Positions 1-46,951 of a stretch of 46,951 nucleotides of DNA are shown piece after piece. The notes under the pieces were generated by a model. The model did not search any database. It was not told the origin of the DNA and saw only the letters and a program-made list of their open reading frames with translations. Each line of letters starts with the position of its first letter. Within the stretch, counting starts at the first letter, position 1. The position numbers and the translations under genes were made by a program. This DNA comes from an uncultured Saprospiraceae bacterium (lineage in GTDB: Bacteria; Bacteroidota; Bacteroidia; Chitinophagales; Saprospiraceae): NCBI GenBank assembly GCA_937922815.1, contig CALAJP010000136.1:1-46951 (forward strand). Reading direction: 5' to 3'.

Positions 1-833
1 TTTTCACCAATATTAAACCCTTTGTTTAATCCTACATTAAAATTCTGACCATCGCCTTCTGTCGTTTGTCCATAACCAACAGTTACTAAACCATCATCTT
101 GTTTTTTCAAAACGATATTGATTACACCAGCAATTGCATCAGAACCATATTGAGCTGCAGCTCCATCACGAAGTACTTCTACCCTTTCGATAGCTTCAGC
201 AGGAATAGATTTAAAATCTGTACCTACTTCACCTTTACCGGGTGTATCGTTTACATAAACCAAAGCAGATTGGTTTTTACGCTTTCCGTTTATCAAAACT
301 AAAGTTCTAGATGGACCTAAGTTTCTTAATTCAGAAGGGTCAAAATGAGCTGTTGCATCAGATACCGTCTGGTTAGAAGAGTTAAATGATGGAACTTTGA
401 AGTTAATCATTTGATCAACGTTATTTTGTCCAGAATTTAATAAATCTTTTGCATTGATATTATCAACAGGAACAGGCGAAGTCAATACTGTTCTTGGCTT
501 ACCTCTCGTACCTAAAACTACTACTTCATCTACCATCATTCCTGCAAGTAATGTTACATTTATTGGTGTTTCATCGTTTACGGGAATCTCTTGTTGAGCA
601 TAACCTGTAAATGAGATAACAATTACAGTTGGTAATTCAGGAACTTCTAAAGAAAAAGAACCATCAATTTCGGTACTTGTACCAATTGTAGTCCCTTCAA
701 TAAAAACATTCGCTCCTATTAGTTCTTCTCCGTTATCACCATCTATTACGGTTCCTGTGACAGTCACCTGAGCTTGTAAAACATTTAATGTTGCTACGAC
801 AATCAATAGCAGCATTAGGAAATTTCTTTTCAT
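1..833 (-). CDS. TonB-dependent outer-membrane receptor, N-terminal part (cut by window edge)
   Basis: An open frame runs from an ATG at 831-833 to the left edge without a stop, giving about 277 residues. It begins with a signal peptide (MKRNFLMLLLIVVATLNVLQ, cleavage near AQ), followed by a carboxypeptidase-regulatory-like beta-sandwich domain (about residues 22-105, with the typical GTVIDG and DGSFSL pieces). A TonB plug domain follows, with the hallmarks LVLINGKRKN, IERVEVLRDGAAAQYGSDA and IAGVINI. The beta-barrel lies outside the window, so the ligand cannot be told. Such receptors import iron complexes, cobalamin, glycans or peptides across the outer membrane with TonB energy. No SusD-like partner is visible upstream; one could lie beyond the left edge. 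The 5' leader holds a -7 box and overlapping inverted repeats, listed separately. Confidence 0.9.
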   Translation of the reverse strand, partial: MKRNFLMLLLIVVATLNVLQAQVTVTGTVIDGDNGEELIGANVFIEGTTIGTSTEIDGSFSLEVPELPTVIVISFTGYAQQEIPVNDETPINVTLLAGMMVDEVVVLGTRGKPRTVLTSPVPVDNINAKDLLNSGQNNVDQMINFKVPSFNSSNQTVSDATAHFDPSELRNLGPSRTLVLINGKRKNQSALVYVNDTPGKGEVGTDFKSIPAEAIERVEVLRDGAAAQYGSDAIAGVINIVLKKQDDGLVTVGYGQTTEGDGQNFNVGLNKGFNIGE

Positions 834-860
834 AAAAATAAAAATTGTGTAAGATAAATT

Positions 861-889
861 TTCAAAATTTTGAAGCCTAAGCTTCAAAA
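861..889 (-). promoter_or_regulatory. Overlapping inverted repeats in the leader of the TonB receptor gene
   Basis: TTCAAAA occurs at 861-867 and 883-889, with TTTTGAA between them at 868-874. The central arm can pair with either flank. One option is a perfect 14-bp palindrome (861-874). The other is a 9-bp stem with a 4-nt loop (TTTTGAAGC 868-876 against GCTTCAAAA 881-889). The two structures exclude each other. They lie between the candidate -7 box (896-903) and the ATG, so they would be transcribed. They could be an operator or an RNA switch; nothing here decides which. Confidence 0.5.
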
Positions 890-895
890 GAAACG

Positions 896-903
896 CAAAT
901 ATA
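896..903 (-). promoter_or_regulatory. Candidate -7 box of the TonB receptor gene
   Basis: The minus strand reads TATATTTG, a full match to the Bacteroidota -7 consensus TAnnTTTG, 62 bases before the ATG. No TTG at the usual -33 distance is seen. Confidence 0.5.
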
Positions 904-950
904 GAGTTAGATTCTTAAATAAGTTGTCGTAAACAACAATTATTTTAAAT

Positions 951-993
951 TAAATAAAAAAGCCAACCAAAGCATAAATCAATGGTTGGCTTT
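951..993 (-). terminator. Rho-independent terminator after lpd
   Basis: An 11-bp perfect stem (959-969 against 983-993; arm AAAGCCAACCA) with a 13-nt loop is followed on the minus strand by a T-rich run. It lies about 45 bases past the lpd stop codon, so it ends the lpd transcript before the TonB receptor gene, which has its own promoter candidate. Confidence 0.9.
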
Positions 994-1037
994 CCTTACT
1001 TCCTTCTCAAACAAAAAGGATATATTATATTAAAATA

Positions 1038-2432
1038 TTATAAATGTATTACTTCGTCATAAGCAGCAGCAGCAGCTTCCATAACCGCTTCACTCATCGT
1101 TGGATGCGGATGAACTGTTTTTATAATTTCGTGACCTGTAGTCTCTAATTTTCTTGCAGCAACAACTTCTGCTATCATTTCAGTTACGTTAGCACCAATC
1201 ATGTGAGCACCTAAAAATTCGCCATATTTTGCATCAAAGATAACTTTCACAAAACCATCTTTTGCTCCTGCAGCAGATGCTTTTCCTGAGGCAGAGAATG
1301 GGAATTTACCAATTTTCAACTCATAGCCTGCTTCTTTAGCAGCAGCTTCTGTATATCCGACTGATGCAATTTCTGGATCACAATAAGTACAGCCAGGAAT
1401 ATTATTCAAATCTAAAGGTTCTGGATTATGTCCTGCTATTTTTTCAACACAAATAATACCTTCTGCACTTGCTACATGAGCTAAGGCTTGACTAGTCAAA
1501 ACATCTCCAATGGCATAAACACCTTCTACGTTTGTTTTATAGTATTCGTCGGTATGTATAAAACCTCGTTCTGTTTTAATGCCCAATGCTTCCAAACCGA
1601 TATTTTCAGTATTGGGAGTTACTCCAGCCGCAGAAAGAACTACATCGCATTCGATTGTAACTTCTTTTTCGTTTTTATTATTTTTAATTAATACTTTACA
1701 GCCTTCTCCTGAAGTATCAACGGATTGAACAGCATGTCCTGCTAAAGTATTAATGCCTTTCTTCTTGTAAATTTTTGTTAGTTCTTTTGAAATATCGGCA
1801 TCTTCACGAGGTACAAGACCTTGAGCCATATATTCTACAATAGTAACTTCGGTTCCTAAAGAAGCATAAAAATAAGCAAACTCTACTCCTATTGCTCCAG
1901 CGCCTACTACAACCATTTTTTTAGGTTGCGTTTTTAAAGACATCGCTTCACGGTATCCGATAATTTTTTCTTTATCGATAGGCATATTAGGCAATTGCTT
2001 CGCTCTACCGCCTGTTGCTATAATAATATTAGTTGCTGAGAAAATATTTTTATTTCCGTCTTTTGTTACTTCAATCATCTTACCGGGAAGCAATTTTCCA
2101 TTACCTTCGATAACATCAATTTTGTTTTTTCTAAACAAGAAGTTGATTCCTTTGCTCATTCCTCCAGCGACATTTCTACTTCTTTTGATAATAGAATCAA
2201 AGTCCGCTTTAGCACCATCTATTTGAATTCCATAATCTTGAGCGTGTTGGATATAGTTAAATACTTGTGCACTTTTTAATAGTGCTTTGGTAGGAATACA
2301 TCCCCAATTCAAGCAAATTCCACCTAAATTTTCACGTTCGACAACAGCTACTTTCATTCCTAATTGAGAAGCTCGAATTGCTGCCACGTAACCACCAGGT
2401 CCACTACCTACGACAATTAAATCATATTTCAT
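1038..2432 (-). CDS. lpd: Dihydrolipoyl dehydrogenase (E3)
   Basis: A 464-residue flavoprotein of the usual E3 length. It reoxidises the dihydrolipoyl groups of the pyruvate, 2-oxoglutarate or branched-chain dehydrogenase complexes and of the glycine cleavage system, passing electrons through FAD to NAD. Visible landmarks are the FAD-binding GSGPGG at 9-14, the redox-active disulfide C40-x4-C45 in GGICLNWGC, the NAD-binding GAGAIGVEF near 180, the second FAD motif TNVEGVYAIGDV near 310, and the C-terminal HPHPTMSE with catalytic His443 and Glu448. No E1 or E2 gene is adjacent, which is common in this phylum. It has its own promoter candidate (2472-2504) and terminator (951-993), so it is probably transcribed alone, downstream of mrdA. 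The call is secure. Confidence 0.97.
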   Translation of the reverse strand: MKYDLIVVGSGPGGYVAAIRASQLGMKVAVVERENLGGICLNWGCIPTKALLKSAQVFNYIQHAQDYGIQIDGAKADFDSIIKRSRNVAGGMSKGINFLFRKNKIDVIEGNGKLLPGKMIEVTKDGNKNIFSATNIIIATGGRAKQLPNMPIDKEKIIGYREAMSLKTQPKKMVVVGAGAIGVEFAYFYASLGTEVTIVEYMAQGLVPREDADISKELTKIYKKKGINTLAGHAVQSVDTSGEGCKVLIKNNKNEKEVTIECDVVLSAAGVTPNTENIGLEALGIKTERGFIHTDEYYKTNVEGVYAIGDVLTSQALAHVASAEGIICVEKIAGHNPEPLDLNNIPGCTYCDPEIASVGYTEAAAKEAGYELKIGKFPFSASGKASAAGAKDGFVKVIFDAKYGEFLGAHMIGANVTEMIAEVVAARKLETTGHEIIKTVHPHPTMSEAVMEAAAAAYDEVIHL

Positions 2433-2471
2433 AACAATATATTTGTTTATTTAATTGATTTTTAAAAATCA

Positions 2472-2504
2472 CAAATATAGATAGATTCAGCCAAAATACA
2501 CCAA
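2472..2504 (-). promoter_or_regulatory. Promoter of lpd (Bacteroidota type)
   Basis: On the minus strand TTG (2504-2502), a 22-base spacer and TATATTTG (2479-2472) match the -33/-7 pattern TTG...TAnnTTTG. The -7 box lies 39 bases before the lpd ATG. Confidence 0.6.
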
Positions 2505-2522
2505 GTTGGAAGGAAATAAAAT

Positions 2523-4367
2523 CTATTGAGCTTCTATTAAGTTCAGATTTAGCATGCGGTCTTCTAAGTATGTCCTATTGGGTGCAACAATAGAATCGTT
2601 AATGAATTTTTCAATCATTAAACTCGCAATTGGTGCGGCATAAGAACCTCCATAACCTGCGTTTTCTACATAAACCGCAATTGCAATTTTAGGGTTTTCT
2701 TTGGGTGCAAATGCGAAAAAGATAGAGTGGTCTTTTCCATGTGGGTTTTGGGCTGTTCCTGTTTTTCCACACACACTAATGCCTGGTACTTGAGCTAAAC
2801 GTGCTGTACCAAATTCAACAACATTTTCCATTCCATCAACAATAGGGGTAAAGTATTGAGAATCAACTCTAACTTTTTTATATTTAATATCGACTTCTTG
2901 GATATTATTAAATTCGTCCTTGAATTCTTTTACTAAATGTGGTGTCCAATACCACCCCTTATTACCAATAATAGCTGCTAAGTTTGCCATTTGCAAGGTA
3001 GTTAACTGCATTTCACCTTGACCAATACCTACGGAAACTATTGTAGGAGATTTCCAACTTCCTTTGTGTCGAGGATAGACTTTATCGTAATATTTTGAAG
3101 TGGGAACGTTACCTGCCTTTTCGCCAGGAAAATCAATTCCTAATTTATGCCCCATCCCAAAATCATATAAATGGTTTACAAAGGTATCCAAACCTCGTTG
3201 CGGATTATAAAAGGAATATTTATCTACAATATTTCTAAATGTCTGGTAAAAATAGGTGTTACAAGAATAGGTAATTGCTTTACTTACATTATTAACTGGG
3301 GGGTGAGCATGGCAACCCCACCGATGTCCTCGATAAGTATAACCTCCGTTACAAGTAAACCCTTGGTTGGGTGCTAAAACACCTTCTTGCATCGCAATCA
3401 GTGCAACAATTGATTTAAAAAGTGAACCTGGAGGATATTTTGCTTGAACAGATCTATCAAAAAACGGTTTTAAGGTATCAGTCAATAATTTCTCGAAGGC
3501 TTTTCCTCTATTTCTATTTACAATCAAATCATTGGGGTTATATGTAGGAGCAGAAACCATGGAAAGAATTTCTCCTGTCTCAGGTTGTAATGCGACAATG
3601 GCACCTGTTTTTCCTTGCATTAACTTCTCTCCGTATCGTTGCAGTTCCAAATCAATCGTAGTTATTAAATCTTGTCCTGCTACTGCATTAGAGTCTAATT
3701 CGCCCCCTTGAAAGCTCCCTACGGTTCTACCCAAGTTGTCTTTCAATACAAATTCTATTCCTTTGGTGCCTCTTAATTCTTTTTCATAGATAAGCTCCAA
3801 TCCCGTTTTCCCTAAGTAATCGCCCGCTTTATAGTCAGTCAAACTATCTGAAATTTCTTTAGGGGACGCTTCCGATATATAACCTAATAAATGGCAACCA
3901 ATAGAATCAGGGTAAGTACGAATATTTCTAACATTAACAAAAAAACCAGGGTATTCGTAAAGACTTTCTTGAAGCCGAGCATACGTTATGGGTGGAATTT
4001 TCTTCAGAAAAACAAAAGGTACTCGTTTAGAATAACGGACACTTCTCCAATTTTTATTGATATTTTTATCGAATGTTTCTTTTGTAATATCCAATAATTC
4101 ACAAAACCTTGCCGTATCTATATTCTCAGGTACTTGATTATAAGTACACATTAAATCATAAACGGGTTGGTTATTGATTAATAGATTAGAGTTTCTATCA
4201 TAAATTAACCCTCTTGCTGGATAAATTGTTTTTTTAGACATCGTATTGTTCTTTGCTTTTTCGGAATACGAGGTATCCCAAAACTGCAATTGAACTGCCT
4301 TGAATAGCAAAATCAATGGTCCTAATAAATAAAGGAACAATATAAGTTTTGATTTGAAATCAATCAT
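2523..4367 (-). CDS. mrdA: Penicillin-binding protein 2, peptidoglycan transpeptidase of the elongasome
   Basis: A 614-residue class B PBP that cross-links peptidoglycan during side-wall growth. It has one N-terminal membrane anchor (about residues 7-25), a dimerisation/pedestal region starting at YPARGLIYDRN (about 49-59), and a C-terminal transpeptidase domain. All three active-site motifs are intact: S315-x-x-K318 (PPGSLFK), S368-C-N370 and K535-T-G537 (CGKTGTAQ). The start codon overlaps the mreD stop by 4 bases (ATGA), so the two genes are translationally coupled in the order mreB-mreC-mreD-mrdA. rodA, which usually follows mrdA in Bacteroidota, is absent here; lpd comes next. Confidence 0.96.
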   Translation of the reverse strand: MIDFKSKLILFLYLLGPLILLFKAVQLQFWDTSYSEKAKNNTMSKKTIYPARGLIYDRNSNLLINNQPVYDLMCTYNQVPENIDTARFCELLDITKETFDKNINKNWRSVRYSKRVPFVFLKKIPPITYARLQESLYEYPGFFVNVRNIRTYPDSIGCHLLGYISEASPKEISDSLTDYKAGDYLGKTGLELIYEKELRGTKGIEFVLKDNLGRTVGSFQGGELDSNAVAGQDLITTIDLELQRYGEKLMQGKTGAIVALQPETGEILSMVSAPTYNPNDLIVNRNRGKAFEKLLTDTLKPFFDRSVQAKYPPGSLFKSIVALIAMQEGVLAPNQGFTCNGGYTYRGHRWGCHAHPPVNNVSKAITYSCNTYFYQTFRNIVDKYSFYNPQRGLDTFVNHLYDFGMGHKLGIDFPGEKAGNVPTSKYYDKVYPRHKGSWKSPTIVSVGIGQGEMQLTTLQMANLAAIIGNKGWYWTPHLVKEFKDEFNNIQEVDIKYKKVRVDSQYFTPIVDGMENVVEFGTARLAQVPGISVCGKTGTAQNPHGKDHSIFFAFAPKENPKIAIAVYVENAGYGGSYAAPIASLMIEKFINDSIVAPNRTYLEDRMLNLNLIEAQ

Positions 4368-4891
4368 TGATTATTCGGATTAAAAACAATACAATATAAT
4401 TGTAAGAAAAGTATAGAAACTACAAAACTAACAATGGTTTTCAATAAAATTTCTATAATAAATACAAAGGTAAATGCTTCTACTGAAAAATAAAAAAAGA
4501 GGTGTAATAGCAACATAAAAGCTGAGTAGGTAAAAAACCATGGAAAGCCAAAAGTTTGCCTTAATGGACTTTGGTTTACGTTATACCCTTCTCTGGGTTC
4601 AACAACACTCAACACAAAAGGTCTTACAAAGGCTAAAAATACACAAGCTGAGGCGTGAACACCTATCGAATCTGTAAAGAAATCTAACAACATACCATAA
4701 ATAAAGCCAATAACCATCAGTGCAGGACCTTCTATTTCGATGGGCATCAAGATGATTAGTAGTGGGTAAATAATGATATTTGCATAATCAAAAAATGCTC
4801 CACTAGGGAGTATGTTATTCAACACTAGAATTTGTAGTGTTAATAAAAACAAAGCTCTTAATAATGATTTCAGTATTAACGCACTGTCCAT
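4364..4891 (-). CDS. mreD: Rod shape-determining membrane protein MreD
   Basis: A 175-residue, very hydrophobic protein with about five predicted membrane helices, starting MDSALILKSLLRALFLLTLQ. MreD is poorly conserved in sequence, so the call rests on size, topology and position between mreC and mrdA. It is an inner-membrane part of the elongasome that bridges MreC and PBP2/RodA. Its start abuts the mreC stop and its stop overlaps the mrdA start, so it sits in a tight operon. The segment VEPREGYNVNQSPLRQTFGF forms a polar loop between helices. Confidence 0.9.
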   Translation of the reverse strand: MDSALILKSLLRALFLLTLQILVLNNILPSGAFFDYANIIIYPLLIILMPIEIEGPALMVIGFIYGMLLDFFTDSIGVHASACVFLAFVRPFVLSVVEPREGYNVNQSPLRQTFGFPWFFTYSAFMLLLHLFFYFSVEAFTFVFIIEILLKTIVSFVVSILFLQLYCIVFNPNNQ

Positions 4892-5707
4892 TTATTGCAT
4901 TTTTAGTGAATCTAATTGTGTTAGATTCATATTTTCGATTGGATAAACGTGTTCCACTTTACTCAAATCGTTGACTAATTTCACCTTAATTACAAAATAA
5001 TCATTTCCAGGTACAGACCATAAAGAATCTACCGTCCCTACAACAATTCCTTCAGGAAAAATATAAGAATAACCACTGGTGATTATTGTATCATTTTTGG
5101 AAATAGGCGCATGATTGGGTACATCATTTAGCGTAAAAGTAAAAACATCTTTGGCATCCCAAGATAATGGTCCGAAATACCCTTTATCCTTTACTTTACA
5201 ACTAATAATAGCATTGGTATTCAAAATTGACATTATGACGGAAAATTTCTCGCCTACATTTTTCACTATTCCTACTAATCCCGAATGATCAACTACGCCC
5301 ATTCTTGGTTTTATGCCATCCACCGCTCCTTTGTTAATCGTTAATACATTTTTAGTTTTATTAACACTATTATTTATAACCTGTGCGGTTCTATAGTTAA
5401 AAAGAGGTTTTTCTCCATTAAGAAAAAACGTATCTAACTTCATCGAGTCTTGCGGTTCTATGGATAACAGTCGCCTTAAAGTTGAATTTTCAGCGGCTAA
5501 CGACTGGTTAACTTCTGCAAGGTGGACAAATTGAGAAAAGTTATTTTTTTGTTTATAGACATTACCTACTAACAAACTAGACGAGCCATAAAAAATCTCC
5601 CTTTGACTGTTGTTGTAACGAACAACAAGACTCAAGGTAATAAGTTCTAATATTACAAATACCAAGACATTCCTATACTTAATAAGTAATATTAATAAAT
5701 CTTGCAT
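4892..5707 (-). CDS. mreC: Rod shape-determining protein MreC
   Basis: 271 residues: a short cytoplasmic tail, one membrane helix (about residues 13-29), a coiled coil (about 45-85, where MreC dimerises) and the periplasmic beta-barrel domains. The region LTINKGAVDGIKPRMGVVDHSGLVGIV (about 123-150) is the family signature. It scaffolds PBP2 and MreD around the MreB filament. It lies 61 bases after mreB and directly abuts mreD. The length matches other Bacteroidota MreC proteins. Confidence 0.95.
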   Translation of the reverse strand: MQDLLILLIKYRNVLVFVILELITLSLVVRYNNSQREIFYGSSSLLVGNVYKQKNNFSQFVHLAEVNQSLAAENSTLRRLLSIEPQDSMKLDTFFLNGEKPLFNYRTAQVINNSVNKTKNVLTINKGAVDGIKPRMGVVDHSGLVGIVKNVGEKFSVIMSILNTNAIISCKVKDKGYFGPLSWDAKDVFTFTLNDVPNHAPISKNDTIITSGYSYIFPEGIVVGTVDSLWSVPGNDYFVIKVKLVNDLSKVEHVYPIENMNLTQLDSLKMQ

Positions 5708-5768
5708 AGTTTGTTCAGGCTACGGGTCTTATTTTCTAAAAATCAAAATTATAAAAGCATTGCTTTCA

Positions 5769-6800
5769 TTAAACGCTTCGACGAGGAATTAAAAAAGAGA
5801 AACGGTCAGAATTTTTCAGTGCAATTCCAGTTCCTTTTACAACTGCTCTCAACGGGTCTTCTGCTACATGAACAGGCAACTTTGTTTTAGCAGCAATACG
5901 TCTATCCAATCCTCTCAATAACGCTCCTCCTCCAGTCAGATATAATCCCGTTTTGTATATATCCGAAGCTAATTCAGGTGGCGTTGTTTCCAGAGCTTTT
6001 AGAATTGCTTCTTCTATTTTAACAATAGATTTTTCCAATGCTAATGCAATTTCAGAATACGAAACAGTAATTTGACGAGGAATTCCAGTCATTAAATCTC
6101 TACCATTTACAGAATAATCTTCTGGCGGATTTTCTAAACTAGGTAGTGCTGAACCTACATTAATTTTAATTTGTTCTGCGGTTCTTTCTCCAATCAATAT
6201 ATTATGCTGACGCTTCATATAGTTGATAATATCTGTTGTAAATTCATCTCCCGCAGTACGGATAGATTGATCACAAACGATACCTGAAAGTGCTATAACG
6301 GCAATTTCTGTTGTCCCTCCCCCTATGTCAATAATCATATTTCCGATAGGTTCTTCTACATCTAATCCTATTCCTAAAGCCGCAGCCATAGGTTCAAAAA
6401 TCAAATATGTTTCTCGGCTATCAACATGATCAGCAGATTCGAAAACGGCCCTTTTCTCCACTTCAGTAATTCCTGAAGGGATACAAATAACCATTTTCAA
6501 ATGTGAGAAAAACTTTTTTCTATTACCAATCATTTTAATCATTCCCTGAATCATAGATTCAGCAGCTTGAAAATCGGCAATTACACCATCTTTTAATGGT
6601 CTAACAGTTTTTATATTTTCGTGGGTTTTTTCATGCATCTGCATTGCTTTCATCCCCACGGCGATTGTTTGATTGGTAGTTCTGTCTATAGCGACAATTG
6701 ATGGTTCATCTACAATTACTTTCCCTCCATGGATAATTAATGTATTAGCTGTCCCTAAGTCAATTGCTAGTTCTTGTGAAAATAGGTTGAAAAATTTCAT
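5769..6800 (-). CDS. mreB: Rod shape-determining actin homologue MreB
   Basis: A 343-residue actin-fold ATPase forming membrane-associated filaments that guide lateral wall synthesis. Nucleotide-binding signatures are all present: phosphate-1 DLGTANTLI (14-22), phosphate-2 IDIGGGTTE (157-165) and the adenosine loop LTGGGALLRG (288-297). The N-terminal MKFFNLF is hydrophobic and amphipathic, as expected for membrane contact. It is the first gene of the mreB-mreC-mreD-mrdA operon. A -7 box candidate lies at 6897-6904. The 259 bases upstream (6801-7059) hold that box and nothing else I can support. Confidence 0.97.
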   Translation of the reverse strand: MKFFNLFSQELAIDLGTANTLIIHGGKVIVDEPSIVAIDRTTNQTIAVGMKAMQMHEKTHENIKTVRPLKDGVIADFQAAESMIQGMIKMIGNRKKFFSHLKMVICIPSGITEVEKRAVFESADHVDSRETYLIFEPMAAALGIGLDVEEPIGNMIIDIGGGTTEIAVIALSGIVCDQSIRTAGDEFTTDIINYMKRQHNILIGERTAEQIKINVGSALPSLENPPEDYSVNGRDLMTGIPRQITVSYSEIALALEKSIVKIEEAILKALETTPPELASDIYKTGLYLTGGGALLRGLDRRIAAKTKLPVHVAEDPLRAVVKGTGIALKNSDRFSFLIPRRSV

Positions 6801-6896
6801 TCCTTTATTTATTATTCAATACGGTTATTTGAATGTCTTTTTTTAGTTCTTGTTGTGTGTAGTACTTATATGCCTAGGTAGTATGTATTCAATTTG

Positions 6897-6904
6897 CAAA
6901 TATA
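6897..6904 (-). promoter_or_regulatory. Candidate -7 box of the mreBCD-mrdA operon
   Basis: The minus strand reads TATATTTG, matching TAnnTTTG, 97 bases before the mreB ATG. I see no TTG at a suitable -33 distance, so this rests on the -7 box alone. Confidence 0.45.
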
Positions 6905-7059
6905 TTAATATATTCCAATACTTAACTTAATTTGTTTGAGTATATTAGTGTAATAATACTAAAACTTACTAAATAGCACATCAAAAATATAATTAATTGA
7001 TAATAATTTGTCAGAACTGATAACAAATCCTAAATAGGTATAATATATAAACGAATCTT

Positions 7060-8322
7060 TTAACCAACTGTTACACAATACATATCATTAAAGTCTAAAT
7101 ATTTATTGGCATTTGCTCTAATCCGCTCTGGAGTGATACTTTGGACACTTTGTATTAGGTCATCAAAGCTTTCGACATTTCCATTATGTATTAAAAAAGA
7201 TTTTACAGTAGCCATTATCGAAAAAGGTCCATCTATCATGGTTAAGAAGTTGCCTAAAATATAATTTTTTAATACTACTAATTCTTCTTCTGAAATCAAC
7301 TCTGTTCTCAACTTCATTAATTCATTTTCTATACATTGAATTGTTGCTGTCAAATCCGCAGCGTTTACATCTGCACTAATGTAAAAATAGCTATCATAAA
7401 TCAAATTATCTATCGAAGAGTATATATTGTAAGTCAACCCGTTTTTCTCCCTCACTTCTGTCATCAACCTTGAACCAAAATATCCTCCGAGCAAGGTATT
7501 TAAAATCCAAAAATCTGTAAAATCCTCATGCCTTCTACTTATTGTTCTTTGACCAATACGCAATGAAGCTTGTAAATTATTTTTTCTTTGTATCGAAATT
7601 TTGACAGGATTATCCACAACCGCTACTTGTTGAGGTTGTTGTTTTTCGCCCAAGGGCAAGTCTCCTAAGTGTTTATTAACCAGTTCAATAGTATCATCAT
7701 TCAACCCACCACTTATAAATATTTGAGCATTCGAGGCGTTAATACATCGATTAAAATGATGATGAATATCTTCGGTAGAAATAGCTTCTAATAGTTCTTT
7801 AGACGAATTATAACCATAATAATGTTCTGCTCCGAAAAGTTTCTCCGTAAATGTGCGATATGCTACAACATCATTTTTTTGAAGATTAATTTCCAAATCT
7901 ATCAAAAAGTTTCTTTTATATCTAGCAAGGTGTTTTTCTTCAAAAAGAGGTTCAGTCAATACGCTCTTTACCACGGGTAATAAATCTTCTAGGTCTTTGG
8001 TCAATGAGTAAATCGTCATTTTTACTTGATCCAAGTTCAAAATAGACTTTAACGATGCTCCGTAATAATCAAATTTTTCGGCTATTTCGTATTCATTAAA
8101 TTGTTTTGTTCCTTTTTTGAATAAAGAAGTCATGACTCTACTGACCAAAGGCATATCTTCGAAAGGTCTTCCCGCATCAAAAACAATTTCCACCTTCAAT
8201 GCTTTTTGCAAACCTTTATTTACAACATAAACAGGAATATCATTAGATAACTTTTGGTGCCCGAATGTAGGCAATGAAATATCTTGGATGGGGTGTATTT
8301 TCGGTACAGGTATTTTTGACAT
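7060..8322 (-). CDS. M16-family (pitrilysin/processing-peptidase fold) subunit lacking the HxxEH zinc motif
   Basis: 420 residues with two M16-type halves. The N-terminal half holds VEIVFDAGRPFED, then LFKKGTKQFNEYEIAEKFDYYGASL, where active members carry HxxEH just upstream in GxxHxxEHMxFKGT. Here that segment reads PLVSRVMTSLFKKGT, with no His-Glu-His. The second half has RREDF-like RRHEDFTDFWILNTLLGGYFGSRLMTEVREKNGLTY (about 265-305), the conserved substrate-chamber motif of M16 partners. The protein therefore looks like the non-catalytic subunit of a heterodimeric M16B peptidase. The catalytic partner is usually encoded next door, but neither neighbour (mreB, OmpA) is one. There is no signal peptide, unlike many periplasmic relatives. 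It has its own promoter candidate at 8348-8380. Confidence 0.88.
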   Translation of the reverse strand: MSKIPVPKIHPIQDISLPTFGHQKLSNDIPVYVVNKGLQKALKVEIVFDAGRPFEDMPLVSRVMTSLFKKGTKQFNEYEIAEKFDYYGASLKSILNLDQVKMTIYSLTKDLEDLLPVVKSVLTEPLFEEKHLARYKRNFLIDLEINLQKNDVVAYRTFTEKLFGAEHYYGYNSSKELLEAISTEDIHHHFNRCINASNAQIFISGGLNDDTIELVNKHLGDLPLGEKQQPQQVAVVDNPVKISIQRKNNLQASLRIGQRTISRRHEDFTDFWILNTLLGGYFGSRLMTEVREKNGLTYNIYSSIDNLIYDSYFYISADVNAADLTATIQCIENELMKLRTELISEEELVVLKNYILGNFLTMIDGPFSIMATVKSFLIHNGNVESFDDLIQSVQSITPERIRANANKYLDFNDMYCVTVG

Positions 8323-8347
8323 ATATATATTTGCTTATTAATAATAG

Positions 8348-8380
8348 CAAAGGTAATATTTTAGCGAACAGTTTTTCCAA
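8348..8380 (-). promoter_or_regulatory. Promoter of the M16-like gene
   Basis: On the minus strand TTG (8380-8378), 22 bases and TACCTTTG (8355-8348) match the Bacteroidota -33/-7 pattern. The -7 box ends 25 bases before the ATG, giving a short leader. Confidence 0.6.
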
Positions 8381-8439
8381 CTTTCACGAGCAAGACGAAA
8401 ATAAGAATACCCAATATTTCCCTCCAAAACAGAAAATTT

Positions 8440-9189
8440 TTAATTATTCCAATAAGATTCGTCAAAAAAGACAGGATGTTCGTTTTTGAAATCCGCATCT
8501 AATGTCGCTGAAAGTATAAAATCTACTCTCCTATTATAGCGATTACAACCTTCATTTTTATCTCCACAATCATATTTACTGACGGGCATTTGCTCTCCAA
8601 AAACCTTCGTTCTCAATCGATTCGTATTTACACCATTTAGTATTAAAAAGTCACGTACTGTTTTCGCTCTTTTAATAGATAAATCTAAGTTCGTTTTTGC
8701 ATTACCTGTATTATCAGTATGTCCTTGTATCATTAATTTTAGGTGTGCATATTGAAGCAAAACATCTCTTAATGTCAATAATTTTTCTTTATCTACAAAT
8801 TCTATGGCAGAACTACCTGGTTTAAATAACACGAAATCGGGATAATAATTAACATATTCCTTATTAAAAGGATTCCATTCACTTTTGTTTTGGTCTATTA
8901 AATCTTCCCACACTGGAGATAATTCTGACTTAAATGCTACTAAGTTAAATTTAAGGTTAGGGTATTTAGATGATAATAAAAGTTGATCTTGCTTTGCTTT
9001 TTTAGTAGTGATGTAGGCGTCATAATATAACTGTTCTTTATGCGAATACACCTTTTCCAAATCCGTAGGTTCGAAAATTTGGTCAATGGCATAATTTTGG
9101 GGCAAATTAAAAGCCAAAGAATAGTTTTGTGCGGTAGCCGTAGCAATGCATAGCAATGCTAATGAGCAGTGAATAAAAAATGACTTCAT
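8440..9189 (-). CDS. OmpA-family peptidoglycan-binding protein
   Basis: 249 residues. A signal peptide (MKSFFIHCSLALLCIATATA, cleaved before Q21) has no lipobox Cys at its cleavage site, so export rather than lipidation is likely. Residues 22-115 match no family I recognise. Residues 118-228 are an OmpA C-terminal domain: FKPGSSAIEF, IQGHTDNTG (154-162), the peptidoglycan-contacting Asp in NLDLSIKRA (about 167-175) and Arg in NRRVDF (219-224). A pair of cysteines (208, 215) sits in the DCGDKNEGC insert before NRRVDF, which is common in Bacteroidota members. The likely role is tethering the outer membrane to the cell wall. It is separated from the M16 gene by 117 bases. Confidence 0.9.
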   Translation of the reverse strand: MKSFFIHCSLALLCIATATAQNYSLAFNLPQNYAIDQIFEPTDLEKVYSHKEQLYYDAYITTKKAKQDQLLLSSKYPNLKFNLVAFKSELSPVWEDLIDQNKSEWNPFNKEYVNYYPDFVLFKPGSSAIEFVDKEKLLTLRDVLLQYAHLKLMIQGHTDNTGNAKTNLDLSIKRAKTVRDFLILNGVNTNRLRTKVFGEQMPVSKYDCGDKNEGCNRYNRRVDFILSATLDADFKNEHPVFFDESYWNN

Positions 9190-9666
9190 AATGTTGTTAA
9201 TGGTTGATTTTGATTAGCTTTTCTTGTAAATCGGTTATTTGTTGTTGTGTTATTTTTGTTTTGGCAAGATGTATGCTATTCCTTATTTATTTTAGTTTAA
9301 GTGTAAAAAAACAATAATAATTGCTCTTACTGAAAAAATGCATATTCTAAGAAGCTATATAGTCGTGAATACGATAAAAATAATTACAAATCTCATAAAA
9401 CCTCTTATTTAAAGTACGCATAAGATATTAAAAAAGTTTCTTAAATTCAATTATACATCTACTTTATTTTTAATTCATAATACACTGTCAAATAACAACA
9501 TCTCTTACGAAATATTAATTCAAATGCTCTCTTTATATATATCAAAACTAAGATTGCGTAGCTATTCAGAATAAGTTAGATATAATTATTTGTTTAATTT
9601 TTTCATATATTTGAATAAATAATCCTATCCATTACTGTCGATTTTCAATATATTCTTGATGGTTTT
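9190..9666. other. AT-rich divergent intergenic region
   Basis: These 477 bases separate the minus-strand OmpA gene from the plus-strand glycosyltransferase. The only element I can support is a -7 box for the glycosyltransferase at 9606-9613. I find no good -7 box for the OmpA gene, no RNA gene, no hairpin and no credible small gene. Confidence 0.6.
9606..9613 (+). promoter_or_regulatory. Candidate -7 box of the glycosyltransferase gene
   Basis: TATATTTG matches TAnnTTTG and lies 80 bases before the preferred ATG (9694) or 53 before the upstream one (9667). No -33 TTG is seen at normal spacing. Confidence 0.45.
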
Positions 9667-9693
9667 ATGGGTAAAAAAGAGAGAACCTTAGTG

Positions 9694-10911
9694 ATGCATA
9701 TTCTTCAAGTTTGTAAAAAGTTCCCTTTTCCTCTTCATGACGGCGAATCTATCGCTGTACTTCAACTTAGTAAAGGACTCGTAAGTTTAGGCTGCAAAGT
9801 CAGTTTATTAACCATGAACACTTCTAAACATTACCATACCTTTAGCCAATTACCCAAAGAATTTGCCCATTTCACAGATGTTCATGTTGTAGATGTAGAT
9901 AATCGAGTAACAGCGACAGGGGTGTTTATGAATCTTTTTTCTGCAGACTCTTATCATGTAAGTCGGTTACGGTCCGAAAATTTCGAAACCAAACTAATTG
10001 AATTACTTCGTTGCAACACATTTGATATTATTCAATTAGAAACCACCTACCCTGCTATTTATTTACAAACTATACGGCAAAACTCAGCCGCAAAAATTGT
10101 CATTCGATCACATAATGTTGAATCGTTGATTTGGAAAAGAATGGCTAATAACGGCTCCTTTCTCCAAAAATGGTATTTTAATGAATGTGCCCGAAAACTC
10201 GAAAACTTTGAACAGGATGTGCTATCTCAGATTGATGGTTTAGTCGCAATTACTCAACAAGACTTAATTAATACCAAATTGTCTGGTTGTAAAAAACCAA
10301 TTATAGACCTACCTGTCGGCTTGGATTTAGAAAAATATGCTCTTACTTCCCGTTCTAAAAAGAACATTTCGCTATGTTTTATTGGTTCATTAGATTGGAT
10401 GCCGAACAAAGAAGGCTTGCTCTGGTTCTTGAAAGAATGTTGGACTACGATTTACAAGCAAAATCCAAATATTAAATTTCACATTGCAGGGTCCAACCTT
10501 TCCAAAAAATTCAAAGAACTAAACCTTCCCAATATTGTGTATGAAGGTAAAGTACCTGACGCCAAAAAATTTATTTCAAAACATGACATTATGGTTGTCC
10601 CCATTTTTTCAGGCTCTGGTATTCGAGTAAAAATATTAGAAGGCATGGCATTAGGGAAAACCATAATTACAACCCAAATCGGAAAAGAGGGAATCAATGC
10701 CACTCCATACAAAGAAATATTGGTAGCCAATACCATAAAAACATTTACTTACACCCTCCAAAACTGTATTCAAAAACCAAGTATCTGTAGCACTATTGGA
10801 CTGAATGCTAAAAAACACATTCATCAGAATTACGACAATGATATCATCGCCGCTAAACTATTTAATTTTTACGCTAAAATTACATCTACCGAACATGTAG
10901 AAATATCATAA
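9694..10911 (+). CDS. GT4-type (GT-B fold) glycosyltransferase
   Basis: A cytoplasmic sugar transferase, donor and acceptor unknown. I prefer the ATG at 9694 (MHILQVCKKFPFPLHDGES, 405 residues), because GT-B enzymes of this type begin directly with the first beta strand and this loop; an in-frame ATG at 9667 would add nine polar residues. The N-terminal Rossmann half runs to about residue 180. The C-terminal half starts at FIGSLDWMPNKEG and contains IVVPIFSGSGIRVKILEGMA, the nucleotide-sugar-binding region with a conserved Glu, followed by LGKTIITTQIGKEGI. Relatives are found in exopolysaccharide and surface-glycan loci of Bacteroidota. It stands alone: no other glycan genes are adjacent, and ribB follows after about 100 bases. 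Confidence 0.88.
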   Translation: MHILQVCKKFPFPLHDGESIAVLQLSKGLVSLGCKVSLLTMNTSKHYHTFSQLPKEFAHFTDVHVVDVDNRVTATGVFMNLFSADSYHVSRLRSENFETKLIELLRCNTFDIIQLETTYPAIYLQTIRQNSAAKIVIRSHNVESLIWKRMANNGSFLQKWYFNECARKLENFEQDVLSQIDGLVAITQQDLINTKLSGCKKPIIDLPVGLDLEKYALTSRSKKNISLCFIGSLDWMPNKEGLLWFLKECWTTIYKQNPNIKFHIAGSNLSKKFKELNLPNIVYEGKVPDAKKFISKHDIMVVPIFSGSGIRVKILEGMALGKTIITTQIGKEGINATPYKEILVANTIKTFTYTLQNCIQKPSICSTIGLNAKKHIHQNYDNDIIAAKLFNFYAKITSTEHVEIS

Positions 10912-10943
10912 ACAATTTTAGTTATAAATCATTTAATTAGCAT

Positions 10944-10951
10944 TAACTTTA
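10944..10951 (+). promoter_or_regulatory. Weak -7 box candidate upstream of ribB
   Basis: TAACTTTA differs from TAnnTTTG in the last base and lies 64 bases before the ribB ATG. It is only suggestive. Confidence 0.3.
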
Positions 10952-11015
10952 CGTCGAATTGAGAAAACATGTCCTTGTTTGAATGTAGACTTAGTTCTTT
11001 TGAAAAAAATTATAA

Positions 11016-12131
11016 ATGACTCAAACTAAAAGTACAATGACTTTAAATACCATCCCTGAAGCAATTGCGGACATAAAGGCTGGAAAAATAATTATCGTAG
11101 TAGATGACGAAGATAGAGAAAATGAAGGTGACTTTATTTGTGCTGCCGACTGTGTAACGCCTGAAATAATCAACTTCATGGCTACTCACGGGAGAGGCTT
11201 GATTTGTTCTCCTATCGAAGAAAAAAGAGCAGAGGATTTAGAGTTGGAAATGATGGTAAATTCTAATACTGCTCTACACAATACTGCTTTTACAGTTTCT
11301 ATTGATTTAGTGGGTCATGGTTGTAGTACAGGTATTTCTGCTTATGATAGAGCCACAGGTATTAGGGCATTGTCTAATCCTAACACCAAACCTTCTGACT
11401 TTGCAAGACCAGGGCATATATTTCCTTTGAAAGCAAAAACAGGTGGTGTGTTGAGAAGAACAGGACATACAGAAGCCGCTATTGATTTGGCAAAACTAGC
11501 AGGATACAGCCCCGTAGGTGTTTTAGTAGAAATACTTAACGCCGATGGAACAATGGCACGTTTGCCCGATTTAATAAAAATTGCAGAAGAATTTGATTTA
11601 AAAATCATTTCTATAGCTGATTTGGTTGCTTATCGCATGCAAAACGAAAGAATCATCAAAAGAGAATTAACGACTTCTTTCGAAACCAAATTGGGTACTT
11701 TTGAACTGACGGCTTATCGACAAATTACTTCTGATGATGTTCATATTGCCATCAAAAAAGGAAGTTGGAATTTAGATGAACCTGTAATGGTCAGAGTCCA
11801 AAATAGTAATCATATTTTGAGTCCTGTGTTGCCTGATTTTGGTTGTGATATCATGGATGTTCTAAAACAGATTTCTGAAGAAGGCAAAGGGGTTTTAATT
11901 TTAATGCGTCATGGCGATAAAAACGAAGACATTATCGAGGTGCTTAAAAACTTAAACAAACCTGACCCTAATTATTCTAACGCTATGGAATTAAGAGATT
12001 TTGGTGTAGGTGCTCAAATCATTAGAGATTTAAGTGTTTCCAAAATTAGATTATTGAGCAATTCTGCTCCTAAAAATATCGCTTTGGAAGGATATGGAAT
12101 TGAAATAGTGGAGAATGTGAAACTGAAATAG
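11016..12131 (+). CDS. ribB: 3,4-dihydroxy-2-butanone-4-phosphate synthase fused to a degenerate GTP cyclohydrolase II domain
   Basis: 371 residues. The first half (about 8-210) is a complete RibB, converting ribulose 5-phosphate to the four-carbon riboflavin precursor: DDEDRENEGDF (30-40, acidic metal/substrate loop), HGRGLICSPI (58-67), HTAFT-like HNTAFTV (88-94) and RTGHTEAAIDL (148-158) are all present. The second half (about 215-371) aligns in position with GTP cyclohydrolase II but lacks the GDVFGSLRCDC zinc cysteines and the MRQEGRGIGL loop; only MRHGD (297-301) recalls the latter. It is therefore unlikely to make the pyrimidine precursor from GTP, so a separate RibA should exist elsewhere. 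Similar RibB-plus-dead-RibA proteins have been called RibBX in other bacteria. ATG 11037 (M8) is an alternative start. Confidence 0.93.
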   Translation: MTQTKSTMTLNTIPEAIADIKAGKIIIVVDDEDRENEGDFICAADCVTPEIINFMATHGRGLICSPIEEKRAEDLELEMMVNSNTALHNTAFTVSIDLVGHGCSTGISAYDRATGIRALSNPNTKPSDFARPGHIFPLKAKTGGVLRRTGHTEAAIDLAKLAGYSPVGVLVEILNADGTMARLPDLIKIAEEFDLKIISIADLVAYRMQNERIIKRELTTSFETKLGTFELTAYRQITSDDVHIAIKKGSWNLDEPVMVRVQNSNHILSPVLPDFGCDIMDVLKQISEEGKGVLILMRHGDKNEDIIEVLKNLNKPDPNYSNAMELRDFGVGAQIIRDLSVSKIRLLSNSAPKNIALEGYGIEIVENVKLK

Positions 12132-12261
12132 TCCAAATAAGGCTCGACTTCGTTTTAAAACATACATTTTAATTTTTTGTATTTGATTCTTAGTTTAGAA
12201 TGAAATATTTTGAAGTCCATTTTACGTTAACTTATTAAATAATATCTTAGAAAAAATAACA

Positions 12262-12585
12262 ATGGAAAACAACAATAACGATAAAAATCAAATTAATATA
12301 GAAATTCCTGAGGAAATAGCTGAAGGAACTTACTCTAATTTAGCAATCATTTCGCATTCTTCTTCCGAGTTTGTTCTTGATTTTATTCGCTTAGTACCTA
12401 ATGTTCCCAAAGCGAAAGTGAAATCCAGAATTATCATGACTCCTCAACATGCGAAACGATTATTGAAAGCATTGCAAGATAATGTAAATAAATTTGAGAA
12501 TAAAAATGGAAATATCGGTAGTGATGATAGTGAACCGCCAAGTTTTCCGCCGATGAATTTTAACACTCCTCCTGCAATGGCATAA
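12262..12585 (+). CDS. DUF3467 protein
   Basis: 107 residues, matching the DUF3467 family by the core AEGTYSNLAIISHSSSEFVLDF, followed by PKAKVKSRIIMTPQHAKRLLKAL. The ends are low in complexity (Asn-rich start, Pro-rich tail). The family is conserved in Bacteroidota and its biochemical role is unknown; some distant homologues are linked to gas-vesicle or stress functions, but nothing in this sequence assigns one. It sits 43 bases before the LysM gene and 131 after ribB, and is probably the first gene of the DUF3467-LysM-CBS operon. Confidence 0.85.
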   Translation: MENNNNDKNQINIEIPEEIAEGTYSNLAIISHSSSEFVLDFIRLVPNVPKAKVKSRIIMTPQHAKRLLKALQDNVNKFENKNGNIGSDDSEPPSFPPMNFNTPPAMA

Positions 12586-12628
12586 ATCGTTAAAAACATC
12601 ATTTATTTTCATTCAATTTAAACTAATA

Positions 12629-13483
12629 ATGATTCGAATTATTACAGTTCTGTTATTGACATATTGCAGTTCTTTGTCTTTGTTTGCTCAAAATATTTAT
12701 GAAGCAAATGACCCCAGAGATACTGTTTTTTTAGAAATGACATCTGATAGAGACTTCACCATTATTCATAAAGTTGGTGTTGCAGAAACCGTTCAGAGCC
12801 TATCAAATTTATTCGGTGTGTCAACCACTCAAATTTATGCGAACAACGGTAAACTTCCTTCTTCGAATAGTATTCCGTTGAAAAAAGAAAGTTTGGTTCG
12901 TATTCCTATTAACAATGATTTGATTATCAAAGATGTCAACCAATTGAATGAATATCCCAACGCAAAATCTATTTTCTACATCGTAAAACCAAACGAAACG
13001 CTTTATAGAATAGCTAAAACAAGGTTAAATATTCCTTTGGAAGAATTAAAATTGTGGAACGGAATGACTTCTAATAACATCCACCCCAAAGACTTAATTC
13101 GTGTAGGTTGGTTTGATTTGGATTATTCTCGACAAAAAAGAGTAAAGCAAAAAAGAGAGGCTTACACTATAATTAACGAAGAATTGGCGGGTGTCTATAA
13201 GAAACAACGAGATTATACTAAGGAACATAAACAAGCGGGTGCTGCAGTACAAGCAAGTGCTAAGTCCACTCGTGATGATTATGTAATGCACCGTACGGCA
13301 AAAATTGGCTCAATTGTTTCTATCATTAATCCAATGAATAAACACGTCGCATTTGCCGAAGTTATTGGAAGAATTCCTCTGACACATGACAAATCGGTGA
13401 TGCTTGTTGTCCCTTCTATTTTAGCGAAAAAGTTAGGTGTTCGGGATAATAAATTCTATGTAAAAATGAGATATATAAAATAA
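12629..13483 (+). CDS. Secreted LysM protein with a C-terminal RlpA-like double-psi barrel
   Basis: 284 residues. A signal peptide (about 1-21, ending LFAQ) exports it to the periplasm or surface. Two LysM modules follow: a divergent one at about 46-95 (HKVGVAETVQSLSNLFGVS) and a clearer one at about 115-160 (YIVKPNETLYRIAKTRLNIP, then LKLWNGM). A Lys/Gln-rich linker leads to a domain (about 210-284) resembling the double-psi beta-barrel of RlpA and related proteins (HRTAKIGSIVSIINPMN, then EVIGRIP and a KKLGV helix). The catalytic Asp expected of lytic transglycosylases is not evident, so wall binding without cleavage is likely. The stop is 6 bases before the CBS-type gene. Confidence 0.85.
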   Translation: MIRIITVLLLTYCSSLSLFAQNIYEANDPRDTVFLEMTSDRDFTIIHKVGVAETVQSLSNLFGVSTTQIYANNGKLPSSNSIPLKKESLVRIPINNDLIIKDVNQLNEYPNAKSIFYIVKPNETLYRIAKTRLNIPLEELKLWNGMTSNNIHPKDLIRVGWFDLDYSRQKRVKQKREAYTIINEELAGVYKKQRDYTKEHKQAGAAVQASAKSTRDDYVMHRTAKIGSIVSIINPMNKHVAFAEVIGRIPLTHDKSVMLVVPSILAKKLGVRDNKFYVKMRYIK

Positions 13484-13489
13484 ATAAAA

Positions 13490-14848
13490 ATGAAAATTCT
13501 TAATAATATTCTCGAAGCAATAGGGAATACACCTTTGGTGAAAATCAATAAAATCACTAAAGACATTGAAGCAGATGTTTACCTAAAGCTTGAAACCGTC
13601 AATCCTGGTCATTCTATAAAAGACAGAATGGCGTTAAAAATGCTTGAAGATGCTGAAAAGGCGGGCAAATTGAAGCCTGGAGGCACCATCATTGAATGTA
13701 CTTCTGGCAATACGGGTATGGGATTGGCAATTGCGGCTTGTGTAAAAGGTTATAAATCTATTTTCACTACCAACGATAAACAATCCAAAGAAAAATTTGA
13801 TTTACTGAGAGCGATGGGCTCTGAAGTTATCGTCTGCCCTACCAATGTAGAACCTGACGACGAAAAATCTTATTATTCTGTGGCTAAAAGATTGAGCGAA
13901 GAAGTTCCTAATTCTTTTTGGTTCAATCAATACGATAATCTATCGAATAGACAAGCACATTACGAATCTACTGGCCCCGAAATATGGGAACAAACCAATG
14001 GCGAAGTCACACATATTATTGTAGGAGTAGGTACAGGTGGAACTATATCAGGTACAGGAAAATACATCAAAGAACAAAACCAAAATGTTCAGATGATTGG
14101 TATTGATACTTATGGAAGTGTGTTTAAAAAATATCATGAAACAGGCGAATTCGACGAAAAAGAAATCTACCCTTACATTACCGAAGGTATCGGAGAAGAT
14201 ATTCTTCCCAAGAATGTCGATTTTGAGGTAATAGACCACTTCGAAAAGGTATCGGATAAAGATGGGGCGTTGATGGCTCGTCGCATTGCCAAAGAAGAAG
14301 GTATTTTGTTAGGCTATTCTGCAGGTTCTGCGTTTGCAGGATTATTACAACTGAAAGATAAGTTCAAAAAAGGAGATAAAGTAGTTGTCATTATTCATGA
14401 CCACGGGAGTCGTTATGTAGGTAAAATTTATAATGATGATTGGATGCGTGAACGAGGCTTTCTTGACGATGATGCTAAAGTAAAAGATATTTTAGCTACC
14501 AAAGATTTCAAAAATATCATTACTGTTGACAAAACGGAATCTTTGGACAAGGTATTGAAAGTCATGAAATCAAATGATATTTCACAAATTCCTGTTCTTG
14601 ACAATGGTGAGCCTATCGGTTCTATTTCGGAAAATAAAATCTTGAATATTTTATTAGAAGATGCCAATGGGCTGAAAAACAAACAAGTTGAAAGTGCTAT
14701 GGAAAGTCCTTTTCCTGTTGTATCGCCCAATATGAGTTGGAAACAAGCCTTAAAACATATCAATGAATCTCATTCTGCTGTTTTGTGCAAAGACTTCACA
14801 GGTTCTTTTCATATCTTAACACCTTATGATTTGATGCAATTTGTTTAA
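13490..14848 (+). CDS. Cystathionine beta-synthase-type PLP enzyme with paired CBS domains
   Basis: 452 residues. The catalytic part (1-330) is a fold-type II PLP enzyme of the cysteine-synthase/cystathionine beta-synthase group: SIKDRMA with PLP-binding K44, the substrate loop TSGNTGMG (71-78) and the phosphate-binding GVGTGGTISGTG (179-190). The C-terminal part (about 345-450) has two CBS domains (ISQIPVLDNGEPIGSIS is typical), the arrangement of eukaryotic CBS and its bacterial relatives rather than of CysK. Likely reaction: serine, or O-acetylserine, plus homocysteine or sulfide to cystathionine or cysteine; substrate choice cannot be read from the sequence. The CBS pair may sense adenosyl ligands, as in related enzymes. 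It is the last gene of its operon, with a clear terminator 16 bases after the stop. Confidence 0.92.
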   Translation: MKILNNILEAIGNTPLVKINKITKDIEADVYLKLETVNPGHSIKDRMALKMLEDAEKAGKLKPGGTIIECTSGNTGMGLAIAACVKGYKSIFTTNDKQSKEKFDLLRAMGSEVIVCPTNVEPDDEKSYYSVAKRLSEEVPNSFWFNQYDNLSNRQAHYESTGPEIWEQTNGEVTHIIVGVGTGGTISGTGKYIKEQNQNVQMIGIDTYGSVFKKYHETGEFDEKEIYPYITEGIGEDILPKNVDFEVIDHFEKVSDKDGALMARRIAKEEGILLGYSAGSAFAGLLQLKDKFKKGDKVVVIIHDHGSRYVGKIYNDDWMRERGFLDDDAKVKDILATKDFKNIITVDKTESLDKVLKVMKSNDISQIPVLDNGEPIGSISENKILNILLEDANGLKNKQVESAMESPFPVVSPNMSWKQALKHINESHSAVLCKDFTGSFHILTPYDLMQFV

Positions 14849-14863
14849 CAAAAGATATAATTC

Positions 14864-14900
14864 AACCCCGAGTTTTTGAGAAAATTCGGGGTTTTGTTTT
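14864..14900 (+). terminator. Rho-independent terminator after the CBS-type gene
   Basis: An 8-bp stem AACCCCGA (14864-14871) against TCGGGGTT (14886-14893), with a 14-nt loop, is followed by TTGTTTT. Confidence 0.88.
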
Positions 14901-14971
14901 TGGAGCGTTTGGATTATGAGTAAGGTTTTGATGTCCCCCTCTCCAAATTTCCAAGAATCCCTTAAAATCCT

Positions 14972-14979
14972 TATCTTTG
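14972..14979 (+). promoter_or_regulatory. Candidate -7 box of the Rpn-family gene
   Basis: TATCTTTG matches TAnnTTTG and ends 19 bases before the ATG. No TTG is found at the -33 distance. Confidence 0.45.
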
Positions 14980-14998
14980 AAAAAACAAGAATAAGAAA

Positions 14999-15919
14999 AT
15001 GGCTAAGAAGGCAAGAACATTAATCAGTTTTGATTGGGCATTGAAAAAACTGCTGCGTCAAAAAGCAAATTTTGATATTTTGGAAGGGTTTCTTTCTGAA
15101 TTATTAAAAGAAAATGTGATTGTAAAAAGCGTCTTGGAATCTGAATCTAACAAAAAGGAAGAAGAACAAAAATTCAATATCGTTGATATTTTAGTCGAAG
15201 ACACGAAAGGGCAACTTATTATTATTGAAATTCAACACAATCGAGAAGTTGATTATTTGTATCGAATGTTGTTCGCAACTTCCAAGGTTACGGGAGAGTA
15301 TTTAGAAGAGGGAATGCCTTATCAAAATATAAAAAAAGCATACAGCATCAATCTTTTATATTTTGAAATTGGTTTTGGTAACGACTATATCTATCATGGT
15401 ACAACCCGATTCAAAGGAATCCACCTCAATGATGAACTACAATTATCTGCTAGCCAAAAGAAGCATCTATTAAAAGAAAAAGTCCATGAAATATTCCCAG
15501 AATATTATGTAATCCAAATCAATAAGTTTGACGACTTGGCTAAAGATACCTTAGATGAATGGATTTATTTTCTAAAAAATACCAAGCTACCTGAGAATTA
15601 TTCGGCAAAAGGATTGGATAAGGTTCAAGAGAAACTAGACTACGATGCGATGACCAAACAACAACAAATAGATTATGATGCTCATCAAAAGTATTTGATT
15701 TCCGAAAGAAACATAATTTCTACCGCTAAAATGGAAGGTAAAGAAGAAGGAATTGAAAAAGGTCTTCAAATTGGCATTGAAAAGGGTGAGAAACTTGGCG
15801 AACATAAAAAAGCCAAATTCGCCGCCTGCCAAATGAAAAAAGACGGGATGTCACTTGAATTGATTGCTAAATATACGGGTTTGTCTGTCTCTGAGATTGA
15901 GGCTTTGAATTGTGAGTAA
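14999..15919 (+). CDS. Rpn/PDDEXK_2-family nuclease (recombination-promoting nuclease or putative transposase)
   Basis: 306 residues. The N-terminus (FDWALKKLLRQKANFDILEGFL) and the core are typical of the Rpn/PD-(D/E)XK family often annotated as transposase. The active-site residues are D63 (in NIVDILVED) and E77-x-Q79 (IIIEIQ), the family's usual variant with Gln in place of Lys. The C-terminal part (about 240-290) has repeated short GxxxGxxxG turns rich in Glu and Lys (EGKEEGIEKGLQIGIEKGEK), then MSLELIAKYTGLSVSEI, a helix-turn-helix-like end. Rpn proteins of enteric bacteria stimulate RecA-independent recombination; in Bacteroidota they form large, variable families. No inverted repeats or target duplication are visible, so there is no evidence of a complete mobile element. 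It has its own -7 box. Confidence 0.88.
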   Translation: MAKKARTLISFDWALKKLLRQKANFDILEGFLSELLKENVIVKSVLESESNKKEEEQKFNIVDILVEDTKGQLIIIEIQHNREVDYLYRMLFATSKVTGEYLEEGMPYQNIKKAYSINLLYFEIGFGNDYIYHGTTRFKGIHLNDELQLSASQKKHLLKEKVHEIFPEYYVIQINKFDDLAKDTLDEWIYFLKNTKLPENYSAKGLDKVQEKLDYDAMTKQQQIDYDAHQKYLISERNIISTAKMEGKEEGIEKGLQIGIEKGEKLGEHKKAKFAACQMKKDGMSLELIAKYTGLSVSEIEALNCE

Positions 15920-16027
15920 GGTTTTTGGTTGTTTGATTTAGCTATTGAGAAATAATACCTTTTAACTAAACTTCGTGTCAGAAATTTTGACTAACTTCAG
16001 TTTAATATTGACAATAATTCAGTTACC

Positions 16028-17308
16028 ATGCAATCAAGAAACATATCAAAAAGAGGCTTAAAAGCAGGAAGTTCTTCTCCTCGAATAGACTTAGAAATCT
16101 ATTTTGAAGCATTAGGAAACCTATACCATAAAAAAGAAAATCCTGAAGGTATTTTACTTTTGAATATGGCGGAGAATAAGTTGGCTTGGAACTTATGCAA
16201 AGAAAAGATCAATGCATATAGTCAAACTCCTATCCCAGAGTGGGTTGCTGGGTACACCGATATAAAAGGGGACATTTCCACTAGAGAGGCCATTGCTGAT
16301 TATATGGAAAACTACTTTAGCAAATGCGAAATAAACCCCGATACCATTGCTATTGCCTCGGGAGCAACGGGGGCTATTGAAGTAACGACATTTTTATTAG
16401 CAAACCCAAATGACGTAGTTGTTATTCCTTCGCCTTCCTATAGCGTTTATGACCAAGACATTAAGCACTATTCAGGCTTAGAGAAGTATTGTTTACAAAC
16501 TCATACTTCATTTTCAAGCTCTGCTAGTGATTATAAAATCAGTATTGACCAATTAGAGAAGGCAAAAAAAGACATCGAAAAATCTGGAAAAGATTTTAAA
16601 ATATTAATTATTACCAGTCCAGATAATCCCACTGGAATTGGTTATGAATCTGAAGAATTAAAAACCATCGCTAGTTGGTGTATAGCACATGAAGTACACT
16701 TTGTCGTAAACGAAATTTACGGAATGACTGTTTTACCAAACACTCATTTCCAAAAAACTTCTTTTGCCCAAATTATGTCCGAACATCAAAGTGATTTTTT
16801 ACATCTGTGGTCAGCCGTTTCTAAAGATTTTGGAATCTCAGGCTTTAGGTTTGGGTGGATTCATAGTCATAACGAAGCATTAATGAATGGAATTTCACAA
16901 ACCAATTTGGGGCATTCCGTTTCTAACCATACCCAATTTATCATTTCACAATTATTGACTGACACTCCGTTTTTGGACCGTTATTTTGTTGATTTTCAGC
17001 AACAGATGGAGAAATCTTATCTTTTAGTTACTAAAACTTTAGACCGTATAGGTGTTCCTTATTTAGAAAATATAGGGAGCATGTTTATTTGGGCCGATTT
17101 TTCAAGTTTTTTGAATGAAGGTTCTTATGCTTCAGAGATGGAATTGTGGAAAGATATTTATAACAAGTGTCAAATTTTAGTAACGCCAGGAGGCGGAATG
17201 GGACATCAATATTTCGGTGCGTTTAGAATTGTATATCCAAATTTGGTGTATAATGATTTGGTTATTGCGATGAAAAAATTAGAGCATTATTTTTTAAAGG
17301 AACGATAA
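16028..17308 (+). CDS. Fold-type I PLP aminotransferase (class I/II), ACC-synthase-like
   Basis: 426 residues. The N-terminal AENKLAWNL and EWVAGYTDIKGD segments and the core PSPSYSVYDQD, ITSPDNPTG (195-203), SKDFGISGFRFGW (265-277; K266 is the Schiff-base Lys, R274 the phosphate or carboxylate Arg) resemble aminotransferases related to 1-aminocyclopropane-1-carboxylate synthase. The substrate cannot be told. One residue is unusual: the position that normally supplies Asp to the PLP pyridine nitrogen (DEIY) is Asn228 (VVNEIYG). The gene lies alone between the Rpn gene and a bidirectional terminator. The 108 bases upstream show no clear promoter. Confidence 0.88.
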   Translation: MQSRNISKRGLKAGSSSPRIDLEIYFEALGNLYHKKENPEGILLLNMAENKLAWNLCKEKINAYSQTPIPEWVAGYTDIKGDISTREAIADYMENYFSKCEINPDTIAIASGATGAIEVTTFLLANPNDVVVIPSPSYSVYDQDIKHYSGLEKYCLQTHTSFSSSASDYKISIDQLEKAKKDIEKSGKDFKILIITSPDNPTGIGYESEELKTIASWCIAHEVHFVVNEIYGMTVLPNTHFQKTSFAQIMSEHQSDFLHLWSAVSKDFGISGFRFGWIHSHNEALMNGISQTNLGHSVSNHTQFIISQLLTDTPFLDRYFVDFQQQMEKSYLLVTKTLDRIGVPYLENIGSMFIWADFSSFLNEGSYASEMELWKDIYNKCQILVTPGGGMGHQYFGAFRIVYPNLVYNDLVIAMKKLEHYFLKER

Positions 17309-17311
17309 AGA

Positions 17312-17350
17312 AAAGCGGAGTCTAAATGATGATAATTTAAACTCCGCTTT
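17312..17350. terminator. Bidirectional terminator between convergent genes
   Basis: AAAGCGGAGT (17312-17321) pairs perfectly with ACTCCGCTTT (17341-17350) around a 19-nt loop. A T-rich run follows on the plus strand and the left flank is A-rich, giving T residues on the minus strand. It serves both the aminotransferase and the GH3 gene. Confidence 0.88.
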
Positions 17351-17355
17351 ATATT

Positions 17356-19593
17356 TTATTTCAAAATGACTTCTTGTCTTAACAAGTCTTTGGAATTTCC
17401 GCCGACCATAATTTCAAAAGTTCCTTTTTCAAAAACGAATTCTCCATCTGGCATATAAAACCCAAGTTCATCTTCGGTTAAAGTAAAAGTAACTTCCTTA
17501 GATTCGTTACCTTCTAAAGAAATTTTATCAAATCCTTTCAACTCTTTGACAGGTCTTGAAATACTTGCCACTTTATCTCTAATATAAAGTTGGACAACCT
17601 CCTCTCCTTTCATTTTTCCTGTATTGGTTACTGTAACAGAAACTTGAATTTGGTTATTGTTAGTTGCATTTGCTTTGAAATTGGAATATTCAAAAGTGGT
17701 ATAACTAAGTCCATATCCAAAAGGATAAAGTGGTTCGTTAGTTTCGTCCGAATAATGAGACCAAAATACCGCCTTTTTAGGTCCGGGTCTTCCTGTAGGT
17801 AAATAGTTATAATAAATAGGTATTTGCCCTACCGAACGAGGAAAAGTCATCGGTAACTTTCCACTTGGGTTATAGTCTCCAAACAACACAGAAGTAATGG
17901 CATGCCCACTTTGTGTTCCTAATTGCCAAGCTTCCACAATCGCAGGGATGTTTTCATCCGCCCAAGGAATAGTTAGTGGTCTACCATTCATTAAAACCAA
18001 AACGATATTAGGGTTAACCGCATAGATTTCTTCTAATAATTCTTGCTGAATACCTGGCAAGCCTAATTGGGCTCTACTTCTTCCTTCTCCACTTTGAAAA
18101 CCATGTTCGCCCAATACCATGATTATTTTCTTAGCTTTTTTCGCAGCTTCAACGGCTGTACCAAAACCGCTTTTGTCTGTATTATTAACCTTTACTTCAT
18201 TGATAAAATTAGTTTCACCAACTACAACATCAGCCCCTTTTTCATAGTCAAAATCAATATTCATTTCTTTTAAACTTTCCAGAACACTAACGGCAGAATT
18301 ATCATCAGACCCAATTCTCCAACTTCCCAAAGGACTATTTTTATCATTTGCCAATGCTCCGACAACCAATATTCCTTCTTCATTTTTAGCTAACGGGAGT
18401 ATGTTTTTTTCATTTTTAAGTAAGACGATTGATTTTTTAGCCATATCTAGAGAAGCTGCGATATGGTCGGGATGGTAAATCATTTCCTTTTCTCTTGCTT
18501 CATTGCAATATTTGAACGGGTCATCAAACAAACCTAGTTCAAATTTTACTTTCAAGATTCTTCGTACTGCATCGTCGACTACTTCTTCTTTTACCTTTCC
18601 ATTTCGTACCGATGCTACTAAATGGTTAACATAAGCATACGATTCCATATCCATATCAGAGCCAGCATTAGCTGACTTAACCGCTACATCTTCTAAATTT
18701 TCAGCAAAACCATGATTTATCATTTCTACCCCTGAACCCCAATCAGAAATCACGAAACCTTGAAAATTCCATTTCTTTTTCAGTATATCTCTTTGTAAAT
18801 ATTTGTTTCCCGTAGCAGGTACACCATTTACAACATTAAATGCATTCATTACTGTTTTTACATCATTTTCGACCGCTGCCTTAAATGGAGGAAATACTAC
18901 ATTATGCAATGTGCTAGAACTAATATCGACCGTATTATAATCTTTCCCTGATTCGGCAAAACCATAGGCAGCAAAATGTTTAGCTGTTGCCGCTATTGTA
19001 TTTGTAGCCGATAAATCATCTCCTTGAAAACCTTTAATTCTCTCCACTCCTATTTTGGTTCCCAAATAAGTGTCTTCACCCGCACCTTCCATGACTCTAC
19101 CCCAACGTGCATCTCTCGAGATATCGACCATAGGTGCAAAAGTCCAATTAATACCTACCGCAGCAGCCTCCGTTGCTGCAATTTCAGCAGATTTACGAAT
19201 AGCCTCTAAATCCCAACTAGCCGCTTCCGCCAAAGGAATAGGAGATAATGTTTTGTGTCCATGAATAATATCAAAACCGAAAATAATAGGAATACCTAGT
19301 CTAGTTTTATTAACGGCAATCTCTTGTATTTTCCTAACATTTTTAACGCCTCTCACATTCAGCATAGATCCTACCCAACCTAATTCTAAATGTTTATATT
19401 TTTTACTAGCCAAGCCGTCTGTCGGAGCAGGTCCCGTTAATTCCCAAAAACCATTATATTGATTCATTTGACCTACTTTTTCTTCTAAGGTCATAATTTT
19501 GATTAATGAATCAACGCGATCGTCTATAGTCTTTTGTGCATTGAGTGTAATCGTACTTAAAATAAGTAGTAAAATAATTGGTGTTGATTTCAT
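17356..19593 (-). CDS. bglX: Secreted glycoside hydrolase family 3 beta-glucosidase
   Basis: 745 residues, close to E. coli BglX in length and order. A signal peptide (1-20, ending LNAQ) sends it to the periplasm. The (beta/alpha)8 domain holds FGFDIIHGHKT (105-115), DISRDARWGRVMEGAGEDTY (157-176) and the KHF motif (205-207). The nucleophile is D284 in VISDWG. The second alpha/beta domain contains the GEHGFQSGEG loop, and a fibronectin-III-like domain closes the protein (about 660-740). It releases glucose from the non-reducing ends of beta-linked oligosaccharides. Upstream and on the same strand lies a Y_Y_Y/LuxR membrane regulator, a class that often controls glycan-use genes; the 170-base gap is long enough for its own promoter, but I see no clear -7 box. 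Confidence 0.95.
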   Translation of the reverse strand: MKSTPIILLLILSTITLNAQKTIDDRVDSLIKIMTLEEKVGQMNQYNGFWELTGPAPTDGLASKKYKHLELGWVGSMLNVRGVKNVRKIQEIAVNKTRLGIPIIFGFDIIHGHKTLSPIPLAEAASWDLEAIRKSAEIAATEAAAVGINWTFAPMVDISRDARWGRVMEGAGEDTYLGTKIGVERIKGFQGDDLSATNTIAATAKHFAAYGFAESGKDYNTVDISSSTLHNVVFPPFKAAVENDVKTVMNAFNVVNGVPATGNKYLQRDILKKKWNFQGFVISDWGSGVEMINHGFAENLEDVAVKSANAGSDMDMESYAYVNHLVASVRNGKVKEEVVDDAVRRILKVKFELGLFDDPFKYCNEAREKEMIYHPDHIAASLDMAKKSIVLLKNEKNILPLAKNEEGILVVGALANDKNSPLGSWRIGSDDNSAVSVLESLKEMNIDFDYEKGADVVVGETNFINEVKVNNTDKSGFGTAVEAAKKAKKIIMVLGEHGFQSGEGRSRAQLGLPGIQQELLEEIYAVNPNIVLVLMNGRPLTIPWADENIPAIVEAWQLGTQSGHAITSVLFGDYNPSGKLPMTFPRSVGQIPIYYNYLPTGRPGPKKAVFWSHYSDETNEPLYPFGYGLSYTTFEYSNFKANATNNNQIQVSVTVTNTGKMKGEEVVQLYIRDKVASISRPVKELKGFDKISLEGNESKEVTFTLTEDELGFYMPDGEFVFEKGTFEIMVGGNSKDLLRQEVILK

Positions 19594-19763
19594 ATGTTTT
19601 AAAAGTTTATTAAAAAATTAAATACACATAAATCTAACTACTCAAAATTGAAATATACAAAATATCACCCCTACAAAAAGCATACAATAATATTTAACAA
19701 TAAATAACTGTATAACAGAATTATACATATATAATAACCAAGCCTTGTAGAGCTATTGTAGAG

Positions 19764-22544
19764 TTAAATATTTAAAATAAAATCGGTTAAAGAGTCTCCT
19801 TTCTCGAGATTTATTTTTTTTCTGAGTCGATATCTTTTAATTTCTACACTTTTAGGAGATATATTTAATAGAGATGCGATTTCCTTTGAGGTAAGATTAA
19901 GTCTCAAGTAGGCACAGACTTTTAAATCATTTGAAGTAAGTTGAGGAAATAGCGATTTTAGTTTTTTGAAAAATTCTTTATCTACATTTCTAAATGCTTT
20001 TTCAAATAATTCCCAATCATCATTACTCCCCAAATAGTCATCTATAGATTTCACCATGTCTTTTACATTATCTTTGGCATTAGCAGCTTTCCAGTCCGAA
20101 AGTTTATTTTTAATATCACTCAAGAAGTTGTTTCTTTTGAGTAATAACATCGTAGAAATTGCCAATTCTTTTTCTTTACTCTTTATATCCGCATTTAGTT
20201 TTTCGTTACGAATTTGAATTTTTAATTTCTCTTGTTGGAGTTTTTCGTAAGCTATCTTTTTATTGTTCTCCTCTATTAATTTCTGTTCTTTGAGTAAATA
20301 TTTGCGTTTGTTCGTTTTATAAATCCAATAAAGAATCGATAAAAATAAAATTAGGTAACACAAAATAGCTAAGGCAGATTTATAGAACGGTGTTGCAATA
20401 CTAAAAGCAATCTGTTTCTTTGTTTCAGGTTCATTTTTTATTGTACTCGAATAATGAAAAATATAATCTCCAGGAGCGAGATTTTCGAAAACAATTTGAT
20501 GATCTTTACCTAAATTTTGCCAACCTTCATGATAACCTTCTAATTGGTATTGGATGTGATGATTTAATAAAAAATTGTAGTTAGGTGTTTTAAATTCAAA
20601 TTGTATTTTTCGAAAAGAGTCATAAGAGAAATTTTCATTATCAATCAATTTCTGTTTTTTCTCTCCATCTATGGAGTACCCTGTACAAAAAACAGTAGTA
20701 TTAACCTCGTGCTCAAATTTATCTAAATCGACAATAGTATATCCATGAACATTTCCAATTAAGTATTTTTCAGCCTCCAAATGAAGAATATTTTCGTATC
20801 CATTCATCCATTCCCAACCCAATTCGATAGATTCTACCAATGGTGTTTCATTAAATGAATTTTTTATTAGTCTATTGATTTTTTTATCGGTAAAACTCCA
20901 TAGCGATTGGTTCGCTTCTATTAAGCGAAACGAACTTGATTGGGTTTTGAAAAGCTGATTCTTTTTTTCGCTCATTACAAAAGAGTCCACTTGAGGTTTA
21001 TATTCATATACTTTTTGATTATTGGCATACAAAACCGTATTATCAAACACAATTAGCGACGAATGTATACCCGTTTCTATCATTGGTGAAGTGTATCTTT
21101 TTTGATGAAGAACATTTCTGAATTTATCGTCTAACTTCAATTTAAAAACACCTAATTGTTCGTTAGAAACCCATATATTATCTTCAAAAAAAGAAATAAA
21201 TTTACTCGAAATATCAAAGCCCTTAACCTTATGGCTATACTTCCAACCCGAACTCCCTTTTTCTAAAATATGGAGACCTTGATAGTTCCCTTGGAGAATC
21301 AGGTTTGGGCTTAACGGAACGAAATCCCATGTTCCTAGTTCTCCTGATATTTTGTTTAGTTTTCCATTAGAATAGATATATGTTCCTGTATCATGTCCAC
21401 AAAATAATAGTCCATCTATTTGTTTCAAAGACCATACTTGACCTTTACTATTTTTTATCAGCTCAAACTCATCGTTACTTTTGTATTTTTTCTTGAACAA
21501 CCCTTGGTTCGTACCTAAGTATAAGTCATTTTCATAAACAATAGAAGAATAAACAGTTCCCAAAACACCATGAATATTTCGATATACTTTTATCGGCGAA
21601 TTTAAATTAATGAGATTGATTCCATAATCAGAACCTACCCATAAATTCTCAAATTTATCCTCATAAATAGAAAGAACAGTATTATTGCTCAGTCCATTAA
21701 ATTTATTAAATTGGGTAATAACTTCTCCTTTGAGGCTCATCAGAATTAACCCATCTGAAATCGTTCCTAATGCAATTCGATTATTGGAAAGAGCTTGAAC
21801 GCAATAAATACCATCAAAAATTGATGCAAATCGAATATTTCTCCATTCTTTGAGTTGGTTAGCTTCAACCTCAAAAATCCCTTTGTTTCTTGAAAATAAG
21901 ACTATATTGTTCTCAATTTCTAAGATTTCACTTACCAAAAAAGAAACATTTTCGCTAAAAGAAGACTTAGTAAACGACCTGTTTTCGTATTTCCAAATCG
22001 AATAATCCTCTAATTGAACAAATACGAACCCATTTACTAAAAAACTCTTTAAGATAGAACTTTCAGGTTTTGCAAATACAATTTTATTTTCATTAATATT
22101 ATAAATATAAATTCCTTTGGAAGATGTAAAAACAATCAAACCTCCAACTTGATGTATATTCCAAAACTGTTCGTTTATGTCTATCTCATTTTCGAGCAGG
22201 GTGTTTAACGATTGATAGCCTGTCAATTCATTATCTTCTTGTTTCCAAAAACCAAGTTCTCCTTGACCACCAACAAAAACTTTTTTATCGTAGCATAATA
22301 CGGAACGAATAATAGACTGAGTGGGTGCTTCGTTGCGGTTCCAACTACTTCCATTGTATGAAATTAGTCCGCCGTTATTGGCAAAATAGATAAAGTTATT
22401 TTCATCTTCACTAATTGCCCAATTTTGATTTTCGCCCCTATACTCGTTCGGCAAGAAGGAATGAATAGGTAAGTTTTCAGTGTATTGGCTGTACGCATAT
22501 TGATACGCAAAGAAAATAAGAATGGTTATGAACGAATATTTCAA
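19764..22544 (-). CDS. Membrane-anchored regulator: beta-propeller sensor, Y_Y_Y domain and LuxR-type HTH
   Basis: 926 residues. After a signal sequence (1-19, ending YAYSQ) come repeats of the two-component-propeller type (for example GLSNNTVLSIYEDKFENLWVG), forming periplasmic beta-propellers up to about 640. A Y_Y_Y-like domain (about 655-715, YQLEGYHEGWQNLGKDH) and one membrane helix (about 722-742) follow. Then come a cytoplasmic coiled coil (about 743-800) and a C-terminal LuxR/GerE-like HTH (about 865-926: LTSNDLKVCAYLRLNLTSKE, then IASLLNISPKSVEIKRYRLR). There is no histidine kinase or receiver domain, so this is a one-component, membrane-bound DNA-binding sensor, like many PUL-associated regulators of Bacteroidota. 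Its neighbours suggest control of bglX (downstream), the iron operon (upstream, 55 bases) or both. Confidence 0.9.
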   Translation of the reverse strand: MKYSFITILIFFAYQYAYSQYTENLPIHSFLPNEYRGENQNWAISEDENNFIYFANNGGLISYNGSSWNRNEAPTQSIIRSVLCYDKKVFVGGQGELGFWKQEDNELTGYQSLNTLLENEIDINEQFWNIHQVGGLIVFTSSKGIYIYNINENKIVFAKPESSILKSFLVNGFVFVQLEDYSIWKYENRSFTKSSFSENVSFLVSEILEIENNIVLFSRNKGIFEVEANQLKEWRNIRFASIFDGIYCVQALSNNRIALGTISDGLILMSLKGEVITQFNKFNGLSNNTVLSIYEDKFENLWVGSDYGINLINLNSPIKVYRNIHGVLGTVYSSIVYENDLYLGTNQGLFKKKYKSNDEFELIKNSKGQVWSLKQIDGLLFCGHDTGTYIYSNGKLNKISGELGTWDFVPLSPNLILQGNYQGLHILEKGSSGWKYSHKVKGFDISSKFISFFEDNIWVSNEQLGVFKLKLDDKFRNVLHQKRYTSPMIETGIHSSLIVFDNTVLYANNQKVYEYKPQVDSFVMSEKKNQLFKTQSSSFRLIEANQSLWSFTDKKINRLIKNSFNETPLVESIELGWEWMNGYENILHLEAEKYLIGNVHGYTIVDLDKFEHEVNTTVFCTGYSIDGEKKQKLIDNENFSYDSFRKIQFEFKTPNYNFLLNHHIQYQLEGYHEGWQNLGKDHQIVFENLAPGDYIFHYSSTIKNEPETKKQIAFSIATPFYKSALAILCYLILFLSILYWIYKTNKRKYLLKEQKLIEENNKKIAYEKLQQEKLKIQIRNEKLNADIKSKEKELAISTMLLLKRNNFLSDIKNKLSDWKAANAKDNVKDMVKSIDDYLGSNDDWELFEKAFRNVDKEFFKKLKSLFPQLTSNDLKVCAYLRLNLTSKEIASLLNISPKSVEIKRYRLRKKINLEKGDSLTDFILNI

Positions 22545-22599
22545 TTATTTTTTAGCGAAAATTAACTAAATAATTCAATAATTCATACATCTTGAAGCA

Positions 22600-25026
22600 C
22601 TATTTTTTCTTTGCGAGCCATTCGTATCGAAATCCCACATAAAAAGAACGAGCATCCGCAGGAATGATTCCTGGGCCAGGGTAAGCCGTTGCTCTACGTG
22701 TAAAATAACTTTCATTGGTTAAATTATTTACGCCCCCAAATAGTCGAAATGCTTTCCAAGTGTAACTAAGCGATAAATCATGTACCGTAAAGGCAGGAAT
22801 AATTCCTCGGGTCGCATCTGCTACTTGAATAGCATTTGTTGCATCGGTAAACTGATCTCCTGTATGCGAAATTTGATAACTAAATTTAAAATTGTCAATA
22901 GCTGCTTTAGCTCCTACTTTTATCGTTTGAGAAGGAATTAACTCTACTTTTTTACCCAATACACTACTGCTTCCTGAAGTATATTCTCCATCAATAATAC
23001 TCAAATTCGCAAAGGGTGTAAATTTGATATTAGGGTATTTTTCTTTCCAAAGGGAATGAATATCCGCCTCTAAATAAGATTCGACACCTAATATTCTTGC
23101 ATTACCTATATTGGTACGATAAGCAACAGCTTTTTCAATTACGGCAGGGTCTGGAACGATAATTTCAGTCAATCCAATTCTATCATTATATTTTAACAAA
23201 AATATGCTAGCATCAAAACGGAACATTTCCAAAGCATCCCCTCTTATTCCTAGATCCAGATTAAAACCACTTTCGTCATTTAACAACGTATCTACTAATA
23301 AATTGGGGTTTGCTACTGCCAAGTCCGTAAAATTAATAGAGCGGTAGTTCTGTGATGCATTGGTATATATTTCAATCGTTGGATTTATTTTATAACTGAT
23401 TCCTAGACCTCCCAATACGATGGAACGGTTACTCGATTTACTATCTTCTATTCTTTGATCTAACAGAACTTCAGTCCCCGAAATGACACGGTTTTTGAAA
23501 TATCCATCTGAATTGGTGCTAATGAATTCGTAACGAACACCCGGTGTAATAATCAATTTATCTTTGAAATTGAATAAATGTTCAATGAAAAAAGAGCGAT
23601 TTTCCGAAGGGAATTCATACGAAAAACGTTCCAAATCGCGAGGGTTATTAAATGTAAAATCAGCATCATCGCCATCACTCGCCAACCCTTGTTTGCTTTC
23701 TGAAAAACCTCTATAATATCTTATTCCCGCCAAAAGGACTGTTTTTGTATTGCCTAACTGATATCGATGAATAAAACGAGTTTCGTTCCCCCAGTTCAAA
23801 TAAGTTCCTTCTAACAAATCTCTTTCTCTCAAGGGGTCGGGTCTGTTGATAGGCCCCAACTCTCCCAACGAAGAACGTTCTGCATCTAAAACAAAAAACT
23901 TAGTTTGAATTTTCGTTTTATTAGAAAAAGAATACGAGGCATTTAATGATGCTAAATTCCAAATTACTTTAAACCAATTTCTCGCTCTTTTTGATTGAGT
24001 AGGATCTTGGTTAAATTCGAAATCAACTAAACCACCTGGCTGTTTAGCCAAATAATCCATATGTGTGAAATCAATTCCAATTTTTAGTTTTTCGGTAGCT
24101 TGATGTTCTAATCGTGCGTAGGCTGTATTCTGAAAAAAGTTAGTATTAGGTCGCCAGCCATCAGCTTGTTTTCGTTGATAAAAAGCATAGTAATTTATTT
24201 TTTTTGTTGCCCCTCCTACTGAATTGAATGAATTTACCAATCCAAATGAACCTACGGTATTTTCAGTCAAAACATGGAGCGGAGTATTCGTATTTCCTTT
24301 TTTTAATTCAAAATCTAATAAACCGCCAAATTGGGGTCCATATTGCAATGATGCTGCTCCTCTTACAATTTTTATTCTTTTGATTGCCGCAGCAGGAGGT
24401 GTATAATACGATTCTGGATAGCCTAATGCATCGGCACTGATGTCATAGCCATTTTGACGAGTATTAAAGTTAGACGTACGGTTTGGGTCCAATCCTCTAG
24501 CTCCGATACTGAGTTGGAGTCCTCCTCCGTCGTTTTCTTGAATATTTAGCCCAGCTATCGAATTATATAATTGTCTTGCATTATTAGTTGCAGTATTAAC
24601 TATCAATTTTGAAACATCAATTACTTCGCTTTTTTTACCTGCATATATTGCGGTTCCTTCTATATTGTTTAATTTTCGATAAGTAACATCTTCATTGGTT
24701 TGTTCTACTTCGATTTCAGTCAGATTAATAGACAACAATTCTAAATTAAATTCATATTTATTTTTCGCTGGATATAGCGTTTCGTTTTGTGTTTCGTAGC
24801 CGTCTTTTAATAAAATTATATCTAAAGAATCTTTAATAAAAATACTAAATTCTAATATGCCTTTTTTATTAGTTACTCCTATTTCATTCCCATCAAAACT
24901 ATAGATTTCAACTTTTGGAATAGCTTTGTTTTTATCATCAATAATAGCAATTGATATTTCATTCTGAGCTAATAAATTGGCTGCAAAAAGAATAAAAAAT
25001 ATAAATCCTAAAAGTAATTTTCTCAT
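22600..25026 (-). CDS. FecA-like TonB-dependent outer-membrane receptor
   Basis: 808 residues. A signal peptide (1-21, ending LLAQ) is followed by a carboxypeptidase-regulatory-like domain (about 22-95). The plug domain (about 125-240) contains LYNSIAGLNIQENDGGGLQLSIGARG and IKRIKIVRGAASLQYGPQFGG, close to Fe(III)-dicitrate receptors such as FecA. The rest is a 22-strand beta-barrel ending FYVGFRYEW, then a short basic AKKK tail. It stops 55 bases before the regulator gene and starts 6 bases after the carboxylase-like gene, so it is co-transcribed with DUF4856, imelysin and the HTTM protein. That context supports iron or another metal chelate as the substrate. Confidence 0.93.
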   Translation of the reverse strand: MRKLLLGFIFFILFAANLLAQNEISIAIIDDKNKAIPKVEIYSFDGNEIGVTNKKGILEFSIFIKDSLDIILLKDGYETQNETLYPAKNKYEFNLELLSINLTEIEVEQTNEDVTYRKLNNIEGTAIYAGKKSEVIDVSKLIVNTATNNARQLYNSIAGLNIQENDGGGLQLSIGARGLDPNRTSNFNTRQNGYDISADALGYPESYYTPPAAAIKRIKIVRGAASLQYGPQFGGLLDFELKKGNTNTPLHVLTENTVGSFGLVNSFNSVGGATKKINYYAFYQRKQADGWRPNTNFFQNTAYARLEHQATEKLKIGIDFTHMDYLAKQPGGLVDFEFNQDPTQSKRARNWFKVIWNLASLNASYSFSNKTKIQTKFFVLDAERSSLGELGPINRPDPLRERDLLEGTYLNWGNETRFIHRYQLGNTKTVLLAGIRYYRGFSESKQGLASDGDDADFTFNNPRDLERFSYEFPSENRSFFIEHLFNFKDKLIITPGVRYEFISTNSDGYFKNRVISGTEVLLDQRIEDSKSSNRSIVLGGLGISYKINPTIEIYTNASQNYRSINFTDLAVANPNLLVDTLLNDESGFNLDLGIRGDALEMFRFDASIFLLKYNDRIGLTEIIVPDPAVIEKAVAYRTNIGNARILGVESYLEADIHSLWKEKYPNIKFTPFANLSIIDGEYTSGSSSVLGKKVELIPSQTIKVGAKAAIDNFKFSYQISHTGDQFTDATNAIQVADATRGIIPAFTVHDLSLSYTWKAFRLFGGVNNLTNESYFTRRATAYPGPGIIPADARSFYVGFRYEWLAKKK

Positions 25027-25032
25027 ATCAAT

Positions 25033-26364
25033 TTAATAATTTTGAATAGGGAGCACCCATTTCTTAGGCAAAAAATCATCATTTATGCTATTCAAATCTA
25101 CAGCTACATCAATAAAACGTTCGCTGACTCGTCCGTTCAACGCTACATGCGATTCTACATAAACTTTTGCATTTCTAAAGCCATGTTTATTTTCGTATTC
25201 TTTGGTGATTATTTTGGCAAATTGGAGTATAAAATCAGGTTGAATAGACATTTGTTTTTCTTGAAATTCAGTCAAAAAACTCTGATTTAAAATTTCTTGT
25301 TGGCGATTACTCTCACCATCTTTGATGATAAACCTTGCATAGCCAATTTTTTCGACTAACATCACCCTCCACGAGAAACGATAGCCTTCTTCTGCCCATA
25401 ACACATTCGAAGAATATAGAAAATGCCTAAGTGGCACAAAGAAATGAAAAACTATGAAAAGAGTAAATAGTAAAACGCCTATTTTTGGTAAAAAAACGGT
25501 TTTCTTTTTTTCTTGCTGGATAATAAGAGTCGTTTTTTTGAATAGAAAGCCATAATCCTTTTCATTAAAAAAGATAAGCGTCGACATAATCATAATAATA
25601 GGGAACATTCCAATATTAAACAACATGCCTGTCAAAGTATGAAAAACGATAACCATCAGATAAGCAAACCATTTTGTTCTTCTAAAACATAACAAAAATC
25701 CAATGCTTAAATCATATAAACATCCAAACCAACTAAAAATATAGGCAACAATAGGAAATTGGAAAAAGTATCCCAGTACGGGAATAGAAGTACGTTCGGG
25801 TAGCCAGATTTTGAGGGGCATTGCGTTTAACAACCAATCTGAATTGACTTTGGCTAAACCCGCATAAAAATAGACAACTACCAATAAAACCTTTATCGTC
25901 CAAATATATCCGTTAGAAACCAAAGAAGCAGATTCTATTTTTCGCCATTTTATATCTAAACTCCAAAAACGATGGGCTGGTAAAAAAATTAATATTAACG
26001 CCAACCAAGCTACCAAATAATAATGATTCAAATAGTTGGTCGCATCCATTAGTTCAATATAACTAAAAGTACAGAAAAATAGTATCGCAAAAAAACGGTA
26101 AAATAGTCCAGCACTAATTCCCAAAGCAGAAATAGCAGCAATTAAAAAGAGTAAATATACGCCCATTTCGTTGGGTACTTTTACCCATTCAAAACCATAG
26201 AATTTAAAAAAATGAGTCGGTACGATGTATAATTTTTCTACCCAGCCTTCTGCGTACATTCTCACTAGCCCAACAAACATCATTAGGCCATATAATATAC
26301 GAAAAATAGCCAGTGGCAAAATAGACACTGGCTTTTGAAGCTCTTGATAGATTGTATTTATCAT
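25033..26364 (-). CDS. Vitamin K-dependent gamma-glutamyl carboxylase homologue (HTTM protein)
   Basis: 443 residues with several membrane helices up to about 310 and a soluble C-terminal part. The similarity to gamma-glutamyl carboxylase covers the whole length. ATNYLNHYYL (108-117) has H114 where the human enzyme has His160. YFYAGLAKVNSDWL (165-178) has K172 at the position of catalytic Lys218. FHTLTGMLFNIGMF (241-254) matches the next conserved segment. In the C-terminal part, YRFSWRVML (328-336), ILQFAKII (379-386), VALNGRVSERFIDVAVDL (407-424) and KKWVLP (434-439) follow the same order as the vertebrate protein. The enzyme adds CO2 to protein Glu, powered by quinol epoxidation; the bacterial quinone would be menaquinone. 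Whether this homologue is active is unknown. It lies 3 bases after the imelysin gene and 6 before the receptor gene. Confidence 0.88.
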   Translation of the reverse strand: MINTIYQELQKPVSILPLAIFRILYGLMMFVGLVRMYAEGWVEKLYIVPTHFFKFYGFEWVKVPNEMGVYLLFLIAAISALGISAGLFYRFFAILFFCTFSYIELMDATNYLNHYYLVAWLALILIFLPAHRFWSLDIKWRKIESASLVSNGYIWTIKVLLVVVYFYAGLAKVNSDWLLNAMPLKIWLPERTSIPVLGYFFQFPIVAYIFSWFGCLYDLSIGFLLCFRRTKWFAYLMVIVFHTLTGMLFNIGMFPIIMIMSTLIFFNEKDYGFLFKKTTLIIQQEKKKTVFLPKIGVLLFTLFIVFHFFVPLRHFLYSSNVLWAEEGYRFSWRVMLVEKIGYARFIIKDGESNRQQEILNQSFLTEFQEKQMSIQPDFILQFAKIITKEYENKHGFRNAKVYVESHVALNGRVSERFIDVAVDLNSINDDFLPKKWVLPIQNY

Positions 26365-26367
26365 ATT

Positions 26368-27483
26368 CTAATCTGAATCACTAGGATTGTCCACATAAGT
26401 TATTGCGATACATAAAACCGATGGCATATCAGTTTTTAAGTTTACTAGATTTTTCACCGTTTCATTATATGCTGCCACTACAACAGATGAATTTTCTTTT
26501 ATTTGATTGGCAATATCATTATCCAAATTATTAATTGCAGCAATAGCCGTAGCATAGCCTTCTTGAATTTCTAAAGTAAGTGGTTGTCCGTTTTTTGTCT
26601 TAGCACTTGTGGTTACTAAATCATCTAGGCCTTCGTTAAAGAACGCTAAACTAGATTCAATAGATGTGCTCAATAATTCTTTAGAAATTCCTGCATGGAA
26701 GCCTTCCAACCTATCAGGGTACGTAAAGCCAAGTGTTAAAACGCCTGAAGGAATACCCAATTTTTCCCTTTTAATCAGTTCATAGTTTTTATTGATACTA
26801 TTCACTAATTGGCTAAATGAGGACCCTGCTCCATTACCCGTGTTATTTTTAAAATCGGTATCATACCCATTTACGAACCAAGCCTGATGCGTGGCTTGTA
26901 CTTTGTTTTGAATATCTTCGATAACAGCACTCAAATAAGCACTAGCATTATCATTCTCTAATGCAATAAGTGTTTCAGCAGTTGTTTTTTCGAATAATAA
27001 TTTATCCAAAACAGCAAAACCTAAATCATAATCATTTGGGTTCGTAATATCAATATTTCCAGTGTTCAATTGGTCGTTATAAGCGACAGTATCTAATGGA
27101 AAATTATTAATAGAAACCAAAAAAGAAGTTTCCGCAGGACCAAAATCGTGATGAGCCGCCTTTTGGTAACTCAACCAAAGTGCTGTAACCGCAGTCTTTA
27201 ATGCAGTTAAGTTTTCCTCGTTTTTATCAGTTATAAATGAAGTATGTGTAGTTACTAATTGTGTTGATTTTGCCTCTAAATCTGCATAGTTCGGTTTGAT
27301 TACATTATCCGCATAATTGGTCAAAACATCAGGCAAAATCGCAGAAAAATCGCAATCGTCTACCACTTCCCCACCCCCTGCATCGGGAGTATTTGTATTA
27401 TTCGTATCATCACTACCACAAGAAATTAGGGTTGCTAAAAACAAAAAACTAAAAATTCTATTAAAATAATTCATATTCATCAA
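26368..27483 (-). CDS. Imelysin-family (M75/EfeM-type) lipoprotein
   Basis: 371 residues. The signal peptide ends in a lipobox (LISC, C22), so it is lipid-anchored in the periplasm or at the surface; an Asp/Asn/Gly-rich linker follows. The helical imelysin fold is indicated by LWLSYQKAAHHDFGPAETSF (102-121) and the second repeat around EGFHAGISKELLSTSIESSL. The family's GxHxxE motif is replaced by GFAVLD (155-160), a form with Ala and Asp that many Bacteroidota members may share. Imelysin proteins are iron-regulated and linked to iron uptake; protease activity is doubtful. It lies 75 bases after the DUF4856 gene and 3 bases before the carboxylase-like gene. Confidence 0.9.
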   Translation of the reverse strand: MMNMNYFNRIFSFLFLATLISCGSDDTNNTNTPDAGGGEVVDDCDFSAILPDVLTNYADNVIKPNYADLEAKSTQLVTTHTSFITDKNEENLTALKTAVTALWLSYQKAAHHDFGPAETSFLVSINNFPLDTVAYNDQLNTGNIDITNPNDYDLGFAVLDKLLFEKTTAETLIALENDNASAYLSAVIEDIQNKVQATHQAWFVNGYDTDFKNNTGNGAGSSFSQLVNSINKNYELIKREKLGIPSGVLTLGFTYPDRLEGFHAGISKELLSTSIESSLAFFNEGLDDLVTTSAKTKNGQPLTLEIQEGYATAIAAINNLDNDIANQIKENSSVVVAAYNETVKNLVNLKTDMPSVLCIAITYVDNPSDSD

Positions 27484-27558
27484 ACATTTATAATCCTCAA
27501 AAAGAGTAGTCGGAACAATCCAACTACTCTATATAACTTAACATTTTAGATATATCTA

Positions 27559-28809
27559 CTATAAATCATCTTTACTATCTTCTAAGTTGAAGTAGTCAGC
27601 TAATTTATCTTTGGCTTCATTAATGTTCTCTGCAGTAGTGTTATAAAGATTCATGTTTCTAAAATCACTAGAACCTGCAAAAATCGTTAACAACTCGTTA
27701 ACTTGTTCATTTGTAATTGATTTCTTTTCATTAAATTGTAATGCATAAACAAATGCAATCGCTTCAGAAAGGTTATGACTTTTCAAACTAGGGTCATCAA
27801 TATTATTCAATCCACCATTCAAATAATGAATCGCTGTTGCTGCTGAGACTAACTCCCATTGCTTGCGAGCTTCTGCTCTTGCTTCATCTCTTGCTGTTAA
27901 GTTTTTAGCACTTATTGCTGCTCTTCCTTTTAGCATTTGATTCATAATATTTTGATTGGTTCCAACAACCCCATTAACAACATTTGAATAATTGCCCCAG
28001 AAAAATAATCCATCGGTATTAGTAGGAAAATCAATAGGTACTCCTAAATAGCCAAATGCTTCGTCCCAGTGGTGTTCCATAGCTGTTCCTTCTCCTTCTT
28101 CAACTGTTTCATTATCAACATTCATTCTGTCATCCCCCATATATACCGTAGTACCTTGGTAGTAGAAGCAAGCTCCCATCAATCCTTTTTCTATTAATTG
28201 AGCATATTCAACTCCCGTAGTACCTAATAAATATTGTTTAGAGTCATCAGTTGTACTTACTACCACTCCAGCAATACCGTCAGTACCTGCCACTGTTGAT
28301 TGACTTGCATTAGCAATTGCCCCCATTAAGTACTCAAAATCTTCTCTTACCGCTTCGAAAGTTTTTGATTTTAATTGTTTAGAATCATCATACGTACCTG
28401 CGAATCCTGCACCTTCTGCATTGCTAAACATAGCCGATAATTTGGTAGAATCTAATATGGTATTTGGTGTATTTCCTGTCCTTATATATGATTTAATTTC
28501 ATTCAACATTCCCAATCTTTGGATCTGCCCAGCATAACTTACGTTCTCAAAGCTATACGTCGAAGGAATGTCTAATGAATCTTTATGCATAGTATCGTCT
28601 ACATCTGTGTTATCCGTTACATACCCTTCTTTTTTGTCTTCAGGACAAACGGTTTCACTTGCGTCTGGATTTCCTAGTCCATCACTATCAGCATCTGCAT
28701 AGTAAGTAACTTTGGTGCAATCTACTGGTGTTGTCCCTTCATCGTCATTATCACAAGCTACAAAAGCAAGTGCCGTTAAGCATAAAAATAGTTTGGTAGT
28801 TTTTAGCAT
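27559..28809 (-). CDS. DUF4856 lipoprotein with an acidic, MopE-like metal-binding motif
   Basis: 416 residues. The lipobox is AFVAC (C19). Residues about 33-70 form an acidic module (YYADADSDGLGNPDASETVC and then CPEDK, DNTDVDD), like the Asp-rich metal-binding or thrombospondin-3-like repeats found in many Bacteroidota surface proteins, with cysteines at about 31, 53 and nearby. The DUF4856 domain (about 82-416) begins YSFENVSYAGQIQRLGMLNE and is mostly helical. Its function is unknown; the family usually co-occurs with imelysin. As the first gene of the four-gene operon it directly follows the promoter at 28857-28888. It may capture metal or hold the receptor complex together, which is inference from context. 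Confidence 0.88.
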   Translation of the reverse strand: MLKTTKLFLCLTALAFVACDNDDEGTTPVDCTKVTYYADADSDGLGNPDASETVCPEDKKEGYVTDNTDVDDTMHKDSLDIPSTYSFENVSYAGQIQRLGMLNEIKSYIRTGNTPNTILDSTKLSAMFSNAEGAGFAGTYDDSKQLKSKTFEAVREDFEYLMGAIANASQSTVAGTDGIAGVVVSTTDDSKQYLLGTTGVEYAQLIEKGLMGACFYYQGTTVYMGDDRMNVDNETVEEGEGTAMEHHWDEAFGYLGVPIDFPTNTDGLFFWGNYSNVVNGVVGTNQNIMNQMLKGRAAISAKNLTARDEARAEARKQWELVSAATAIHYLNGGLNNIDDPSLKSHNLSEAIAFVYALQFNEKKSITNEQVNELLTIFAGSSDFRNMNLYNTTAENINEAKDKLADYFNLEDSKDDL

Positions 28810-28856
28810 TTTTAATCTTTATTTAGATTTATTAAAAATAGTTTTGTTTTGTGGTG

Positions 28857-28888
28857 CAAAAATAACAATTCTATATTTAATAATCCAA
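28857..28888 (-). promoter_or_regulatory. Promoter of the DUF4856-imelysin-carboxylase-receptor operon
   Basis: On the minus strand TTG (28888-28886), 21 bases and TATTTTTG (28864-28857) match the Bacteroidota -33/-7 pattern. The -7 box ends 47 bases before the DUF4856 ATG. Confidence 0.6.
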
Positions 28889-28910
28889 TACCGTAAGTTC
28901 ATAAAACGAT

Positions 28911-28928
28911 ATACCTAAAATTAGGTAT
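28911..28928. promoter_or_regulatory. 18-bp palindrome, candidate operator
   Basis: ATACCTAA and TTAGGTAT flank AA in a perfect dyad. An outer pair ATACCG (28888-28893) and CGGTAT (28930-28935) is nested around it. The centre lies about 70 bases upstream of the predicted start of the iron-type operon, a usual position for an activator, though a repressor of the divergent gene is also possible. The regulator is not identifiable from here. Confidence 0.5.
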
Positions 28929-29269
28929 TCGGTATAACTAAAGCTGATAGGGAATGAAATGGAAAGTTTAAATTATAATCAGGACGGGGTTTAAATCACA
29001 AATGTAAGGGTGAAATAACGACGATTTACGAGTGTTTTACAGAATATCACATTTTTCAAATTGGATTTTTTGTTCTTTTCGAAAAAACAAAATCACACTT
29101 CCTGAGATTCCCTACTTTTTAGACTAAAAAAAGGTATTGATATAATAAACAATTCAATTTATGAAACATATTTTATAAATAAAACTCAAAGAACAAACTT
29201 TAATCCGAAAAAATACCTATTTTTTATAGAACTTTGCAGTTCCATAAACCACACACTTTTAAAACAAGC

Positions 29270-29806
29270 ATGAGTATGGAAGGAAACGAATTATTCTATT
29301 CAAAGTTAGGTTATTGGTTAGCAGCTACAATATTGGGCTTGTTAGTCGGTTTATTATTTTGGTTTGTAACTTATCTGAAGTCAAAAAATTTGAAAGCGGA
29401 TTTTGATGCTCTTCAAAAGAAACACAATACTCTAATTGATTCTTCTGAATTATTATCCAACAGAATTGCTGAACACAAATCAACTATTCATAATACCATC
29501 GAAGAAAAAGACGCACTGTCTTTTGAAGTGAATCAATTAAATAGCACTATTATCAATCTCAACCGAAAAATTAATCAATTAGAAGTTGAAAAAAATGAGT
29601 TGATAAATTCGAAAGATCAAAATATTTCTTTAGTCGGAAGTGCTCAAGAAGACCTTGACCACATAGCAAAATTGGAAGAAGCTATCCGCTCTAAGGATAA
29701 TCGTATCGAAATATTAGAGGCCGCTGTTATTAAAAGTAATTCTCTTAGAAAAAGCGTTATGAGTAAATATCTCGACATCAAAAAACAATCAGATTCTCAT
29801 TCCTAA
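29270..29806 (+). CDS. Small membrane-anchored coiled-coil protein, function unknown
   Basis: 178 residues from the ATG at 29270. A longer frame from a TTG at 29234 would start inside the candidate -7 box, so I reject it; ATG 29276 is also possible. One membrane helix (about 14-36, GYWLAATILGLLVGLLFWFV) is followed by a long heptad-rich coiled coil rich in Glu, Lys, Asn and Ile (about 40-165), placed in the cytoplasm if the N-terminus faces out. I recognise no family. Small proteins of this build often act as scaffolds or in envelope or division processes, but nothing here specifies one. It lies 22 bases before the helicase gene and probably shares its transcript. Confidence 0.75.
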   Translation: MSMEGNELFYSKLGYWLAATILGLLVGLLFWFVTYLKSKNLKADFDALQKKHNTLIDSSELLSNRIAEHKSTIHNTIEEKDALSFEVNQLNSTIINLNRKINQLEVEKNELINSKDQNISLVGSAQEDLDHIAKLEEAIRSKDNRIEILEAAVIKSNSLRKSVMSKYLDIKKQSDSHS

Positions 29807-29828
29807 ATTACTTTTTAATTTCAAACAA

Positions 29829-31139
29829 ATGTCTATCAAAAAAATATCTCAACAATCGATTCTAAATAATTTGGGATTTGAACACCTGAACGAAATTCAG
29901 CATAAAACACTGAAAATATCGAATCAAAAAAATATACTTCTAATCGCTCCCACAGGAAGTGGAAAAACGGTTGCGTTTTTGCTCGTTTTATTAGAAAAAT
30001 TGCAAGAAAAAAACGGAATCCAAACGTTGATTTTAGCCCCTACTCGTGAATTGGTTTTACAAATAGAATCGGTTCTTAAGAAAATGAAAGTGCCTTTCAA
30101 AGTTTCTGCTTGTTATGGCGGACACCCTTTTCAGGTCGAAAAAAAGAACCTCAAAGAACCTCCTACTATTTTGATTGGTACACCTGGAAGAATAAAAGAC
30201 CATATCAACAGAGGTACTATCGAACCAGAAAGTATTCAAACGATTATTTTTGATGAATTTGATAAAAGTTTAGAGTTTGGTTTTTCAAAAGAGATGGAAT
30301 TTATTGTCAATAAGTCTATTAATATTGAAAACAAGATTCTTGCTTCTGCCACTCAGTCTATTGAAGTACCAGAATATATTAGCTTCCAAAACCCTAAAAT
30401 AGTTGAAGTTGAGAGCAAAAACACCAATTATCTGACAATTAAAAAGTGGGTAACAGAAAAAAAAGAAAAATTCGAAGGATTGACTTTATTGCTTAATAAT
30501 TTGAATACTGACGAAAATGCAATCGTATTTGCCAACCATAGAGAGGCTTGCAATCGTATTAGTGAATTTATCGAAAAACACAATATCACGCATAGTTTAT
30601 TTCACGGTGGATTAGAACAAAAAGACCGTGAGTTGGAGTTAACAAAATTTAGAAATGGAAGTACCAAAGTCTTAATTGCTACTGATATTGCGGCTCGTGG
30701 TATTGATATTCCAGACTTGGATTTTGTAATTCATTATCAAATACCGCCGCAAGAAAGCACTTTTATTCATAGAAATGGGCGGACTGCCCGAATGAAAGCT
30801 ACTGGAACTAGTGTTTTGTTAATGACCGATGCCGACTATACGCCGACATACTTGGACACAGAACCCGAATTGATAACGCTCCGAGAAGATGCAAAAATCA
30901 CTACACCCGCCTTTCGTACCATCAAAATTAATAAAGGAAAAAAAGACAAAGTAAATAAGGTTGATTATGTAGGTTTTTTCTTGCAATTCGACTTTATGGA
31001 CAAAGCTGATTTGGGGCTTATCGAAATAAAAGATTTTAGTTCTTATGTTGCCGTTTCTCAATCAAAAGCAAAAAAACTATTTTCTGTAATTAAGGATAAA
31101 AAATTAAAAAATAAAAGTCCTCGATTTACCATTTTATAA
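29829..31139 (+). CDS. DEAD-box RNA helicase with a DbpA-type RNA-binding C-terminus
   Basis: 436 residues. The two RecA-like domains show motif I APTGSGKT (40-47), PTREL (71-75), motif II as DEFD (142-145) rather than DEAD, SAT (173-175), VLIATDIAARGID (281-293) and HRNGRTAR (314-321). The C-terminal part (about 355-436) matches the DbpA RNA-recognition domain: KVDYVGFF, then IEIKDFSSYVAV and a KLFSVIKDKKLKNK helix. DbpA binds 23S rRNA hairpin 92 and acts in 50S assembly, so ribosome biogenesis is likely. Whether it binds that hairpin is untested. The DEFD variant keeps both acidic residues needed for ATP hydrolysis. It lies just after the coiled-coil gene. Confidence 0.92.
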   Translation: MSIKKISQQSILNNLGFEHLNEIQHKTLKISNQKNILLIAPTGSGKTVAFLLVLLEKLQEKNGIQTLILAPTRELVLQIESVLKKMKVPFKVSACYGGHPFQVEKKNLKEPPTILIGTPGRIKDHINRGTIEPESIQTIIFDEFDKSLEFGFSKEMEFIVNKSINIENKILASATQSIEVPEYISFQNPKIVEVESKNTNYLTIKKWVTEKKEKFEGLTLLLNNLNTDENAIVFANHREACNRISEFIEKHNITHSLFHGGLEQKDRELELTKFRNGSTKVLIATDIAARGIDIPDLDFVIHYQIPPQESTFIHRNGRTARMKATGTSVLLMTDADYTPTYLDTEPELITLREDAKITTPAFRTIKINKGKKDKVNKVDYVGFFLQFDFMDKADLGLIEIKDFSSYVAVSQSKAKKLFSVIKDKKLKNKSPRFTIL

Positions 31140-31189
31140 AACTCAGGCTACCACCAGACAACATTCAAACTTATCATTTTTAAATTGAT

Positions 31190-31197
31190 TACATTTG
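31190..31197 (+). promoter_or_regulatory. Candidate -7 box of the threonine dehydratase gene
   Basis: TACATTTG matches TAnnTTTG, 40 bases before the ATG and about 50 after the helicase stop. No -33 TTG is seen at normal spacing. Confidence 0.45.
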
Positions 31198-31237
31198 TAA
31201 AAGCACAAAGTTTTTAATATAAAAAGTTAAGTTTAGG

Positions 31238-32494
31238 ATGGATATAAAATCCGTATCATTAGAGAAGATTTATAAGGCAAAAAATAGACTCAAAGCAGTA
31301 GCGACCAAAACGCCGCTTATGTATTCGGAAACCTTATCGAATAAACTAAATGCAAATATTTGGTTGAAAAGAGAGGACCTTCAAGTTGTACGTTCTTACA
31401 AAATTCGAGGAGCATACAATATGATGGCTCAGTTGTCGGACGAACAAAAAGAAAAAGGAATTGTATGTGCCAGTGCAGGAAATCATGCACAAGGAGTTGC
31501 ACTTGCTTGTGAAAAACTAAAAATAAAAGGCAAAATCTTCATGCCAGTAACGACTCCACTACAAAAGAGAACCAAAGTAAAACTGTTCGGTGATAATTAT
31601 GTAGATGTAGAGTTGGTTGGCGACACCTATGACGAAGCGTACGAAGCCAGTATAAATTACATGAACCAATTTCAAAGTAATTTCATTCACCCTTTCAACG
31701 ATATTAATGGAATAATTGGTCAGGCTACCGTAGGCATGGAAATTTTAGACGAAATGACAGAGCCCATAGACTATTTGTTTTTACCCATTGGTGGGGGTGG
31801 CTTGGCGGCAGGCGTTAGCAGTTATTTCAAACAACTGAGTTCCAACACAAAAATAATAGGAGTCGAACCCGAAGGAGCTCCTTCGATGAAGGTATCTATC
31901 GACAAAGGCATAAATACAGAATTGGATAAAATCAACCCTTTTGTAGATGGAGCTTCAGTAGCCAAAGTGGGGGATTTGTGTTTTAAAATTTGCAAAGACA
32001 CCTTGGACAATATAGTTACGGTGCCTGAAGGGAAAATTTGTACAACCATTTTGGATTTGTACAACGAAGATGCTATTGTTGCCGAACCTGCGGGTGCATT
32101 ATCTATATCTTCTCTCGATTTTTATAAAGAAGAAATTAAGGGTAAAAATGTGGTTGCCATTCTTTCTGGAGGGAATAACGACATCACCAGAATGGAAGAA
32201 ATAAAAGAAAAATCGATGCTCTACGAGGGTATTAAACACTATTTTATTATTAATTTTCCGCAAAGAGCAGGGGCTCTGAAAGAATTTCTGAACGATATTT
32301 TAGGAGCTGAAGACGATATTACGTACTTCGAATATACTAAGAAACTAAATGCACCTTCTGGGCCTGCAATAGTAGGAATTGTAGCCCATAGTCAAGAGAG
32401 CATAGCGTTGATTAGAACAAAAATGAGAGATAAGCAATTTGACTTCCAAGATATAAACCAACAGCCCGACTTATATAGACTATTGATTAAATAA
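31238..32494 (+). CDS. ilvA: Threonine dehydratase (threonine ammonia-lyase)
   Basis: 418 residues. It converts threonine to 2-oxobutanoate and ammonia, the entry to isoleucine synthesis. The fold-type II PLP core shows LKREDLQVVRSYKIRGAYN with Schiff-base K56, SAGNHAQG (79-86) and the phosphate-binding GGGGLAAG near 187-194. A single ACT-like domain of about 90 residues closes the protein (from about 330, KHYFIINFPQRAGALKEFL), which would allow feedback control. The length is shorter than the two-ACT E. coli IlvA (514) and resembles the 1-ACT forms common in Bacteroidota. A biosynthetic rather than a catabolic role is inferred from the ACT-like domain. No ilv genes are adjacent. It is preceded by a -7 box. 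Confidence 0.95.
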   Translation: MDIKSVSLEKIYKAKNRLKAVATKTPLMYSETLSNKLNANIWLKREDLQVVRSYKIRGAYNMMAQLSDEQKEKGIVCASAGNHAQGVALACEKLKIKGKIFMPVTTPLQKRTKVKLFGDNYVDVELVGDTYDEAYEASINYMNQFQSNFIHPFNDINGIIGQATVGMEILDEMTEPIDYLFLPIGGGGLAAGVSSYFKQLSSNTKIIGVEPEGAPSMKVSIDKGINTELDKINPFVDGASVAKVGDLCFKICKDTLDNIVTVPEGKICTTILDLYNEDAIVAEPAGALSISSLDFYKEEIKGKNVVAILSGGNNDITRMEEIKEKSMLYEGIKHYFIINFPQRAGALKEFLNDILGAEDDITYFEYTKKLNAPSGPAIVGIVAHSQESIALIRTKMRDKQFDFQDINQQPDLYRLLIK

Positions 32495-32567
32495 CAAACC
32501 TTATTTTGTAAATCTACGTTAAGTTATAATTGTTTACAAAAACATATCAAAAGGAATCTCAATACAA

Positions 32568-33734
32568 ATGCTAAAAACAAACATCCCTTTCCATCTATTT
32601 TTTCTTTGTCTATTCGTACTTCAATTAGGCGCATGCAAGGTTATGGAAAAGGTTATGAAAAAAGAAGAAAAAGCGGTCGTTTCCAGTAATAAAAATGATT
32701 TCACTGACGAAAAATCAAGGCTTGGTTATGAAATCGAGAAAATTATTTATTACGAAACCAACCTCAATCACGAAGAAACGCCTGGTTTTGTTATCGGAAT
32801 AATTAAAGATGATTCTACTTATTTTTACGAATACGGGCACACTGACTTTAACGAACATACACGAATCAATAAATCTCATATTTTTGAAATAGGAGGCATT
32901 TCTAAAATATATTCGGCTGCATTAGTACAAGTTTTACAAGACAAAAACCTAATTTCATATACAGAAACTGTCGCTCAAATATTAGATTTGAAAGAGCCCA
33001 GCGAACATGCTCAAAAGACAACCATATTAGATTTAGTAACACATACTTCTGGCTTGCCAATGCTTCCTTTTGGCTTTGGAATTCGACAAAAAGACGCTCA
33101 AAATCCTTATGTTAACTATTCTAAAAAAATGCTAATAGATAGTTATCTCGAATTCTCAAACCAATATAGCAACGATAAAAAATATACCTATTCTGATTAT
33201 AATTATGCTTTGTTAGAAATATTGATAGAGAAGAAATTAAAAATGTCATGGCATGAACTGTTTGCCAAATATATTGCTACCCCTGCCGAATTTAAGGCTA
33301 CGGGTCTACAGCCCGAACTCACCGCCACCAGTGGATTTAACAGAACAGGAAATAAAGCCCCTAATTGGGAATTCAGTTCCTTTGCAGCTTCGGTAGGCGT
33401 AAAAACTAATGCAACAGAGGCAATTAATTTCTTAAACTTACATCTAGATGATTCTCATAAATTATCAAAAAGTATTCAAAAAATAACCGAACCATATTTG
33501 CAATTAGAAGAAAAAGAAGAAGCTTATGTGGCAAAAGGTTGGCATGTTTTAGTCCCCAACTCTTATCACCAAATCCTTACCCATACGGGTTTTACCGCAG
33601 GACATAGAGCGTATATGGGGTTAATAAAAAAGACAAAAACAGGCGTTGTTATTTTATCTAATTCGGAAGTGGAACTTGATAGTTTAGGCTTGTTAATTTT
33701 ACGTCACCTAAACAATTATTGGAAAGCTAATTAG
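32568..33734 (+). CDS. Beta-lactamase-fold (class C/serine hydrolase-like) lipoprotein lacking the nucleophile Ser
   Basis: 388 residues. A lipobox (LGAC, C23) makes it a lipoprotein. The rest matches the class C beta-lactamase/esterase family: FEIGGISKIYSAALVQ, THTSGLP, then KYTYSDYNYALLE and the C-terminal HTGFTAGH. The SxxK motif is altered: the family's EIGSITK reads EIGGISK here, so the Ser is Gly110 while K113 stays. The Tyr motif is YSD (208-210) instead of YSN, and the HTG box (339-341) is intact. The base calls GGAGGC at the codons are unambiguous. The protein is therefore unlikely to hydrolyse beta-lactams or esters and may act as a binding protein. It lies alone, 73 bases after ilvA; the SUI1 promoter overlaps its 3' end. 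Confidence 0.88.
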   Translation: MLKTNIPFHLFFLCLFVLQLGACKVMEKVMKKEEKAVVSSNKNDFTDEKSRLGYEIEKIIYYETNLNHEETPGFVIGIIKDDSTYFYEYGHTDFNEHTRINKSHIFEIGGISKIYSAALVQVLQDKNLISYTETVAQILDLKEPSEHAQKTTILDLVTHTSGLPMLPFGFGIRQKDAQNPYVNYSKKMLIDSYLEFSNQYSNDKKYTYSDYNYALLEILIEKKLKMSWHELFAKYIATPAEFKATGLQPELTATSGFNRTGNKAPNWEFSSFAASVGVKTNATEAINFLNLHLDDSHKLSKSIQKITEPYLQLEEKEEAYVAKGWHVLVPNSYHQILTHTGFTAGHRAYMGLIKKTKTGVVILSNSEVELDSLGLLILRHLNNYWKAN

Positions 33735-33749
33735 AAGTTTTTAACTTTG
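33719..33749 (+). promoter_or_regulatory. Promoter of the SUI1-like gene
   Basis: TTG (33719-33721), 20 bases and TAACTTTG (33742-33749) fit the Bacteroidota -33/-7 pattern closely. The -33 element lies inside the last codons of the upstream lipoprotein gene. The TTG inside the -7 box is not a start codon; the ATG follows 27 bases later. Confidence 0.65.
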
Positions 33750-33776
33750 AAGAAATTTCAAATAAATCTTCAAAAA

Positions 33777-34106
33777 ATGGCTAAAAAGAAAAAAAAAGTA
33801 GGTGTCGTATTTTCTACTAATCCAGATTACGAATATCAAACAGAAAATAACGAAGAAGAAACGCTACCCATCGAAAATCAAAAATTGCGTGTCCTAATTG
33901 ACCGAAAACAACGAAAAGGCAAAGAAGTCACCCTTGTTGAAGGTTTTGTAGGTACAGAGGCGGATTTAAAAGAACTAGGTAAGAAGTTAAAAACACATTG
34001 TGGTGTCGGTGGAAGTGTAAAAAATCAAGAAATTTTAATTCAAGGCAATCAAGTTGAAAAGGTTTTCGCTTTTTTGCAAAAGTTAGGTTATTCTACCCGA
34101 AAATAA
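33777..34106 (+). CDS. SUI1/eIF1-like translation factor
   Basis: 109 residues from the ATG at 33777 (MAKKKKK). An in-frame TTG at 33747 falls in the -7 box and is rejected as a start. The SUI1 domain (about 36-105) has DRKQRKGKEVTLVEGF, the basic loop, and THCGVGGSVKNQEILIQGN, the glycine-rich segment of the eIF1 family and of bacterial YciH. Homologues help to discriminate initiator codons or initiation complexes; the precise role in bacteria is not settled. The N-terminal Lys run is probably unstructured. It lies 41 bases before the MFS gene, and the two may be co-transcribed. Confidence 0.9.
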   Translation: MAKKKKKVGVVFSTNPDYEYQTENNEEETLPIENQKLRVLIDRKQRKGKEVTLVEGFVGTEADLKELGKKLKTHCGVGGSVKNQEILIQGNQVEKVFAFLQKLGYSTRK

Positions 34107-34147
34107 TTATAATTTTACATCCTCCTACCCTATTAATTTAGTTCGTT

Positions 34148-35314
34148 ATGCAATCCAATCACCTCGTCCAATTCATTCAACACAAGACGTCTTTGTGTGT
34201 CGGAATTGTATTTTCAATCATGGGCTTTTTATTTGGAGTCTGGGCAACAGCCATCCCGTTTGTTAAAAATCAGTATAATTTAAATGATCAAGAATTAGGT
34301 ATTCTCTTGTTATTTTTACCATTCGGTACTATATTCATCAATCCTTTTTTATCAAAAATATTAGCATGGAAAGGTGTTGCCAATTGTACCTTTTGGGGTG
34401 CAAATATTTTGGCTTTTGCCTATGCTATTCCTACTAACGTAAACAATATTTACCTATTAGCGGCTTCGCTACTTTTTGTGGGTTTTTCTATTTCTTTGAC
34501 CAATATTTCAATGAATATAGCAGCGAGTTTGATTGAAGAATTGGAGGGTAAAAAAATTTTAGCAACCTGCCACGGTATGTTTAGTGTTGGTTTGATGCTA
34601 GGAAGTTTTGGAGGAAGTTTAGCCTATGGATTGGGCGTAGAATGTTCCCAATTCGCTATTTTAGTGAGTATTGGAATTTTAGCTTTATTACATTTTATTT
34701 TAAAATCGAATATCTACAAAACCCCCGTTCGCAAAACACCCACTACCGGGAAAAATGCCAGTTTTGTACTCCCCAAAGGCTTATTATTAATTATAATATT
34801 GATTTCAGTTTTTTCTAATTTCATCGAAGGAGCAATGCCCGATTGGTCTGGTATTTATCTCAAAGAAATCATTCATGCAGAAGAAATTTATTGGGGACTG
34901 GGCATTACTACCTATTCGTTTATGATGGCTTCTGGTCGATTTTTCGGGGATTCTATTATTCCTAAATGGGGGAGTAAAAAAGTCGTTCAAAGAGGAGGGT
35001 TTTTAGTTTTTATTTCGTTTATATTAATCACGAGTATTGATAATGTGTGGGTTAGTCTATTGGGTTTTGCTACCATAGGCTTGGGTATTTCCTGCGTTGC
35101 CCCAATTATGTATAGCCAAGCATCCAAGATACCTGACCTAAAAGAAGGCGTAGGTTTAGCGACTCTCAACTCGTTTAGTATTGCTGGTTTTCTCTTTGGG
35201 CCTGTATTGATAGGTATTATTTCGGAAGCGACCAATCTAAAAATTGCTTTTATCTTCTTGACGGTCTTGGTTGGTCTTTGGATTGTGCTGTCTTATTTTT
35301 TCAAACCGAGATGA
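34148..35314 (+). CDS. Major facilitator superfamily transporter
   Basis: 388 residues with about 12 hydrophobic segments in two halves, starting with a helix that contains SIMGFLFGVWATAIPFVK and the loop LNDQELGILLLFLPFGTIF typical of the YbjJ-like/FHS-related branch. The A-motif-like region between helices 2 and 3 is weak. The family moves small solutes across the inner membrane by symport or antiport; the substrate (sugar, drug or metabolite) cannot be told. The gene ends in TGATG, so the stop overlaps the start of a small downstream frame by one base (35314). Confidence 0.88.
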   Translation: MQSNHLVQFIQHKTSLCVGIVFSIMGFLFGVWATAIPFVKNQYNLNDQELGILLLFLPFGTIFINPFLSKILAWKGVANCTFWGANILAFAYAIPTNVNNIYLLAASLLFVGFSISLTNISMNIAASLIEELEGKKILATCHGMFSVGLMLGSFGGSLAYGLGVECSQFAILVSIGILALLHFILKSNIYKTPVRKTPTTGKNASFVLPKGLLLIIILISVFSNFIEGAMPDWSGIYLKEIIHAEEIYWGLGITTYSFMMASGRFFGDSIIPKWGSKKVVQRGGFLVFISFILITSIDNVWVSLLGFATIGLGISCVAPIMYSQASKIPDLKEGVGLATLNSFSIAGFLFGPVLIGIISEATNLKIAFIFLTVLVGLWIVLSYFFKPR

Positions 35315-35459
35315 TGGGTAAAAAGAAGAAAAAACTAAAGTAAAAAGTACCCCCCATTGGAGAAAAACAATAGGTTTAATTGCTTGGCTTGTGTTTTTTA
35401 TAGTCTTATGCTTCCTATCTCTAGTTTTCATAATATACTTACCTAGCACAACCTTTTAA
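35314..35459 (+). pseudogene. Frame-disrupted small membrane protein
   Basis: An ATG at 35314 overlaps the last base of the MFS stop (TGATG). It encodes MGKKKKKLK and stops at 35341-35343. In the -1 frame the reading continues open to 35457-35459, coding for a basic stretch (VKSTPHWRK), a hydrophobic helix (about 25 residues, from IGLIAWLVFF to FIIYLP) and a short tail. One extra A in the six-A run at 35329-35334 would give an intact 48-residue protein with one membrane helix. This could be a real frameshift, a sequencing error in the homopolymer, or ribosomal slippage. The stop/start coupling to the MFS gene supports a once-real gene. Confidence 0.5.
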
Positions 35460-35550
35460 TTCTATGTTAAACCAAATTACAACATTTAAACGGATATTAT
35501 AATGTAATTCCATATATTAGCATTACATTAATAATCAATACTTTTTTAGC

Positions 35551-36003
35551 ATGGAAAATATATTTGACAAAGATGTTTGCGAAAAGATAATTTCAAGAAT
35601 CAACAATCTAACCGTAGATTCAACGCCCAATTGGGGGAGCATGAATGTTGCTCAAATGTTTGCTCATTGTAATGTAACTTATGAGATGGCATTTACCAAT
35701 AAGCACCCCAAACCTAATTTCTTTGTCAAAACAATGCTAAAATTGTTTGTTAAAAATTCTGTTGTTGGTACAAAACCATTTCCCAAAAATTCAAGAACGG
35801 CTCCTCAATTTATTATTACGAATGAAAAAGATTTTGAGAAAGAAAAAGTCCGTTTAATTGACTTTATTCACAAAACGTTGGAATTAGGAAAAAACCATTT
35901 TGAAGGGAAAGAATCTCACTCTTTTGGTGCATTGAATAGCAATGAATGGAATAATATGTTTTATAAACACCTTAACCACCATTTAGAACAGTTTGGCGTC
36001 TAA
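35551..36003 (+). CDS. DUF1569 (DinB-like) protein
   Basis: 150 residues that fit DUF1569: PNWGSMNVAQMFAHCNVTYE (about 27-46), PFPKNSRTAP and the C-terminal SHSFGALNSNEWNNMFYKHL, HHLEQF. The fold is a DinB-like four-helix bundle with scattered His residues (His44, and several in HLNHHLEQF) that could bind a metal. The role is unknown; relatives may act as thiol or metal-linked enzymes. It has no obvious partners and no clear promoter (TATATTAG at about 35513 is an imperfect -7 box). Confidence 0.85.
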   Translation: MENIFDKDVCEKIISRINNLTVDSTPNWGSMNVAQMFAHCNVTYEMAFTNKHPKPNFFVKTMLKLFVKNSVVGTKPFPKNSRTAPQFIITNEKDFEKEKVRLIDFIHKTLELGKNHFEGKESHSFGALNSNEWNNMFYKHLNHHLEQFGV

Positions 36004-36204
36004 ATTTTTAGCAATTTATTGGTTGGATAGATTATATTACTCACAAACTTCTTGTCTAGCATTAAGGTTTTACAAAAGTTATCATCTACATAATTATCAC
36101 CATTGAATTGCTCAACTCAATAAAAAAACGATAAGAAATGCTTGGTTATGCTTTATTTTCATTTCTCTAAATAATGAAGCTAAATTAGATTCCATAGAAA
36201 TAAC

Positions 36205-37125
36205 TCAATTCTTTTCCCTCTGAATTTCGCCTAACAATTCAAGTTGTTTTGGGCTTAGAAAAGAAAGAGCAGATTCATTATTCCCTAAAGCACTATTAAT
36301 TTTAGTTTTTTGCAAAGGCGAAAGTGGAAGTTTTTTATAATCTGAATTTTCTAAATAATAGTGCACATCTTTTTTGGCAATACGATAAGAGTTTGAGGAA
36401 CGTACAGGTTTAATACCTTTGTTTTTTACAGTTTCGGCTATTGAATTTTCATCAACTACCCTATCATCATATTTCACTTTTACGACTTCAGCATTTCCAA
36501 TAAAACCCGATTCTACATCCAAAACACCTTCTATTTGTCCTAATTCTTTTTCTCCAGACCAAAAACAATACATCTGAAATGTCTTTTCTTTAATAGAATT
36601 TGATTTTGAAGCAGCTAATTCCTGTTCCAACAATTCTAAATACTTGGGTACATTTTTATTTTCTGCATGCAAAGATTCTATCATCCTTTTACTCAAAGTA
36701 TGTGCTGAATAATCACTACTGATACGTTTTACTATATTTTCACCCTCAGCATTAATAATCCTAACCACAGGGTTGTTCCAACTTGGTTCATTAAATTTTT
36801 CTAATATTTTCTTATCATGTCCACCTTTATTATTGAATATGGCAAGTGGGATAAATGAGTTTTCTAATGCCTCAACCATCAAGGGATTACTTAAAACATT
36901 ATGACCATAATTTCTGCAAGTCGAACAACCAGGTACTTCTTGAAACAATAAAACGATGTCTTTCTTTTCCTTTTTGGAAGCAGAAATAGCTTCATCGTAG
37001 TTTCTATACCACTTTACTTTTCCTAATTCTTCGCTTTGATTAGATATATCTGTTCTCTGTTGGGCATAGAATTGACTAGATGAAACTCCAACAAAAAAAA
37101 CGATTAAAATCAATAAATTTTTCAT
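36205..37125 (-). CDS. Secreted thioredoxin-like protein fused to an MsrA-like domain
   Basis: 306 residues. A signal peptide (about 1-22, ending YAQ) sends it to the periplasm. The first domain (about 36-150) is thioredoxin-like, with a CxxC (C67-S-T-C70) in VPGCSTCRNYG, and the second (about 181-240) resembles peptide-methionine (S)-S-oxide reductase A: TFQMYCFWSGEKELGQIEGV corresponds to the GCFW region of MsrA, with C187 as the possible catalytic Cys. IGNAEVVKVKYDDRVV matches the following MsrA segment. The MsrA part is short and the Gly before Cys is Tyr, so it may be non-catalytic. A role in repairing oxidised methionines or handling disulfides is inferred. It is separated by 90 bases from the DUF4157-like gene and may share its operon. 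Confidence 0.75.
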   Translation of the reverse strand: MKNLLILIVFFVGVSSSQFYAQQRTDISNQSEELGKVKWYRNYDEAISASKKEKKDIVLLFQEVPGCSTCRNYGHNVLSNPLMVEALENSFIPLAIFNNKGGHDKKILEKFNEPSWNNPVVRIINAEGENIVKRISSDYSAHTLSKRMIESLHAENKNVPKYLELLEQELAASKSNSIKEKTFQMYCFWSGEKELGQIEGVLDVESGFIGNAEVVKVKYDDRVVDENSIAETVKNKGIKPVRSSNSYRIAKKDVHYYLENSDYKKLPLSPLQKTKINSALGNNESALSFLSPKQLELLGEIQREKN

Positions 37126-37215
37126 TTTCTTTTTTATTTATTCTAACGAATAATTATCGGTTTTTAGTTTAAAGTCTAATTAACTTCACACTACTAATTT
37201 AGCCTATTTTGTCGA

Positions 37216-37899
37216 TTATTTTTTAACCCTTTCATAAATTAATTTTTCATAAATCCCTAAATCTTCCTTCGTTCCACTACCCCAACGTGGTTTTCTACCG
37301 TTAGTTATTCGAAAATAATCACTAACAATATCGGCTTGTTGTTCATAATTAAAATAGGGAAAGCCCTTTTTTGTAGCAATTGCTATTTTTAAGCCTGCAA
37401 TCCCTTGATAATTATAACCTAAAACCGAGTATTGGGCTTTCAGAGCCGCAGGAATATACCCAATTCCTTGGTGTTGATATTGCCAAATATGGGTCAGTTC
37501 GTGTATAAAAACATCTTGAGTTAGCTTGCCATAAGAGTTTATGGTATTACAAAAAACATAGGCGAAATACTTTTGTTTGGGACCTAAAATCGATTTTTCA
37601 TCAATCAAAACCTTTTTATAATCAATCGAATGACCAAAAATAGAACGTGCCAACCAAATTTCTTCATTGGTCATTAAACGAACATTGGGCTTAAAAACAC
37701 TAATCAACACTTCAAAAATATTCGCAAATCCGAAAAGATCTAAAATTTGAAACCAAGTAATTCCTATCGAAATAAATATATTTGTTTTTTGAATATTAAC
37801 GGGAGATCGAAACAAGTAACGCAACCGTTTGGGAAAGTCCGTCAATATCTCAACTAAAATGGTACGACTCCAATAAAACCGTTCTTTAATTGTCATCAT
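37216..37899 (-). CDS. DUF4157-like zinc peptidase domain protein
   Basis: 227 residues. The zinc motif HELTH (H133, E134, H137) lies in VFIHELTHIWQYQHQG, and the region before it (about 75-132; RLMTNEEIWLARSIFGH, then IDYKKVLIDEKS) resembles DUF4157, a metallopeptidase domain often found beside polymorphic-toxin or extracellular-contraction genes. A third zinc ligand could be Glu in YEQQADI (near 192-198). There is no signal peptide; the N-terminal part has a hydrophobic stretch (about 41-58), so membrane association is possible. It lies 9 bases after the LolC/E-type permease gene. I see no toxin or contractile genes nearby, so the role is open. Confidence 0.8.
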   Translation of the reverse strand: MMTIKERFYWSRTILVEILTDFPKRLRYLFRSPVNIQKTNIFISIGITWFQILDLFGFANIFEVLISVFKPNVRLMTNEEIWLARSIFGHSIDYKKVLIDEKSILGPKQKYFAYVFCNTINSYGKLTQDVFIHELTHIWQYQHQGIGYIPAALKAQYSVLGYNYQGIAGLKIAIATKKGFPYFNYEQQADIVSDYFRITNGRKPRWGSGTKEDLGIYEKLIYERVKK

Positions 37900-37908
37900 A
37901 AATTTTAG

Positions 37909-39210
37909 TTAATCTACTCGAATAGCTTTTACGGGACTAATTTTATTCACCCAATAGGCAGGTACAAAAAGTGACAATATAACCACTACGACAACCAAAA
38001 TATTAATGCTTAGTATTCTCCAAAAATCTAAATATACTGGTGCTGTATCTAAATAATAATTTTCTTCATCTAACTTAATAAAACCTGTCGTTTCTTGTAA
38101 AAAGCAAAGCCCTATTCCCAATAAATTTCCAAACAAAACACCATAAATCAATATAAAAGAAGCGAAATACAGAAATATTCGCTGTAGACTTTTATTAGGA
38201 AAACCAAATGATTTCAATATTCCTATCATATTGGTTCGTTCAATAATCAGAATTAATAAAGCCGTAATCATATTTATGATGCAAACAATAATGAGTAAAA
38301 TCATAATTACATACTCATTAATATTTTGCAGTTCTAACCATTCAAAAATCATGGGGTGTTTTTTCTTTATGGTTTGAGCAAATACATTTTGAGGTAGTTT
38401 TTCGTAATACAAATATTCATTCAGGATATCTAATTCATCTAAATGATCAACGAAAATTTCAAAACCATGCACTTGATTAGCATCCCAACCCAACACTTTT
38501 TGAGCTTCCGCTATCGGAATAAAAGCTAATTTTTTATCATATTCTATCAATCCCGTTTTATAAATTCCTGTTACTTGATAGCGTCTCCTAACCTGCCTAC
38601 CTTCATTAAAAAATGTAATCGTAAAATAATCATTCACTGACACATCTAATCGATTGGCCGTAGTTTTAGATAATACAATAGGTCTATTTTTCGGGTCATA
38701 ATTTTCAGGATCAAAAATTACACCCTCGACAAGGTATTTTTTAAATTGAAGAAAATCAAAATCGGAACCGATTCCTTTACATACGATTCCTTCAAATTCA
38801 TTTTTAGAACTGATAATTCCTTTTAGTAAAGCGAATTTTTGAACATGACGAAAAGCACCTTTTGTATAAGATGGCTCAGTACGCTCATTATCCGAATTCG
38901 GAAATATTCCTTTATTAAGATAAGGAACTTTGTCTATTTCTAAAATATTATTGAGAAAGGGTTGGTTGTCACTAATGGGAATGGGTTCATTATTCATGGA
39001 CACATTGATATCCGTAACATGAATATGTCCCCAAAGTCCAAACATTTTGGCACTGATTTCTTTTTTGAAACCTTGAATCATTGACGAAGCAATAATCATA
39101 ACAGCCAAACTTAATGCAACAGAAAGCATTGCCAATCGAATAATCAATCGGGAGAATGATGACTGAGAGTTAGCCGTTAGCCTTTTTGCAATAAAAAATG
39201 GAGTATTCAT
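37909..39210 (-). CDS. LolC/E-type ABC transporter permease
   Basis: 433 residues. Four membrane helices are predicted: one near the N-terminus (about 22-46) and three at the C-terminus (about 296-320, 345-370 and 398-421), with a large periplasmic domain between, the FtsX/MacB layout of the LolCE family. The start MNTPFFIAKR and the end NKISPVKAIRVD are typical. LolC/E moves lipoproteins from the inner membrane to the carrier LolA. No ATPase (LolD) is adjacent, as is usual in Bacteroidota, where the permease and ATPase genes lie apart. It lies 46 bases after the anti-sigma gene. A TAnnTTTG box (39215-39222) is too close to the ATG to be useful. Confidence 0.88.
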   Translation of the reverse strand: MNTPFFIAKRLTANSQSSFSRLIIRLAMLSVALSLAVMIIASSMIQGFKKEISAKMFGLWGHIHVTDINVSMNNEPIPISDNQPFLNNILEIDKVPYLNKGIFPNSDNERTEPSYTKGAFRHVQKFALLKGIISSKNEFEGIVCKGIGSDFDFLQFKKYLVEGVIFDPENYDPKNRPIVLSKTTANRLDVSVNDYFTITFFNEGRQVRRRYQVTGIYKTGLIEYDKKLAFIPIAEAQKVLGWDANQVHGFEIFVDHLDELDILNEYLYYEKLPQNVFAQTIKKKHPMIFEWLELQNINEYVIMILLIIVCIINMITALLILIIERTNMIGILKSFGFPNKSLQRIFLYFASFILIYGVLFGNLLGIGLCFLQETTGFIKLDEENYYLDTAPVYLDFWRILSINILVVVVVILSLFVPAYWVNKISPVKAIRVD

Positions 39211-39256
39211 ATTGCAAAGCTAAAAATATATACAGAAAATAGATATTAAAACAAAC

Positions 39257-39664
39257 CTATTGTGGATTGTAAATCAATTTTTTCCGTTTTTGAGCAGCTT
39301 GTTTTGGTGTCATCAAACTTTTTTTAGTGCCTTCTTCTACCGTTGGGTAATTTTTAGCACTCAATGATGCCATTTGACTGTTCGGCTGTACCGAAACATC
39401 TAATTCTACCATTTCTATCAAAACAGAAGAGCTTGAAACATAATCGTGTCTTTCAGAAAACTGCTGCATCATAAAAGTAGAAAAACCTAAAACTCCTATC
39501 AAACTGGCTGCAATACTCCAGACTTTCAATCTTCTGAGTTTTACTCGTTTATTTTTACGCTGCAATTTATTATCCAAACGATTCCAAACTTTTGCTGGTG
39601 GTTGCTCAACCATAGCAGAGGCTTTCGCTTTGAATATTTTATTAAATTTTTCTTGATTCTCCAT
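39257..39664 (-). CDS. Likely anti-sigma factor for the adjacent ECF sigma factor
   Basis: 135 residues from the ATG at 39664; an in-frame TTG at 39679 would add five residues. The N-terminal, basic cytoplasmic segment (1-47, including PPAKVWNRLDNKL) is followed by one membrane helix (about 48-66) and a polar periplasmic tail with TPKQAAQKRKKLIYNPQ at the end. This layout and the position directly after an ECF sigma gene (19 bases) suggest that it binds and inhibits that factor. I see no ZAS-type zinc motif, and the family is too divergent to confirm by eye. Confidence 0.65.
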   Translation of the reverse strand: MENQEKFNKIFKAKASAMVEQPPAKVWNRLDNKLQRKNKRVKLRRLKVWSIAASLIGVLGFSTFMMQQFSERHDYVSSSSVLIEMVELDVSVQPNSQMASLSAKNYPTVEEGTKKSLMTPKQAAQKRKKLIYNPQ

Positions 39665-39683
39665 AATATCTATTTTCAAATTC

Positions 39684-40220
39684 CTAAAATCTAGGATGTT
39701 GTATATTTTCTAATGCTTTTATTAATTTTTTCTTCGCCAGAATCAATTGGGATTTTGAGGTATTGATACTAATATCCAACTGTTCTGCAATCTCTCTATG
39801 CTTGTACCCTTCAACGACATATAAATTAAAAACAGTTCGATATCCTGCGGGCAATTCGTCTAACAAAGCCAAAACGTCCGCCTCCATTAGTTGTTCCAAG
39901 CCCGAAGAAGATGGTTCTGTCAATTGATATTCAGGTAGTTCTACATTTGTATCTATAATTTGTTTTTTACGAAGCATCATCAAACATTCATTGACAATTA
40001 TCCTTTTTATCCAACCTTCGAAACTCCCTTTTTTCTGAAATGTTTTTATTTTCGAAAATACTTTATAAAAACCTTCCATCAAGGCGTCTTCTGCTTCTGG
40101 CGTATTTTTCAAATACCTTCTACAAACAGGAAACATTTTAGAAGCATAAATATCATACAGAGCTTGTTGGGCTTTGTGATTGTTTTTGCAACATTCTTGT
40201 ATGATTTTTTCTTCACTCAC
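39684..40220 (-). CDS. ECF (extracytoplasmic-function) RNA polymerase sigma factor
   Basis: 178 residues with the two-domain layout of ECF factors: sigma-2 (about 15-85, with GSFEGWIKRIIVNECLMMLR) and sigma-4 (about 115-168, with LPAGYRTVFNLYVVEGYKHR and EIAEQLDISINTSKSQL, the HTH). No extra domains are present. It starts the five-gene minus-strand run sigma, anti-sigma, LolC/E permease, DUF4157-like peptidase and thioredoxin-MsrA fusion, and probably controls some of them together with a wider envelope regulon. The promoter is not evident from the 203 bases before it. Target boxes cannot be told from one locus. Confidence 0.92.
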   Translation of the reverse strand: MSEEKIIQECCKNNHKAQQALYDIYASKMFPVCRRYLKNTPEAEDALMEGFYKVFSKIKTFQKKGSFEGWIKRIIVNECLMMLRKKQIIDTNVELPEYQLTEPSSSGLEQLMEADVLALLDELPAGYRTVFNLYVVEGYKHREIAEQLDISINTSKSQLILAKKKLIKALENIQHPRF

Positions 40221-40382
40221 AGAGGATATTTTTTTAAATTTAAAATGATTGTGTAATAAATTTTAATTCAATTTTTTTCAATATCGAAAAAAGTACGAAT
40301 ACTATTTCCTTAAAAAACTACACATTTTCAATATTTGAAAAGATTTCTATCCAAATAGATGCGATTGATATAGATTTTGGTG

Positions 40383-40390
40383 TAATTTTG
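40383..40390 (+). promoter_or_regulatory. Candidate -7 box of lysA
   Basis: TAATTTTG matches TAnnTTTG and ends 33 bases before the lysA ATG. A TTG at 40365-40367 is only 15 bases upstream, short for a -33 element. Confidence 0.45.
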
Positions 40391-40423
40391 TGTTTAATTT
40401 TTTAAAAATATAAAAATTTCAAA

Positions 40424-41683
40424 ATGGAACTTATTGAAAATCGATACCAAATTAATGGTGTAGATCCTATTGAATTGTGTAATGAATATGGCTGTCCACT
40501 GTATGTTTATGATGCTTCGAAGATGGAAGCTCAGTACAAACGGATGGTAAACGCATTCAAGGTTCCTAAGTTGAAAATTAATTATGCTTGTAAGGCAATG
40601 ACTAACTTGAACGTGCTAAAACTATTCAAAAGTCTTGGCGCTGGTTTAGATACCGTTTCTATCCAAGAAGTACATTTGGGATTGAAAGCAGGTTTTGTTG
40701 CTGAAGAGATAATTTATACGCCTAACTGTGTTTCTTTCGAAGAATTAGAGGCTGCAGTAGCTTTAGGAGTCAAAATTAATATTGATAATACTTCTATTTT
40801 AGAACAATTTGGGGATAAATATCCTAATTACCCTGTTTGTATTCGTGTCAATCCACATATTATGGCAGGTGGAAATAGCAATATTTCTGTTGGTCATATT
40901 GATTCGAAATTTGGAATTTCTATCCATCAAATGCCTTTGGTACATAGAATCGTAGAAAGTACTGGTTTGAAAATAGAAGGAGTACACATGCACACTGGTT
41001 CTGATATTCTTGACGTGGAAGTTTTCCTGCAAGGAGCAGAAATATTATTAAATATTGCAAAAACATTTCCTGACATCAGCTATATCGATTTCGGTTCTGG
41101 TTTCAAAGTTCCATATCGTGTGGGTGATATTGATACCAATATTGAAGAATTAGGAGAACGTATTTCTAATCGTTTCAATACTTTCATTAAAGAATATGGA
41201 CGTGAGGTAGAATTAGCGTTCGAGCCAGGCAAATTCTTAGTTTCTGAAGCAGGTTATTTCTTTGCAAAAGTTAATGTGGTTAAACAAACAACTTCTACTG
41301 TTTTTGCCGGTATTGATTCTGGTTTGAATCATTTGATAAGACCTATGTTTTATGGCTCTCATCATACAATTTTCAACGTTTCTAAACCAGAAGGTAGACA
41401 AAGGTTCTATACCGTAGTGGGCTACATCTGCGAAACCGATACTTTTGGCGTAAATAGAAAAATTACGGAAATTACGGAAGGAGATATTTTAGGTTTTAGA
41501 AATGCAGGTGCGTATTGTTTTGCGATGTCAAGCAATTACAATTCTCGTTTCAGACCTGCAGAAGTTCTGATTCACGAAGGAAAATCATATCTAATTCGTG
41601 AAAGAGAAACGATGCAAGATATTCTTAAAAACCAAGTCGAGCATTCTATTTTCGATACAAAAAATGATGTTGTCGAAGCTTAG
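40424..41683 (+). CDS. lysA: Diaminopimelate decarboxylase
   Basis: 419 residues. It decarboxylates meso-diaminopimelate to lysine, the last step of that pathway, using PLP. The TIM-barrel domain shows the Schiff-base K57 in YACKAMTN, and HTGS (190-193) and EPGKFLV (267-273) as PLP and substrate contacts. In the C-terminal domain, C336-E-T-D339 supplies the residues that reach into the partner's active site. The length fits the family, and there is no sign of the ornithine/arginine decarboxylase branch. valS and metG follow on the same strand. No other lysine genes are adjacent. Confidence 0.96.
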   Translation: MELIENRYQINGVDPIELCNEYGCPLYVYDASKMEAQYKRMVNAFKVPKLKINYACKAMTNLNVLKLFKSLGAGLDTVSIQEVHLGLKAGFVAEEIIYTPNCVSFEELEAAVALGVKINIDNTSILEQFGDKYPNYPVCIRVNPHIMAGGNSNISVGHIDSKFGISIHQMPLVHRIVESTGLKIEGVHMHTGSDILDVEVFLQGAEILLNIAKTFPDISYIDFGSGFKVPYRVGDIDTNIEELGERISNRFNTFIKEYGREVELAFEPGKFLVSEAGYFFAKVNVVKQTTSTVFAGIDSGLNHLIRPMFYGSHHTIFNVSKPEGRQRFYTVVGYICETDTFGVNRKITEITEGDILGFRNAGAYCFAMSSNYNSRFRPAEVLIHEGKSYLIRERETMQDILKNQVEHSIFDTKNDVVEA

Positions 41684-41728
41684 AATGGAATTAGGAATTT
41701 CTTTTTAAAACAAAAATGAATTAACAAA

Positions 41729-44458
41729 GTGGAATTAAATAATAAATATACCCCCAAAGAAACCGAGAAAAAATGGTACCAACACTGGATGGACAAGAAC
41801 TATTTCCATTCTACTCCAGACGATAGAGAAGCCTTTTCTGTGGTAATCCCACCGCCTAACGTTACAGGTTTTTTGCACATGGGACACATGTTGAACGTAA
41901 CCATACAAGATGTACTTTGTCGTAGAGCAAGGGCAGAAGGCAAAAATGTATGTTGGGTTCCTGGAACTGACCATGCGTCTATTGCTACGGAGGCGAAAGT
42001 AGTTAAAAAACTAAGAGAACAAGGCATCAAAAAATCCGATATTGGAAGAGAAGCATTTTTAAAACATGCTTTTGAATGGAAAGATGAATACGGTGGTATT
42101 ATCTTGAATCAACTTCAGTTATTAGGAGCGAGTTGTGATTGGGAAAGAACTCGTTTTACGATGGAAGATAGTCTTTACAAGGCTGTTATCAAGGTTTTTG
42201 TTGACCTTCACAAAAAAGGAAAAATCTATCGTGGGTTGAGAATGACCAATTGGGACCCTGTTGCCAAAACGGTTCTTTCTAACGAAGAGGTTCTTTACAA
42301 AGATGAAAATTCTAAACTTCATTATGTAAAATATCTTATCGAAGGTACGGAAGATGAGTATGTAACGATTGCTACCGTTCGACCTGAAACTATTTTGGGA
42401 GATACGGCTATTGCGGTAAATCCTAATGATGAAAGATTCAAGCATTTGGTTGGCAAAAAAGCATTAGTTCCTTTGATCAATCGCCCGATTCCAATTATTG
42501 CGGATAGATACGTAGAAGTAGAATTTGGTACAGGTTGTTTGAAAGTTACACCTGCTCATGATATGAATGATTATGAAATCGGGGAAAGACATAACTTAGA
42601 AGTAATCGACGTATTGAACGATGACCGTACGATGAGCGAAACTGCCACGATGTATGTGGGCATGGATGCTTATAAGGCAAGAAAAGAAATCGTAAAAGAT
42701 TTAGAAGCAGCGGGTCATATTGTCAAAATAGAAGATTATCAAAATAAAGTGGGTCGTTCGGAGCGTACCAATGCTGTGGTTGAACCTCGTTTGACAATGC
42801 AATGGTTTATGCAAATGAAAGAATTTGCTGCTACTGCTCTTAAAGCCGTAAAAGACGATGAAGTTTCTTTCGTTCCTAAGCAGTTTTACAATATGTTGAA
42901 CTCTTGGTTGAAAGAAGAAAATGTCAAAGATTGGTGTATTTCTCGTCAATTGTGGTGGGGGCAGCGTATTCCTGCGTATTATTACCAAGACGAAATTTTT
43001 GTAGCGGAAACGGCTGAAGAAGCATTGGCTCAAGCCATCGAAAAAACAGGAAATGCGGATTTATCTATTGCAGATTTATCACAAGATGAAGATGTTTTAG
43101 ATACTTGGTTCTCCTCTTGGCTATGGCCTATTTCCGTTTTTGATGGTTTCCAAAACCAAGAAGAATTGAAATACTACTACCCTACTTCTATTTTGGTAAC
43201 GGGTTGGGATATTATGTTTTTCTGGGTAGCAAGAATGGTGATGAGTGGTTACGAATACTCTACCGAGCTATTGGGCGAAGAACATACCAACAAACATGGA
43301 AAACAACCATTCAATAAAGTGTATTTCACTGGAATGGTTCGTGATAAGAATGGTAAAAAAATGAGTAAATCATTAGGAAACTCTCCTGATGCTTTAACAC
43401 TTATTGATAAATATGGTGCTGATGGGGTTCGTTTTGGGGTACTTTCTTCGGCAGCAGCAGGAAATGACATTATTTTTGATGCGCCTTTCAAACCTAAAAC
43501 GAAACAAGTTTTAAATGAAAGTCCAAAATGTGAGCAAGGCTTACATTTCTGTAATAAAATGTGGAATGCCCTACGCCTAATCAAAGGTTGGGAAGTTTGT
43601 GATACCCCCGAAAACGAAAGCACTACGCAAATAAATGCAGCGGCTTTTGCTTGGATGGAAAATAAATTATCGGAAACGGTGTCTTCTGTGAATCAGAAAT
43701 TTGAGCAATTCAGACTTTCTGAAATCATCATGGATTTATATCAATTCATTTGGAAAGATTACTGTTCTTGGTATTTAGAAATTATCAAACCTGCTTACGG
43801 TAGCCCTATTGATGCGAAAACGAAACAACAAGCGATTGCACTTTTCGAAAAAGCTTTGATTCTTTTACATCCTTTCATGCCATTCGTTACCGAAGAAATT
43901 TGGTCTCATTTGGGTGAAAGAAAAGAAGGCGATGATATCGTTTTGGCTCAAAAGCCTGCTGAAAACGAATTTAACACTGACATCATTAATGTTTTTGAAG
44001 ACATTCAAGTGTTGGTTAGCCAAATCAGAGATTTAAGAAACAGAAAAGGAATTTCTCCAAAAGAAGCTTTAGCATTAAAATTAGAAAAAAATAGTCGTGC
44101 CGAATTCGTACTTAATACCCACGAAGGCATTCAAGCTCTTATTTCTAAATTAGCCAACCTTAGCCAATTGGATTGGGTTACGGAGAATACAGAAAACAGT
44201 ATTTCGTTTGTGGCTAATTCATTAAAATGTGAATTGATTCTAAACGAATCTATGGATACAGGAGCGGAATTAGAGCGATTAGAAAAAGAATTAGAATACT
44301 ACAAAGGTTTTGTGGCGATTTGCCAAAAGAAACTATCAAATGAAAGATTTGTAAACAACGCTCCTGAAGCGGTTGTTGCTTCTGAAAAGAAAAAAATGGA
44401 AGACGGTCTTTCCAAAATAGAAACATTACAAAGTGGTATTAATAAAATAAAAGGTTAA
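41729..44458 (+). CDS. valS: Valyl-tRNA synthetase (GTG start)
   Basis: 909 residues, class I. It charges tRNA-Val and edits Thr. The HIGH motif is HMGH (50-53), in PPNVTGFLHMGHMLN, and KMSKS is at 544-548. The CP1 editing domain lies between them (about 190-360, including TVRPETILGD and the EFGTGCLKVTPAHD segment). The anticodon-binding domain and a C-terminal coiled coil (about 840-909) follow. The GTG at 41729 is the only plausible start: an in-frame TGA lies at 41717-41719, and no ATG precedes HMGH with the usual spacing. A nine-base frame, ATG AAT TAA (41716-41724), ends just before it. metG begins directly after the stop. Confidence 0.97.
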   Translation: MELNNKYTPKETEKKWYQHWMDKNYFHSTPDDREAFSVVIPPPNVTGFLHMGHMLNVTIQDVLCRRARAEGKNVCWVPGTDHASIATEAKVVKKLREQGIKKSDIGREAFLKHAFEWKDEYGGIILNQLQLLGASCDWERTRFTMEDSLYKAVIKVFVDLHKKGKIYRGLRMTNWDPVAKTVLSNEEVLYKDENSKLHYVKYLIEGTEDEYVTIATVRPETILGDTAIAVNPNDERFKHLVGKKALVPLINRPIPIIADRYVEVEFGTGCLKVTPAHDMNDYEIGERHNLEVIDVLNDDRTMSETATMYVGMDAYKARKEIVKDLEAAGHIVKIEDYQNKVGRSERTNAVVEPRLTMQWFMQMKEFAATALKAVKDDEVSFVPKQFYNMLNSWLKEENVKDWCISRQLWWGQRIPAYYYQDEIFVAETAEEALAQAIEKTGNADLSIADLSQDEDVLDTWFSSWLWPISVFDGFQNQEELKYYYPTSILVTGWDIMFFWVARMVMSGYEYSTELLGEEHTNKHGKQPFNKVYFTGMVRDKNGKKMSKSLGNSPDALTLIDKYGADGVRFGVLSSAAAGNDIIFDAPFKPKTKQVLNESPKCEQGLHFCNKMWNALRLIKGWEVCDTPENESTTQINAAAFAWMENKLSETVSSVNQKFEQFRLSEIIMDLYQFIWKDYCSWYLEIIKPAYGSPIDAKTKQQAIALFEKALILLHPFMPFVTEEIWSHLGERKEGDDIVLAQKPAENEFNTDIINVFEDIQVLVSQIRDLRNRKGISPKEALALKLEKNSRAEFVLNTHEGIQALISKLANLSQLDWVTENTENSISFVANSLKCELILNESMDTGAELERLEKELEYYKGFVAICQKKLSNERFVNNAPEAVVASEKKKMEDGLSKIETLQSGINKIKG

Positions 44459-46579
44459 ATGAATCAACCCAAACGATACATGATAACGTCTGCCTTGCCT
44501 TATGCAAACGGCGGATTACATTTAGGTCATTTAGCAGGAGCTTATTTGCCTGCTGATATTTTTGTTCGGACTTTACGATTACTCGGCAAAGATGTCGCTT
44601 GGGTTTGTGGTTCGGACGAACACGGTGCTGCCATCACGATTCGGGCTAAAAAGGAGGGCATTTCTCCAAAGGAAATTATTGATAAATATCATAATGAAAT
44701 TAAAGATAGTTTCGAAGCTTTTGGTATTTCTTTCGACCTTTACCACCGTACCAGTGCCGATATTCACCATGCCAACAGTCAAGAATTTTTCAAAACTATT
44801 CTTGAAAAAGGTGAAGACTTAGAGGTAAAAGAAACGGAACAATACTATGATGAGAAGTTCAACCAATTTCTTGCCGATAGGTATATTCAAGGAACTTGCC
44901 CCAAATGTGAGAACGAAGAGGCTTATGGTGACCAATGCGAAAAATGTGGTTCTGACCTCTCTCCTACTGATTTGATTAATCCTAAATCAACTTTGAGTGG
45001 GGAGAATCCGATTTTGAAAAAGACAAAACATTGGTTTTTGAAACTTCAAAACCATGAAGAATGGTTGAAAGAATGGATTTCGAAAGGAACCCTTGACGGA
45101 AAAGAACACCACGACCCTAAAACTTGGAAAAACCATGTTTTGGGTCAATGTATGTCTTGGTTAGAAGGTGGTTTACACGCTCGTTCTATTACCAGAGATT
45201 TGGATTGGGGAATTAAAGTTCCTGTTGAAGATGCTGATGGAAAGGTTTTATATGTTTGGTTTGATGCTCCTATTGGCTATATTTCTGCGACTCAGCAATG
45301 GGCAAAAGATAATGGTAAAAACTGGGAAGATTATTGGAAATCTCCTGATACGGAATTGATTCATTTCATTGGAAAAGATAATATTGTTTTTCACTGTATC
45401 ATTTTCCCTGCTATTTTAAAGGCTCATGGAGGATATAATTTACCAACCAATGTTCCTGCCAATCAGTTCTTGAATTTCGAAGATAGAAAGTTCTCTACTT
45501 CCAAAGGTTGGGGAATTAATTTGGCTGATTTTGTTAGCGAATTTCAAAATTTTGAAGGTGCTAACGAAGCCCTACGTTTTGTATTGACTCGTATCATGCC
45601 AGAGAACAAAGATGCTAATTTCAAATGGGCAGACTTTGTGGATGTTTATGATAATGAATTGGTAAATAATTTAGGGAATTTCGTCAATCGAGTGATGGTA
45701 TTAAGCCATAAATATTTTGAAGGGAAAACACCTTCTGCTACACTGGTAAGAGATGAGAATTTCGATAATTTGGTGGCATTAACTCAAAAATGTATTGAAG
45801 CGATTCAGTCTTTTCAATTCAAAGTGGCTACCAAAACCCTGATGGAAATTTCTTCTTTAGGAAATGTATTCTTGCAAGAATCTGCTCCGTGGAAAATATT
45901 CAAAGAGAATCCTGAAGATCCACAAATAGCAAATTGTTTGGTTTTCTGTGCCGAAGTTGTGAAAGTGATTAGTATTTTAATAGAACCGTTTTTACCGCAA
46001 ACGGCTATCAAAATACAGCAATTGATGAACTTTAGTACTTCTCAGAATGGAGATTTACAAACGTTGTTAAACAACTTGGAAGCTAAAAATGCTTTAATCG
46101 AAGAAGGTCACACCATCAATGAAGCGGCTTTGCTTTTTGCAAAAATAAACGATAGAAAAGATACTACTCGAAAAGAAATTATCGATAGACAGGTTCAGAA
46201 ATTGGAAGCTATCTTGGAAGAAGAAGCTGCCCAAAAAGCTGCTCCCGTAAAAGATACCGTTTCGTTTGAAGATTTCAGTAAAACAGATATCCGTACGGGT
46301 AAAATCATAGCTGCCGAAAAGGTAAAAAAAGCGAATAAACTCCTAAAACTAACGGTTGATTTAGGTTTCGAAACTCGTACCATCGTTTCTGGCTTGGCTG
46401 AACAGTTCACGCCCGAAGAAGTTGTTGGACAAACCGTCTTGGTGGTGGTCAACCTCGCTCCCCGAAAATTACGTGGCATTGAATCACAAGGAATGGTTCT
46501 GATGGCTACTAATGGCGCTGGAAAAATGAGCTTCGTTTCGGCAGATAATGACTTTGAATTGGGACAGGTGGTTTTTTAG
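44459..46579 (+). CDS. metG: Methionyl-tRNA synthetase with C-terminal tRNA-binding domain
   Basis: 706 residues, class I. It charges tRNA-Met and initiator tRNA. HIGH appears as HLGH (21-24) and KMSKS as FSTSKG (345-350), the usual variant. Zinc-knuckle cysteines C147, C150, C160 and C163 place it with the zinc-binding type. The C-terminal part (about 600-706), with DFSKTDIRTGKIIAAEKVK and the MVLMATNGAGK segment, is an EMAP/Trbp111-type tRNA-binding and dimerisation domain. The ATG abuts the valS stop, so both are co-transcribed and probably translationally coupled. The stop codon falls in the arm of an inverted repeat. Confidence 0.97.
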   Translation: MNQPKRYMITSALPYANGGLHLGHLAGAYLPADIFVRTLRLLGKDVAWVCGSDEHGAAITIRAKKEGISPKEIIDKYHNEIKDSFEAFGISFDLYHRTSADIHHANSQEFFKTILEKGEDLEVKETEQYYDEKFNQFLADRYIQGTCPKCENEEAYGDQCEKCGSDLSPTDLINPKSTLSGENPILKKTKHWFLKLQNHEEWLKEWISKGTLDGKEHHDPKTWKNHVLGQCMSWLEGGLHARSITRDLDWGIKVPVEDADGKVLYVWFDAPIGYISATQQWAKDNGKNWEDYWKSPDTELIHFIGKDNIVFHCIIFPAILKAHGGYNLPTNVPANQFLNFEDRKFSTSKGWGINLADFVSEFQNFEGANEALRFVLTRIMPENKDANFKWADFVDVYDNELVNNLGNFVNRVMVLSHKYFEGKTPSATLVRDENFDNLVALTQKCIEAIQSFQFKVATKTLMEISSLGNVFLQESAPWKIFKENPEDPQIANCLVFCAEVVKVISILIEPFLPQTAIKIQQLMNFSTSQNGDLQTLLNNLEAKNALIEEGHTINEAALLFAKINDRKDTTRKEIIDRQVQKLEAILEEEAAQKAAPVKDTVSFEDFSKTDIRTGKIIAAEKVKKANKLLKLTVDLGFETRTIVSGLAEQFTPEEVVGQTVLVVVNLAPRKLRGIESQGMVLMATNGAGKMSFVSADNDFELGQVVF

Positions 46580-46616
46580 CCGATAGCTAACGGCTGACGG
46601 CTGGCAGCTATCGGCT
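46578..46616 (+). repeat. 11-bp inverted repeat at the metG stop
   Basis: AGCCGATAGCT (46578-46588, including the last bases of the stop codon) pairs perfectly with AGCTATCGGCT (46606-46616) around a 17-nt loop. GGCTGRCAGCT-like pieces recur to about 46660. No T-run follows, so a classical terminator is unlikely, though the hairpin could still shape the 3' end. Confidence 0.7.
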
Positions 46617-46668
46617 GGCAGCTGCATACTGATAGCTGCTCACTGACTGCTGAACGCAGCTATTATTC

Positions 46669-46951
46669 GATTGCATTTCGCTAAATCTTTGCATCGTTAG
46701 GGCGAATAATCATTCGCACGTAGCACAGATTTGATTCCATTTTGTAAAATTTCTTGCATCGTTAGGGCGAATAATCATTCGCCCGTAGCATAGATTTGAT
46801 TGCATTTTCCTAAATCTTTGCTCTGTTAGGGCGATTAATCATTCGCACGTAGCACAGATTCGATTGCATTTTTCTAAATCTTTGCATCGTTAGGGCGATT
46901 AATCATTCGCACGTAGCATAGATTTGATTGCATTTTCCTAAATCTTTGCAT
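46669..46951 (+). repeat. Tandem repeat of a 64-65 bp unit with an internal dyad
   Basis: Between 46669 and the right edge lie four full units and part of a fifth. Anchors for GCATCGTTAGGGCGA-type units are at 46691, 46756, 46820, 46884 and 46948, so the spacings are 65, 64, 64 and 64. Each unit carries a dyad: copy 2 has a perfect GGGCGAAT-AATC-ATTCGCCC, copy 1 is broken at the outer pairs, and copies 3 and 4 read GGGCGATT on the left. The rest of the unit is GATTGCATTTTCCTAAATCT. The spacers are part of the repeat, so this is not a CRISPR array. The array continues past the window. Confidence 0.92.

What the first reader, a model, noticed from the sequence alone, without database searches (positions are those of the whole stretch)
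22600..28809. Operon joining a full-length gamma-glutamyl carboxylase homologue to two metal-linked lipoproteins and a FecA-like receptor
Seen: four minus-strand genes (DUF4856 lipoprotein, imelysin lipoprotein, HTTM/VKGC-like protein, TonB receptor) with gaps of 75, 3 and 6 bases, preceded by one promoter. The VKGC-like protein matches the vertebrate enzyme in segment order, with H114 and K172 at the positions of human His160 and Lys218, and a matching C-terminal part. Known: the carboxylase makes Gla residues that bind metal; imelysin is linked to iron uptake. Inferred: the two exported lipoproteins could be its substrates, which would make a menaquinone-dependent, Gla-based metal-capture system. 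Bacterial VKGC homologues are often annotated only as HTTM proteins, so the link may be overlooked.
Basis: partly seen in the sequence, partly recalled or inferred. Interest (0 to 1): 0.85.

Follow-up and report, generated by a model that had tools for sequence, protein, structure and literature searches.

The report
Iron operon with vitamin K carboxylase
Across the phylum Bacteroidota, a set of iron-regulated outer-membrane uptake genes usually carries a bacterial relative of the vitamin K enzyme behind blood clotting, with its catalytic residues intact; what it modifies is unknown, and no glutamate in its three neighbour proteins changes consistently when the enzyme gene is lost.

Summary
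Four minus-strand genes (DUF4856 lipoprotein, imelysin lipoprotein, HTTM/VKGC enzyme, TonB receptor) lie at 22600-28809 with gaps of 75, 3 and 6 bases. The same order recurs across Bacteroidota: in nearly all 41 loci fetched by the enzyme alone, and the enzyme sits next to the imelysin in 46 of 49 genomes of a second sample. A Fur-box-like site lies upstream of 45 of 57 operons. In Riemerella the same operon is reported in the Fur regulon (PMC5609570). The enzyme keeps the human carboxylase's catalytic lysine, histidine and naphthoquinone pocket, invariant in 65 relatives, but matches only human residues 51-504 of 758. The imelysin belongs to the IPPA/PA4372 family, not the canonical GxHxxE family.
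Twelve genomes keep the imelysin, mostly in a DUF4856-imelysin-TonB operon, but lack the carboxylase there; the receptor tree needs at least four changes. The near-invariant Glu of both lipoproteins stay. Proteobacterial relatives keep most of them without the enzyme in the operon.
Best reading: a Fur-controlled FecA-type uptake operon with an accessory, apparently intact menaquinone-dependent carboxylase of unidentified substrate.

The parts
27559..28809 (-). DUF4856 lipoprotein (416 aa); Cys19 lipobox, conserved MEHxWDE and HxLSE motifs
   Evidence: AlphaFold2 mean pLDDT 88.6, helical, no clear known fold
26368..27483 (-). Imelysin lipoprotein of the IPPA/PA4372 type (371 aa); GxHxxE motif lost (A157, D160), invariant E235 and C-terminal D-S-D
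   Evidence: model best hit 3pf0
26371..26379 (-). C-terminal Asp369-Ser370-Asp371, the D-[GS]-D-COOH tail of the IPPA family; predicted disordered
   Evidence: 66 of 66 linked imelysins, 0 of 11 canonical; also in proteobacterial relatives; pLDDT under 50 (69)
25033..26364 (-). HTTM/VKGC enzyme (443 aa), gamma-glutamyl carboxylase homologue: membrane domain plus first part of the lumenal domain
26023..26025 (-). Codon of His114 (human His160)
25849..25851 (-). Codon of Lys172 (human Lys218, the catalytic base)
   Evidence: role from PMC12589487
22600..25026 (-). TonB-dependent receptor (808 aa), nearest solved structure E. coli FecA
28821..28839 (-). Fur-box-like site ATTTTTAATAAATCTAAAT (4 mismatches to the Riemerella consensus)
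   Evidence: about 0.016 such sites expected per upstream region
28857..28888 (-). Putative Bacteroidota promoter: TTG (28888-28886), 21 bases, TATTTTTG (28864-28857)
   Evidence: read directly from the sequence
28911..28928 (.). Perfect palindrome ATACCTAA-TT-TTAGGTAT upstream of the promoter; the ACCTAAnnTTAGGT core is found upstream of four related operons

Best explanation
This is a Fur-controlled outer-membrane iron (or iron-chelate) uptake operon: a FecA-like TonB receptor with two lipoproteins, DUF4856 and an IPPA-type imelysin, that are probably surface exposed. The HTTM/VKGC protein is an accessory enzyme of that pathway. It sits in the inner membrane with its active site towards the periplasm, uses reduced menaquinone, O2 and CO2 as human GGCX does, and carboxylates a carboxylate-bearing substrate in the pathway, most likely a protein in transit such as the imelysin. 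Shown here: operon, conservation, Fur-box-like sites, intact active-site residues, and that this enzyme clade occurs only with the imelysin but not the reverse. Inferred: orientation, activity, and that the substrate belongs to the operon. Not shown: the substrate.
For: Gene order DUF4856-imelysin-VKGC-TonB in nearly all 41 independent loci and in a 148-genome sample. In a second sample of 197 genomes this VKGC clade (50 genes, 49 genomes) always occurs in a genome with an IPPA-type imelysin, directly next to it in 46; in the three others the two genes are on different contigs, in two of these with the imelysin at a contig end. The linked VKGCs form one clade (98% SH-aLRT) apart from stand-alone paralogues. 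Equivalents of K218, H160, N159, H287, F286, F294, F299, I296, G297, D263, W223 and M402 are invariant in 65 linked proteins. Fur-box-like sites: 45 of 57 upstream regions with at most 4 mismatches against 0.9 expected. The homologous Riemerella operon is derepressed in a fur mutant (PMC5609570). A FecA homologue and four associated imelysin lipoproteins are abundant in Tenacibaculum vesicles (PMC10288586). The genome has two MqnA/MqnD-family proteins, i.e. futalosine-route menaquinone genes, and a haem-copper oxidase.
Against: The enzyme is dispensable: operons without it exist in several families, and no near-invariant Glu of the lipoproteins is lost with it. No candidate Glu is specific to VKGC-linked imelysins. 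The part beyond human residue 504, which includes some of the human propeptide-binding domain, is missing, and K217 is Ala (40). No intact VKOR. From memory, the Leptospira homologue showed epoxidation but no detected protein carboxylation.
Confidence: 0.45

Rival explanations
1. One reading: the carboxylase makes Gla on the two exported lipoproteins, and Gla captures metal.
For: Tight gene linkage; the carboxylate-binding residues N159, H160 and Y395 of human GGCX are kept in the window protein; E235 and E260 of the imelysin and E349 of DUF4856 are almost invariant.
Against: Those Glu are equally invariant where VKGC is absent in Bacteroidota, and E235 and E260 are mostly kept in proteobacterial IPPA proteins. 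DUF4856 also occurs without VKGC and keeps E250 and E349.
Confidence: 0.2
2. The enzyme acts on a small carboxylate ligand (citrate-like or peptide siderophore) taken up by the FecA-like receptor, not on a protein.
For: FecA is the nearest solved receptor. Three receptor positions (N149, N182, G290) differ in most operons without VKGC. The substrate pocket differs from stand-alone paralogues at N158 to L, M401 to V and Y395. The human propeptide-binding part is incomplete.
Against: No biosynthetic genes in the operon; GGCX is known only for protein substrates; the receptor differences may be phylogenetic, since the VKGC-less rows fall into a few clades.
Confidence: 0.15
3. The enzyme is a menaquinol epoxidase or redox module (O2 scavenging, iron reduction) without carboxylation.
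For: The quinone pocket and catalytic Lys are among the strictest residues. Some related operons carry a di-haem oxidoreductase next to IPPA imelysin and VKGC. Leptospira VKGC behaves so, from memory.
Against: The carboxylate-binding N159, H160 and Y/F395 are also kept.
Confidence: 0.12
4. Coincidental hitch-hiking: VKGC is an unrelated gene kept in the operon by chance.
For: It is lost repeatedly without visible change in the partners' conserved Glu (100, 103).
Against: One clade, conserved place, co-occurrence of this clade with IPPA imelysin in 49 of 49 genomes, including a genome of the first sample where the two lie far apart (L107 and L176).
Confidence: 0.08

Closest known systems
Human gamma-glutamyl carboxylase GGCX (PDB 9bvk, 9l20, 9wfn)
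   Same: HTTM membrane domain, first part of the lumenal domain, K218/H160/N159/Y395, naphthoquinone pocket
   Different: Lacks human residues 505-758, the C99-C450 disulfide and K217; N158 is Leu, M401 is Val; no known substrate
IPPA/PA4372 imelysin-like family (Psyc_1802, PDB 3pf0; Xu et al. 2011, PMC3143127)
   Same: Fold, loss of the motif His, Fur-linked operons, C-terminal DGD, shared Glu
   Different: Proteobacterial operons carry a canonical imelysin, a di-haem oxidoreductase and DUF1513, not VKGC or DUF4856
Riemerella anatipestifer RAYM_09779-09794 (PMC5609570)
   Same: TonB receptor, 'vitamin K-dependent gamma-carboxylase', imelysin and hypothetical gene in a row, derepressed without Fur
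   Different: Only a table entry in the passages read; no function proposed for the carboxylase; sequences not compared here
E. coli FecA
   Same: Best solved match of the receptor, E 6e-15
   Different: Scores 86 bits against a FecA equivalog cut-off of 1100; ligand unknown
Leptospira VKGC (Rishavy et al. 2005, from memory) and LruB operon (PMC13066512)
   Same: A bacterial VKGC; an imelysin-DHOR-imelysin operon induced by iron limitation
   Different: Not in one operon as far as read; sequences not compared here

Membership tests
HTTM/VKGC family (PF05090 + PF22777) | Both domains above the curated cut-off | tested here: met
   239.9 and 167.5 bits against 27.7
HTTM/VKGC family (PF05090 + PF22777) | Catalytic Lys (K218) and H160/N159 | tested here: met
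   K172, H114, N113; 65 of 65 linked relatives
Vertebrate-type GGCX | C-terminal part of the propeptide-binding domain and arch (human 505-758) | tested here: not met
   Profile match ends at human 504
Vertebrate-type GGCX | C99-C450 disulfide and K217 | tested here: not met
   Phe, Ile and Ala at these places
Vertebrate-type GGCX | Glu carboxylation and vitamin K epoxidation | not testable with these tools
   Needs an enzyme assay
Vertebrate vitamin K cycle | VKOR in the genome | tested here: not met
   Only a sub-threshold fragment with stops in the own genome; few VKGC genomes have VKOR
IPPA/PA4372 imelysin family | Motif His replaced; best fold match 3pf0; C-terminal D-[GS]-D as in 3pf0 | tested here: met
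   A157; Foldseek E 1e-7; DSD end
Canonical imelysin (ICMP/IrpA) | GxHxxE motif | tested here: not met
   G155-x-A157-x-x-D160
FecA equivalog | NCBIfam NF041676 cut-off 1100 bits | tested here: not met
   86 bits
Fur regulon | Fur box upstream | tested here: met
   45 of 57 related upstream regions at most 4 mismatches, 0.9 expected; the window site has 4
Fur regulon | Fur binding and derepression in this organism | not testable with these tools
   Derepression reported only for the Riemerella homologue (PMC5609570)

The most novel reading that the evidence does not exclude
A working bacterial vitamin K (menaquinone)-dependent carboxylation pathway that equips a surface iron-uptake complex with Gla or beta-carboxy-Asp residues, the first function for bacterial VKGC proteins.
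Probability: 0.22. Interest if true: 0.9.

Novelty: new variant of a known kind. Interest (0 to 1): 0.6.

Why it matters
What bacterial relatives of the clotting-factor carboxylase do is, as far as I could find, open. This work ties one clade of them to one partner set and one condition, iron limitation, and names cultivable strains and natural VKGC-less sister operons for comparison, so the question becomes directly testable.

Tried and rejected
The C-terminal D-[GS]-D tail first looked VKGC-specific (66 of 66 against 0 of 11), which suggested a docking tag or beta-carboxy-Asp substrate. Rejected as VKGC-specific: the tail is in Psyc_1802 and Rhodobacterales relatives without VKGC in the operon and in VKGC-less Bacteroidota. 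A VKOR-based vitamin K cycle: no correlation. VKGC loss explained by anaerobiosis: VKGC-less genomes have haem-copper oxidases like the rest. DUF4856 as an imelysin-like fold: weak only (Z 4.6), inconclusive. menD and menA were not found in the genome, but futalosine-route MqnA/MqnD homologues were. A first receptor tree put all VKGC-less operons in one group; with their VKGC-bearing relatives added it needs 5 changes.

Full report
Observation. Pfam gives DUF4856, imelysin, HTTM plus VKGC_lumenal_dom, and TonB plug and barrel. A Bacteroidota-type promoter can be read at 28888-28857. No RNA family or tRNA lies in the window.

The enzyme. Against the PDB the protein matches human GGCX at E 1.4e-33; a profile of relatives matches at E 2e-75, but only over human 51-504 of 758. 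'Full-length' is therefore too strong. On an alignment of 65 operon-linked relatives, the equivalents of K218, H160, N159, H287, F286, F294, F299, I296, G297, W223, D263 and M402 are invariant, and Y395 is Tyr or Phe. According to the human structures (PMC12589487), K218 deprotonates the hydroquinone, N159/H160/Y395 hold the Glu, and the phenylalanines line the quinone pocket. K217 is Ala and the C99-C450 disulfide is absent. Compared with ten unlinked proteins (mostly stand-alone paralogues, several in a RibF-VKGC-SerS setting), the linked clade is set apart by L112 (human N158; 65 of 65 against 3 of 10), V334 (M401; 65 of 65 against 1 of 10) and Tyr/Phe at 395 (His in 9 of 10 unlinked). A tree makes the linked enzymes one clade with 98% support. 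This suggests a particular substrate, but that is inference.

The operon is conserved. Forty-one loci found by the enzyme alone nearly all show DUF4856-imelysin-VKGC-TonB in this order on one strand. In 148 phylum-wide genomes, 22 of 24 DUF4856 genes lie near VKGC, and by my count of the coordinates 31 of 43 imelysin matches do (30 directly, one split over two contigs). In a second sample of 197 genomes, partly overlapping the first and counted by hand from the tables, 46 of 49 genomes with this VKGC clade have it adjacent to an IPPA-type imelysin, and all 49 have such an imelysin. Intermediate operons in Cytophagales combine canonical imelysin, di-haem oxidoreductase, IPPA imelysin and VKGC (L174, L042; L036 in another order). 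In one genome the IPPA imelysin sits with the oxidoreductase and the linked-clade VKGC is elsewhere (L176, L107).

Iron. The consensus ATTTAGAATTATTCTAAAT, published for Riemerella Fur, occurs with at most 4 mismatches upstream of 45 of 57 operons against 0.9 expected from base-shuffled sequence. In Riemerella the corresponding four genes are derepressed in a fur mutant (PMC5609570). The receptor's nearest solved structure is FecA. Tenacibaculum vesicles are rich in a FecA homologue and four associated imelysin lipoproteins (PMC10288586). Bizionia argentinensis carries the operon (L029); whether its iron-responsive receptor and imelysin-like gene (PMC9478572) are these was not established.

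The imelysin. It belongs to the IPPA/PA4372 family of Xu et al. (PMC3143127): GxHxxE has become GxAxxD, and the model's best structural match is 3pf0. All 66 linked proteins, which fall into 35 representatives under 50% identical to one another, end in D-[GS]-D, against 0 of 11 canonical imelysins and 0 of 1205 other ORFs in the loci. The tail is predicted disordered. It is a family trait, not a VKGC trait: Psyc_1802 and Rhodobacterales relatives have it.

Test of the Gla idea. Twelve genomes hold an IPPA imelysin, mostly in a DUF4856-imelysin-TonB operon, without VKGC at the site. Ten of the twelve have no HTTM protein anywhere; the other two have only HTTM genes at other places. One operon (L192) keeps a 55-residue frame with a weak match to VKGC (29 bits). 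With VKGC-bearing relatives added, the receptor tree needs 5 changes, at least 4 forced by starred branches. In these operons imelysin E235 and E260 and DUF4856 E349 are all retained, as are all strongly conserved receptor Glu except E552 (7 of 10). Sister pairs show no consistent loss of a widely conserved Glu; scattered losses at less conserved places occur. Three of four proteobacterial IPPA proteins examined carry the E235 and three the E260 equivalent.

Cofactors. Menaquinone: MqnA/MqnD-family genes are present, menD and menA were not found. VKOR: no intact gene. Oxygen: a haem-copper oxidase is present, as in the VKGC-less genomes.

Verdict. A real, widespread, iron-linked operon with an accessory vitamin K carboxylase homologue whose active site looks competent. 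Its substrate is unknown. The operon in Riemerella has been seen in a regulon table, so parts are known; a role for the enzyme in iron uptake was not found proposed in the library searched.

Limits.

Noticed in passing
28911-28928: Perfect palindrome ATACCTAA-TT-TTAGGTAT above the promoter; its core ACCTAAnnTTAGGT is also upstream of L038, L019, L006 and L008. Possibly a second regulator's site.
   Followed up: partly
L116 (own genome C14), L098, L099, L100, L113, L114, L115: A second, stand-alone VKGC clade, in several genomes between RibF and SerS, with His at the Y395 place and mostly Asn kept at N158; no obvious partner.
   Followed up: partly
26371-26379 and relatives: Invariant C-terminal D-[GS]-D on a disordered tail in IPPA imelysins of Bacteroidota and Proteobacteria; no function known.
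   Followed up: partly
L118:4967-11679: DUF4856 and TonB receptor without VKGC or IPPA imelysin, followed by a 477-aa protein with no Pfam match and a flavin amine oxidase; L110 also has VKGC next to an amine oxidase.
   Followed up: no
L036, L042, L174: Di-haem oxidoreductase (PF06537) genes inside VKGC operons; a class of enzyme that in other systems modifies metal-binding proteins (from memory).
   Followed up: partly
19764-22544: Reg_prop/Y_Y_Y/LuxR-type regulator starting 55 bases after the receptor gene on the same strand; not found in the related operons, so probably not part of the system.
   Followed up: partly
own genome (G000): menD and menA models find nothing although controls ring widely, while two MqnA/MqnD-family proteins are present: futalosine-type menaquinone synthesis.
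   Followed up: partly
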